This document shows, in pieces, positions 1 to 64,000 of a DNA stretch of 64,000 nucleotides. The notes below the pieces were generated by a model that worked only from the letters and a program-made list of their open reading frames with translations, did no database searches and had not been told where the DNA came from. Position 1 is the first letter of the stretch; each line of letters begins with the position of its first letter. This stretch comes from Malus domestica (lineage: Eukaryota; Streptophyta; Magnoliopsida; Rosales; Rosaceae): assembly GCF_042453785.1 (NCBI RefSeq), contig NC_091671.1:30781001-30845000 (forward strand), in the 5' to 3' direction. Made by a program: the position numbers and the translations under genes.

Positions 1-805
1 TGCCTTGAGGCCAAGGACTTTTAACTGATCAGATTTACATGCCCGAGAGCTTAGGACTTAGATCTGGTTTGAACACTGACGATATATTCAAATCGGATTC
101 AAGTACTGAGAAAGCCTCTTAATAATCATGTTGCTAGAAATAACTTGCATATAACTGGAAGTATACAACATATTGAAAAGACAAAACTAAAGCAAAGAAG
201 GTCGGGCAAGGTTAAACCTTATCGGGTAAGGTTGCTCGTCTTGCAGGTCCCTATCTTTGTAGTTTTATCAAAGGTCTGAAAGCTTAGAGGGGTAGAGAGA
301 GAGATTACAAAAGATGAATCGATACTACAGCAAGGTTGAACAAGGTAGCAGAGTTATTACAAAAGGTTGAAGAGAGGGTTATCCCGAAAGGGATGGAGGT
401 TTATCCCGAAAGGGATGAATGCTGACTACAGCTTTGTTTTGAAGGAAAATCTGGCTTTGAGCAGAGTTTGTGCTTGCATTTGTTTGTTTGATTGAGTGTC
501 CTTAATCCTTAATTTTCTTTCTTCTTATATAGACAACTTGGCTTGGCCTTTAGTAGCAGCAGCTTTGCCCGAATGCGGTTTGAGTGTGATGACTCATCAG
601 CTATTTTACATGTAATGCCACCATAAAGTACTTTATGGGCTGTGTAGCTGACCAGCCTACACTACTTGGCCTTTGGGTAGGTAAGCAAGTGGTCTTCATG
701 AGCTGCATCAAGTCAGAAAAGGCCTTCTCCTGCCTTCTGGGCTTTGACTGGGCTTCGGCTATCTTCCCTTTCTGGCCTCCTTTTGGGCCAACTCCTTTCT
801 TGAGC
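1..805. other. No gene recognised
   Basis: I see no convincing gene. A short motif (tatcccgaaagggatg) is repeated twice near 380-420. A TATA-like site (ttcttatataga) lies near 522. Promoter-like composition followed by no ORF would fit an LTR fragment, but I found no partner or terminal motifs. The overlapping small ORFs at 601-828 have no recognisable product. Confidence 0.4.
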
Positions 806-1020
806 CCAAAGTTCAAGTTTTGATCCAAACAGATCCAGCACCTCTTTGTATCTCTCTATATCTTTGATCAACGAATTCAACGTTTCTAGCGTGGAATCGA
901 GACCTCCGAGCGGAGCTCTCTAAACATCATAGTCTTGTCTTTGACATCCTTAACAACCTCATACAGCACAGTAAGCAATGATCCTACAACAGAACCTGCA
1001 AAAAGCTCCCCATATGAGTT
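806..1020 (-). pseudogene. RPW8-domain gene fragment (NLR-type resistance gene relic)
   Basis: On the minus strand a short reading frame gives GSVVGSLLTVLYEVVKDVKD followed by KTMMFRELRSEV. After a one-base shift near position 890 it continues STLETLNSLIKDIERYKEVL. This matches the helical start of RPW8 domains found at the N-terminus of ADR1/NRG1-type NLR immune receptors: a glycine/alanine-rich membrane-proximal helix, the conserved VKDVKDKxMMF block, then LKSTLxxLxPLIxxIExxNxxLD. No NB-ARC or LRR follows. The frame shift and truncation make it a relic. The residues are read directly; the family assignment comes from memory of the domain. An alternative is a chance match, which I consider unlikely over two consecutive blocks. 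Confidence 0.6.
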
Positions 1021-1329
1021 GAATGTAAATCCTAGACATGTCAAATCCCATATAAATTGTAAATAAAGCTCAAAATTGATTTATATGACAAAATAAGTTC
1101 TAAAAAGAATCTACAACGTCAGAGTACCCAATCCAACTGTAAGAATAGAGGTTCATGTATTGCAGTACCTTCCATTTCACTTTGCTTCCGTACCACGCCA
1201 CTCCGTTCAATTTTCTCAGCAACCGGTTTTTTATTCCTGACATGAGGAGAGGAGAGAAGAGAAGAAGGAAATGAGGAGTGGGGAAAATGGGGAAGGGAGA
1301 AGTACCGGCACAAGGAAGATATGGAGGGG

Positions 1330-3664
1330 TTATAATGTGGAAATGTTCATTACTGTCGGTTAAAATCGACAGAAATGTTTTTAAAATAATAAAAACCGAC
1401 ATAAACTTCTCATTAATGTCGGCTATAACCGACAGAAAAAAAGGCGGCAAAAAACCCCCCAAAATTCCCTCTGAAAATTTTAAACTTCTCCCCAAATTTT
1501 AAAATTCCCCCAAAATTCCCTCTGAAAATTTTAAACTTCCCCCCAAATTTTAAAATTCCCCACCCCCGTAAAAAAAATTTGTTACGATTTAATAAATAAA
1601 TAAATAATATGTATTTAAATAGAATATGTTTTTAAAAATTAAATAAATAATTGTTTGGTTTAATAGATAATTTTTACAGCTACACTTCTCGACCCTATAA
1701 GAATGTAATGAATAAATTCGATCTTTAATTTAAAATATTTACACTAGTGGATACCACAAAATCTTATTTTATACTTAATAGAAGTGTAATATTAACTCTA
1801 AGTGTTTGTTTAATCTACCGTTTTGACGCAATATGCATGCTACGAAACTTTTTTCAACAATTCAACCGTCAAACTTATTTGTACACATCTGAGATTGCAT
1901 ATGTAAGAAATCGTAAAAAACAAACATTCAGAGATTACGTAACAGAACAAAAGTTTTCGACAGTTATAAACAAAAAATCACAATTTAACGGTTATTTTAG
2001 CTCCGATTTTGATGATTTTTTACAGCTACACTCCTCGACCCTATAAGAATGTAATGAATAAATTCGATCTTTAATTTAAAATATTTACGCTAGTGGATAC
2101 CACAAAATCTTATTTTATACTTACTAGATGTATAATATTAACTCTAAGTGTTTGTTTAATCTACCGTTTTGACGCAATATGCATTCTACGAAACGTTTTT
2201 CAACGATCCAACCATCAAACTTATTTGTACACAGTCCGAGATTGCATACGTAAGAAATCGTAAAAAACAAACATTCATAGATTACGTAACGAAACAAAAG
2301 ATTTCGACGGTTATAAACGAAAAATCACAATTTAACGGTTATTTTAACTCCGATTTTGATGATGTTTTACAGCTACACTCCTCGACCCTATAAGAATGTA
2401 ATGAATAAATTCGATCTTTAACAAAATCTTATTTTATACTTAATAGAAGTGTAATATTAACTCTAAGTGTTTGTTTAATCTACCGTTTTGACGCGATATG
2501 CATTCTACGAAACTTTTTTCAATTATTCAACCGTCAAACTTATTTGTACACACTTTGAGATTGCATACGTAAAAAACAAACATTCAGAGATTATAACAGA
2601 AAAATCACAATTTAACTGTTATTTTAGCCCCGATTTTGATGATTTTTTACAGCTACACTCCTCAACCCTATAAGAATGTAATGAATAAATTTGATCTTCA
2701 ATTTAAAATATTTACACTAGTGGATACCACAAAATCTTATTTATACTTAATAGAAGTATAATATTAACTCTAAGTGTTTGTTTAATCTACAGTTTTGATG
2801 CAATATGCATTCTATGAAACTTTTTTCAACGATCCAACCATCAAACTTATTTTTACACACTCCGAGATTGTATACGTAAAAAATCGTAAAAAACAAACAT
2901 TCATAGATTATGTAACGGAACAAAAGTTTTCGACAGTTATAAACGAAAAATCACAATTTAACGGTTATTTTAGCTTCGATTTTGATGATTTTTTACAACT
3001 ACACTCCTCGATCTTCAATTTAAAATATTTGCACTAGTGGATAATTTTTTATACTTAATGGAACTATAACATTAACTCTTAAGTGTTTGTTAAATCTATC
3101 AATTTGATAGGATATGCATTCTACGAAACTAGTTTCAACGATTCAACCGTCAAATATGTTTGTATATACTCCGAGATAGCATGTGTAAAAAATCACAAAA
3201 AAAAAAAAAACATTAAGAGATTAGGTAATGGGACCGTGAGTGAAAAAAAAATATTCACACCATTTGTTTATTTATTTTTAATCAATGTAACATTTTAAAA
3301 TAATAAAATAGTCAATTTCTGTCGGTTATAACCGGCAGAATACTAAAATAATAACCGCCAGAATCTAAAATAATAAAATAGTCAATTTATGTCGGTTATA
3401 ACCGCCACCATTAACTTAGAAACCGTCAGAATAATTTAAAAATATTACAAAAAAAGAGAATTCAAAAATACTGAGGGTTATAATAATTTTATGGCGGTTA
3501 AATCCGCCAGGAAAAATCCGTCAGGAATTTATGTCGGATATATCCGACAAAAAGTAACTTTAATCCGACAGTAAATAAATTATGTGTCGGAAATCTTTTA
3601 TCCGTCAGAATGACTTTTCTTGTCGTTTTTATTTGTGCCAGTAATGGGTAGTTTTGTAGTAGTG
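1330..3664. mobile_element. CACTA-type transposon relic (one terminus visible)
   Basis: The right edge reads, on the minus strand, CACTACTACAAAACTACCCA and so begins with the CACTA terminal motif (ending at 3664). It is followed by many short subterminal motifs of the type gtcggttataaccgacag and ccgtcaga in both orientations (1350-1440 and 3300-3620), as is normal for En/Spm elements. No transposase is present, so it is non-autonomous. The left CACTA end is not visible, and the left boundary given is where the subterminal motifs begin. The middle is taken up by a tandem array. Confidence 0.6.
1672..3030. repeat. Tandem array, about 350-bp unit, 4-5 copies
   Basis: The landmark tttacagctacactcctc recurs at about 1675, 2025, 2368, 2650 and 2995. 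The period is therefore about 345-350 bp, with one unit shortened to about 280 bp by internal deletion. Each unit also contains aagtgtttgtttaatctac and the ttcaaccgtcaaacttat block. The ORFs of 61-99 aa read through the array are repeats of one another and have no recognisable domain, so I do not call them genes. Confidence 0.85.
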
Positions 3665-3907
3665 ACGGTTAAATTTTGATCTATGATTTATATGATTATA
3701 GTCGTCAATTTCAAAGTTAAGCTCTTCATGAGAGTTGTATAGCTTGTCATTACGAGCGTTTATATATATTTTTTCTATATTTTTTACATTTCTACATTAA
3801 TTAAAAAACTATTAAAAACTTTACTTAAATAACAGTAGTGAGATAAATGAGAGTAAATATGTACCATTGGATTCTATTTCACTTATATTATTAGAATTTT
3901 TTTGGTA
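3665..3907. other. AT-rich spacer
   Basis: Nothing recognised between the CACTA end and the hAT-like element. Confidence 0.5.
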
Positions 3908-3915
3908 ATAGAATG

Positions 3916-4737
3916 TAGGGGTGGGCACTTAGAACCGAAAACCGAAACCAAAACACGAACCAAATCGAATCGCACCGAACTGTTTGGTTTTGCGGTTTTG
4001 AAACGATTTCAGTACTGAAACCGAACCGCAACATAGAAAATAGTTTGGTTTCGGTTTTAGCTTTTGAAAACCCCACCGAAACCAAACCAAACCGCAAAAT
4101 TAATAAACATTTAATTAAATGTCCACTTTAGATTTCATGTTTTAATTGGTTGTTTGTTAGAATCCATACATGTAGTATGGACCCAACCACACTAGAATAT
4201 CATCATTCATCACTTTCTTTCGTTCATTAACTCGAAGGACCTTTGTTATTTTATACCATCACACACACACATATGTACAAGGGTGGACAAATGTTGTTAT
4301 CAAGAGTCGAACAATGATCTAATGAAGTCCACTCATTTGAAGCATGATATCACATATTATAGTATGAAAGTTTCGCTCACGTTTAATGAATTCAAAGTTA
4401 TTCAACTTGTTTTATGTTATACCTTGGATGGGACACCCTTTTGTTGCACAAATATATTTTAACATCACAACTGCATGCAACATGCTAATTGTTTATATAA
4501 GAAATGTCTTTTTCCTATTGCTACTGGGAAATGCTTATTAATATGTCAAATTGCAAATTGTACATTTTTTCTTAAAATCCAAACCGAAACCATTTGCAAC
4601 CGCACCGAACCGAACCAAACGGTTTGGTTTTATTTCGGTTTTGGCTTCAAAACCGCACCAAACTGAACCGTAAAAAAATTCGGTTTCGGTTTTGGTTTCA
4701 CTCAAAACCACACCGAACCAAACCGTGCCCACCCCTA
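3916..4737. mobile_element. hAT-like non-autonomous element with AACCGAAA arms
   Basis: The ends are inverted copies of TAGGGGTGGGCAC, at 3916 and ending at 4737. They are flanked by an 8-bp near-perfect target duplication, atagaatg (3908-3915) and atagaacg (4738-4745). Eight-bp duplications are the hAT hallmark. Both arms (about 3925-4100 and 4575-4730) are low-complexity AACCGAAA/TTTCGGTT tracts in inverted orientation. The centre (4105-4570) is unrelated AT-rich DNA. No transposase is present. The ORFs over the arms are artefacts of the repeat. Confidence 0.75.
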
Positions 4738-4969
4738 ATAGAACGTGGAGATTATAATGGGAATGGAACGAGATCTTGGAAGTGAAAGTATAGACAGTAC
4801 AAATACGAGTCTAGCAAAGAAAGAGGCTAGAGCAATCAATTTAGGTAAGCGAAAATATACTTATAAGAAAATTGTGTTTTTATGTTTTGGATGTGAGAAT
4901 ATAGCATGTATATACTTATTTAGTATTATGTTTTTCATTTGATTATTTATTGGTTTAAAATATATTTTC

Positions 4970-5135
4970 CTTAACGGGTAACGGGTCGAATCATATTACC
5001 TGCTAATATTATCGGGTCGATTTCGAGTCGGATCATTTTACCTGTTTATTTTAATGGATGTTACACGATACGACCCGTTAAAATATCGGATATGACAAGA
5101 AAACAACACGAACACGAAAAACACAACACGAATCT
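4970..5135. repeat. GGGTCG-rich relic repeat
   Basis: Clusters of acgggt / gggtcg and the complement cgacccgtt flank an AT core, ending in strings of aacacgaa. The composition resembles the neighbouring hAT-like low-complexity elements. No clear termini were found. Confidence 0.35.
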
Positions 5136-5470
5136 CAGGTCTACTCTACACACAAAAATAACACACTCAAAATGCTCAGCAACATTATAAAACTTAATAA
5201 ATTATACGTATACAGTACTATATATGTATTTGGACATAACGTATAAAAATTTACTAACAGAATCAAGCTTAAATTTAACAAAAGAAGTAATTATGAATTG
5301 AAATAAAATGATATTATAGTTGTTAAAAAAATACCTGACCAATTTTTACAAATAGCATTATAAATTGTTAAAAAAAAATAACAGCATTGAAAAATCTAAT
5401 TACTCAGATTTGTAATTCTATTAAAACACATCATTGAAAACCCCAAGGAGAGAGGTGCATATTCCTAACT
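5136..5470. other. AT-rich spacer
   Basis: No gene or terminal repeat recognised. Confidence 0.5.
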
Positions 5471-5473
5471 AGG

Positions 5474-6250
5474 GATGAGCAACAGTTATGGCAGACGGGG
5501 AACCGCATTTATTTATCCATAACCGTTTATACTCATACCCGCATAACTATTTATCCATTGGGTAATTACCTAAACGGTTATCCTCATACCCATAACCGTT
5601 TATAAACGGTTAACCATCCCCATAACCGCGTACTCATTTAACCGTAACCGTTTAGTACCTGTTTACCCATTTACGCTTTTTTAGTTCCGTTTATCCTTTC
5701 TTTTTTACTATTTACCTCTTTTTCATCCATCTACATGTTTTTTTTTTTAAAACTTGTAAATTAAAAAAGAAAAAGTTGTCATAATTTTCTTGTTATGACA
5801 ATTAAATACCGTTATAGGTACATTCATTATACATTTTCACATTTTAATTTTTTTTAAGTCCTTATACCATAGCATAAACGCAGCTATTGATGCTATCGTA
5901 TAACGGTCTAGACTCTAGAGAAGCATAAAGGTTTCATGTTAGTGGTTTCCTATATTGTGGTCGCAGCAAGCTTCAGCAGTAAACATTTTCATGTCATTTA
6001 TCTAAAAGACATACATGACAATAATCAATATCTTCCTCCAGCGCCTGTCCCAAGCAGTTTTTCTGCATTATGTAGGACCGTATCTTGAACCCTAAAAGTA
6101 GAAGGTCGACAACAAAGTTGATAAAATATTGACAGCAATTACATATATAAAATAAATGGGTAAACGGTTACCCATTTATAACCGTGGTTAATACCTATAA
6201 CCACCAATTTAAATTTCATGGATAAACGGTTATATCCATAACTATTTATT
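5474..6250. repeat. AACGGTTA-rich inverted low-complexity repeat
   Basis: The left part starts tagggatgagcaacagtta and is filled with ataaccgttta motifs (5500-5690). The right part (6155-6250) has the same motifs in both orientations. The start resembles the TAGGGRTGRGCA terminus of the element at 3916, so a related hAT-like origin is likely. The right end runs into a (ta)n tract and is not defined. Confidence 0.45.
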
Positions 6251-6255
6251 TTTCT

Positions 6256-6290
6256 AAATATATATATATATATATATACACACGCGCGCG
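6256..6290. repeat. Simple repeat (TA)n then (CG)n
   Basis: The sequence is ta dinucleotides followed by cacgcgcgcgag. Ordinary microsatellite. Confidence 0.8.
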
Positions 6291-6919
6291 AGCGATCGTA
6301 ATCTTGATTCACCAACCCAGTAAAGTAAAATTATTATCTTGATTCGGTAAGCCATGAAAGTGAAAGCTTTGAATTCGCCACCCGATTGTTACTTTTTAAT
6401 CAACGACGTGGTATTGTTAACTGCTATTAGTCAAAAAAACAAATACTAAATGCAGGTGGCTTTTGACTATAGTGATGAAAATATATTGGATCTTTGCATA
6501 ACGATGTAGGTTTGAACTCAGTCAATAACCAATCTAACATCTAATTTAATAAAATTTATCGTTTTATAAAACAGAAAAATACTAAACTAACAGTGATTTT
6601 TACGTTGATTAATTCTTTATATATAAAAGTTAACTTTTGTAAATTTTTTGAATTTCTAATGGGAAAAGAACAATCTAGGCATTGTCATTTAACTGTTACG
6701 ATGAAATTTCAATGTTTTTTAGAACATACATGATGTTCATCAGTTTCTTTAAACTCAATTAGATACTTCAAATATTTTTTATTTGGCTAGTACTTTGTAA
6801 GGAAGATCAATGAGATGCAACTTGAAAAATAAATTATTCGGATTGTTGAGGTTCGATGTGATATAAGCCCCACAACCAATCCCTACTTTGAAAAAATGGA
6901 CATCCCTTCATTCGGAAAG

Positions 6920-7110
6920 TGATACTCTCCGGATCCCCTTCAACCAAATCCATCTAGGTCGGGATCCGGACCGTTGGATTTTGATCCAACGGTTACAGTT
7001 ATTATAACTTTTAAAGTGGCCCCTGTTTGTAACCGTTACATTAAATTTTAACAATCCGATCCTAAATTAGGTGGATTTAGTGGAAAGAAATCTGGAAATC
7101 ATCCATTTCC
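6920..7110. repeat. Foldback MITE-like relic
   Basis: Contains ctccggatccc and the palindrome ccgttggattttgatccaac within an imperfect inverted repeat. It resembles the better preserved foldback element at 16939-17137. Ends are not defined. Confidence 0.4.
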
Positions 7111-7135
7111 CCTTCCTTCAAAGATAGATACGATT

Positions 7136-8820
7136 GTTATCTTGATTCACCAACCCATGAAAGTCAAAGCTCTGAATTCGCCGCCCGATTGTTATCTTTT
7201 TAATTAACGTGGTACTGTTAATTGAGATTAGTGATTATGTTTTTTTTTTAATGTGGAAGTGATTTTTACGTTCATTATTTGTTTATATATTAAGGTTAGA
7301 GACTAGAATAATGAATATTTTTTTGGATACTAATTGCATCCCCACATATCCCTAATTGTAAATTATATCTTGTTTGAATAAAATCAAGAATCATAACGGT
7401 TCAATTTATCAATTTTTACTTAAAGATCATTCAAAAAATATCATTCGAATTGGAGATTGTTTTATCATCCCAACACATCAAAATAAATGTGGTTCATCAT
7501 AAATTTATTACTCGGTACCTATACTATCGTTAATTTGTTTTACACGTTTGAATGACTAAATAATTTTTTATTGAAATGACTTTCTATGGGGGTGACACAA
7601 GTTATTCGCAAGGGAAAAACCAGTTTATCCCTCCAAGAGGAGGAATGCAAGTATTACCCATATTTTTTTAAGCCACAAATTGGTAAAAAAGTAAGCAAAC
7701 TGAAAAGAACACCTCAACAAAACTATATAATTTTCGCTTAATGTCAAAATAGTCGATGTGTTATAGTCATTTGGCCAATTTAGTATTTGTGTATTTAATT
7801 TGGCATTTAATCTTCGCGTTGATCTTCGCTAACCAAGGACATTACATCCAATTTCTGTTAAAAATTCATAAAAATATTATAACCCATTATAGAAAGATAT
7901 TGTTCAATTAAGATAAAAAGAAATTTAATTTCAAAATGAAAAGAAAATATATTAAAACAACCCATTATACAAAGTTATCTTGATTCACCAACCCATGAAA
8001 GTGAAAGCCCTGAATTCGCCACCCGATTGTTTCTTTTTAATTAACGTGGTACTGTTCATTGAGATTGGTGATTATGTTTTTTTTTAATGTGGAAGCGATT
8101 TTTACGCTCATTAATTGTTTATATATTAAAGTTAGAGACTAGAATAATGAATATTTTTTTGGATGCTAATTGCATCCCCACATATCCCTAATTGTAAATT
8201 CTATCTTGTTTGAATAAAATCAAGAATCATAACGGTTCAATTTATCAATTTTTACTTAAAGATCACTCAAAAAATATCATTTGAATTGGAAATTGTTTTA
8301 TCATCCCAACACATCAAAATAAATGTGGTTCATCATAAATTTATTACTCGTTACCTATACCATCGTTAATTTGTTCTATACATTTGAATGACTAAATGAT
8401 TTTTTATTGAAATGACTTTTTATGGGGGTGATACTCAAATGAAGATTAAGAAACTAAAGGGTTCCAACTATAAATTTGTATGATCGATACACGTTATTCG
8501 CAAGGGAAAAACGAGTTTATCCCTCCAAGAGGAGGAATGCAAGTATTACCCATATTTGTTTAAGACACAAATTGGTAAAAAAGTAGCAAACTGAAAAGAA
8601 CACCTCAACAAAACTATATAATTTTCGCTTAATGTCAAAATGGTCGATGTGTTATAGTCATTTGGCCAATTTAGTCTCTATGTATTTAATTTGGCATTTA
8701 GTCTTCGTGTTGATCTTCGCTAACCAAGGACATTACATCCAATTTCTGTTAAAAATTCATAAAAATATTATAACCCATTATATTTTTCAATTAAGATAAA
8801 AAGAAATTTAATTTCAAAAT
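7136..8820. repeat. Tandem duplication, 838-bp period, two copies
   Basis: gttatcttgattcaccaacc starts at 7136 and again at 7974. Similarity continues through atcataacggttcaat, gggaaaaac..agtttatccc and ttaatgtcaaaat to the ends of both units. The second unit has a roughly 55-bp insertion near 8432. A partial third match lies upstream at 6305-6430. No ORF. The distal part of the second unit is also the left end of the larger P450-containing duplication. Confidence 0.8.
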
Positions 8821-9223
8821 GTAAAGAAAATATATTAAAACAAACCCACCCTGCCATCCGTCATGTCCTTAACCCAAATCCCAACCATAATCACACACGC
8901 AGGCAACTCGACGAACGCGTTTCTAGATCCACCAATCATTGCACGAGTGCCATCATCGTAGTCCTAAAAAATTTAATCATGACCTCCTCATCTTCAACTA
9001 TGTAATTAAAAAGCAGACTGCAATTGAGAGAGCCATATACTATCCTTTATCTTTATTTTAAATTTAAGTTACAAAAAAATGCATATCAATAAGAAATAAC
9101 ACATATAAGAGATAATACTTCAAATCTAAAAAACTATTAAGGTTGTGACACAGAAAAGAGAGAGGCAACAAAATTGGGAGAGGATAGAACATTAGACAAG
9201 AGATCGGGAAGTTGGGATGAGAG

Positions 9224-9481
9224 TGTTGTGGTCTATTTTATCTGACAGAGGGACAAGGGCCGGCGGCAGAGAGAGAGAGGAGAGAGATGTGTGTTTGTAG
9301 AATTGTAGGGGAATGTGTGTGTTGTTATCCCTCCTACATTGTGCCTTTATTTATAGTAGTAAAGGGAGAGAAGATATTCCTTCTCCTCCAAGTAATACAA
9401 GTTGTAATAGGAAAGGATAACTAGAATCAAATCTTATCTAGGATTTACACAATCATAATTAAACTAGGAATGTTTACAACA
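9224..9481 (-). repeat. Copia 3' LTR
   Basis: 258 bp, apparently identical to 15651-15908. In element orientation it begins TGTTGTAAACATTCC and ends ACCACAACA. Confidence 0.93.
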
Positions 9482-9497
9482 CTCCCCCTTGAGTGGG
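9482..9497 (-). other. Copia polypurine tract
   Basis: Read on the minus strand, the sequence directly before the 3' LTR is CTCAAGGGGGAG, a normal plus-strand primer site. Confidence 0.75.
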
Positions 9498-9898
9498 TAA
9501 ATACTCAAGGTAGATTCAGCATCATGCAAAAGTTGAGGAAGTCGACTCGTTGGCATTGATTCCAAGGAACAACGCTTATTCTCAATAAGGTAGGAACTTG
9601 CATAAGTAGTAAGTCTCACTAAAAAACCCTAAGGCTATGGCAAAAACCCAAGTAGGGACAAAATCCATAGTCTAAGGAAAAATGCGTGAGAAATGCAAAG
9701 TCAAAAGAAACGTCTACAGGACGTCATCAGGGATATGACCAGCCCAAGGTGGGTGCCTCGTTAAAACCTAGTTAGGTAGCAAAAACCCAGTGGGAAAAAT
9801 GCTCCTAATCGTAGGGAAAAAGAGTACATTAAGATCAAGCAAGTATCTAGAAGATACTCCCCCTGAGTTTGACATAATTCCAAAGAGAAATAGCAAAG

Positions 9899-12800
9899 TT
9901 ACAACTCAGAAAGTTTACGCATACCAATTCCATGAACAAGCTTCTGAAACGTCGCCTTCGGTAGTGATTTGGTGAAGAGGTCGGCCAGATTGTCTTGTGA
10001 TCGGATTTGTGTGACTTCAATCTTCTGATGCTCTTGTTGTTGATGTTTAAAGAAGAACTTCGGCGCAATATGCTTGGTGTTGTCTCCTTTGATGTAACCC
10101 TTCTTGAGCTGTTCGATGCAAGCTGCGTTGTCTTCAAAAATCGTCGTCGGGGCATTAACGGCGGGATGAAGATCACAGGAGCTTCGAATATGGCCCACTA
10201 CTGCTCTCAACCAAAAGCATTCCCGAGTTGCTTCATGTAAGGCGAGAATTTCAGCATGGTTAGACGAAGTGGCAACTAAGGTCTGTTTAGTTGACCTCCA
10301 AGATATTGCGGTGCCTCCAACGGTAAAGACATAACCCGTTTGAGAACGCGCCTTGTGCGGATCAGATAAGTATCCAGCGTCGGCATAACCAACAAGGCGA
10401 GAATCAACCCGATGAGCATAGGGTGCGGCATCACTCGAGGATTCGTAGGGATAGAATAAGCCCAAATCCGTAGTACCCTTAAGGTAACGGAAGATGTCTT
10501 TCACGCCAGTCCAATGTCTGCGTGTTGGTGCATTGCTGTATCTTGCCAAAAGATTAACAGCGAAGGAGATGTCGGGTCTAGTGCATTGAGCTAAGTACAA
10601 TAAAGCGCCTATCGCACTTAGATAAGGAACTTCAGGCTCCAAAATCTCTTCATCATCCTCCTTCGGACGGAAGGGATCTCGTTTTGCATCTAGCGTACGA
10701 ACGACCATAGGAGTACTCGAAGACTTCGCTTTATCCTCATTAAAACGGCGCAACACCTTCTGGGTGTAGTTCGATTGATGTACTAGGATTCCATCCGAAC
10801 AATGCTCTATCTCGAGGCCGAGACAGTATCGAGTCTTACCTAGATCTTTCATCTCAAATTCCGACTTCAGGTGCGAAGCAGTTCTCGCGAGCTCTTCAGG
10901 AGTTCCGATGAGATTCATGTCATCGACATATACTGCAACAATCGCAAATCCGGAATGTGACTTCTTAATGAACACACAAGGGCATAGTTCGTTATTCACA
11001 TATCCCTGACTAGTCAAATACTCACTTAAACGGTTATACCACATTCTTCCGGATTGTTTCAAACCGTATAGTGAACGCCTCAGCCAAATTGAGAGCGTGT
11101 TCCGGGGTTTGGAAATATTTGAACCAGTCAATGTAAGTCCTTCGGGAACTTTCATATAAATTTCCGTATCAAGATCCCCATAGAGATACGCGGTTACTAC
11201 GTCCATCAGCTGCATATCCAGTTTTTCGGAAACTACCAAACTGATAAGGTATCGAAAAATAATCACATCCATAACGGGTGAGTAAGTTTCGTCATAGTCA
11301 ATCCCGGGGCGTTGTGAGAAACCTTGTGCTACAAGACGAGCTTTGTAACGCACAATTTCGTTCTTCTCATTACGCTTCCGAACGAAAACCCACTTGTAGC
11401 CAACGGGCTTCACATGTGGAGGAGTAGGAACTACAGGTCCAAACACCTTACGTTTCGCAAGTGAATCAAGTTCGACTTGGATTGCTTGTTTCCAGTTTGA
11501 CCAATCAGCTCTACGTCGACATTCATCAACGGAACGCGGTTCAATGTCATCGCTCAACATGATCTCAGTAGCTACTACAAATGCTAATGCATCGTCGACA
11601 ATCATCTCATTTCTACGCCACACATCATCTAAGCTAGCATAATAGACCGAAATCTCACGATTCTCGGGAGGAGGATTCGTCTCTTCAAGGACGCTTCCAT
11701 AATCTAGAATTTCCTCATGAGTTGGGTAAAATGAGTAAGCGATAGTCGGATTCACGGTAGGCTCTTCAGGACCTTGTGCCGTGGTTTTCCTCTTCCGGGG
11801 GTGTGAATCCTTTGAACCAAGGGGTCTGCCACGCTTTTGTGTAGGGGCAGATGATTGGCTAGCCGCTAATGTACGTGGATCACCAGAATTGGCGTCCCGG
11901 GCTTCCAGGAGGGTAGTCCGTCGTACATTTGGTACATCCATCTTTGCAGGCGTATTCGCAGCTGGAATATGTGATCTTGTCACGCGCGCTAGATCGGTGA
12001 AAGCATCTGGCATGCTCTGAGCTATGCTCTGGAGATCTAATATGCGCTGCACTTCAGCTTCAGACTGAGCGGTGCGGGGATCTAAATGAGACAAAGTGGG
12101 AGTCGTCCACGATAATTCGCGTCGTTCATTAGGAACGTTGACGTTCTTATCTCCCCCTAATGACGGGAAGACTGTCTCATAGAAGTGACAATCCGCGAAA
12201 CGAGCGGTAAACAGATCGCCTGTCAAAGGTTCTAAGTAACGAATAATCGAAGGAGAATCATAACCGACATAGATTCCCATCCTTCGCTGAGGCCCCATTT
12301 TTGTACGTAAGGGCGGCGAGATCGGCACATAGACCGCACAACCAAAAACGCGCAGATGCGATATGTCGGGTTCGCATCCGGTGACCAACTGAAGGGCACT
12401 AAATGGTTGTGTCGCAACAGGCCTCAGGCGGACCAACTTTGCTGCGTGCAATATTGCATGGCCCCAAGCAGCGATCGGGAGCTTGGTACGTATGACCAAC
12501 GATCGAGCAATCATTTGTAAACGCTTAATGAAAGCCTCTGCCAGGCCGTTCTGGGTGTGAACATGGGGTACAGGATGTTCAACTTCAACCCCAACCGACA
12601 TGCAATAGTCATCAAAAGTTTTAGATGTGAATTCTCCAGCATTATCCAATCGAATAGATTTGATCGGATAATCAGGGTGGTGAGCCCTGAGCTTGATAAC
12701 CTGAGCCAACAGTTTGGAGAATGCAGCGTTCCTTGTGGACAACAAGCACACGTGTGACCAACGTGTAGAAGCGTCAACCAAAACCATAAAATATCTAAAT

Positions 12801-13483
12801 GGTCCGCAGGGAGGTTGAATAGGTCCACAAATGTCCCCCTGAATCCGTTGTAGAAAAATGGGAGGATTCGAACGAATCTTGTCATAAGAAGGCTTAGTAA
12901 TAAGCTTTCCCATAGAACATGTTTGACATGCAATTTCATGGATCGAACCTAAGCTTCGGGTTAGTGGATGCCCGTGTGAAGTTTTGAGGATACGGCGCAT
13001 CGCTATTCGTCCAGGATGTCCCAAACGATCATGCCAAAGTGTAATTTCGTGCGCGGTCCCTGTGGTAGGGCCGGCCACATAGTGGCATTCTATGGGGCGT
13101 ATGGTCGTAGTATACAGACCACTCGGGTTACGCTCCATCTTCTCTAGAATACGCTTCTGGCCATATTCGTAGGAAGTTACGCACAGAAATTCAACTCCGT
13201 TTTCTACGTGGGTTTTAGCGTGGTAATTGTTATCTCTAATGTCCTTGAAACTTAGTAACGTTCTTCCGGAACGTGGAGAATAGAGTGCCTCAGCAATGGT
13301 CAAAATTGTACCATTGGACAACATTATACGTGCCTTGCCGTATCCTTCAATCAGGTTGGATGGGCCTGAGAGGGTTGTCAGAGGTGCATTCTTAGGTACG
13401 AAGTTAGTGAAATAGATGCGTTCACGCAAAACAGTATGCGTGGTTGCACTATCTGCCAGACAACTAACTTTCCCACTAGTCAT
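9899..13483 (-). CDS. Copia Pol polyprotein (protease, integrase, RT, RNase H)
   Basis: This is an open frame of 1194 residues. The protease active site lies near the start (LADSATTHT, Asp11). The GAG-pre-integrase zinc motif has HDRLGH (His151, His156) and CQTC (Cys186, Cys189). The integrase catalytic triad is Asp217 (QGDICG), Asp280 (RLDNAGE) and Glu316 (NGLAEAF), which gives DD35E. A basic AT-hook-like stretch (KRGRPLGSKD, about 550-559) lies in the linker. Reverse transcriptase has DVVTAYLYGD (Asp761) and the active site YVDD (852-855). RNase H follows (VGYADAGYLSDP, SNHAEILAL). The enzyme copies element RNA and integrates the cDNA. All catalytic residues seen are intact, so the element may still supply activity. 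The start follows a pyrimidine-rich stretch ending in AG, so expression of pol from a spliced RNA is possible. Confidence 0.92.
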   Translation of the reverse strand: MTSGKVSCLADSATTHTVLRERIYFTNFVPKNAPLTTLSGPSNLIEGYGKARIMLSNGTILTIAEALYSPRSGRTLLSFKDIRDNNYHAKTHVENGVEFLCVTSYEYGQKRILEKMERNPSGLYTTTIRPIECHYVAGPTTGTAHEITLWHDRLGHPGRIAMRRILKTSHGHPLTRSLGSIHEIACQTCSMGKLITKPSYDKIRSNPPIFLQRIQGDICGPIQPPCGPFRYFMVLVDASTRWSHVCLLSTRNAAFSKLLAQVIKLRAHHPDYPIKSIRLDNAGEFTSKTFDDYCMSVGVEVEHPVPHVHTQNGLAEAFIKRLQMIARSLVIRTKLPIAAWGHAILHAAKLVRLRPVATQPFSALQLVTGCEPDISHLRVFGCAVYVPISPPLRTKMGPQRRMGIYVGYDSPSIIRYLEPLTGDLFTARFADCHFYETVFPSLGGDKNVNVPNERRELSWTTPTLSHLDPRTAQSEAEVQRILDLQSIAQSMPDAFTDLARVTRSHIPAANTPAKMDVPNVRRTTLLEARDANSGDPRTLAASQSSAPTQKRGRPLGSKDSHPRKRKTTAQGPEEPTVNPTIAYSFYPTHEEILDYGSVLEETNPPPENREISVYYASLDDVWRRNEMIVDDALAFVVATEIMLSDDIEPRSVDECRRRADWSNWKQAIQVELDSLAKRKVFGPVVPTPPHVKPVGYKWVFVRKRNEKNEIVRYKARLVAQGFSQRPGIDYDETYSPVMDVIIFRYLISLVVSEKLDMQLMDVVTAYLYGDLDTEIYMKVPEGLTLTGSNISKPRNTLSIWLRRSLYGLKQSGRMWYNRLSEYLTSQGYVNNELCPCVFIKKSHSGFAIVAVYVDDMNLIGTPEELARTASHLKSEFEMKDLGKTRYCLGLEIEHCSDGILVHQSNYTQKVLRRFNEDKAKSSSTPMVVRTLDAKRDPFRPKEDDEEILEPEVPYLSAIGALLYLAQCTRPDISFAVNLLARYSNAPTRRHWTGVKDIFRYLKGTTDLGLFYPYESSSDAAPYAHRVDSRLVGYADAGYLSDPHKARSQTGYVFTVGGTAISWRSTKQTLVATSSNHAEILALHEATRECFWLRAVVGHIRSSCDLHPAVNAPTTIFEDNAACIEQLKKGYIKGDNTKHIAPKFFFKHQQQEHQKIEVTQIRSQDNLADLFTKSLPKATFQKLVHGIGMRKLSEL

Positions 13484-13735
13484 ACCTAGAATGAAAAATT
13501 AATTTGAATCGGTCACATGCATAAAAGTTTATAAAAACAAGTATCAATTCAAAATAATTTCATTTATTCAAGGAAAAAACTGAATATCCAAAATAAATCG
13601 CCAACTAATAATCCAAAACATAAAGGAAAATTGTTCAAAATCAACCAAAAAACAAGGTGGGGTTCGGCCACAAGGTGGAATTCGGCCCCAATTGTCTTAT
13701 TTTAACTAAAAAATAAGTGTATGTCTAAGATTCTA
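13484..13735 (-). other. Gag-pol spacer of the copia element
   Basis: About 250 bp lie between the end of the zinc-knuckle frame and pol, in the same frame as both but with several stops. The pol ATG is preceded on the minus strand by TTTTTCATTCTAG, a fair 3' splice site. It could be a decayed coding stretch or an intron used to make a pol subgenomic RNA. Confidence 0.5.
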
Positions 13736-14713
13736 ATCTTCCATAAGAGTGGTATCCTCCTGAAAATCAGAAACCTCCATCTTTGTAGTCTCCGGTTCGT
13801 CCACTTGTAGGAAGTTTGATTCAAACTTCGTACGACGAGAATGATATGCATCCACAACCTTCTTGGGAGCACAGCAAATACGGGACCAATGGTCCTTGGA
13901 ACCACAACGATAGCACATATCGTCATTCATTGTGGCAGGTGCTTTGCCCTTATTCTTGAAGTTCGGGGCCTTGGGAGCGAGGTTTGGGCGCTTCTGGGCT
14001 TTGTTTCCTCCTTTGGATGGGCCTTGGCTCTGTTAACCTTGGTGGGATGGCTTCTGGCCGTCCTTACCACGCCTCTTTTGGCGTTTTGGGTGCTGATTAG
14101 TGCTATAATGTGCTTCAGGCACAGCAGTAGCCCCAGTAGGTCGAGCTTGATGATTCTTCATCAACAGCTGGTTCTGCTTTTCAGCAAGAAGTAAAACAGA
14201 GATCAAATCCGAGAACTTAGTGAACTTCTGAGCTCTATATTGTTGCTGCAGGACAATATTAAAAGCAGAGAAGGTCGAGTAGGTCTTCTCCAGGAGATCC
14301 TCTTCAGTCAAAGTTTCATTGTAAAACTTGAGAAGTGATCGGATTCGACAAACTTCAGAATTATATTCATTCACAGACTTAAAGTCTTGGAAGCGCAAGT
14401 GCTGCCAGTCGTGTCTTGCTTCAGGCAAGAATATGTCCTTTTGGTGATCGAAACGATCAGCCAAAGCGACCCATAATGCACGTGGATCCTCCTCAGCAAG
14501 GTACTCAGTTTGTAGAGCGTCATGGATATGTCTTCGGATGAAGATCATAGCAGTGGCTTTTTCAGCCTCGCCAACAGGTTTATCTGTTGCTTCTTCAATA
14601 GCAGGACGCAAGTTCTTTGCAGTGAGGTGGAGCTTCACATCTTGAACCCACTTGAGGTAGTTCCTTCCAGAAACCTCCAAAGCGGTGAAGTCGAGTTTGT
14701 TCAAATTCGACAT
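13736..14713 (-). pseudogene. Copia Gag with one in-frame stop, including CCHC zinc knuckle
   Basis: The frame starts MSNLNKLDFTALEVSGRNYL at 14713 and has the UBN2/Retrotran_gag_2 layout (YLKWVQDVKLHL, LWVALADRFDHQ, FKSVNEYNSEVCRIRSLL). It is interrupted by a TAA at 14033-14035 after KPSHQG. The same frame then resumes and reaches the nucleocapsid zinc knuckle CYRCGSKDHWSRIC, ending at 13733-13735. Gag forms the virus-like particle, and the knuckle binds RNA. Because gag, knuckle and pol share one frame, a single substitution would account for the break. Programmed readthrough is an alternative. Either would limit autonomous movement of this copy. Confidence 0.85.
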
Positions 14714-15619
14714 GGTCCTATCAAAATAGATGGACAAGATGTGGTTAGTGTAATGGAGAAAAATCAATCCATTCACATAGGAGTAGAACATACAGGTTCT
14801 AATAGACATGTATTGGTTTAATTTTGCATGAAAAACTTCGGGTTTTCATGGGTGATATATTTAAGTGAAAACTTCGGGTTTTCAAACAAGGCATGTTTAG
14901 AAGAAACTTCGGGTTTCAAAGTAATTATGAACTTCAGGTTCATATATTCCTGCAGGCAAACACAAATATATATGCAAACAAATATGCAAAGAATATATGC
15001 AGAGATATTGTATAATGATAAGTGAATTAATTTATTTTTGGTCTTCGGGGCCAAATTAAAGTGTGGGTGAAAATATAAAAACCCATATTATTTTAAAAAA
15101 AAAAATTAAATAATAAAATCTCGAGGCCTAAAAATATAGGCCAAGAACCCTCGGGTGGGATTACAGGCCCACGGGGTGAGAAGAGGGGAATGGGCTGCTG
15201 TGTGCAGCCCTAAAATTTTTTTTTTTTCTCGGGCCGTTCCAGGCGAGCCCATAATTTTTTTTTTTTTTTTTTTTTTTTGTATTCAATTATATTATATGCA
15301 TGTATAATTTTAATGAATCACATATTTACGTTGATGCATATGCAAATAATAGTTTCAATGCATGTACATATGTAGGATTCAATTCATGACAAATATCAAA
15401 TTCACATAATTGTAGCAATTTTGATTATGAAGCATACACAATTTATGTAGAATCTAAAATACGTTAAACGTAAAGTTGGGTCATGCATCATGGTGAATGT
15501 TCATGCTATCAGGGCTTGCAAAATATCGAGTTAAAAGCCGTTGTTTGGAAAGAACCTGATTTCGTGATGATATAGATGAACTGGTTTGATGCAGAAAAAA
15601 ATCTCCAACGTCAGATTCC

Positions 15620-15650
15620 TAAGCGCAGCGGTAGGAGCGTGCTGATAACG
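15620..15650 (-). other. Copia primer binding site region, tRNA-like
   Basis: On the minus strand the sequence next to the 5' LTR is CGTTATCAGCACGCTCC rather than the common TGGTATCAGAGC. Read on the plus strand, the 30 bp before the LTR (gcgcagcgg, then agcgtgctgataacg) look like the D-arm and anticodon-arm half of a tRNA. Confidence 0.5.
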
Positions 15651-15908
15651 TGTTGTGGTCTATTTTATCTGACAGAGGGACAAGGGCCGGCGGCAGAGAG
15701 AGAGAGGAGAGAGATGTGTGTTTGTAGAATTGTAGGGGAATGTGTGTGTTGTTATCCCTCCTACATTGTGCCTTTATTTATAGTAGTAAAGGGAGAGAAG
15801 ATATTCCTTCTCCTCCAAGTAATACAAGTTGTAATAGGAAAGGATAACTAGAATCAAATCTTATCTAGGATTTACACAATCATAATTAAACTAGGAATGT
15901 TTACAACA
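15651..15908 (-). repeat. Copia 5' LTR
   Basis: 258 bp. It pairs with 9224-9481 and shows no visible differences from it. On the minus strand it holds the element promoter. Confidence 0.93.
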
Positions 15909-16929
15909 GAGGGTAATTTTTCTTTTGATTTTGATTTTATTTTATTTTTAAATATTTTAAATCAAATAGATAATTTTATAAATAATTTTATAATAGTTTA
16001 TGAAAATTTTAAGAATGATTGGATGAAATGTCCTTAATTGGATAATAAAGATAAACACGAAAATCAAATTGGCCAAATTAAAAATAGAGTGACTATACTG
16101 ACCTAATTGCTAAAACACAGAAACCATTTTGATATTTAAGCCTATATTTTTTTTTATATATATAAAACCATTTGAGAAATTTAGCCAAAAAAATCATCAT
16201 ATGTCCACGTTGCCATGCGCTATTTTATTTTTAATTGTGAGATTCCTTTGGTCTCGTTACAAAGCAATTTGTTTTTTTTTCCAAAAGTATTGAGTTTGAA
16301 ATAGTGATTTCCTCGAGTCATAATGTTATCTTTTGAAATAGTATTCTCCTCTAGTGCCAATGTTATCAATAGTTCACTTGTAAAACCCTTTTTTCTTATA
16401 GGGAATTTAATAAAAATAGCCTAACAAAACAAGGTCTTAATAAAAACACTCAATGGACATTTTTTGTATATACGATATTATCTATACTAAAAAATGAGAA
16501 ATTAAACTATTACCAATATGGTATTGCTTCAATTTTTTTTTCCTTTTTTCAAACATGTGGGGAAAAAGTTGGGGTGTTTTTGTGTTTGGTAAACAAGGAC
16601 CAACCTGCTTTTTTCAAAAGTATTGGTCATTTGAAGCCGAAAAGGGGAAGTAGCAAATAGCAACTTTGAGAATATAAATCCTTGTTCTTTTGTTTTTCAA
16701 AACATGGATGAACAGTGTCAATTTGAAAGCTCATTTTTACAAAAAAATAAATATAAAAATGTTTATCAAATACTCAACTGTTTTATTTATATCTATTTAA
16801 TTTCACAATATAACAAAACAATTTTTTTTTTAAATACAACAATATCAAGCTAACTCTAAACTTCACAATATGCTACCGAATAATTTATTTTGAATTCGGC
16901 ATATTTTCAAAGATAAGAACAAATAAATA
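15909..16929. other. Upstream flank of the first P450 gene
   Basis: AT-rich non-coding DNA belonging to duplication copy A. It aligns with 37316-38165. No regulatory element can be named. Confidence 0.6.
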
Positions 16930-16938
16930 GACCCCAAA

Positions 16939-17137
16939 GGACTTGGATCCTCTCCTGAGCTAATGGAGAGGATCCTCCTAACCACTAATCAATGGCCGTT
17001 GGATTTTTATCCAACGGCTACAAACAGGAGGGTCCCTTTAAAGTTATAATAATTATAACCGTTAGATAAAAATCCAACGGCCCATGATTAGTGGTCAGGA
17101 GGATCCTTTCCATTAGCTCAGGAGAGGATCCAAATCC
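16939..17137. mobile_element. Foldback MITE with 9-bp target duplication
   Basis: 199 bp. The left end GGACTTGGATCCTCTCCTGA and the right end (inverted, GGATTTGGATCCTCTCCTGA) form a TIR of about 80 bp. The flanks carry gaccccaaa exactly at 16930-16938 and 17138-17146. A 9-bp duplication points to Mutator-type transposition. It lies in the first P450 upstream flank and is absent from copy B, within a larger missing block. Confidence 0.85.
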
Positions 17138-17744
17138 GACCCCAAACAAAGACCCGGTCCTGTTTTGGGTGACCAAAGACTCAGTCCTCTCCACGTCATT
17201 GAAGCTGCTTCCGCAGCATTAATTTTCTTTTAATTTTCACCGGTCCTAGGCTCCTAGCCATCTACGACTTTTCTCAACTTAATTTTCTTTTAATTATTAA
17301 GAAAAACTCCCTTCTCCTTATAAAAATATAGATTCCAAGAAACTATCCAAAATATGTGATCACAAAATAGGACAAACAAGAGTGCTACAGCTGGTTTTCT
17401 TAGCTGCAACTCCTTCCTGTTGAATTTCCAATCTTTTCCGCCGGCCGTTCAATCTTTTCCGACGGGAGGGGGCGTTCAATCTTAAATCTTGTCCAATGGG
17501 CCGTTCAATCTTTGAAATCATAATCTGGAAGGGAAATACTTGCATCCACTTGTACATTTTCTTAATTATTATTTTTAAGATCATTTTTACAAAATAATTA
17601 ATTAAATTCAAGACCCTTAGTTATTCACATGCATTCAAGAAATAGACTATCTTGATATTAACCAACATTTCAATATATATCGTCCGTTTGTTAATTATAT
17701 ATGGATGACAAATCGATATTTGGTTTAATTGATTTTGTTTTTTT

Positions 17745-17900
17745 TTTGTTTTTTTTGAACAAATGATATCATTTACAGAGGTAGGTTTAGCCCCACAATA
17801 AACTAGCAATAATGTGGTTCAAATTCGTCGTTAACGAAAATCGAAGCTAAGACCTCTCACTTACAAATGAAGAAGAATACCACTAAATTGTAGTACTAAT
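17745..17900. repeat. Dispersed repeat (possibly SINE-like), copy 1
   Basis: Contains aatgtggttcaaattcgtcg, aagacctctcacttacaa and aataccactaaattgtag. The same blocks recur at 38660-38800 (as part of copy B), 58955-59125 (in a PAP18 intron) and inverted at 63325-63600. Class is uncertain. Confidence 0.5.
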
Positions 17901-18097
17901 TAACATTTAATTGATTTTTTACTAGAATAATTTTGAAACAATGGCTAACAAATCAACGATTTTAAATACGATGCCGGCAAAAATGGGCAGGTCCAAGAAA
18001 ATAAAATAATTGCAAAAATGGACAGGTCCAATACTGCAAGTATGCAGTTAATGATATTTTACGTCTAGCTGGTTGGACCTTTACACTCCTCCAGAGT

Positions 18098-18105
18098 TAT
18101 AAAAT
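18098..18105 (+). promoter_or_regulatory. TATA box of the first P450 gene
   Basis: TATAAAAT, 107 bp upstream of the ATG at 18205, conserved at the same spacing in the second copy (38998-39005). Confidence 0.7.
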
Positions 18106-18204
18106 CAAGCATCAGTTGGCATTCATAATACTCAAGGAAACAAATTGAGACCTGGTCGAAGTCTGAAACAGCTAAAACCTCCCTGAAATTTCCCAAAGAG
18201 CAAT

Positions 18205-19977
18205 ATGGCACTTTGGATTTGGGCAACAATTGGGGTGCTTGCACTTGTTCACGTCCTGCAGACATGGATATCAAAAGGCAAGAACAAGAACAAGATGCTA
18301 CCTCCTGGTCCGAGAGGGTTTCCTATCTTTGGCAGCCTCCACTTGTTAGGGAAGGTCCCTAACAGGAATCTTTATCAACTAGCCCAGAAATACGGCGACA
18401 TCATGTACATGCGGTTAGGCCTCCAACATAACATTGTTATCTCGTCCCCACGAGCGGCCGAGCTGTTCCTCAAAACACACGACCTTAATTTTGCAAGTAG
18501 ACCACCTCATGAAGGTGCAAAGCACGTCATCTTTGGGCAAACGAACATGAGCTTCGCTAAGTATGGCCCGTATTGGCGCGATATGCGAAAGATGTGCACG
18601 CTCGAATTACTTAGCAACCACAAGATCAACTCTTTCAAGGCCATGAGGAGAGAAGAGGTTTCTCTTCTGATTCAATCTGTTCAAGAGGACGCCAATGATC
18701 GACGGGTTCCTATCAATCTCAGTGACAAGATCGCATCGCTCAGCGTTGACCTGACCTGTCGGCTGGTGTTTGGGAAGAAGTACAAGGACGAGGACTTTGA
18801 CGAGAGGGGTTTCACGGCGGTGTTGAAAGAGTCTATCCAAATAGTAGCAGCACCTAACTTGAATGATCACATTCCTTTTCTTAGGCCGTTTGACCTGCAA
18901 GGGCTCACCAAAAAAATGAAGTCTATCAACAAGAAGTTTAATACTTTTTTTGAGAAGATAATCGACGACCATCTTCAATCCAAGGATGAAGAAAGAACAA
19001 AGGACTTCGTTGATGTCGTGCTGGGCCGCATGGGGTCTGAAGAATCAGACTACCGAATCGAACGCGTGCATGTCAAAGCCGTTATGCTGGTAAGTATACA
19101 TATCATTTTGCATATTTTTCTTTTCATTCTTGCTTGACATCAAATTAAAAAGAACTTGTTTCTTGTTATACGATTTAACATGATGTGGTCTAAGATTGTG
19201 ATTATGAACTATTAGGTTGACTTTCTTTTGAATATATTAAATTGACTGTTGATGGTTTAAATTTGTAATTCATCATGTACATGAAATTGTCATCTATGTA
19301 CATGTGTCGCACTACTATATATATACTTCATCTTCATCTAACAATGAAAAATTTATTGGCAGGACATGTTCGCGGCCGCATTGGACACACCACCATCAGC
19401 AATCCTGTGGGCGCTCTCAGAACTCCTTAGGCACCCACAAGTTATGAAGAAACTCCAAAAGGAGCTAGAAAATGTTGTAGGTCTCAATAGAATGGTGGAG
19501 GAATCAGACTTGGAGAAATTGGAGTACTTGGACATTGTAGTGAAGGAAACCTTGAGACTACATCCTGTGTTACCATTGTTGCTCCCTCATTTATCCATTG
19601 AAGATTGCACTGTCGATGGGTACCACATACCGAAAAATTCGCGCCTTATCGTAAACGCATGGGCAATTGGGAGAGACCCAAGTGCTTGGGAAGATGCAGA
19701 GAAGTTTGTACCAGAAAGGTTTGAGGGCAGCAATATTGATGTTAAAGGAAAACACTTTCAGCTTATACCGTTTGGCTCTGGCAGAAGACGTTGCGCTGGA
19801 ATGCAGTTAGGGCTTACTGTGGTACAGTTTGTGTTGGCACAGATTGTGCATTGTTTTGATTGGGAACTTCCAGACAACATGTTGCCAAATGAGTTGGATA
19901 TGACTGAGGTGTTTGGTCTTGCAGTTTCTAGGACCAAGGATTTGCTCCTTATTCCTTCATATCGCCTTCAGAATTGA
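18205..19977 (+). CDS. Cytochrome P450, CYP736A-like (copy A)
   Basis: Two exons, 18205-19089 and 19363-19977, with a GT-AG intron of 273 bp, give 499 aa. The layout is an N-terminal membrane anchor (about 2-22), proline hinge PPGPRGFP (33-40), I-helix with AALDTP (Thr304), K-helix KETLR (356-360), PERF (412-415) and heme loop [10 protein letters not shown] (Cys439). This is an ER-anchored A-type plant P450, a haem monooxygenase that takes electrons from NADPH-P450 reductase. [28 protein letters not shown] and similar blocks fit CYP736A. In Maleae that subfamily includes a biphenyl 4-hydroxylase of phytoalexin biosynthesis, so that role is possible but inferred. The ATG is the first after a TATA box. 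A proline follows the I-helix DT where T/S is more usual. The frame is intact. A nested retrotransposon pair starts 240 bp downstream of the stop. Confidence 0.93.
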
Positions 19978-20216
19978 TCATGTTTTATGTGTCTGTAGTG
20001 CCTATATATTTTCCTACTTGTCATAAGTATATGTCGTGGACTAGCTATCTTTTCTGTGTTTCCCTCCTTTTTTTTTTAAAATAGGGACAACTAGTGGCAA
20101 ACCACAGTTATCTACGCTTTTCGGAGGCATCTTTTCTGTGTTTCTACTGTCTTACATTTGTGTTCTTCACTTGATGAGGAGAACAAGCAATGTAATTAAT
20201 TAAATAAAGTGGTGTC

Positions 20217-20574
20217 TGATAAGGATTTTACTACACATGTGAAAGGGCTAAAAAACTCCTATAATACTTGCAAGAATGATAAGGTTATTGTAATATAAAC
20301 GGATCTTGCAATGTCGTTCTCCACATGAATTATTAAATAATTCGAAACAAACCAAATTCTAATTAATTATTGTAGAGTAGAAATTGAGATGATTGATCTT
20401 ATAACTTATTTAAATTAAACACGAATTTAATTAATAAAAGTAAACTAATCTGCAATATTAAAACTAGAAGGAAAAGAAAACAGTTTATGGAGAAATCAAA
20501 TTAAGAAAACACTAGGTTCCACCATCACCTAGCAATCCTATGAACTTTTACCAATTACTTATGATCTACACATG
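20217..20574 (-). repeat. Outer element 3' LTR, first part
   Basis: 358 bp beginning TGATAAGGATTTTACTAC on the plus strand. It ends acatg at 20574, where the inner element is inserted, and resumes at 26835. Confidence 0.9.
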
Positions 20575-22051
20575 TGATGAGTAGATTTTATATTATATAT
20601 TTTACCCTAATCTTACTATATTTTGGAAAAAATTTTATACTTTGAATTGTATTTTCAATATAGGACTTTCGAATTCCTCTGGAGCAAAACAGGACCAAAT
20701 GAACGAATTTTGGAGTAATTCCAGTTGGAGGACGTTCGTGAGTCAATTAGCTTGATCGTAACAAAATTTAGAATTTTTCCACTAAGCGGTTATTTTCTGG
20801 CGATAAAATAAATGAGCGATGCGCGGTGCTGGAAAATGACGTTTCTGGGCTTAAATTGCGTTTTTGGAGCCCAAGATGACCTTGGATGGGTTCGTGGCCT
20901 TCTGGAGAAGTGTTCAGAATATTCCAAACATTAAATCCAGCCATATTGGGCCAGTTTTGGAGCAGCTTATGGGTCCAAAACATGGCTGTTCAGATTTTAG
21001 GCGAATTTTACCATTTAATTTAGGGTTATGTTTCCTATTTTATTTGATTATTATTTTTAGTTTCCTAGTGGGAATAAAGGACCTGTTTTTAGGGTTTGTG
21101 TGGGGGCTTAGCAGATATTTGCTTGGCCATCTACAGTTTTACGTACACTTTTCTTTTATGCAACTTTAGAGACAAAGAGAATTGCTAGGGTTCTTGGAGA
21201 TTTTCTACTCTAAAGTGTTTTCAATCCTTTTCTTAGTAATATTTTCTATGATTGCAATTATGAATATGCATAACTAATTCCTTTTGCTAGGGCGAATCCT
21301 TGAGCCTTAGCATGAATATGTGATTTTTATTTAATTGCTTATGATTGATTGCATGCATACTTTGAATTATTAATCACTGGGATTAAAACTATTTAATTGT
21401 GTTAATGCTTGATCACCATTAGGATCTTTAGAAAAGTAATTTGATGCAAATTTGGTCAGAATGTTCCCTGAAATTGACGCTGGCTTCTTGTGATTAATAA
21501 TTGTAATTTCACTTAGGATGAACACCACATCTTAAGGATTGCATGGTTTTTCAAAAGGTTTTCATAAAGCATAATGAGTCTTTCATGTTCAGATTTGATT
21601 CGAACGTCCGGACGGGTTGCATGTTAGATATATGTTCAATGTTGGAGGTTCCAAGTAGAATATAAATTAGGAAAACCTAACCTTCAAAGTGGCATGTGTA
21701 GATCATAAGTAATTGGTAAAAGTTCATAGGATTGCTAGGTGATGGTGGAACCATAGTATTTTCTTAATTTGATTTCTCCCAAAATTGTTTTCTCTTCCTT
21801 CTAGTTTTCAATATTGCAGATTGTCTTATCTTTAATAGTTAAATTCGTTTTTAATTTAAGTAGGTTATAAAATCAATCATCTCAATTTTTACTTTACAAT
21901 AATTAATTGAAATTTGGTTTGCTTTGAATTATTTAATAATCCATGTGGAGAACGACCTTACGAGATTTGTTTATACTACAACAACCTTGTCATTCTTACA
22001 AGTATAATAGGAGTTTTTAGCCCGTTCACATGTGTAATAAAATCCCTATCA
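20575..22051 (+). repeat. Inner element 5' LTR
   Basis: 1477 bp, TGATGAG..CCTATCA. Pairs with 25345-26829. Confidence 0.9.
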
Positions 22052-22057
22052 AGAAAA

Positions 22058-22075
22058 TGGCGCCGTTGCCGGGGA
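22058..22075 (+). other. Inner element PBS (tRNA-Asp)
   Basis: TGGCGCCGTTGCCGGGGA lies 6 bp after the LTR and is complementary to the 3' end of tRNA-Asp, the primer typical of Athila/Tat lineages. Confidence 0.85.
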
Positions 22076-22194
22076 TTGTTTTAAATAGTTTGTGTCTATC
22101 AACTCTTAATTAATTATTATTGTATATATCTTTTTATTTAATTGCTGATTTTGTTTTTGTAGGTTACAATTTGTTTCTTTTTAGCAGTGCAACA

Positions 22195-23175
22195 ATGAAA
22201 TTTGCAGTTTCCCCTGAATTCAATCTAACACCCGAGGGACCACCTCTTTGGGTTTCATTAGCAAAAACGGGTTATTATGGATTTAAGCCTACGATTTGTG
22301 CTCTTTGTAATTCAAATACTCATGATATTTTGCAATGTCCTAAGAGAGAATATTTTCCAGATTATGTCCAGGAGTATATAAATATGAGAAACGATTCAAA
22401 ATGGAACTGGAACAATCCCCATTCAGAGTTCTACACTCAAAGTTTGAAAGAGCATATTGGGCAGTATTTTGAGTGGCTTAATGTGCCACAAGAACTTTCG
22501 GTGGAGGACAAACTATCTAAATTGTTGGAATCAACTGAATTGTACATAGAAATAATCAATCAAGGATTTCAAATTTAAGCAGTAAATTGTGGGAGAAGCT
22601 ATGATGATCAAGAGGTTGGTGTAGGAACCGAGGAGCCATCTGCCTGTTATTCACACCCAAAGGAGGAAACAGCCCCTGATGACCTTGAAACTTACATAGA
22701 ATCTGCTCCTACAAAAGTCTGTGTGCCACTCATGCACTCTCCCGAGACTCCAAGGCAACCCGCTAAGCAGCAAGAATGCATGAATACTCTGACAAATCTA
22801 ATTACAGGACAGCTGCTTACTAATCAGAAAATTTTAGTGGCGGTAACGGACAGTGCACCTGCATAGCCCTTCAAATTCAAAGAAATGCCAGATGAGTCCT
22901 GCAAACAGGCAAAGATCTATATGGAAAAGAGGAAGCTTATTGACAGCCAAGTTCCTCGTAGAAAATTTTAGCCAGTGCGGAAACTATGGGTGTTAGATAC
23001 ACGATTTAAGTCAGCTCGATGGAGAAATAAACATAGCTGGAAAGGAACCTATTTCTTTCCAAAGATTCATTCAAAAAGAAAGGCGTATAAGAAGAATTCA
23101 ACCATTAAATTTGGAAGCACAGTGCTCTATGACATTATTAAAGAGTGGTTAACTTTGAAAGAACAAGTGAGGTGA
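22195..23175 (+). pseudogene. Element-encoded CCHC zinc-knuckle protein, three in-frame stops
   Basis: One frame runs from the ATG at 22195 to the stop at 23173-23175 (about 326 codons). It is broken by TAA at 22576-22578, TAG at 22864-22866 and TAG at 22969-22971. It begins MKFAVSPEFNLTPEGPPLW and has one canonical zinc knuckle, CALCNSNTHDILQC (CX2CX4HX4C), then a lysine/arginine-rich tail. I do not recognise it as a standard Athila gag, which the outer element does carry. A nucleic-acid-binding or packaging role is inferred from the knuckle and from its position right after the PBS. Since the stops keep the frame, decay was by point mutation. Confidence 0.6.
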
Positions 23176-23429
23176 TCAACAATTCTTTCTGCTACGTCTA
23201 GCTATAGACTTTAACTAAAGCGCTTTTTGGAAGGCAACCCAATTTTTCTAACTCTTTTCTTTTTATTTCGTTTAATTTATTTTCCTGTTTTTATTCCTAA
23301 TTACAAAAATCAAAAAGAAAAAAAATATTGCAATTTTTAATTCTTGTTATTTTTCTTTACTTATCTAATTAGTTTTTTTATTGCAAGTTGCATTCGGAAC
23401 TGATTCGGCCTAATCCCAACTAAGGGGGT

Positions 23430-24232
23430 GCAATCAACATTTATTCCCCCAGCACATTCATCATCAATTCCTCTACATTCATGAGATTAGGCAGTGTGGA
23501 GTGCAGAAACAAAGTTGAGGGATCTAAGTAGCACAGAGGACACGATTCATCAAGGCAGAATACAGTTTCTGTTATCCACACTTTTGGGCTCAAATATACA
23601 TTAGTGGGTACAGGCAAGCACACAGATAGAGATTTATGAGCATGTGGAGAACATTATCATGCATGATGCGCAAATAAGAGTTAGGCATCTATGTTCTATA
23701 CCTTTCCTTTTCAGATAAGCTCCAGACATCTACCGTTCTTTTCTATGTCAAATCAGCATTCTGCAAATCCTGCCGCAGAAGCACACATGCATTAGATAAT
23801 TTTCATCCATTTTTTCCCCAAATCTAAGCATATAAAAAAAATAAAAAAAATTGAAGGGAGATGTGGATAAAAATTACCCATGAATGTGTCGGAATCAGAG
23901 AGGGATGTGATCTGCGATGTCATCTTTGCGGCTGTTGATATTACTGTTTGAGGACGCTCGATTTTTGAGGTTCGAAGGCAGCAAGATGATGAAGGAGGAC
24001 ATCGTAAAAGAGTGGTAGATGCGCTTAGATGGTCCTGGTTCAAAGATGAAGTTTGGGCGTATAGTGCGGCTCTGGGGTATACGTTTGGTTTTTAAGATAG
24101 AAATGGTTGTGGGCTCGAGGATGAGAAAAGAAGAATCTAGAGAAAGAAGCTTTCTGAAGCAGCTAGAGGGAGAAATAAGAAATGGGAAGACGGCGCCAGG
24201 GTAATTCTATATATAGATAAATGAGCATCGAG
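23430..24232 (-). pseudogene. Antisense host-gene-like segment with promoter, 5' leader and exon
   Basis: Inside the inner element but on the opposite strand. A TATA box (CTATATATAG, 24207-24216) is followed about 30 bp later by a C/T-rich leader. Then comes a frame ending KMTSQITSLSDSDTFM and a good 5' splice site (ATGG|GTAATT, exon end 23878). Downstream, on the same strand, is a 3' splice-like site (cttctgcggcag) near 23771. Both flanks (23200-23400 and 24330-25344) are shared with the outer element and this block is not, so it looks inserted into the element. The product is not recognised. Confidence 0.5.
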
Positions 24233-24329
24233 TAAGCTTAAACAAGCTGGCTAAGACGTTTTAGAATGAGCCACATCGTGGCCCACATTTGCTCCGAGTC
24301 TAGCCGTGCAACAACTTCATTTTCAAGCC

Positions 24330-25344
24330 CAGGTAATATCTTTCTTTTCTTTGGTTTTGTTAATCATTTTCACTTTTATAATTATTATATTTTAGTTTAA
24401 GTTTATTTCATTTTTGTCATGTTTCTTTTATTTCCACACCTTGAGGACAAAGTGTAAAATAAGTTTGGGGGTCGGAAAGTACAATTTTAGGCTTTTATTT
24501 TTTTTATGTCAGTTAAGAATTTTCATTCTTTTTAAGTTAATATTCATAGATTATTTTAAACGTTAGAAAAAATGGACGTGGTGAAGATTAATCTTACAGT
24601 ATAGTCTTTTCTATTTATCGTTGCTTAGACACTAATTCATGAATTATACATTGAACTTTGCACATCACATCAACATGGTTTGTGGGAAGCGAGATTGAAA
24701 CACTTGCTTTTAGTCTAAGTTTATTTTTTATTTTTGTTTTGAGTAAAGTCAGTTATTATTGTGAATAAAGTAATAATTGTCTCACCCGAGGTTTTGCCTA
24801 GTAACTGGGCCAGTCCTGCCTAATCAGCAGTGATTCTTACGTCAAATGGTAGAGTTTTGGCATGGGGCAGGGTGGTTAGTTAGTTTCATAGCCTTTTCAG
24901 CTCAGGTTAATAAGTCCTTAAGGGTGTTCTACACCTAGTGCCCTAAAGCCCTAGTGGTTTGGGAGTCATTGACCTAAAGCTCGCTACATGGGTTGGATCG
25001 AAAGCTTAAGTGAACTGACATTGCACGACCACTACTATTACTGAAGAAAAAAATTAAAAAGAAAAAGAAAAAAAGCTATATTCAAAGTTAGTATGTGTGA
25101 AATAAAGAAGGACGAGAGGTCAGAGTTTTAGTCGAGTCTCCCTAACTATGTTGGTTCACTTTACACCAAAGGAAATTCATGAATTCTTTTCTAATTGATT
25201 CTAAATGGCTTAGACTCTGTGGTGGGATTGGTTGGAACTTTTGAAAAGATGTTCTAGTTTTTAAAATTTGCTATGGATTGCAACTTGAAGGTGGAAGTTT
25301 TGTCTTGGTTGAGTTTTAGCTAGTTGTCTAGTTTGGGGGTATTT
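24330..25344 (+). other. Inner element conserved 3' internal region and PPT
   Basis: Non-coding. It aligns, inverted, with 27969-29115 of the outer element (for example ccacaccttgaggacaa and the tcattgacctaaagctc block). It ends in the PPT gtttgggggtattt next to the 3' LTR. Confidence 0.75.
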
Positions 25345-26829
25345 TGATGAGTAGATTTTATATTATATATTTTACCCTAATCTTAGTATATATTGGTTAA
25401 TATTTTGGAAGAATTTTGATACTTTGAATTGTATTTTCAATATAGGACTTCCTCTGGAGCAAAACAGGGACAAATGGATGAATTTTTTAGTAATTCTAGT
25501 TAGAGGATGTTCGCCAGTCAATTAGCTTGATCGTATCAAAATTTGGGATTTTTCCACCAAGCGGTTATTTTCTAGCGATAAAATAAAGGAGCGGTGCGCG
25601 GTGTTGGAAAATGACGTTTCTAGGCTTAAATTATATTTTTGGAGCCCAAGTTGACCTGGGATGGGATCGTAGCCTTCTGGAGAAGTGTTCAAAATATTCC
25701 AAACATTAAATCCAGCCATATTGGGCCAGTTTTGGAGCAGCTTATGGATCCAAAACGTGGCTATTCAGATTTTAGGTGAATTTTACCATTTAATTTAGGC
25801 TTATGTTTCCTATTTTATTTGATTATTATTTTTAGTTTTCTAGTGGGAATAAAGGACCTGTTTTTAAGGTTTGTGTGGGGGGCTAAGCAGATATATTGCT
25901 TGGCCGTCTACAGTTTTACATACACTTTTCCTTTATGCAACTTTGGAGACAGAGAGAATTTGTTAGGGTTCTTGGAGATTTTCTACTTGAAGGTGTTTTC
26001 AATCATTTTCTTAGTAATATTTTCTATGATTTCAATTATGAATATGCGTAACTAATTCCTTTTGCTAGGGCGAAGCCTTGAGCCTTAGCATGAATATGTG
26101 ATTTTTATTTAATTGCTTATGATTGATTGCATGTATACTTTGAATCATTAATCATCAGGATTAAAATTATTTAATTGTCTTAATACTTGATCACCATTAG
26201 GATCTTTAGAAAAGTAATTTGATGCAATTTTGGTCGGAAGGTTCCCTGAAATTGACGCTGGCTTCTTGTGATTAATAATTGTAATTTCACATAGGATGAA
26301 CATTACGTCTTAAGGATTGCATGGTTTTTCAAAAGGTTTTCATAATGCATAATGAGTCTTTCATGTTCAGATTTGATCCGAACGTCCGGACGGGTTGCAA
26401 GTTAGATATACGTTCTATGTTGGAGGTTCCAAATAGAATATAAATTAGGAAAACCTAACCTTCAAAGTGGCATGTGTAGATCAAAAGTAATTGGTAAAAG
26501 TTCATAGGATTGCTAGGTGATGGTGGAACCCTAGTGTTTTCTTAATTTGATTTCTCCAAAAACTGTTTTCCTTTCCTTCTAGTTTTCAATATTGCAGATT
26601 CTCTTATCTTTAATATTTAAATTCGTTTTTAACTTAAGTAGGTTATAAAATCAATCATCTCAATTTCTACTTTACAATAATTAATTGGAATTTGGTTTGC
26701 TTTGAATTATTTAATAATCCATGTGGAGAACGACCTTGCGAGATTCGTTTATACTACAACAACCTTGTGATTCCTGCAAGTATAATAGGAGTTTTTAGCC
26801 CGTTTACATGTGTAATAAAATCCCTATCA
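25345..26829 (+). repeat. Inner element 3' LTR
   Basis: 1485 bp. Pairs with 20575-22051. Confidence 0.9.
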
Positions 26830-26834
26830 ACATG

Positions 26835-27968
26835 CCACTTTGAAGGTTAGATTTTCCTAATTCATATTCTACTTGAAACCTCCAACATAGAACGTATATC
26901 TAACATGCAACCCGTCCGGACATTCGAATCAAATCTAAACATGAAAGACTCATTATGTTTTATGAAAACCCTTTGAAAAATCATGCAATCCTTAAGACGT
27001 GGTGTTCATCTTAAGTGAAATTACAATTATTAATAACAAGAAGCCAGTGTCAATTTCAGGGAACCTTCCGACCAAAATTGCATCAAATTACTTTTCCAAA
27101 GATCCTAATGGTGATCAGGCATTAAGACATTTAGATAGTTTTAATCACGGTAATTAATAATTCAAAGTATACATGCAATCAATCATAAGCAATTAAATAA
27201 AAATCACATATTCATGCTAAGGCTCAAGGCTTTGCCCTAGTAAAAAAAAATTAGTTAAGCATATTCATAATTAAAATCATAAAAAAAAATTATTAAGAAA
27301 ATGATTGAAAGCACCTTCAAGTAGAAAATCCCCAAGAACCCTAGCAATTCTCTCTATTTCCAAAGTTGCATAAAAGAAAGCGTAGCCCAAAAAACAAAGA
27401 ACTGCAGAGCAATATATTTGCTAAGCCATCCACAAACCCTAAAACATAGGTCCCTTATTCCAATTAGGAAACTAAGAAAAATAATAAAATATCTTAGAAA
27501 ATAAAACCCTAATTAAATTAGGGGAATCTAAGAAGTACTTGTCCAGTCACGTTTTAGCCTCAGATCTCTTCCAAATCCGGTCCAAGATAGCTTGTTTTAA
27601 AGATTAGGCCGTTCCGAACACATCTCCAGAAGGCCATGAAACCATCCAAGGTCATCTTGGGCTCCAAAAACCCAATTTAAGCCCAGAAACTTCATTTTCC
27701 AGCACCGCGCATCGCTCATTTATTTTATCGCCAGATAATAACCGCTTGGTGGAAAAATGTCAAATTTCGATACGATCAAGCTTAGTGACTCAAGAACGTC
27801 CTACAACTGGAATTACTCCAAAATTTCTTCATTTGGTCATGTTTTGCTCTAGAGGAAGTCGGAAGTCTTATATTGAAAATACAATTCAAAGTATCAAAAT
27901 TCTTTCAAAATATTAACCAAAATATACTAAGAATAGGGTAAAATATATAATATAAAATCTACTCATCA
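26835..27968 (-). repeat. Outer element 3' LTR, second part
   Basis: 1134 bp beginning right after the acatg duplication. Added to the 358 bp at 20217-20574 it equals the 1492 bp of the intact partner LTR. Confidence 0.9.
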
Positions 27969-29115
27969 AAATACCCCCAAACTTAGCTTTTTGCTTGTCC
28001 TCATGCAAAATAAAACTAGAAAACAAAAATAAAAACTAACAAACTAAAGACTTAACTAAAATTAACTGACAAAAATTTTCACCTTCAAAGTTGCAATCCA
28101 TAGAACACGTTAAAAATCAGAACGTCTTTTCAAAAGTTCCAACCAATCCCACCACAAAGTCTAAAGCCATTTAGAATCAATTAGAAAAGAATTCACAAAC
28201 TTCTTTCGGTGTAAAGTGAACCAACATAGTTAAGGGGACTCGACTAAAACTCTTACCTCTTGTCCTTCTTTATTTCACACATACTAACTTTATATATAAC
28301 TATTTTTCTTTTTCTTTTTCAATTTTTTTTCAATTTTTTTTCTCTTATATAACATATATATATATATATATTGGTAACAGTAGTGGTCGTGCAATGTCGG
28401 TTCACTTAAGCTTTCGATCTAACCCATGTAGTGAGCTTTAGGTCAATGACTCCCAAACCACTAGGGCTTTAGGGCCCTAGGTCTAGAACACCCCTAAGGA
28501 CTTATTAACCCGAGCTGAAATGGCTACGAAACCAACTAACCACCCTGTCCCATGCCAAAACTCTACCGTTTGACTTGAGAATCACTGCTGATTAGGCAGG
28601 ACTGGCCCAGTTACTAGGCAAAGTTTCGGGTGAGACAATTATTACTTTATTCACAATAATAACTGACTTTACTTAAAACAAAAATTAAAAATAAACTTAG
28701 ACTAAAAGCAAGTGTTTCAATCTCACTCCCCATAAACCATATTGGTGTGAAGTGCAAAGGCAAAGTATAATTCATGAATTAGTGTCTAAGCAACGATAAA
28801 TAGAAAAAACTCTACTATGGGATTAATCTTCACGATGTCCATTTGTTCTAACGTTTAAAATAATCTATGGATATCAACTTAAAAAGAATGAAAATTCTTA
28901 ACTGACACAAAAAAAATTAAAAGCCTAAAATTTACTTTCCCACCCCCAAACTTAAATCACACATTGTCCTCAAGGTGTGGAAACAAAAAGAAAAATGAAA
29001 TGAACAATAGAATAAAACACAAAAACCCTAATTGACATGAAAAAGAAACGATAAAACTATAAGAAGAAAATAAAATAAAAGAAAATATAAAACAAAACGA
29101 AAATAAAGGAGAGAA
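27969..29115 (-). other. Outer element 3' internal region and PPT
   Basis: The PPT (AAGTTTGGGGGTATTT on the minus strand) adjoins the LTR. The region is the inverted counterpart of 24330-25344. It contains a (ta)n run near 28355. No gene. Confidence 0.75.
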
Positions 29116-29379
29116 AAACACCTGAGCTTTTATGGGAAAGATGATGGCGTGACAAACTTTGGGCCTTGACAAACTACATACGTGGCAACTGTTGGGTTTG
29201 AAACCCAACTTGCAAAACAAAGGTCCAATATGAACATTGGATTCCTGTGAGATGGTTGAATGGGATGTAGCTGGCATCCTAATTTGAAAATGGTGTTTGC
29301 AAGTTCCCAAGTCTGAAGAAGAAAAGTCGTTATCAGTCCTCAGTCTTTGTCAGTCATTCTACCCAGAGCCAACGACTCT

Positions 29380-30204
29380 TTACCTCGCCATTTGAAAACC
29401 ACCCTCCTCAGAAAGGCACATAGCTCTTCCCATGTTCAAAACTCTCAAACCCAGCCATCAATTCAAACCTCCCTTTCACAGCAGCTCATTCGTTCTCTAT
29501 AAGCGCTGCATCCGTAGCCTTCCATAATCCAGCAACAAACACACCTCCGTGAGTACCTAGCCGTGGTGGAAAATCGGAAAAACTAAAACCCAAAGGTAAA
29601 ATCATCCTCCAATCTTTTGGTTTCATTGTCAGATTTATTTGTTTTAGAGAAATGGAACAAGAACTAACACATGCACGTGGTTTTATCGGTGTGAGGACCC
29701 CTCATGGTTGCAAATCCGAGCCGATCTACTCCATTCGCTTGTCTCTGCTGAAACCCGAAACCCTTCAGCTTCTACCATGGAAATAGGAAGGTAAGATCCA
29801 TGCATCTATTTAACTTTACTCGAGCAGCTCAACACGGTTGTTTTTATGTCTCAGATACTCCATGCTGCATGTGTAAGTATGTTTATTTTGTTTGTGGGCA
29901 CAGGTCCTCGATCTAGAAGCTTAACAATGACAAGGAAAATGAAAACCAGCTACGACATTGCAGATCCTGGGCTTGCAGAGGTAAAACTGTTGTTCTCCAC
30001 CAGTGATGAAACCCCATTTCTGAAAGTGCTTCATCATTACCCCCTGTATGTGTCATAACTCATAAAGATGTGTTGTTTTTATTTTTATTTTTACAGGGCA
30101 CTTGGATTCCTGACATATCCGAGAAAAAGGACATGTTGACGGTGCGGATCCACTGGACAAAAAGCACGGCACCTTGCAAAGGTCTTGATCTGTCGATATG
30201 GAAG
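29380..30204 (+). pseudogene. Antisense host-gene-like segment with several exons
   Basis: On the strand opposite to the outer element, a leader-like stretch is followed by strong GT-AG signals. These are a donor after 29790 (gaag|gtaagat), an exon 29855-29872, an exon 29904-29980 (acceptor gggcacag, donor gag|gtaaaa) and an exon 30097-30204 (acceptor tttttacag, donor gaag|gtatac). The last three exons join into one open frame, including KMKTSYDIADPGLAE then GTWIPDISEKKDMLTVRIHW. I do not recognise the protein. Retained introns mean the segment came from genomic DNA or was carried antisense. The inner element has an unrelated segment at the same internal position. Confidence 0.55.
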
Positions 30205-30893
30205 GTATACACTCATCCTTCCAAACTAAATAAGTGACATTTTTTTTCATTTGTTGAATGCATCAAAATTTTTGCTTCGGTACTGGATTTGCAACAACCA
30301 CCCCCAAACTTGCATATTTGATTGAGCTTATGTGATTGCTTGAAATTCCAGTATAATGTAGATGTGGTTTATGTGAATGTAAACTTGCTGCTGGGTGCAT
30401 GATTCCAGCATAGGATAAACTGTCTCTATTTTCCCTTAGTTTCCATGAGTGCACCCTACAATTAACCAATATAAGCGAATATTAAAAACGGAGCTAAAAT
30501 CAACTGCGTAAATAAAGAAAGCAAAATATTTTTGGATTTTTCACGTTTTAATTTTTTAATTTTTTAATTTTTATAATCTGTATTTTTTTATTAAAACTTA
30601 GGTATGTAAATCCATCCAGAAATTTAAGTAATAATAGAAAAAAATCAAACGAAAAATAAAATAAGGAAAGAGTTTAGAAAAATTGGGTTGCCTCCCAACA
30701 AGCGCTTTATTTTAAGTCTGTAGCTAGACGTTGTAAAAGCGTGGTGGTCAAATCACTGGTTCTTTCAAAGTCAAAGACTCCCTTGCACCAAATTTCCCTA
30801 TGCATGGTTTAAGTTGATGTTTGGTAACCTTAAATGGGAAATCTTTGCCCTCAGCTGTGATTTCTACATTACCATTTTGAAAAACTTTAGTAA

Positions 30894-31610
30894 CTAGAAA
30901 ATGACCTTTCCTTGAGACTCTTGTCTCCCTGGAATTAACTTAAAACTGGAATTTAATAGCCACACCTTTCTACTAGGTTGTATTTTCTTAAAATTTGGGC
31001 TGCCTGGCAAATTGTCATGTTTTTTCTTAATGTTAATCGGCTGGACATTATGTTGCACACTTTGCTGTTGCAATTTAGGACTAATGCAATCACGAATCAA
31101 ATTTGGAGGCTTTATGGACAGATGGTCAGTTGATGATCTGGTTATAAAATCAACACTAGGTAAACCATCTAATGCATCAACACGCATGCATTCTTGCTTA
31201 TCACCTAAATGTATGCTTTCTTCAAACAACCTAAAAACAACTATTTGATCTTCGACCCGAAATGTTAGTGTTCCGGCTTCAACATCAATAAGAGTCCGGG
31301 CTGTTGCTAGGAATGGGCGGCCCAAGATGATGGGTGTTGTCAAATCCTCATCCATGTCTAACACCATAAAATCAGCTGGTAAATATAATTTGTCAACCTT
31401 CACAATAACATCTTCAATGATCCTTCTAGGATAGGTAATTGAACGGTCAGCCAATTGAATAATGTTGGAGGTTGGCTTTAGCTCTCCTTCACCTAAACGT
31501 TTAAAAACAGAATAAGACATTAAGTTTACATTAGCACGTAATTCAATTAAAGTACTACTAAAATCACAATTTCCAATGGTGCAAGAGATAGTAAAACTCC
31601 CTGGATCTTT
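30894..31610 (-). pseudogene. Athila-like aspartic protease, active site lost
   Basis: The frame contains LKPTSNIIQLADRS, RRIIEDVIVKVDKLYLPADF and TPIILGRPFLATARTLIDV, the conserved body of Athila/gypsy retropepsins. Upstream, where the catalytic CDLGASINLM is expected, the sequence reads IELRANVNLM, so the catalytic Asp and Gly are replaced. It is out of frame with gag. Retropepsin normally cuts the polyprotein. This copy should be inactive. Confidence 0.8.
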
Positions 31611-31644
31611 TTTCTTTAGGGGAAACTTATGTAATAAAACTGCG

Positions 31645-33358
31645 CTACAGTTCTTTAAGAATCACTTTTTCAAAATCAACGAGCTTCTTTTTCTTTGAGC
31701 AAACGTCCTTAAAAAACTTGGCATAATATGGAATGTTCTTGATTGCATCAGTTAATGGAAGATTAATTTGAACTTTAGCCAAAGTCTTCATAAAATCTGT
31801 CAATTGTTGATCATTAGCTTTACGCTTCAACCTTTCGAGATAAGGCATAGAAGGCACATAAACACGTTCTGCAATTTTTGTGGTAGCTTCTGCAATATTT
31901 TCGGATTTATCTAGTGGAAGCCCAAAATCTGCATAAATTGCAGATTTAGTTTGGGGCTGTTCTGCTGCCTGAGAATTTCCAGCGCAATTTTCATGTCTAT
32001 TGTCATAACTTTTGCTAGACTGTAAAGTTCGTACAGCATTGCATTCTTCTCGTCCTCTTGGATTAGGTACTGTTTGACTAGGAAATGTACTCGATGCTCT
32101 TTCTGAAACCTGCAACGCAATCTGCTCAATTTGTTTTTCCTTATTTTTCATTGATGCATGCAGATTTTGGATTTCTTGACTGGTAGTATTAGCTAATTTT
32201 TCAATTGCAATTTCCCAAGTAGCCTTAGGTGCCTTAGGTTGCTGTAATTGTTGTTGAAATTGTGGCATTGCAAGCTGATCACTATCCCACTTTAAATTAC
32301 AATGATCTCTCCTACCCGGGTTGTAGAAATTTGAATATGGGTCATATCAGGGACGCTGAAAATTACTGAATGCATTAACCAACCTGCTAAGCTGTAAACT
32401 CAGGAAAAACATCTTTATGTGGACAGGTCATAAAATCATGAGTTGTCATGCTTCAAATGCTGCAGGCAGCTTGTAAGGGCTGCTGTACAACAACCTGTGA
32501 ACCTGGAATTCTTTGTAATAACATGTCAAATTTTACATCAAATCTTTCAAGGTTTTTCTCCATTTTTTCAATTTGTGCCGACACATATGGTGAACCATTA
32601 GACATCTCAAAAACAGACTTAGATTGTGGCTGCTTAACTGCCCATTGCTGTGTATCTGCTACCATTTTTTCAAATAATAAACAAGCCTCTTGTGCAGTTT
32701 TATCCTTGTACGAACCTCCGCATGAAGCGTTGACAAGGGTTTTTATTGTCATATTTAACCATCTGAAAAATATATGTATCTGATCAGTACTGTTAATACC
32801 GGAATGTGGACATTTTCTAATCAACTATTTGAACCGCTCGCACGCCTCATGAAACTCTTCATTTGGTTTTTGGGCAAAAGATAAAATCTGAGTTCTCATG
32901 TCAAGAGTCTTTGAAGCTGGATAATACTTGTTTAAAAAAATTTCACTGAGTTGGGCCCAAGTTGTAATGCTTCCAGATGGGAGTGTGAGAAGCCATCTTC
33001 GTGCTTGATCTATCAGAGTGTATGGAAACAAACAAAGCTTAATAAATTTAGCTGAAAATCCTCTCACCAAAATATTCTTGCATCCCATTAAAAATTCTGC
33101 AATATGCATGTTTGGATCGTCAGTTGATAACCCATGAAATGTAGGTAGAATATTCAACATATGTTGCTTTATTTCGAATGTTGAATGTTCCTCCACTACT
33201 GGATAAGTAATGCAACTTGGCATGTTAGTGGTATGAGCTGTTAAAGAATCACCCAAAGGCTGACCCGCCTCTGGAATAACGAATGCCATTTTTTCTTTAT
33301 TATGAAGATCCCCATAAATTAAAGACTGCAGAAAAGTCCCTGCAGAGAAGGAACCCAC
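31645..33358 (-). pseudogene. Athila-like Gag, broken
   Basis: Starts MGSFSAGTFLQSLIYGD and holds the Retrotrans_gag core (NILPTFHGLSTDDPNMHIAE, LFPYTLIDQARRWLLTLPSG, SITTWAQLSEIFLNKYYPAS, EEFHEACERFK). A TAG at 32825-32827 interrupts it, and the same frame resumes LIRKCPHSGI down to 32453. The coiled-coil C-terminal part (31645-32268, IQNLHASMKNKEKQIEQ) is in another frame, so there is also an indel between 32453 and 32268. It would have formed the particle. It cannot be translated whole. Confidence 0.85.
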
Positions 33359-33551
33359 TGCAAATTTTTCTCCCTGCGTCTCCTTAAAGTTTGCTCAAGT
33401 AAGTTTGCTTGAGTTCTGGATCAAAAGGAAACAATTTCTGCACTGTACTGCTCTAATCTGAGAAAAATAAAATAAAAACGAAATTTTTTTTTATATGCAT
33501 AAACAACAATAACCAACTGAAAATCTAATTAGAAGGAATTATTTTAAATAA

Positions 33552-33569
33552 TCCTTGGCAACGGCGCCA
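33552..33569 (-). other. Outer element PBS (tRNA-Asp)
   Basis: Minus strand TGGCGCCGTTGCCAAGGA, which is the inner PBS with two differences. Confidence 0.8.
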
Positions 33570-33575
33570 TTTTCT

Positions 33576-35067
33576 TGATAGGGATTTTACTACACATGTG
33601 AACGGGCTAAAAAACTCCTATAATACTTGCAAGAATGACAAGGTTATTGTAGTTTAAACGGATCTTACAAGATCGTTCTCCACATGGATTATTAAATAAT
33701 TCGAAACAAACCAAATTCTAATTAATTATTGTAGAGTAGAAATTGAGAGGATTGATCTTATAACCTATTTAAATTAAACACGAATTTAATTAATAAAAGT
33801 AAAATAATCTGCAATATTAAAATTAGAGGGAAAAGAAAACAGTTTTTGGGGAAATCAAATTACGAAAATACTAGGGTTCCACCATCATCTAGCAATCCTA
33901 TAAACTTCTACCAATTATTTATGATCTACATATGCCACTTTGAAGGTTAGATTTTCTTAATTCATATTCTACTTGGAACCTCCAACATAGAACGTATATC
34001 TAACATGCAACCCGTCCGGACGTTCAGATCAAATCTAAACATGAAAGACTCATTATGTTTTATGATAACCCTTTGAAAAACCATGCAATCCTTAAGACAT
34101 GGTGTTCATCTTAAGTGAAATTACAATTATTAATCACAAAAAGCCAGCATCAATTGCAGGGAACCTTCCGACCAAAATTGCATCAAATTACTTTTCTAAA
34201 GATCCTAATAGTGATCAGGCATTAAGACATTTAGATAGTTTTAATCACGTTAATTAATAATTCAAAGTATGCATGCAATCAATCATAAACAATTAAATAA
34301 AAATCACATATTCATGCTAAGGCTCAGGGATTCGCACTAGCAAAAGAAATTAGTTACGCATATTCATAATTAAAATCATAGAAAATATTATTAAGAAAAG
34401 GATTGAAAGCACCTTCAAGTAGAAAATCTCTAAGAATCCTAGCAATTCTCTCTGTTTCCAAAAGTTGCATAAAAGAAAGCGTAGCCCATAAAACAAAGAA
34501 CGGCAGAGCAATATATTTGCTAAGCCATCCACAAACCCTAAAACATAGGTCTCTTATTCCAATTAGGAAACTAAGAAAAATAATAAAATATCTTAGAAAA
34601 TAAAACCCTAATTAAACTAGGGGAATCTACCAAGTACTTGTCCAGCCACGTTTTAGCCTCAGATCTCCTTCAAATCTGGCCCAAGATAGCTTGTTTTAAC
34701 GATTAGGCCGTTCCAAACATATCTCCAGAATGCCACGAAACCATCCGAGGTCAGATTGGGCTCCAAAAACGCAATTTAAGCCCAGAAACGTCATTTTTCA
34801 GCACTGCGCATCGCTCATTTATTTTATCGCCAGACAATAACCGCTTGGTGGAAAATTCCCAAATTTTGATATGATCAAGCTTAGTGACTCACGAACGTCC
34901 TACAACTAGAATTACTCCAAAATTCGTCCATTGGTTCCTGTTTTGCTCTAGATGAAGTCGAAAGTCCTATATTGAAAATACAATTCAAAGTATCAAAATT
35001 CTTTCAAAATATTAGCCAAAATATACTAAGAATATGGCAAAATATATAATATAAAATCTACTCATCA
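33576..35067 (-). repeat. Outer element 5' LTR
   Basis: 1492 bp intact LTR, TGATAGGG..CTCATCA on the plus strand. Confidence 0.9.
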
Positions 35068-35745
35068 GTTTCAAGTTTTCAATAATGAAAAGTCTTTACG
35101 AAACAACCTTAACAGCATGCTTACAGCATCTCTTATGAAAGGAAGTTGATTTTCACACGTTTTACACTTCTTCTTTTTTCGATCATCGAATTAAATAAAT
35201 CAAATAAAACAACAAACACAATTAAATAAAAGTGCGTAGAGGAGAAAAAAGGGTCCCTTACGAAAGTACAAAAGCTATGCCATAACTATTCTATTTCACT
35301 TCAATCAATTTCCATGTATAGAAAAAAAAATTATGCAATTGTTGAATTAAAGGGTAGTTAGATCCAGGTTCAAAAATCCAAGCTAGTTTTTAAATTGAAC
35401 TTTATATCATAAGAAGCTTACAAACTATACATCTGTTATATACGCATAATATCCGCGCAAAATATATATATATATATATATGATCGAGGTATATTAAATA
35501 AATAAAGAGATTGTTAAGTAAAAAGATTGAATGCAACGTGGTTGAAGGGGATTTATTTCTTATGATTTTAGATATTACAATTATTTGAAACTTTCAATTT
35601 TATCACAAACTTAATAAAAAGATAATAGTCAGTGGACGGATGAGGATCTCTCCGGATTCTTTTTATGAGGACTCTAGGGATTCTCACATCATGGTCGTTC
35701 ATCGTACATCGTGTGGTCAGTTTTCATTAGGTACTATTCGTTGCA

Positions 35746-36357
35746 TGCAAATTATGCATCACAAAGCTCCACGTGGCATATGACTCATCACAAATAGACA
35801 AGTCATCAATGACATGTGGCACAAAACAAGCAAAGGAAGCTCAAAACAAGCAAAGGAAGCTCAAAACTTCCCCAAAATTCGGCCAAAAGGGGAAAATACC
35901 CCTTAAAATCATCAAATGGTCCAAATTGCTCTCGAAACCGGAAAAAAAGCTAAAGCATCTTCACAAAACAAGCAGAATTAAAGATTGCTCACAAAATAAG
36001 CAAGAAAGCCCCATAATTCGGCCAAGCAAGGGAAAGTGGCTGAAACAAGACACAAATCAAAACCAAATCCACCCAAAGGCATGACTTTGGAAGTCTATAA
36101 ATACAAGGTCCCAGGACAAACAAAGGGTGGACGATTTCTACATTGAAGGGCCGAAATTCTCACAAAATAAGAACCTCTGCCAAATCTTTGAAGACTAATA
36201 TGCTGCCAAAGCTCTCTTCAAAGAACATACAACTAAAGTCGAAGCACTCTCTTGAAAAATTATCAAGCACTTGTGCTGATTCCTTCAAGACTTTGTTGCA
36301 AGCTCAAAACTTGTAACGACGTTTAATTCAAGATCAAGTCGTCAAGACCCTTGAATA
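35746..36357 (+). repeat. LTR-like fragment at the duplication junction
   Basis: About 610 bp that belong to neither duplication copy. It has an LTR look: a TATA box (TATAAATA, 36096-36103), a leader-like stretch, then ttgtaacgacgtttaattc. It carries repeated caaaacaagcaaaggaag. The ORF across it (103 aa, lysine-rich) has no recognisable domain. No partner LTR was found. Confidence 0.4.
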
Positions 36358-37622
36358 AATTCAAGGATCATAATCGTTCAATTTATCAATTTTTACTTAA
36401 AGATCACTCAAAAAATATCATTTGAATTGGAGATTGTTTCATCATCCCAACACATCAAAATAAATGCAGTTCATCATAAATATATTACTCGGTACCTATA
36501 GCATCGTCGATTTGTTTTATACATTTGAATGATTAAATGATTTTTTATTGAAATGACTTTTTATGGGGGTGATACACGTTATTCGCAAGGGAAAAACTAG
36601 TTTATCCCTCCAAGAGGAGGAGTGCAAGTATTACCCATATTTTTTTAAGCCACAAATTGGTAAAAAAGTAAGCAAACTGAAAAGAACACCTCAACAAAAC
36701 TATATAATTTTCGCTCAATGTCAAAATGGTCGATGAGTTATAGTCATTTGGCCAATTTAGGCTTTGTGTATTTAATTTGGCATTTAGTCTTCGTGTTGAT
36801 CTTCGCTAACCAATTAAGGACATTACATCCAATTTATGTTAAAAATTCATAAAAATATTATAACCCATTATAGAAAGATATTTTTCAATTAAGATAAAAA
36901 AAATTTAATTTCAAAATGAAAAGAAAATATATTAAAACAAACCCACCCTGCCATCTGTCCTGTCCTTAACCCAAATCCCAACCTTAACCACCAGGCAACT
37001 CGACGAACGTGTCTCTAGATCCACCTGTCATTGCACGAGTTCCATCATCGTAGTCCTAAAAAATTTAATCATAACCACCTCATCTTCAACTATGTACTTA
37101 AAAAGCAGACTGCAATTGAGAGAGCCATATACTACCATTTATCTTTATTTTAAATTTAAGTTACAAAAAAATGCATATCAATAAGAAATAACACATATAA
37201 GAGATAATACTTCAAATCTAAAAAGCTATTAAGGTTGTGACACAGAAAAGAGGGAGGCAAGAAAATTGGGAGAGGATAGAACGTTAGACAAGAGGTCGGG
37301 AAGTTGGGACGAGAGTAATTTTTCTTTTGATTTTTATTTTATTTTAAATCAAATAGATAATTTTATAAACAACTTTATAATAGTTTATGAAAATTTTAAG
37401 AATGATTGGATGAAATGTCCTTAATTGGCTAATAAAGATAAATACGAATATTAAATTGGCCAAATTAAAAACAGAGTGACTATACTGACCTAATTGCTAA
37501 AACACATAAACTATTTTGACATTTAAACCTATTTTTTTTTTATATATATATAAAACCATCTGAGAAATTTAGCCAAAAAAATCATTATATGTCCACGTTG
37601 CCATGCGCTATTTTATTTTTAA

Positions 37623-37776
37623 AGGAAAACTAATGAAAAGGGCTTGAAAACTTTGAGTTTTAATGATAAGGACAAAATAAAGGGTAAAGTGAATAGTACC
37701 AGGATTGACTTTTTAGTGTAAAAATGTGGTTTTTCGTTAAAGTGAACAGTACCGGGTGCTTTTCGTTAAAGTTCCC
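37623..37776. mobile_element. 154-bp Mutator-like MITE, copy 1
   Basis: Ends AGGAAAACTAATGAAAAG and (inverted) GGGAACTTTAACGAAAAG. The 9-bp target duplication tatttttaa lies at 37614-37622 and 37777-37785. The empty site is in copy A near 16230. The ORF at 37660-37920 is an artefact of this element. Confidence 0.85.
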
Positions 37777-38659
37777 TATTTTTAATTGTGAAATTCCTTT
37801 TGGTTTCGTTGCAAAGTAATTTGTTTTTTTTCCAAAAGTGTTGAGTTTGAAATGGTGCTTTCCTCGAGTCATAATCTTATCTTTTGAAATAGTATTCTCC
37901 TCTAGTGCCAATGTTATCAACAGTTCACTTGTAAAACCCTTTTTTCTTATAGGGAATTTAATAAAAATAGCCTAACAAAACAAGGTCTTAATAAAAACAC
38001 TCAATGAACATTTTTTTGTATATACGATATTATCTATACTAAAAATATAGAAATTAAACTATTACCAATATCGTATTGCCTCAATTTTTTTTATCAAACA
38101 TGTGGGAAAAAAGCTTGGGTGTTTTTGTATTTGGTAAACAAAAGACCAACCTGTGTTTTTGAAAAGTATTGGTCATTGAAGCTGCTTCCGCAGCCTTAAA
38201 TGGCAGGGTTAGTCCTTTCACCGGTCCTAGGCTCCTAGCCATCTACGACTTTACTCAACTAAATTTTCTTATAAAAAAATATATTTCAAGAAACTATCAA
38301 AATATGTGATCACAAAATAGGACAAACAATAGTGCTACCCATGTTTTTCTTAGCTGCAACTCGTTCCTGTTGAATTTCCAATCTTTTCCGCCGTTCAATC
38401 TTGAATCTTGTCCAATGGGCCGTTCAATCTTTGAAATCATAATTTGGAAGGGAAATACTTGCATCCACTTGTATATTTTCTTAATTATTATTTTTAAGAT
38501 CATTTTTACAAAATAATTAATTAAATTCGAGATCCTTAGTTATTCACATGCATTTAAGAAATAGACTATCTTGATATTAACCAACATTTCATTATAAATC
38601 GTCCATTTATTAATTATATATGGATGACAAATTGATATTTGGTTTAATTGATTTTTTTT

Positions 38660-38800
38660 TTTTGAACAAATGATATCATTTACAGATGTAGATTTAGCCC
38701 CACAATAAGCTATCAATAATATAATTCAAAATCATTTTTGGCAAAAATCAAAGCTAAGATCTCTCACTTATAAATGAAGAAAAATACTAATAGATTGTAG
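38660..38800. repeat. Dispersed repeat (possibly SINE-like), copy 2
   Basis: Duplicate of 17745-17900 within copy B. Confidence 0.5.
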
Positions 38801-38997
38801 TAACATTCAATTGACTTTTTACCATAATAATTTTGAAACAATGGTTAATAAGTCAACGATTTTAAATACGATACTGGCAAAAATGGGTAAGTCCAAGAAA
38901 ATAAAATAATTGCAAAAATGGACAGGTCCAAGACTGCACGTATACAGTTAATGATATTTTATATCTAACTGGTTTGACCTTTCCACTCCTCCACGGT

Positions 38998-39005
38998 TAT
39001 AAAAT
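38998..39005 (+). promoter_or_regulatory. TATA box of the second P450 gene
   Basis: TATAAAAT, 107 bp before the ATG at 39105, as in copy A. Confidence 0.7.
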
Positions 39006-39104
39006 CAAGCATCAGTTAGCATTCATAATACTCAAAGAAACAAATTGAGAGCTGGTCGAAGTCTGAAACAGCTAAAACCTCCCTGAAAATTCCCAAAGAG
39101 CAAT

Positions 39105-40871
39105 ATGGCACTTTGGATTTGGGCAACAATTGGGGTGCTTGCACTTGTTCACGTCCTGCAGACATGGATATCAAAAGGCAAGAACAAGAACAAGAAGCTA
39201 CCTCCTGGTCCGAGAGGGTTTCCTATCTTTGGCAGCCTCCACTTGTTAGGGAAGGTCCCTAACAGGAATCTTTATCAACTAGCCCAGAAATACGGCGACA
39301 TCATGTACATGCGGTTAGGCCTCCACCATAACATTGTTATCTCGTCCCCACGAGCGGCCGAGCTGTTCCTCAAAACACACGACCTTACTTTTGCAAGTAG
39401 ACCACCTCATGAAGGTGCAAAGCACGTCATCTTTGGGCAAACGAACATGAGCTTTGCTGAGTATGGCCCGTATTGGCGCGATATGCGAAAGATGTGCATG
39501 CTCGAATTACTTAGCAACCACAAGATCAACTCTTTCAAGGCCATGAGGAGAGAAGAGGTTTCTCTTCTGATTCAATCTGTTCAAAAGGACGCCAATAATC
39601 GACGGGTTCCTATCAATCTCAGTGGCAAGATCGCATCGCTCGGCGTTGACCTGACCTGTCGGCTGGTGTTTGGGAAGAAGTACAAGGACGTGGAGTTTGA
39701 CGAAAGGGGATTCACAGCGGTGATGAAAGAGGCTATCCAATTAGTAGCAGCACCTAATTTGAATGATCACATTCCTTTTCTTGCGCCACTTGACCTGCAA
39801 GGGCTCACTAAAAAAATGAAGGCTATCAACAAGGCGTTTGATGCTTTTTTTGAGAACATAATCGACGACCATCTTCAATCCAAGGATGAAGAAAGAACAA
39901 AGGACTTTGTTGATGTCATGCTGGGCCACATGGGGTCTGAAGAATCAGACTACCGAATCGAACGCGTGCATGTCAAAGCCCTTATGTTGGTAAGTATACA
40001 TATCATTTTGCATATTTGTCGTGTCATTCTTGCTTGACATCAAATTAAAAAGAACTTGTTTCTTGTTATACGATTTAACATGATGTGGTCTAAGATTGTG
40101 ATTCTGAAGTATTAGGTTGATTTTCTTTTGAATATATTAAATTAACTGTTGATGGTTCAAATTTGTAATTCATTATGTACATTAAATTGTCATCTATGTA
40201 CATGTGTCGCACTACTATATATATACTTCATCTAACAATGAAAAATTTATTGGCAGGACATGTTCGCGGCCTCAGTGGACACACCGTCAACAGTAATCCT
40301 GTGGGCGTTCTCAGAACTCCTTAGGCATCCACAAGTTATGAAGAAACTCCAAAAGGAGCTAGAAAATGTTGTAGGTCTCAATAGAATGGTGGAGGAATCA
40401 GACTTGGAGAAATTGGAGTACTTGGACATGGTAGTGAAGGAAACCTTGAGGCTACATCCTGCGGTACCATTGTTGCTCCCTCATTTATCCATCGAAGATT
40501 GCACTGTCGATGGGTACCACATACCGAAGAATTCGCGCCTTATCATAAATGCATGGGCAATTGGGAGAGACCCAAGTGCTTGGGAAGATGCAGAGAAGTT
40601 TGTACCAGAAAGGTTTGAGGGCAGCAATATTGATGTTAAAGGAAAACACTTTCAGCTTATACCGTTTGGCTCTGGCAGAAGACGTTGCGCTGGAATGCAG
40701 TTAGGGCTTACTGTGATACAGTTTGTGTTGGCACAGATTGTGCATTGTTTTGATTGGGAACTTCCAGACAACATGTTGCCAAATGAGTTGGATATGACTG
40801 AGGTGTTTGGTCTTGTAGTTTCTAGGTCCAAGGATTTGCTCCTTATTCCTTCATATCGCCTTCAGAATTGA
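39105..40871 (+). CDS. Cytochrome P450, CYP736A-like (copy B)
   Basis: Exons 39105-39989 and 40257-40871, with a GT-AG intron of 267 bp, give 499 aa. All P450 landmarks are as in copy A (PPGPRGFP, I-helix Thr304, [19 protein letters not shown] with Cys439). I counted about 37 amino-acid and about 15 silent codon differences from copy A, so about 93% protein identity. Changes crowd the I-helix entry (AALDTPPSA against ASVDTPSTV), the F-G region (FLRPFD against FLAPLD, then several more) and the stretch after the K-helix (HPVLPL against HPAVPL). These are substrate recognition sites. Start, length and intron position are unchanged, so it looks functional. Different substrate or regiospecificity is possible but inferred. 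Confidence 0.93.
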
Positions 40872-41274
40872 TCATGTTTTATGTGTCTGTAGTGTCTATA
40901 TATTTTCCTACTTGTCATACGTATATGTCGTGGACTAGCTATCTTTTTTGTGTTTCCCTCCCTTTTTTTTTTTTTTTAAGATGGACAACTAGTGGGAAAT
41001 CACGGTTATCTACCCCTTCCGGAGACATCTTTTCTATGTTTCTACTGTCTTACGTCTGTGTTCTTCACTTGATGAGGAGAACAAGCAATGTAATAAATTA
41101 AATAAAGTGGTGTCAAATTTTCAATAATGAAAAGTCGTTATGAAACAACCCTAACAGCATGCTTACAGCGAAAGGAAGTTGATTTTCACACACCTTTTAA
41201 ATCTTTCACATTTCTTTATTTTTCGATCGTCGAACTAAAGAAATCAAATAAAACAACAAATATAATTAAATAAA

Positions 41275-41428
41275 GGGAGTTTTAACGAAAAGCCCACGGT
41301 ACTATTCATTTTAACGAAAAACCATATTTTTACACTAAAAAGTCAAAATTGATACTATTCACTTTACCCTTTATTTTGTTATTATCATTAAAAATCAAAG
41401 TTTTCAAGCTTTTTTCATTAGTTTTCCT
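41275..41428. mobile_element. 154-bp Mutator-like MITE, copy 2
   Basis: Same family as 37623, inverted. Target duplication ttaaataaa (41266-41274) against ttaagtaaa (41429-41437). Absent from copy A near 35225. Confidence 0.85.
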
Positions 41429-41713
41429 TTAAGTAAAAAGTGCGTAGAGGAGAAAAAGGGCCCCTTACGAAAATACAAAAGATGTGCCATTACTATTATT
41501 CTAATTCACTTCAATCACTTTCCATGTATAGAAAAAAAACCACGCAATTGTTGAATTAATAAAGGGCAGTTAGATCCAGGTTCAAAAAACCAAGCTATTT
41601 TTTAAATTGAACTTATACCATAAGAAGCTTACAAACGATACATCTGTTATATACGCATAATATCCACGCAAAAAAAAAAAAATATATATATATATGGTCG
41701 AGGTATATTAAAT

Positions 41714-41861
41714 GAGATGTATTATTCACACACTATTTTTTACTTCTCACACATCTCTTGTTAATTTATGTCCGTTAATCTTCTTCAATTCATCCGATCC
41801 GATGGTCGAAAACCAAAAAAATGTGGGAGAAGTAAAAAGAAGTGTGTGGATATCACACTCC
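41714..41861. mobile_element. hAT-like MITE with 8-bp target duplication
   Basis: 148 bp. The ends GAGATGTATTATTCACACAC and (inverted) GGAGTGTGATATCCACACAC form TIRs of about 40 bp. tattaaat is exactly repeated at 41706-41713 and 41862-41869. The empty site is in copy A near 35498. Confidence 0.85.
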
Positions 41862-42055
41862 TATTAAATAAGTAAAGAGATTATTAAGTAAAAAGATTGA
41901 ATGCAACGTGGTTGAAGGGGATTTAACTCTTATGATTTAAGATATTACAATTATTTGAATGCAACGTGGGTATTATAATATCCACACATAATATCCTTAT
42001 GTCATGACCATTCATCATACATCATGCTGTCAGTTTTCGTTAGGTGCTATTTGTG

Positions 42056-42880
42056 TTTAATTTTAAATAAAAAATTCAAAATGATTTCTAGTCAAACTGT
42101 GTACGATAAACGATTAGAATGTGAGGATTCTCCACAATTTGGAGAGATTTTTCAGTGATACATCATGTGTCTTTATATAAATGGTGGGTTATGTGTGTTA
42201 AAAGATTAATAACTTAAAAATTAAAATTTTCCACCACTTACATAAAAACACGTGATGTACTATCCATATTCCAATCACAATTAAAAATTTATCCATAATT
42301 TGAATTCGGATAGAATCCAAATACGTCAGTGGACGTACTTCTTATTGGGGCAACACCATTATGTAAGTTCAAGTGATTAGATGCACGCATCTTTCTTTGA
42401 AATGTTACCTTAATATAATGATAAAAATTTCGTTATCAACCATCGTATCTCAAATTTGAATTAATATGGCATTCGTCTCGTAGACAGTAATGGGTGATGC
42501 GAAATTTAACATATTACGTGTTTTTGTTTTTAATTTTGGAAATTTCCAAGTATGACACGTTATGAGGTCCTTGTAGAAATTTTAAGAAAATTTGACTATA
42601 AAATAAGAATTTTTTTTTTTTTTTTTTTTGTGGTCTCAAACAAACACTCCAACTGACACTAGAAAATGCGGGCGATATGTGGTAGCCGTCAAATGAAAGA
42701 ATCTTTTATTGTTTTTTGTGGACTCAAACAAACACTCCAACTGAACCGACACTAGAAAATGCGGGCGATGTGTGGTAGCGGTCAATGAAGGAATTAGTGA
42801 ACTACCTAGTCTGCTTAATTTATTTGGCCCCTTGGCTTTTTTTTTTCCAATTTTTTTATTTTCTCAACAAATATCAAGCC
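42056..42880. other. Spacer with a short tandem duplication
   Basis: AT-rich. ctcaaacaaacactccaact and aaaatgcgggcgat occur twice (42635-42690 and 42721-42775), an approximately 85-bp tandem duplication. No gene. Confidence 0.6.
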
Positions 42881-42884
42881 GTTA

Positions 42885-43810
42885 GGTGATATAATTAAAA
42901 AAATGCTCATTTTTGTGTTAGTTCAGATGTCCATTGTTGTGATTCAATGTTCCCAAATAACTCAAACACTTCTTTGACATTTTTAAACATCAACGCGCCT
43001 CCAAATGATGCATTAATAACTTCTGCTAGTTTGATTGAGAGTTTTAACGAAAAATCTATGATATTGTTCACTTTAACAAAAAATCATATTTTTACACTAA
43101 AAAGTCAAACCTGGTACTATTCACTTACCCTTTATTTTGTCCTTATCATTAAAACTCAAAGTTTTCAGGCCATTTTCATTAGTTTTCCTAGTTTGATTTA
43201 GACCGTCAAAGAACAGTTTTGTATGTGTATCTCCATCAATGCCATTATGGGGACACTTTGTGAATAACTCCTTGTACCACTCTCATGCCTCATGGAACTC
43301 TTCATGTGGTTTTTGAGAAAAGACAAAATTTCCCTCCTCATGGAAAGAGTCTTGGAGGCCGGATAGAACTCCCTTAGGAATTTTTCATTCAACAGCTCCC
43401 AGGAAGTAATGCTGCTAGATAGAAGTGTGAAGAGCCATGCCTTCGCCTTTTCCTTTAGAGTGTAAGGAAAAAATAAGTTTGATAAATTCGGCTAAAAATC
43501 TCTTAACCAAGATGTTCTTGCATCCCATAAAAAATTTAGTGATATGCTTGTTAGGATCATCATGAGATAACACATGCAAAGTTGGCAAAATCCAACATGT
43601 GATGCCTTATCTCAAACGAATCACCTTCCTCATTTTCTTGATAAACAATGCAACTCAGCAAGTCATTAGCACGGGCTGTTATAGACTCTGGCAAGGGTCG
43701 GCCAGCTGCTGGTATCACTAATGTTATTGTATCCTTATTGTCGAAAACCCCAGTAAACAGATTCTCTAGAAACGTTCCCTGTAGTGAGGGTTACCACATC
43801 AAATTACGTT
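42885..43810 (-). pseudogene. Athila-like gag relic, interrupted by a MITE
   Basis: The minus strand shows ASFGGALMFKNVKEVFELFG, then, beyond the MITE at 43037-43189, LNEKFLREFYPASKTLSMRR and the frame-shifted EFHEA region, with LFTG near the start. It is related to the gag at 31645-33358. Frame shifts and the MITE make it non-functional. Confidence 0.65.
43037..43189. mobile_element. Mutator-like MITE, copy 3 (153 bp)
   Basis: Same family as 37623 and 41275. The 9-bp target duplication agtttgatt is exact at 43028-43036 and 43190-43198. It sits inside the gag relic. Confidence 0.85.
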
Positions 43811-43910
43811 CCCTTCGCCTTTGTCTTATTTTACGTTCACAGGGGTAAAGGCACTAATAGGTCAATATAGGCCAAGCCCTACGCTCACTCATTTAGCCAT
43901 TCGTAACATT

Positions 43911-44296
43911 TGTTGATGCACAAAACCGAAGTGGTCTTGGAACAACATAAATTCGACCGTGAATCTGCAAGAAAGTAAAGAACACAAGATGTATCGTGGT
44001 TCACCCCAATGTTTGGGCTACGTCCACACTTATGTTGATTGTATTTATCTGTATGAATGTATGGATTACAAGTGTGAGGGGGAGTCCCCCAGAGAAAGAG
44101 AGAGTTTGAGAGAGTTTTCCTATTTGTGAGAAGGTTGCTTTGAATATGAGAGCCTCCATTTGGGGATGTGAGGCCTTAGGATTGTGAGGATGAGGAGTCC
44201 CTTTTATAAACTAAGGGCTCCTTCCCTTTTACATAAATCATGGGCTCAATGTCTGGAAGCCCAAGTAACGAGGCCCAATATAATATGGTACCAACA
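43911..44296 (-). repeat. 3' LTR of the array-bearing element
   Basis: 386 bp, pairs with 48232-48617. The PPT abuts its right edge. Confidence 0.88.
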
Positions 44297-44499
44297 GTAG
44301 TCCCCCAAGTAGTCTTTTGGATTGAGACTTGAAATTCAGTCCCTGTGTAGGCTGAAGTAACTAGATGTCGTCTAGAACTAAATACTCGATATGAGGCGGT
44401 GCTCAATGTGAAATGATGCTCAACTAGAAGTAGCACATGTTGCGAGGCTGTTCGGCTTATGGCTTATGTTGCCTTGGTTCGCTCGGCTTGTGGCGTTGA

Positions 44500-45185
44500 A
44501 GGTGAGGGAGTCCCTTTTATAGAATAAAGGATCACTCCTCAATACATAAATGATAGGCTAGAGTTGATGCTCGCGGCGAGGCGGTTGCTCAGCATGCAGT
44601 GATGCTCTCTAATGAAGATGAGGGAGTCCCTTTTATAGAATAAGGGTTCGCTCCTCAATACATAAGTGATGGGCTAAGAGTCTCTCTCTAATAAAGGTGA
44701 GGGAGTCCCTTTTATAAAATAAGGGTTCGCTCTTTAATACATAAATGATGGGCTAGAGTTGATGCTCGCGGCGATGCGATTGCTCAGCAGGCGGCGATGC
44801 TCTCTAATGAAGGTGAGGGAGTCCCTTTTATAGAATAAGGGTTCGCTTTTCAATACATAAGTGATGGGCTAAAAGTCTCTCTCTAATGAAGGTGAAAGAG
44901 TCCCTTTTATAAAATAAAGGTTCGCTCTTCAATACATAAATGATGGGTTAGAGTTGATACTCGCGGCGAGGCGGTTGCTCAGCAGGTGGCGATGCTCTCT
45001 AATGATGGTGAGGGAGTCCCTTATAGAATAATGGCTCATTCCTCAATACATAAGTGATGGGTTAGGAGTGATGTTCGCGGCGAGACAGTTGCTCACCTGG
45101 CGGCGATGCTCTCTAATGAAGGTGAAGGAGTCCCTTTTATAGAATAAGGGTTCGCTCCTCAGTACATAAATAATGGGCTACGTCC
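44500..45185 (-). repeat. Array of seven LTR-derived TATA modules
   Basis: A block of about 60 bp reading ggagtcccttttatagaat..ttcgctcctcaatacataa..gatgggcta starts at about 44503, 44620, 44696, 44812, 44890, 45007 and 45121. Spacings alternate near 117 and 77 bp, a higher-order repeat. The 117-bp spacers contain gctcgcggcgaggcggttgc. The block matches the TATA region of this element's own LTR (about 44190-44250). No ORF. Confidence 0.8.
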
Positions 45186-45339
45186 CTCAAGTATTTTTCA
45201 TGAGGCCCAATTGCAGAAGCCCAATATATGGTACATAGTGTAGTCCTCCAAGTCTTCAGTTAATAGGGTATGTTGGCTGGAGACTTCAAATTCAATCCAT
45301 GTATGGGCCGAAGTGGCGGTTGTTCGGAGGCGGTCTTTG

Positions 45340-45690
45340 TATATCATGCACTGAAGCTTTGTAGGTGAAGCTTTGAAAGTGAAGTTTTATAGGTGAGGCT
45401 TTGAAAGTGAAGCTTTGAAGCTGGAGCTTTTGTAAATGAAGCTTTTGAAGTCGGAGCTTTGTAAATGAAGCTTTCGAAGCTGGAGCTCTTGTAAATGAAG
45501 CTTTCGAAGCTGTAACTCTATAAATGAAGCTTTCGAAGCTGGAGTTCTATAAATGAAGCTTTCGAAGCTGAAGCTATGCAAATGAAGCTTTCGAAGCTGG
45601 AGCTACGTAAATGAAGCTTTCGAAGCTAGAGCTCTGTAAATGAAGCGTTTGAAGCTGGAGCTTTGTAAATGAAGCTTTCGAAGCTGATTA
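45340..45690. repeat. Minisatellite, about 30-bp unit
   Basis: About eleven degenerate copies of atgaagctttcgaagctgga with variable spacer. The leucine/lysine-rich ORF over it is an artefact. Confidence 0.85.
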
Positions 45691-45739
45691 ACTTGAGTGA
45701 TGCTCATGAATGTTTATGTTGATTGACATGAATGATGCT

Positions 45740-46440
45740 CATGTATAATTTTGGAGTACTGGACGTACTTTTGATCACCTAGTTGGTGATAATAGCGGCA
45801 GGCTGCCGAATAATTTTGGAGTACTGGACGTACTTTTGATCACCTAGTTGGTGATAATAGCGGCAGGCTGTCGAATAATTTTGGAGTACTGGACGTACTT
45901 TTGATCACCTGGTTGGTGATAATAATGGCAGGCTGCTGAATAATTTTGGAGTACTGGACGTACTTTTGATCACCTAGTTGGTGATAATAGCGGCATGCTG
46001 CTAAATAATTTTGGAACTCTGGACGTTCTTTTGATTACCTAGTTGGTGATAATAGCGGCAGGCTTGCTGAATAATTTTGGAGTACTGGACGTACTTTTGA
46101 TCACCTAGTGGTGATAATAGCGGCAGGCTTGCTGAATAATTTTGGAGTACTGGACGTACTTTTGATCACCTAGTTGGTGATCATAGCGCCAGGCTGCTGA
46201 ATAATTTTGGAGTACTGGACGTACTTTTGATCACATAGTTGGTGATAATAGCGGCATGCTGCTGAATAATTTTGGAGTATTGGACGTACTTTTGATCACC
46301 TAGTTGGTGATCATAGCGCCAGGCTGCTGAATAATTTTGGAGTACTGGACGTACTTTTGATCACCTAGTTGGTGATAATAGCGGCAGACTGCTGAATAAT
46401 TTTGGAGTATTGGACGTACTTTTGATCACCTGGTTAATGA
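45740..46440. repeat. Minisatellite, 61-65-bp unit, eleven copies
   Basis: The unit contains ttttggagtactggacgtac and ttgatcacctagttggtgat, then agcggcaggctgctgaata. Both blocks are partly palindromic (gtac..gtac and atcacc..ggtgat). The copies are very alike, so expansion was recent or is homogenised. Confidence 0.9.
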
Positions 46441-46639
46441 TAAGCAAGTGGGTGTCCGGTCAGACAAGAGATCACCATAAGCACATGGCTCATCAGTCTA
46501 TAAGTTGGTAGACTTCTTTAATCAGCAACAATGTTGATCAGTGGATCTAGTTGCTTAATAATTACTGACAATAAATGACAGGATAAGTACGACCGTATAA
46601 TGAATAAATCAAATTGACAAAGTTTGTCAAGGCAATATT

Positions 46640-47000
46640 GTATTATGTGCCTTCTGTGAATAAATGATTTATTCTGTTGTGTGATAACTGACATGTTGCA
46701 TAAATCGACAATATATTAGGTATTGCCTAAATGCGTGGGTATATATATATAATTATGAATAAATGATATATTCAGTTGTTTGATAAATGATATGCTACAT
46801 AAATCAACAATATATTAGGTATTGCCTAAATGTGTGTGTATATATATATAATCATGAATAAATGATTTATTCAATTGTTTGATAAATGACATGCTGCATA
46901 AATCAACAATATATTAGGTATTGCCTAAATGTGTGTGTATATATATATAATCATGAACAAATGATTTATTCAGTTGTTTGATAAATCACATGTTATAAAA
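46640..47000. repeat. Tandem repeat, about 112-bp unit, three copies
   Basis: Each unit has aatgatttattca, caacaatatattaggtattg, cctaaatgtgtgtg and a (ta)n run. Confidence 0.85.
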
Positions 47001-47689
47001 ATCAATAACGTGGTAGAATCATGTGATATCAGAAATAATATTATTTAATCATAAGTCATCATGACATAAAAATAATAAAATTATTATTTTATAATTAGTC
47101 ATCATGACAAAAATAATAAGATATTAAATAAACAATGATAATTTTAAACAAATCAGCCCAAAGATAAAGTGCTTATCTTTTTCCATGTGGGTGGTCGACA
47201 GTTGCAGATGGTTGGTGCGCATTGCGCCTGAGTACTGGAGAGTTTTCCTTTTTCTTTTCTCTTTCCACTGCACCTCTCTCCCTGTCTCTGTCTTTGCGCT
47301 ATTGTCATGCATGGTGCACCAATTAAGCATTAATATCTTCTTTACAGTTTGTCGTGGAATCTTATTGTCGGACTGTACCAACTTGCCAGAGATCTAGCTT
47401 CCACTTGATGACGTTGTTCCTTTCCACTTTGGAAAGCAGCCAGCTCATCCACTTCTCGTTTGTAAAAGCAAGACGATACCATTTGTAAAAGCATCTTTTC
47501 CTTTTCCTTGGCCTCCTCAGGATCTTTGTAGAAAGAAAGAGCAAACATGACATCTTCATCTTTTTTTTCACCGACTTGGTAGATTTGTTGTTGGATTCTC
47601 TGGATTCGAACTTAATCAAATCGGCGGTGGTAACTTCTTGTTTTGTCGGCTCCTGCGGCTGCCTATTCATCCCATACAACCCAAAGTGC
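47001..47689 (-). other. Array-bearing element interior, unassigned
   Basis: Contains a short frame on the minus strand including MFALSFYKDPEEAKEKEKML that I cannot assign. It may belong to the same captured locus as the SDR fragment. Otherwise AT-rich. Confidence 0.35.
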
Positions 47690-47859
47690 GACTTGAACAT
47701 TTTCGCAACATCCTCAGCCTCCACCTTGAAAAGTGAGCATAGTAACGGTGTCACCACCAGTCCCGGTGTGACACAGTTGACGCGTATCCTGTACGCACCC
47801 AACTGCAGACTCGCCGACCTCATCAACCCCAACACCGCATGCTTCGATATCGTGTAATC
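47690..47859 (-). pseudogene. Captured short-chain dehydrogenase/reductase fragment
   Basis: Reads DYTISKHAVLGLMRSASLQL then GAYRIRVNCVTPGLVVTPLL, the catalytic YxxxK region and following NCVxPG strand of a plant SDR of the tropinone-reductase-like/SDR110C type. Directly upstream on the minus strand is a pyrimidine-rich stretch ending in CACAG, a 3' splice site, so the segment starts at an exon boundary and came with intron sequence. The Rossmann NAD-binding half is missing, so it cannot be an enzyme. The upstream part of the 270-codon frame (MASLTLVISSNPPQHIG and on) is not SDR-like and is unassigned. Confidence 0.75.
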
Positions 47860-48231
47860 TGTGAAGAACGATAAAAAGGACTGCAAATGGGAGAATGGTA
47901 AGGAGGGAGAAAGAATGTAGAACATTGAGAGTAGCAGATCTTCCTCGGCTTGGCGTCGTGAGCCAATATGTTGGGGAGGATTACTGGAGATCACCAAGGT
48001 GAGCGACGCCATGGCTGCTGCCTCTACGAGAAGACGAAGAGAGATTTTAGTTGTGTTGGCGGCTTCACGAAAGCGATGAATGATTAGGTGGCGAGATGGA
48101 TGGGATTCAAATACCCTGTACCCAATACCGTGTACCAGATTTGTACCGCCCTTAAGATTTGAACACACGTACAACTATTCAAACACTGTTAAGTTGTTAA
48201 CTTTCATCAGGCTTTCTCTTCAATGACCAAA

Positions 48232-48617
48232 TGTTGATGCACAAAACCGGAGGGGTCTTGGAACAACATAAATTCGACCGTGAATTTGCAAGAAAGTAAA
48301 TAACACAAGATGTATCATGGTTCACCCTAATGTTTGGGTTACGTCCACACTGATGTTAATTGTATTTCTCTGTAGTAATGTATGGATTACAAGTGTGAGG
48401 GGGAGTCCCCTAGAGAAAGAGAGAGTTTGAGAGAGTTTTCATGTTTGTGAGAGGGTTGCTCTGAATATGAGAGCCTCTATTTGGGGATGTGAAGCCTTAG
48501 GATTGTGAGGGTGAGGAGTCCTTTTTATAGACTAAGGGCTCCTCCCCTTTTACATAAATCATGGGCTCAATGTCTGAAAGCCCAAGTAACGAGGCCCAAT
48601 ATAATATGGTACCAACA
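48232..48617 (-). repeat. 5' LTR of the array-bearing element
   Basis: 386 bp, pairs with 43911-44296, with visible scattered differences. Confidence 0.88.
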
Positions 48618-48628
48618 ACATTCAATTT

Positions 48629-49144
48629 TGTTAATGCACAAAATCAGTGAGGACTTTGGTACAACAGAAAATATTAAGTTTTTGACATTCGCTAGATTGC
48701 TCCGATCACTAGTGTGGATAAGTATGTAAATGGATAGAGACAGGAAAACAAACACAAGATGTACGTGGTTCACCCAGATTGGCTAAGCCCAAGGAGTAGA
48801 GGAGGTCTCATTAATTGTGAAGGGTTTACACAAGTACATAGGTTCAAGCTCTCCTTTAGTGAGTACTAGTGAATGATTTAGTACAAATGACATTATAGAT
48901 TATTGTGGGAGAATGATCTCCTTTTATAGAAGAGAGTTTCTAGCTTTGTTTTGGCCTTGACACGTGTCATGCTGTGATTGACCTCTGATGTTGACATGTG
49001 TCACCTTGTGATGGGCCTCTTGGTGTTGACACGTGTCTCGTTGTGATTGGCCTCTTGGTTGGAGGGAAACTCTTATGGATCCTTGACGGTATAACGTTGA
49101 CCGGTGCTCAGTAGTTTCGGGATTGGTCAAGTATGGTACAAACA
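48629..49144 (-). repeat. LTR of another non-autonomous element, copy 1
   Basis: 516 bp, TGTTAATGCACAAAA..GGTACAAACA. It is followed by a purine tract (minus strand CTTAGGGGAGCAC), so it is a 3' LTR in minus orientation. The same LTR plus adjoining interior recurs at 52276. Confidence 0.75.
48921..49040 (-). promoter_or_regulatory. LTR promoter with repeated G-box and CCAAT modules
   Basis: On the minus strand a TATA box (TCTATAAAAGG, about 48919-48930) lies downstream of tandem modules. Each module has the palindrome GACACGTGTC (48959-48968, a variant at 48993-49002, 49028-49037) next to a GGCCAATCA/CCAAT-type motif. ACACGTGT is the G-box/ABRE core bound by plant bZIP and bHLH factors. Confidence 0.65.
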
Positions 49145-49924
49145 GTGCTCCCCTAAGTTCCCGAGTGAGGGAAGCTTTTTGGTTGGGGACTTGCAAGATC
49201 CGAGTCGTTGAGTAAGCACGAAACTTCTAAGTACCGAAGTGTGGTATTGTTTTTACTTGCCTTATTTATCTTATAAGTAGATGTGGCATCTTCTCTGGAA
49301 GTAATTTTCCTCCATCCAGGGGTGGTATCTTTAATTGATAGAGATGCACAAGGTAATGTATCAATTTCACTTGAGGCTTACTTGTAGTTTCGGACTTGGT
49401 CAAGCGCGATACAACCTATATAGTAGGAGTCACCCAAGTCTCTGAGTGAGGAGATCTGTCGAAATATGAGACATACAAGGTAAGCAATCAGAGTTCCAAC
49501 AATCAGTCCCAGATCAGAAGTTTGATTTCGAGTTCCGACTGATTGTTTTCATTCTCCCTATCTTGCAGGCAGTAAGAAGGATAAAGAGAAGAAAAAGAAG
49601 AAGATATGATATGAGATACTTTTGTTTTTTAAAGTACTTGGAAGTTTCACGACTACTCAGTGACTTGGATTTTTCAAGTCTCCAACCGAGAAGTTTCCTC
49701 ACTCGGGAAATTAAGGGAGCATCACCTCAACCTACATGCTTCACTCACAAAGCTTCAACATATAAGCTTCAACAAAAGACAAAATTCAAAGAACTTAGTG
49801 AAGGAGGCCTTGGTGTATTTAACACAATACGTTGAAATGAAGCAAAGCTTATTTATTGATATCTCCGATAAGTTACAAATATGTACATATACATGAATCA
49901 AAATAAACAAACAAGATGAAGTCT

Positions 49925-50598
49925 TCACAAAGGTTGCTCAGGAGAAGTCTCAACAGTCGGCAGAGCCCCAGAAAGAGAAAGCACCGGAGGGTGATCGTTT
50001 GGAGCCTCAATACTGGGCAGAACCCCAGAAGGATGAGGCACCGAAGGTTGATCATTTGGAGCTTCATTAAGGGGTACAGCCCCAGAAGATGAAGGCAATA
50101 AATGCCTTTGGAACAAACCCACAAACCTTTGATGATTAAGTAAAATCTAACCATCAGATTCCTGCAGCTGGTCAAGCTTTCTCTTCATGTTTGTAGCATA
50201 GTCATGTGCGAGCCTGGGCAACTATTTATTCTCATGCTTGAGCCCTCTGATATCCTATTTGAGACTATCACTTCAGCCACCAATGATTCAACTTGGCGGG
50301 TTTGAGCAAATAGGCGTTGGGCCATATTAGGCACATAACCTGCACACTGAACACTAAGAGCCAGAGAATCCTTAACAGCCAACTCATCAGACTGTTTGGA
50401 AAGTAGTCTATTATCTTTGGGAGTGATAAGGTTCCTGGCCACCACCGCAGCAATCATATCATTCTTCATCACAGAGTCTCCAATGGTAAGATGACTAGTG
50501 GGGGATAAGAAGGATGAGAACCATATGTTGTCTTGAGGAGGCATGTCTGCCTCTTCACCAAAGTTCAAGTCAAAACGACGGTCGGATGGGCCAGACAT
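49925..50598 (-). pseudogene. Gag-like element protein typical of Rosaceae genomes, broken
   Basis: Starts MSGPSDRRFDLNFGEEADMP, then NIWFSSFLSPTSHLTIGDSV and MAQRLFAQTRQVESLVAEV. The frame then breaks near 50270 and continues out of frame with stops (RLAHDYATNMKRKLDQ, then MGLFQRHLLPSSSGAVP and proline-rich repeats ALPTVETSPEQPL). A helical middle and proline-rich tail are visible. I recognise the opening as a repeat-associated protein seen in many Rosaceae annotations, but I cannot name a function. Lack of a zinc knuckle or enzyme domain leaves its role open. Confidence 0.55.
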
Positions 50599-51039
50599 TT
50601 AGAAATGATGAAGGAGAAATGAGGTCCAATAAATCTCTGAAGTACAAAAATAAGGGGAAAATTCTTACAAGCAATAACTCTCTGAACGTACTTCTTGCAC
50701 ATAATTGGAGCCCCTATATAAGAAAGGGCAACAGGGCCGTTGGTTCAAAAATCGAAGAGAAACCACTCTCCGGATTTCGAGAAATAGATTTTCCTGAGTA
50801 AAATCTGTCGACAATCTCCATACGCAACATCATCTCCTCGGGTACCACAGATAACTTTGCCAAAGATCTCTGACAAAGTTTAGACACATAAATTTTGAAG
50901 GTCCAACTACTACTATTACCCACAAAGGTAAAGGAACGGCACCACTGCTTGATAACTGGAAAGTCCCTATGTGTGTCAACTTTCGTGCTCCATGGCAAGG
51001 CAGACTAGCAAAAATGCCCAACATTTACTCACATTCGAG

Positions 51040-51370
51040 AAAACACTCCCAACAGGATTGCTTGCTCAAAAATCGAAGAGGCACCGCTCTTCGAATCTTG
51101 AGAGCCAGACTCCTAATAGGATTACTTGGTCAAAAATCGAAGAGGCGCCGCTTTTCGAATCTCGAGAGCTAGACTCCCAACAGGATTATTTTCTCAAAAA
51201 TCGAGGAGACACCACTATCCGAATCTCGAAAGCCAGACTCCCAATAGGATTGTTTTCTCAAAAATCGAATAGGCACCGTTCTCCGATTCTCGAGAGCCAG
51301 ATCCCCGACGTGATTGCTTGTTCGAAAACCGAAGAGGCACCGCTCTTAAAACTTCGAGAGCCAGATTTCC
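51040..51370. repeat. Tandem repeat, about 65-bp unit, five copies
   Basis: Units contain ctcaaaaatcgaagaggcac and ctcgagagccagactcc. A single divergent copy lies near 50750. The ORFs through it (up to 135 aa) are repeat artefacts. Confidence 0.8.
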
Positions 51371-51936
51371 TTGGATAAAGCTTGTCTGCAATCTTCACAC
51401 ACAACATCAGCTTTCCAGATACCACATACCACTTTTTCAAAGTGCTTTGACAAAGTTAAAACACGTGAATCTTACAGCTCCTACTACATTGGTATGATCA
51501 AGAAGGGTAAAGGAACATCGTTACTACTCGTTGTTGGGACAATTCTTATATATGTCAACCTTCATCCTCCACAGCCAGGCAAGCCTGCAAATAAAAAAAT
51601 GCTCAACTTTTCTTCACATCCGAGAGGGCACTCTCAGCAGAGTCTTTCGAAATACTCAGCTTCTTTTCCCCCCCGATAATACCTCTGTAAACAAGCCACA
51701 CCAGAGTAAGAGTATCTCATATCATGCTTTTTCCCTATCTTTTCCTTTGCCTTTACTCTTACCTGTAAGACAAGGAGAAAGAAAGCAATCTGTCAGAACC
51801 TGAATTCAAACTTCCGATCTGGAACTGATTGCCCAAAACCTTTGCCTGGCTGCTCACCTAGCATTACTCTCGAGTACTCATCCTCAACTGTTGTCAAGGT
51901 CACGAATCCTTTCGGCAAATATTTCAGAACAGTTGA

Positions 51937-52275
51937 TACTGTTTATACCATACTTAGGACCTCCGTATTTAGATCTTGTATAAATACTCGGGGGACTCAA
52001 ATATAATTATGTAATAAAGGAAGGGGCAAATATGTAATAAGTGAGGAACCCTTATTCTATAAAAGGACCCCTCACCCTCACAATTAGGGGAGGCCAATTT
52101 CTTAGGCCATGGAAGGGTTCTCTGACTCTCAGAAGCTCTCTCCATCTTTCTCCCTCACAAACAGAGAAATACAATAATCAGTGTGGACGTAGCCCAAACC
52201 TTAGGGTGAACCACGATACATCTTGTGTTATTTACATTTCTTGCAGATTCACGGTCGGATTTACGCTGTTCCAAC
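51937..52275 (+). repeat. Truncated LTR, opposite orientation
   Basis: Has cttgtataaatactcggggg and later a TATA-like tctataaaagga. Its right part (gggtgaaccacgatacatct, gattcacggtcgga) is the inverse of the LTR at 43911. It stops abruptly at the next LTR. Confidence 0.5.
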
Positions 52276-53270
52276 TTTGGTACAACAGAAAGTGTTAAGT
52301 TTGTAACCTTCGCTAGATTGCTCCGGTCACTAGTGTGGATAAATATGTAAATGGATAGAGACAGGGAAGCAAACACAAGATGTACGTGGTTCACCTAGAT
52401 TGGCTACGTCCACGGAGTAGATGAGTTCTCATTAATTGTGAAGGGTTTACACAATTACATAGGTTCAAGCTCTCCTTTAGTGAGTACTAGTGAATGATTT
52501 AGTACAAATGACATTAGGAAATATTGTGAGAGAATGATCTCTATTTATAGAAGAGAGTTTCTAGTTTCATTCTGACATTGACACGTGTCGTGTTGTGATT
52601 GGCTTCTGATGTTGACACGTGTCGTGCTATGATTGGCTTCTGATGTCGATACGTGTCGCGTTATGATTGGCCTCCTGGTTGGAGGGAAACTCTTCTGGGT
52701 CCTTGACAATATAACGTTGACCAGTGCTCAGTAGTTTCGGGATTGGTCAAGTAAGGTACAAACAGTGCTCCCCTAAGTTCTCGAGTGAGGGAAGCTCCTC
52801 GGTTGGGGACTTGCAAGATCCAAGCCATTGAGTAATCACGAAACTTCTAAGTACCGAAGTGTGGTATCATTTTCACTTGCCTTATTTGTCTCATACGTAG
52901 ATGTGGCATCTTCTCTGGAAGTACTTTTCCTCCATCCAGGGGTGATATCTTTAACCGATGAAGATGCACAAGGTAATGTATCAATTTCACTTAAAGCTTA
53001 CTTGTAGTTTTGAGCTTGGTCAAGTGCGATACAAAACCCTATAGTAGGAGTCCCCCAAGTCGCCGAGCTAGGAGATTTGCTGAAAGAGGTAACAGACAAG
53101 GTAAGCAATTAAACTTCCAAGCAAGCAACCTGGATCGGAGGTTCGACTTCGGCTTCCGGTTGATTGTTCTCCTTCTCCTTGTGTCGTAAACAGCAACAAG
53201 GATAAAGAGAAGCAAATGGAGAAAAGATGATATGAGATACTTTTGATTTTGAAGAAGTAACTTTCCACAG
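52276..53270 (-). mobile_element. 3' LTR (truncated) plus interior, copy 2 of the G-box LTR family
   Basis: Aligns with 48655-49620 in the same orientation. The LTR ends at 52764 and the interior follows. About 25-35 bp of the LTR edge are missing. It also contains G-box modules (52580-52589, 52614-52623) and a TATA box (TCTATAAATAGAG on the minus strand, near 52541-52552). Confidence 0.7.
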
Positions 53271-53283
53271 GCTTATTTAAAAC

Positions 53284-54130
53284 AATCATAGGTAACGACA
53301 CCAATTTCTTGATAGAATTTTTAATAGCTGCACAAATAGGGTTAAATGCACTCAAATACTTGTAAGAGTACAAGATAATTGTAGTATACTTGCTCATGCG
53401 AGATCATTGTCCACAAAGATTGGTTAAATAATTTGTACTTAAACTAATCCTTCATTAACTATTTAAAAACAAATTTTATCAAAGATTTGAGATTTTGAAA
53501 TTTGAAAGATAAAAACATACTCAGACAATTTTAAATAAATCCATGAAAGTTTAAAGGTATTCAATCAAGATGTTAAAGAAGTCTATAAACTCATGGTGTA
53601 TTAAATCAGAATTTATTTTAAAAGATTTTAAAAATTGAAAGATTTCGATAAATTTAGAGGAATTTAAAAGATTTTAAGATTTAATAAAGCATGCTTGTCT
53701 TCTAAGATTTTGAATGAGTTCACCTAAATTTCACAAGGGGTTTATTGAACTTTGCTAAATTTCATAAATTTATAACTCTTTTAACTCTTCAAATTGTCGA
53801 TTGAGCACACTCAGCTTACTATATTAATACACTTGCTTTTGGAAAAAATACCGCTTGCTAAATTTATTTTTATTAACAACGAATGATTGATTGTGCTTAT
53901 CCTAATATTAAAAATATTTTATCAGCTCAACAAGATTGCACCAATCACCTCAAGAACAAGCGCCTTCATAAAACATTCCCAAATGTGCCTTAAGCATCTC
54001 CAAGAAAACTTCTATTTTTTTGTTAAACTAGCTAATGAACAGTATACAAAACTAGTTTAGCTACTCAAATTATTTTATCTACTCAGTTTAGCTTTTCATT
54101 AATATTTTATTTTAACAAACTGTGAATAAT
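53284..54130 (-). mobile_element. Decayed Athila-like PBS and LTR fragment
   Basis: aaatt at about 53302 is preceded by aatcataggtaacgacacca, a degenerate inverse of the tRNA-Asp PBS. The LTR-like sequence from 53310 (ttgatagaatttttaatagc, ctcaaatacttgtaagagta, ttgtccacaaagattgg) follows the outline of the LTR at 33576 with strong divergence. No end is visible. Confidence 0.5.
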
Positions 54131-54270
54131 TTATAACTCAACACACTTGTTTTCTAAAACAACATTCTCTCTTTCCTTTTGTCCTGGCTCAAGGGTCCAC
54201 CTTGATTTTTTTTTTTTAATATTTAGCAAGTAAGTAGTTGCACTCAAAATTTAAAAAATAACTATTCATT

Positions 54271-54345
54271 TTAGGGAAAACTAATGAAAATGACTTCAAA
54301 ACTTTTAGTTTTAACAAAAACTTAGTGCTATAACTTTGTTTTAAT
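54271..54345. repeat. Fragment of the 154-bp MITE family
   Basis: agggaaaactaatgaaaatg and ttttaatgataaggataaaa match one half of the MITE at 37623. Confidence 0.6.
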
Positions 54346-54683
54346 GATAAGGATAAAAGAAAAAAGAAAAAACCTAACTAAAGGCGCATGCAAAGAGCAC
54401 CCAATCAATTCTTCAATTGCATAACCCTTTGACCTAATCCAAGCATATTTTATTCCTCTAAAATTAAAATTTCAAATTGAAGTGGGTTCCATTTGATTCA
54501 GAACTACATTTGGGACGGTATGGTTGGGAGGGAGTCGCTCAGGTGTGGGCGTTGACGTTATTCTCTATCATGTTTATTTTATTTTTAGCCATGCATGACT
54601 TTAATGGCTTGGACGTTGATCTCTATCATTTTTTTATAATCTTTTTATTGCTTTCTAGTGAAAGAACTTGAAAATCTGGGATG

Positions 54684-54825
54684 AGTTTCATAAATAGTGT
54701 CGTACCGTTAAGTTTCATAAACAGTGTAGTATCGTTAAGTTTCATAAACAGTGTAGTAAATTTCATAAATAGTGTAGTATCATTAAGTTTCATAAATAGT
54801 GTCGTAAGTTTCATAAACAGTTTGT
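54684..54825. repeat. Short tandem array, about 17-31-bp units
   Basis: agtttcataaacagtgtagt recurs about six times, some units with atcgtta spacers. The in-frame repeats MKLNDTTLF on the minus strand are artefacts. Confidence 0.8.
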
Positions 54826-54839
54826 ATGAGTGGCGCGCG

Positions 54840-56350
54840 AGTCAGCTCGTTGGTTTTTTTTTTAATATTAAAAATATATTTTTTTGTCCTTTTTATTAAA
54901 ATTTAAGGATTTTTTTATTAAATTTTAAATCTTTTTCATTAAATAAAGTTATAACATGATTTTTTTTAGGGATGTTTTGAAATAGGTACCTCAATTTTGA
55001 ATTTTTAAAATTAAACATCCATGTCTTTTAGAGATTTGATTAAACTCTTCTTCTCATAATTTTGGTGCCACATGTATTATAATTAATAATTTTTGTACCA
55101 AAATTACATAACCTACCACTGCTCCACAATTCTTAAAACCTCATGCCAACAATCCCTATAATCTAGCATTTTGATTACTCTCTCCCTGTTTGGAGATAAT
55201 TGTAAAAAAAAAAGTAGTTAAATACAATTTATTTTCACAATACTTCCCACAAGTTAGCAATGATTATCTACGATTTAATATATATTTTTTTTCAAAACGA
55301 TTTTAAATATTTTTAAATCCAACGAAATCAAACGTACCAAAAATAGGATTGACAATAGTATAAACGTACCAATAAATAATGTGTACAAAATCAAAAGTAC
55401 CAAAACTAAAAATAAGGTACCAATATATACCAAATCAAACATACCAAAACCGTAAATAAACGTACCAATCAATGTTCTTTACAAATTCAAACGTACCCAG
55501 CGAGAATATACACATAACTTGTTGTACCTGATAATAGTTTGTCAACAACTATAAGTAAAAAAAAGTGCAAAGAAAAATAGTTTGACATAAAAAAAAATGA
55601 AAAAATTACTGTGGATCACCAACAATTTAGAAAAAAAAAATCCATAAAAACAAACCATTTGGAAAAAGAGAGAATATTTAATGTTTGTAGGACAAAACAA
55701 TTTATTTTGATCGAAAGAATATAAATGGAAAAAGAGATATTAGAGTTAATAACTAATATCCCACTAAATAAGGAAAAAAAACATTTGGGAAATTTTATTT
55801 GAACCCAACTTACTCTTTATACCCATAGTATTTTTAATTAAAGAACTAATATCTCTTTAAACCCAAATTTAGTACCTAAATTACCCTAACAAACCCAATT
55901 TAAAATGTAAATTATCTTTACACCATTTAGAAAATAAAATCCCAAATGAATAATTTGGTAAAGTTTGTACTTGTTTATGAGAATAAAAGCTTTCTGGAGT
56001 TTGAATTTTATGGACAAGTTGAATAATTTGGTGAAGTTTCTACTTGTTTATGAATATTCCATATACATAACACTTCGATATCTTGTTTTCTTGATATCCA
56101 TGTCCCCACAGTTTTAGTTGCATAAACATAAAGTCCCGTGCTTTCATATGCCTGCTTTCATATTTTATATGGGTCTTGCAACATTCCTGCTTGTAACTGA
56201 TAGAGTGCAAAAACCATATCTGCAGTTCAGTCCAAATAGATAGGGTCTCATTAACGGCATAAGAGGATACTTGACATCTGATTTCTTTACCACGGGATTC
56301 AAGGTCATGGCTCTTCTGTTTGCTGTGTATGTAACCTGGCCAATGCTTGG
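54840..56350. other. AT-rich spacer
   Basis: No gene, LTR or terminal repeat recognised. It contains repeated cgtacca / caaatcaaac motifs near 55330-55500. Confidence 0.5.
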
Positions 56351-56377
56351 CTTTCCGCCCTTGGTTTCTGTCATTCC

Positions 56378-56490
56378 CTTCCGCCCTTGGTTCGGTTCTC
56401 AACGGTTCGGTTTTTTCCCAAAACCGAAACCGAACCGAAATTTCGGTTCGGTTTTGGTTTTTTTTCGGTTTTTTTTTTTTTTTTTTTTTC
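56378..56490. repeat. AACCGAA/TTCGGTT low-complexity tract, left
   Basis: Same composition as the arms of the hAT-like element at 3916, in both orientations, ending in a poly-T. No terminal TAGGGGTGGG on this side. Confidence 0.6.
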
Positions 56491-56589
56491 TTCCTCCTCA
56501 AATATTTAAAAAAAAAATGAAAATATGAAAGTTTACATTCAAAGTCACTTCAGAGTCATCCTTTTTCGGTTATTCAACACAACACAACA

Positions 56590-57090
56590 CACACACACCA
56601 TGCCCATTGTGACCGCTGATGCTCGTCATAGATATTTGTTTGGGCATAAACATCAGGTTTATGTTGTACTGAGGTGTGAGTCCTCACTAAGCTCAAGCAA
56701 ACAAGGACGAATAGTTTTCTCCACCACCTGTGCAAAGCGTGTTACGCATAAGTGCTTTCAGTGCTTTAACTCGATTTCAGTATTGTATTTTGAAAATTAT
56801 GCTCCTTTGCGTAAGGACTATCAAATGAAAAGATCTCTATTACTTACCGATTGATCAACTATCGGAATAATTGACTGCAACACCTTAGCCACATTGAACT
56901 TGATGTTTGGTACCCTACAAGAAGAAATTCTCAACCCTACCGTGCAAACTAAATCAAACAAAAAGCGTAGTTTAACTTAATAGCTTCTAATCTATACCTG
57001 TCTTTTGATGCAGTGCCAGTGACTATCACCGGTACAAGCCTGGAACAAGTGAGTTCTGATCCCAAAACAGGGGCAAGTAGGGAAATGGCA
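56590..57090 (-). pseudogene. PP2A regulatory subunit A (PR65/RCN1-type) 3' exon relic
   Basis: Three exon pieces lie on the minus strand. One ends at 56998 with AISLLAPVLGSELTCSRLVP then VIVTGTASKDR and donor CAG|GTATAG. A complete exon 56914-56848 gives VPNIKFNVAKVLQSIIPIVD and QS, between TAG| and |GTAAGT. A third begins at 56727 after TTTGCACAG with VVEKTIRPCLLELSED, then collapses. These are the last HEAT repeats of the PP2A scaffold subunit, which holds the B and C subunits. The rest of the gene is absent, TG is inserted before ASKDR, and the terminal exon is frameshifted, so it is a relic. Intact introns argue for DNA-level duplication. Confidence 0.8.
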
Positions 57091-57549
57091 TTCAAATTCA
57101 ATATGAAAACTTTAACTAATTTACATAATGTTAATGACTAGGATTTCAGAATTTAAAAGCGTTTCTTGGTCTCTTAAACCAGAAAACTTCAACAAGAGTT
57201 GCTCATGCTTATACTATCACTATGTTCCTTTGCAAGTGCTAAAATTTCCTTATCAGATCATCATTACTGTCTGTAAAAGTAAAAATTTAGCACCATACTG
57301 CAAAATCTTTTTCTGATTCACCAACATTGCTTCAGCACAAATCTTAGCTATATGTCACATAAAAGCAGTATGCTACTAAACAGGTCTACCTTCCTCGAGA
57401 ATCCAGAACAAAATTGAATACCACTTAGTCCAACCACCAGATATAAGTATGTACTTTATAAAAAATCTCATGTTTAACCACCAGTTCGACACACACAGAA
57501 AAAAGAATATGTAAACATACAGAAAGAAAAACTTGTGAGGAGTCAATAC

Positions 57550-58070
57550 CTGGAGGACTTTGGGGCCGAGGAGGTGAGAGGACTTTCGGAGGGTATGGGT
57601 TCGGGCAAGGACCTGGAGGAGATGGATTTGAGTTCCATGTTGGTGAGCTCCAACTCCACCGAATCCACCACAGTACGAGTGTCATCGGACAAGGCGGAGT
57701 GGATCAGGATCATCGCCTTCACTTGTTCGAGGTCGCCGAAGCACCATCCTCTGGTTCATAGGGTTTCGATTGCAGCGTCGGAAGCAGCGCCGGAACTCCC
57801 CCATCCATTTTTCAGCGCCTGTTTGCCGCAACGTTTGATTTTTGGGGCTCGAAACGGCAAGAAGAAGCTCATGGCGAGGGCGAGGTGTGAGAGATTGAGA
57901 GTGAGAAGGGTCGCGCCGTCGCGGGTCGCCTAGGATTCAAGACCAAGAGAGACAGAGAGTTTGAGAAAGACAGAGATGAGGCTCGGCTGCGCGAGAAGGT
58001 TACTCGGTTAGGGTTACACTGGAGGCAAGGAAGGGAACGAGAGAGAGAAGAGGGGAATGAATAAAAGGTG
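57550..58070 (-). pseudogene. Possible first exon and leader of an unidentified gene
   Basis: On the minus strand a pyrimidine-rich leader (ctcttctctctctcgttccc, aaccctaacc) is followed by GC-richer sequence. A frame includes MILIHSALSDDTRTVVDSVE then LELTNMELKSISSRSLPEPI and ends at a 5' splice site (CCTCCAG|GTATTG, exon end 57550). An earlier ATG gives only 38 codons. It lies on the same strand as the PP2A relic. I cannot identify the protein. It may be a fragment fused next to the PP2A exons. Confidence 0.35.
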
Positions 58071-58285
58071 TGGCTGCTAGTGGCTAGGGTTAACTTAAAG
58101 GGTTTTGTTGATTTCTCAAAAAAATTAAAAAACTTTTCTGAAATGTTAGAGGCATGAAGGTTTGAACCCTTGCGCTGCAACTTGAAAATTTTCCCTGAAA
58201 CCAACTTGGCAACAGGTTTTGTTTTGTTATGATTGTATGACTAAACTATTTATAATATTGAAACAAAATAATTAAATATATATAT

Positions 58286-58456
58286 ATCGGTTCGGTTCGG
58301 TTTCCGAACCTCAAAAACCAAAACCGAACTGACCAGATTCAGTTCGGTTTGGTTTGACAGTTTCGGTTCGGTTTGTTTTCGGTTCGGTTTTTTTTTGCCT
58401 CGGTCCGGTTTGGTTTTCGGTTTTTTTCGGTTTTCGGTTTTTTGAACCCACCCCTA
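58286..58456. repeat. AACCGAA/TTCGGTT arm, right, ending CCCACCCCTAA
   Basis: A TTCGGTT tract ending in aacccacccctaa, the inverse of the TAGGGGTGGG terminus of the element at 3916. It ends about 20 bp before the PAP18 TATA box. Confidence 0.6.
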
Positions 58457-58476
58457 AATGCTACCGCCGCCAGAAA

Positions 58477-58484
58477 TATAAAAG
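58477..58484 (+). promoter_or_regulatory. TATA box of the PAP18-like gene
   Basis: TATAAAAG, 110 bp upstream of the ATG. Confidence 0.55.
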
Positions 58485-58593
58485 TTCAGGAAAGGGACAA
58501 ATGGGTAATTTAGTCATTCCACTACGACAATCCAAAAAGCAACCCAAAATGGAACCTGGGTAATTGATAACGCAGCAGACAAAGCGGGAGTCA

Positions 58594-61500
58594 ATGGACC
58601 CCAAGCAGATAATCACGTTCCTTTTCTTAATCTCCACCACCGTCATCTCCGCCCATGAATACCTCCGACCACCGCCTCGCAAGGCCCTCCATTTCCCATG
58701 GAGTCGAAAATCCTCTTCTCTTCCCCAGCAGGTGAGTGAATCACCACCTTCTCGCTCCTCTGTTTCTGTCACTTTCTGGAAATGTCAAGATTTTCTGGGG
58801 AAAAATTTGGATCCCAACTCCACTTTCCACGAAGGCCGGAATATTTTGCTCCGTTTTAACTTGGGTTCTGTTTGGTTTGCCAGAAAATACTTTACTTTCT
58901 GTCTAATCTTTGTTTTTGTTTACCTTTTTCCTTGGTTTGGTATGTTGAGTAATATTTTTTTTTTTTTAACAAACGATATTATCTTCTCATTAAGATAAAA
59001 GAATTTATCTGAGTAGCAATAATATGGTTCAAATTCGTCTATGTCAATAATTAAACCTAATACCTCTCACTTGCTCTCAAACGCTTACAAAGAAAAATGA
59101 ATACCACTAAAACGTGCTACTAAGTGGCTGTATGTTGAGTAACTTGATTCTTATTTGTTTATGCTTAGTTAATAGAGGTAGCTAGTGTAAGATTAAGAGA
59201 GCATGGTTGGAAATTGATCGAAATCAAGATGGGGTCGTTGTGTTGGTTCGCTCAGTGTAATGGTAGTTCTTGTTTGCGGTTGTGAGCTCTGTGGTAGTGT
59301 AAGATTAACAGGTGTTATTCCAAACTATCATTTTTTCAATCGTAGGCGAAATCCAGTTCCACTAAGAATCAAATTCATTCTGACCAAAGCGACCTATCTC
59401 GATTTGAGTCATTACCTTTGTCCACTTGATTTTTCTGTTATTTTCACTCAAACACTAGGTACTGAAAGTCATTTTGTGTTGCACCATGAGCTGCAGCACA
59501 TTTTGTTCCAATGGCTACTTGAACCAGCACCATATAACCTCCCCATTTGCAGCCAATTTCAATACCTTTTCCCAGGGCCATGTTTGCTAATGCCTCTACC
59601 CAATTAAGCCTCGTAATTTCGTTTCAAGGCTTTGCCAATTATGACCATAATTCATGAGCCCTCATATAGCTGGATAGGGCAGAAATAAACATACTTCAGG
59701 TGAAAAGTTTTCTGGTCGATCAATTGACTCCGTGCGTTCTGTCTTAAACAGAAAAAGTTTCTAAGGTTTTTGGCTGAAGTACATGTGGGAGTGTTCCTTG
59801 AATTTCAACAAATCCTCTTTTATTCAATTAATTGGCATGTTAATGCGCATACACTGAATTGAAATTTGGAATTCTTGGATGTTATGATTGCATAATGAAC
59901 ATGATTATCATTGATAGCGACATAATCAACACGATTTGTGCTCAGGGAAAGTAATTTGTTAGGTATTAGGTCTTTGTCTGATATTTTATTGTTATTGACT
60001 CCCAATTTTACAGTTTTCTTCAGGGTTTATTAATTATTTACCCTAATATATATACATTTCTGCACAAATGCCTATTGCAGGTGCACGTCTCTTTGGCAGG
60101 AGACGAGCACATGCGAGTGACGTGGGTCACTGATGATAAATCTGCTCCTTCAGTTGTCGAATATGGAACATCATCTGGGACATACAGTTCTGTAGCTCAT
60201 GGAGAAAGCACCTCTTATACTTATATGCTCTATAGCTCAGGAAAGATACACCATACTGTCATTGGGCCTCTTGAACATGACACCGTCTACTTCTACCAAT
60301 GTGGAGGCCAAGGTCCTGAGTTTCAGTTCAAGACCCCTCCAGCTCAATTTCCAATTACTTTTGCTGTGGCTGGAGATCTCGGACAAACTGGATGGACAAA
60401 GTCAACCCTAGACCACATTGATCAGTGCAAATATGATGTGCATCTGCTTCCTGGAGACCTTTCATATGCTGATTACATTCAGTCTCGGTGGGATACATTT
60501 GGTGAGCTGGTGCAGCCACTTGCAAGTGCAAGGCCATGGATGGTAACCCAAGGGAACCATGAAAAGGAAAATATACCATTGTTAAAGGATGGGTTTCAAT
60601 CCTATAATTCCAGGTGGAAAATGCCGTATGAAGAAAGCAGATCAAGTTCAAATCTTTACTATTCCTTCGAACTTGCAGGTGTCCATGCTATCATGCTCGG
60701 TTCATATACTGATTATGATGAGTATTCAGATCAATACAGGTGGTTGAAGGTTAGTTAAATCCTCTTCTCCTATCAGAAGGAATAGTCTTTTCTACACTAA
60801 GTAATAAACAGTATATTAGTAATAATCATTCTGATTCTTTATCAGTAGCTTCCTTGGATCTTGTAACTGTTTACGGTATGTGCCATCTGTTGGATGTTTT
60901 CTGTAACATTTTCATATAGGTCTTATATGTGTTTATGTGACATATTCTCATAGATCACACTATGCTTTGATTGGCTAATAGTTTTTTGGATGGGTGAACA
61001 TGGCATGCCCTCCCCCCATGTGTCTTCGTATCTTTTGTCTTTGGAAACTTGAAAAGTTCAATGGTGGGTAGTAGGGATGGGCATTGGGTGCTAGGGATGT
61101 GGCGGTGGCGGTAGGTACCTGTGCTCATCCCTAGTGGCCACTAGTATCTGTGTATATGCCCAGTAAGTAAATGAACCCATTCTAACAATCCATCACAAAA
61201 TAAGTTGGTACAGAAGTTAGGGATGGTCAAAAAATCTTCGGAGCCTCAACTGTGGAAGTAGAAACATATAAAAAGGCAATTTATTAACATAAATCTCGTT
61301 CTGGTGTTGTTCCCAGTGTAGCCTTTAGGTGCAGAAGGTTGGTTTGCTGATTAAGAATTGCCAATCTCTATCACAAAGCAGGCCTTGAACAATGAGGGGT
61401 CCATATTTGAATATACCAACAAGGCATTGTCTTCAAGTATTATTACTTCAATACCAGTTTAGATGTACTTTTGGAGTCGTTTACGTTCATCTTCTATCTT

Positions 61501-62575
61501 GCTTTTGGAGCTTTTTGCTTCTTTCACTGCCTCTCTTGTGTCAATCTTTATATAACATAACCAGTCATTCAGCTACATGTGTGACGGTTATTTGATGTCA
61601 TTCTTGTGAAACAGGCTGATCTTTCAAAGGTTGACCGACAGAAGACACCTTGGCTGCTCGTGCTATTTCATGTTCCCTGGTACAATAGTAACAAGGCTCA
61701 TCAAGGTGAAGGGGACAGCATGATGGCAGCAATGGAGCCGTTGCTTTATGCTGCCAGTGTGGATATAGTGTTTGCTGGTCATGTTCATGCTTATGAACGG
61801 ACGGTATAGCTATGCTAATTTCGCATGTTTTTCTATAGTATAAATTGAGGGCACTCAATGTTTAATCCATGACGCCCTGTTTGACAGAAACGCGTGAACA
61901 AAGGAAGATCAGATACATGCGGTGCTGTCCACATAACCATTGGTGATGGCGGAAACAGAGAAGGGTTAGCTCACAAGTATGTATCTGTGCTCAAAATTTT
62001 CAAATTTCCAATTTTGGAAAATATAATGTTTTCTCGACTTTCATGTGCTTGGAAAAACAATCCTGAAATCGGTTCTCAATGGCATGAGATCTGGACATTT
62101 GAGTTTTTAATTCTCTATGATATACTATTATTCAGCACATATGAGTCTCATCGGCATTAGACTCTTTCAATTCAAACGTGGTGCTTGTTTTAACTGTTTT
62201 AAGTACTCCAACATTGGCGTTGGAAAAGAACGAAAGCTTCCACCCTTTCAATACAGAGTGGGGGTTTTTTGCAGTATTCTGAATATTTCAGCTGAAACAG
62301 CAGTGTAAAGCTGATTATATATTAAAATTTGATCCAATTTTTCACAAATTTACAGGTATAAAAGCCCATCACCTGAGTGGTCAGTTTTCCGGGAAGCAAG
62401 TTTTGGTCATGGTGAGCTGAATATAAAGAACTCGACCCATGCCTTATGGACCTGGCATAGGAATGACGATGACGAGCCTGTAAGATCCGATCAGGTCTGG
62501 ATAACCTCGTTGGTTAGTTCGGGATGCGTTGCTGAGAAGAGACACGAACAAAGGAAGATACTCATCCAACCATAG
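58594..62575 (+). CDS. Purple acid phosphatase 18-like
   Basis: Five exons give 434 aa: 58594-58731, 60081-60749, 61615-61803, 61888-61976 and 62356-62575. All introns are GT-AG. It begins with a signal peptide (MDPKQIITFLFLISTTVISA), so it is secreted or vacuolar. A fibronectin-like N-domain starts at VHVSLAGDEHMRVTWVTDD. The metallophosphatase core follows with every metal ligand: GDLG, GDLSYADY (Asp, Tyr), GNHE (Asn), VLFHVPWYNS (His) and GHVHAYER (two His). It hydrolyses phosphate monoesters at acid pH through a binuclear Fe-metal centre, and such genes commonly respond to phosphate supply. YRLEP-type landmarks and length match Arabidopsis PAP18 closely. The first intron (1349 bp) holds a dispersed repeat and the second (865 bp) a small foldback. 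The frame is intact. Confidence 0.95.
58955..59125. repeat. Dispersed repeat copy 3, in PAP18 intron 1
   Basis: Shares aataatatggttcaaattcg and atacctctcacttg with 17745-17900. Confidence 0.5.
61072..61135. repeat. Small foldback element in PAP18 intron 2
   Basis: Starts tagggatgggca and ends tgctcatcccta, an inverted pair about 60 bp apart. The ends resemble the hAT-like family at 3916. Confidence 0.5.
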
Positions 62576-63320
62576 AAGATGTAATCAAATCAAGTTTATC
62601 AAATCAAGGGGGTCTACATTTAAGATGAACTTTGTGCTATTTGGGCTCTCTCTTCTGGTTGGCCTCTTCGGAAAATTGGCTTTCTGCAGTTCGAATGTGC
62701 AAGCGCTTCTGTGTATGTGTCAAACCTTATGCATGCATGCATGTACCATATATATTTATGCAGTAGAATTTTCCCTGTATTTGTGTCATATGTAACATAT
62801 ATATAGTAAGATTATCCCTTTATGTTGTTCTTGGTGGTAAATATTATGTATTTCTGGTTATACATACAGAACTGAGGGTTCTGTTATACAAAACTTGGAT
62901 TAAATTTTTACCATAAAAAAATGAAATTAAAAATTAAAATAGCTATCAAACTGGCTATTAAACAAAAAACGAAAAAAATGTGTGAGAAGTAACGCGAGCA
63001 ATGAATAGGTCCCATCTTGGTCAAGGGTGGTGCTGTTTACAATAAATACTTGGATAATAAACTATGTCGTTTTAGGAAGAGAGACTGCCTCTATATGACT
63101 GCCTATTTTTGTAACCAACGTGTCTATTTAGTTTAAGTTATTTTGAATACAATGGTATATTTATACTAAGGAATGAGAGCATTGCGTTAAGTTGTTATCA
63201 AATGTTTGTTTCTCTCTCTTCCAGAAGACTTTTGATCTTGTTTAGTTTGTGTTTAAATTTAAAACTCCTATAGTTCTTTGCCCCATGAAGTTTATTTAAT
63301 ACAAATAAATATACTATTAC
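62576..63320. other. PAP18 3' UTR and AT-rich spacer
   Basis: Possible 3' UTR to about 62850. No further gene recognised. Confidence 0.5.
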
Positions 63321-63324
63321 TTAG

Positions 63325-63620
63325 TATTACAATCTAGTGATATTCTTCTTCACTTGTAAGCGAGAAGTCTTAGGTCCGAATCATGTGATTAGCGAGTTCA
63401 CAACCAATTTATTCTCCTAACCCCTTAGTGTGTAACCGATAAATGAGGGGTGAGGAATTGCACTACGGTACACAATAGACTAGCCATTATAATTGATTTC
63501 AAACTCCTTATCCACGAGAGTCGAATCTAAGCCTTTTTACTTACAAATAAAGATGAATAATCATAGTTAGTGGTTGCCCGACAAAGTTAAACATTACATC
63601 TTATAATTTGCATTCGAGAC
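63325..63620. repeat. Dispersed repeat copy 4, inverted
   Basis: acaatctagtgatattcttc and ttgtaagcgagaagtcttag are the inverse of blocks at 17745-17900, with a second partial copy to about 63600. Confidence 0.5.
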
Positions 63621-64000
63621 TTCTTTAGAATTGAGTACCAAACCTGACTGCGCTTAAGCAACTGTGGATTTTTCATATCTATCTGTGCACTTGGAGTCTT
63701 GCTCTTGATCTCTCTTCCCCCTCCAAAGTATAATCTGCTCATCCTTGAACAAAAAAGGGATGCAAGGCGCTAGATCCTGAATATATAAGAAGAAAAAAAA
63801 AATTAACAAGAATGGGTTAGAGACCCCCAAGTACCACCAAACCGTCTAAGCTTAACCAATACATACCGTACCCTTAATTTTACGCCTATCCTTTTGCAAT
63901 CGCTGGTACCAACATGCGTGCAGTCTTGTCTCACTACCTCTTCAGTATTGAAGGCCTCCCTAACTCTATCCACAACATTCACTTACACACCATTTCTAGC
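63621..64000. other. No gene recognised
   Basis: Nothing identifiable before the window edge. Confidence 0.4.

Follow-up and report, generated by a model that had tools for sequence, protein, structure and literature searches.

A probably resident, mosaic antisense unit, rather than two host genes, in a family of LTR elements of apple

The window considered in this study, a stretch of 64,000 nucleotides of apple DNA, contains one LTR element inserted into another, and each of them holds, at the same internal site and antisense to its own transcription, a different sequence that resembles the 5' part of a gene. Are these segments pieces of different host genes, as the original prediction had it, or do they belong to the elements themselves? 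I will argue for the latter: with a probability of roughly 0.7, the sequence that separates the coding part from the 3' LTR in this family contains a resident, mosaic antisense unit and not two separate host genes.

The nested elements and their shared blocks

The inner element (+ strand) lies within the 3' LTR of the outer element (- strand). The features needed at this point are listed below by position in the window.

20575-26829 (+): inner LTR element, LTRs at 20575-22051 and 25345-26829, target site duplication (TSD) ACATG at 20570-20574 and 26830-26834
20217-35067 (-): outer LTR element, 5' LTR at 33576-35067, TSD GTGTC/GTTTC
20217-20574 and 26830/26835-27968 (-): the two parts of the outer 3' LTR, on either side of the inner element
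22091-23142 (+): inner sense ORF region, interrupted by stops, with 16 protein relatives (15 from Malus, 1 from Pyrus)
30781-33530 (-): outer gag region and protease-like stretch, Retrotrans_gag at 32828-33394 (Pfam, E 9.5e-13)
23143-23293 (+): first shared block, following the coding region, inner copy
30629-30780 (-): first shared block, following the coding region, outer copy
24341-25344 (+): shared 3' internal block, inner copy
27969-29074 (-): shared 3' internal block, outer copy

The nesting of the two elements is real. The LTR pairs are 93.7% (inner) and 93.4% (outer) identical, and the flanks of the outer element, once joined, can be aligned across the junction with the paralogous P450 flank near 41110, where the element is absent. 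The two elements have in common the start of the primer binding site (PBS), TGGCGCCGTTGCC, which I take to be tRNA-Asp-like, and the polypurine tract GTTTGGGGGTATTT that precedes the 3' LTR. Besides the PBS, their internal regions match in the first shared block (23143-23293 against 30780-30629, 80% identity) and in the second (24341-25344 against 29074-28031, 85%). TSDs, LTR pairs and block alignments all agree with the prediction that the elements are related and share LTRs, PBS and internal blocks.

The 5' coding parts differ, the inner consisting of an ORF with no Pfam match above the cut-off and the outer of gag. The protease-like stretch that follows gag is presumably that, judging by its motif, and has no Pfam match. 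A Pfam scan of four outer and two inner ORF pieces gave no match to reverse transcriptase (RT), RNase H or integrase, as expected of the non-autonomous lineage that had been proposed. Nor did those pieces match the Athila ORF-1 domain, a weak negative, since this is a minority feature (16% of Athila elements in PMC6317226). By PBS and layout, the family would be a Ty3/gypsy-like one of Maleae, of the Athila type.

Some side observations concern these coding parts. The inner sense ORF (22091-23142, +) contains, by eye, a CxxC...H....C-like motif, and its relatives form an unnamed group of Malus and Pyrus proteins. The region 43247-43805 of the window is 70% identical to the outer gag region and is probably part of another related element. 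Within the outer gag region, antisense to it, 32798-32902 (+) matches Rfam snoR71 (RF00097) at 47.9 bits, the gathering score being 40, though this family model perhaps picks up repeats; nothing else exceeded the Rfam threshold.

Between the shared blocks, the segments 23283-24416 and 28999-30637 found no match elsewhere within the window (E<=0.01, low complexity masked). Without masking, the inner and outer internal regions have in common, outside the blocks, only short A/T-rich stretches. The sequence between the blocks is therefore unrelated as far as this pair of elements goes, a claim that does not extend to the family, as will be seen.

The putative antisense units and their splice signals

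The two segments contain the following units.

23430-24340 (-): inner antisense unit; TATA-like stretch at about 24203-24232, C/T-rich leader with an exon that extends to 23878, then an intron at 23877-23770 and a further exon from 23769
29075-30218 (+): outer antisense unit, cut at 30218 relative to other copies; leader at about 29380-29595, exons at about 29648-29790, (29855-29872), 29904-29980 and 30097-30204

On the strand opposite to element transcription, both segments alternate between exon-like pieces of 44-49% GC and T-rich, intron-like pieces of 26-38% GC. This composition upholds the description of an exon/intron-like architecture, antisense and at the same internal site in both elements. 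The strength of splice signals was compared with that in 500 dinucleotide shuffles, with a score threshold of 6. In the outer segment, the antisense strand exceeds most shuffles (P 0.024) and the other strand does not (P 0.44). In the inner segment, the antisense strand shows no excess (P 0.41); the donor proposed at the end of the first exon scores below 6, and the best acceptor is the one that starts the exon at 23769. Among the predicted outer exons, the mini-exon 29855-29872 would leave an intron of 31 nt, too short by plant standards, and is doubtful for that reason.

The same sites were examined in other copies of the units, the P values being optimistic throughout because the copies share ancestry. 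The four outer donors originally proposed, one of which (29873) is that of the doubtful 31-nt intron, are conserved in 26 of 26 cells, as compared to other GTs at a proportion of 0.588 (P 0.0016); adding a fifth donor brings the count to 29/31 (P 0.0096). Outer acceptors are conserved in 17/21 cells over all seven copies, against 0.546 (P 0.12), or in 22/27 for an alternative set (P 0.073). In four more distinct copies, donors reach P 0.023 and acceptors P 0.018. Inner splice sites are not preferentially conserved among copies (P 0.28 and 0.64).

Whatever is conserved in the outer exons, it does not appear to be a protein. Substitutions are spread evenly over codon positions, 0.208/0.199/0.212 in the 5' exon and 0.186/0.231/0.223 in exon A, and the divergence of the exons (0.212-0.234) is slightly lower than that of most introns (0.248-0.314) and higher than that of one (0.157). 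In most copies the reading frame of the exons is broken by shifts or stops, exon B being free of stops in two of the seven copies that cover it. The longest antisense ORF beginning with ATG measures 134 aa in the cargo regions and 146 aa among the 13 outer-type stretches listed. The outer exons, to judge from these alignments, are without codon-level constraint, and I reject a protein-coding antisense gene for them on the grounds of equal substitution at the three positions and broken frames. A single frame that spans the junction of 5' exon and exon A without a stop in two of seven copies could be the relic of a protein.

Is there an antisense gene at all? The segments could be non-coding spacer, in which C/T-rich and T-rich tracts happen to mimic leaders and introns, and the lack of coding constraint, together with inner splice signals that neither rise above shuffles nor are preferentially conserved, speaks for this reading. 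The complete conservation of the outer donors and an excess of outer splice signals confined to the antisense strand speak against it, and I regard it as doubtful. The conservation of the donors suggests instead a non-coding, perhaps spliced, antisense unit.

Copies of the units elsewhere in the genome

A captured host gene segment might have a parent. Both segments were used as queries against the window's own genome (651 Mb, 19 contigs); individual copies are cited by L numbers. With the inner segment, 40 of 45 candidates were scored, which yielded 53 matches at 39 places. Of the 38 places other than the window, 20 match the gene-like part of the query (positions from 349 on), and all 20 were fetched; in every one, LTR, ORF or shared-block sequence of the family adjoins the match. 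L028, with short matches only, is likewise an element, and the remaining 17 places, outside the fetched set, match only at query positions 1-214. With the outer segment, 40 of 111 candidates were scored, and 44 matches fell at 40 places. Setting the window itself aside leaves 39, of which eleven extend into the exons; each of these is a copy of an element (L026, L029-L033, L035, L036, L038-L040), though for L031 and L040 the fetched sequence shows the element on just one side. The other 28 match in the leader alone; the two of these that were fetched (L034 and L037) are both elements. In sum, every one of the 31 other places found with gene-like parts belongs to an element, with 40 of the 111 outer candidates scored.

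Host genes are within reach of such a search: a control query, a host P450 exon of 906 bp, found nine places including itself, the eight others at 75-96% identity. At the protein level, the 54-aa peptide of the outer exons recovered itself in the genome (E 1.2e-19 and 1.7e-4) and nothing else at E<=0.001. There were eight weaker matches (E 0.065-6.2), and the two of them that were examined lie in L036 and L026. In the protein database the same peptide found nothing relevant (candidates of about 30-95 aa only) and the inner antisense ORF no homologue at E<=1. This database includes apple proteins, since the search with the inner sense ORF reached those of Malus and Pyrus. Three antisense peptides and three further ORFs had no relevant match in Pfam, and PDB and viral contigs offered nothing relevant to the identity of a host gene. 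Within the terms searched, the literature yielded no title on antisense capture of host genes by LTR elements of apple or pear.

The copies differ in what they carry, as had been foreseen, in a manner that ties the two segments together. Pieces of both are present in five of the 20 fetched copies of the inner type (L012, L016, L023, L024 and L026), and the outer leader resembles by eye that of L024. Across copies, a common exon-intron core is joined to different leaders and different following exons, and L029 and L033 represent a longer type of the unit. L022 has LTRs only 73-76% identical to those of L023, L024 and L025 but a cargo core 94% identical, and conversely the LTRs of L023 and L025 match those of the inner element at 90-91% identity but their cargo core does so at 77-79%. 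The blocks that adjoin the cargo show no such reversal (3' block 86-87% and 90-92%). Since the relationships of cargo and LTR disagree, the region is a mosaic that has been exchanged between subfamilies, and LTR pairs 97-98% identical in L010, L023 and L024 indicate that copies bearing the unit moved fairly recently. The antisense unit is element sequence, present in many copies and mosaic.

Some copies contain further sequences. L020:3038-4260 is a nested insert, G/C-rich inside, with matching ends GGGTAAATTACA and TGTAATTTACCC and a 9-bp direct repeat TAAAATATA; from its ends, read by eye, it is MULE-like and possibly a Pack-MULE. Two further inserts, L016:4929-6680 and L018:5129-7827, lie within cargo and 3' block and bear short direct repeats at their ends. 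Near the junction of cargo and 3' block, L010:5440-5642 and L022:4194-4400 hold on the antisense strand GGATTCGAAC and GGAGTCGAACTC, which look by eye like a reversed T-arm of tRNA.

These results leave room for an ancient capture, in which the unit began as the 5' portion of a host gene, or of several, taken up in reverse; the parents would since have been lost or have strongly diverged, and the family would have reshuffled the unit. The layout of promoter, leader, exon and intron with matching composition, the conserved donors, the frame open across a splice junction in some copies, and the differences between groups in leaders and following exons are all compatible with such a history. Against it, no place examined lies outside elements and no protein matches; I hold it possible, if unlikely. 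The model first proposed, in which unlike pieces of host genes were captured recently and independently at a cassette site, accords with the antisense orientation and the varied content but is very improbable, and largely refuted for the places the search reported, because no parental locus turned up by a method that detects host genes at 75% identity and because both segments recur across subfamilies with pieces in common.

Among the places examined, no parental gene with the same introns was found, and the cargo is ordinary element sequence, two of the outcomes that the original prediction itself had named as refuting it; host-gene parentage is not supported. The observation behind it was largely right and is partly confirmed, and its interpretation is partly supported.

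A probable resident unit and its possible relatives

The resident unit as I picture it combines a promoter-like stretch with a C/T-rich leader and a series of exon-like pieces bordered by GT-AG, and is read away from the 3' LTR; the promoter-like sequence falls within 24203-24340 (-) in the inner copy and 29075-29595 (+) in the outer. Since antisense sites would not be used in splicing the sense genomic RNA, the introns would be retained. Copies may swap pieces through template switching between co-packaged RNAs. The inner and outer copies would be different mosaics of the same unit. Antisense transcripts, if made, might act on the element as non-coding RNA or might do nothing. More speculative, and in my estimate unlikely as a whole, is a non-autonomous family whose antisense unit is spliced and non-coding, whose promoter, leader and exon modules are swapped between subfamilies during reverse transcription, and whose donors are kept by selection; a unit of this kind could supply each element with a different antisense promoter.

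The family is represented in this one genome by many copies that differ in age, through which the antisense region can be traced as a recombining mosaic, and antisense splicing in the family is directly testable with existing apple RNA-seq. The case also illustrates that gene-like structure within an element is weak evidence for capture of a host gene.

Several known systems invite comparison. Pack-MULEs, like the apple elements, have gene fragments within a transposable element, but MULE-like sequence with a 9-bp TSD was seen here only as the later insert nested in L020, and I reject a Pack-MULE origin of the shared unit. Transduction of genes by LTR elements (Bs1, and captured genes of rice and sorghum described in PMC3726574) also places gene-like matter inside an LTR element; transduced genes are, by that account, usually in sense orientation, whereas the apple unit is antisense and no parental gene was found. 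In their 5-bp TSD and tRNA-Asp-like PBS the apple elements resemble the Athila/OTA superclade (PMC6317226), but the pieces scanned gave no RT by which to assign a lineage. In Retand, the region between POL and 3' LTR contains an antisense potential coding region just before the LTR, in non-autonomous members as well (PMC11963269), but the apple antisense peptides scanned had no Pfam match, TRP28, the Retand antisense ORF, included.

Closest are the additional antisense ORFs between pol and the 3' LTR (aORF-3R or eORF-3'R) of maize Grande (gene23), rice RIRE2, Silene Retand and PvRetro13. Such extra ORFs are highly heterogeneous, with several sources proposed (PMC6317226). The review PMC7264820 reports a promoter of its own for the Grande antisense ORF, states that similar host genes outside transposable elements are lacking for antisense extra ORFs, and leaves open both the source of these genes and whether the antisense RNA gets spliced. 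The apple unit may work, at most, like the aORF-3R units, membership among them being unproven. It shares with them its place between coding region and 3' LTR, its orientation antisense to gag/pol and its presence in many copies of the family; it departs from them in a longest antisense ATG ORF of 146 aa among the stretches listed, as against a long ORF of at least 250 codons (so defined in PMC6317226), in its several exon-like pieces, and in being strongly mosaic between subfamilies.
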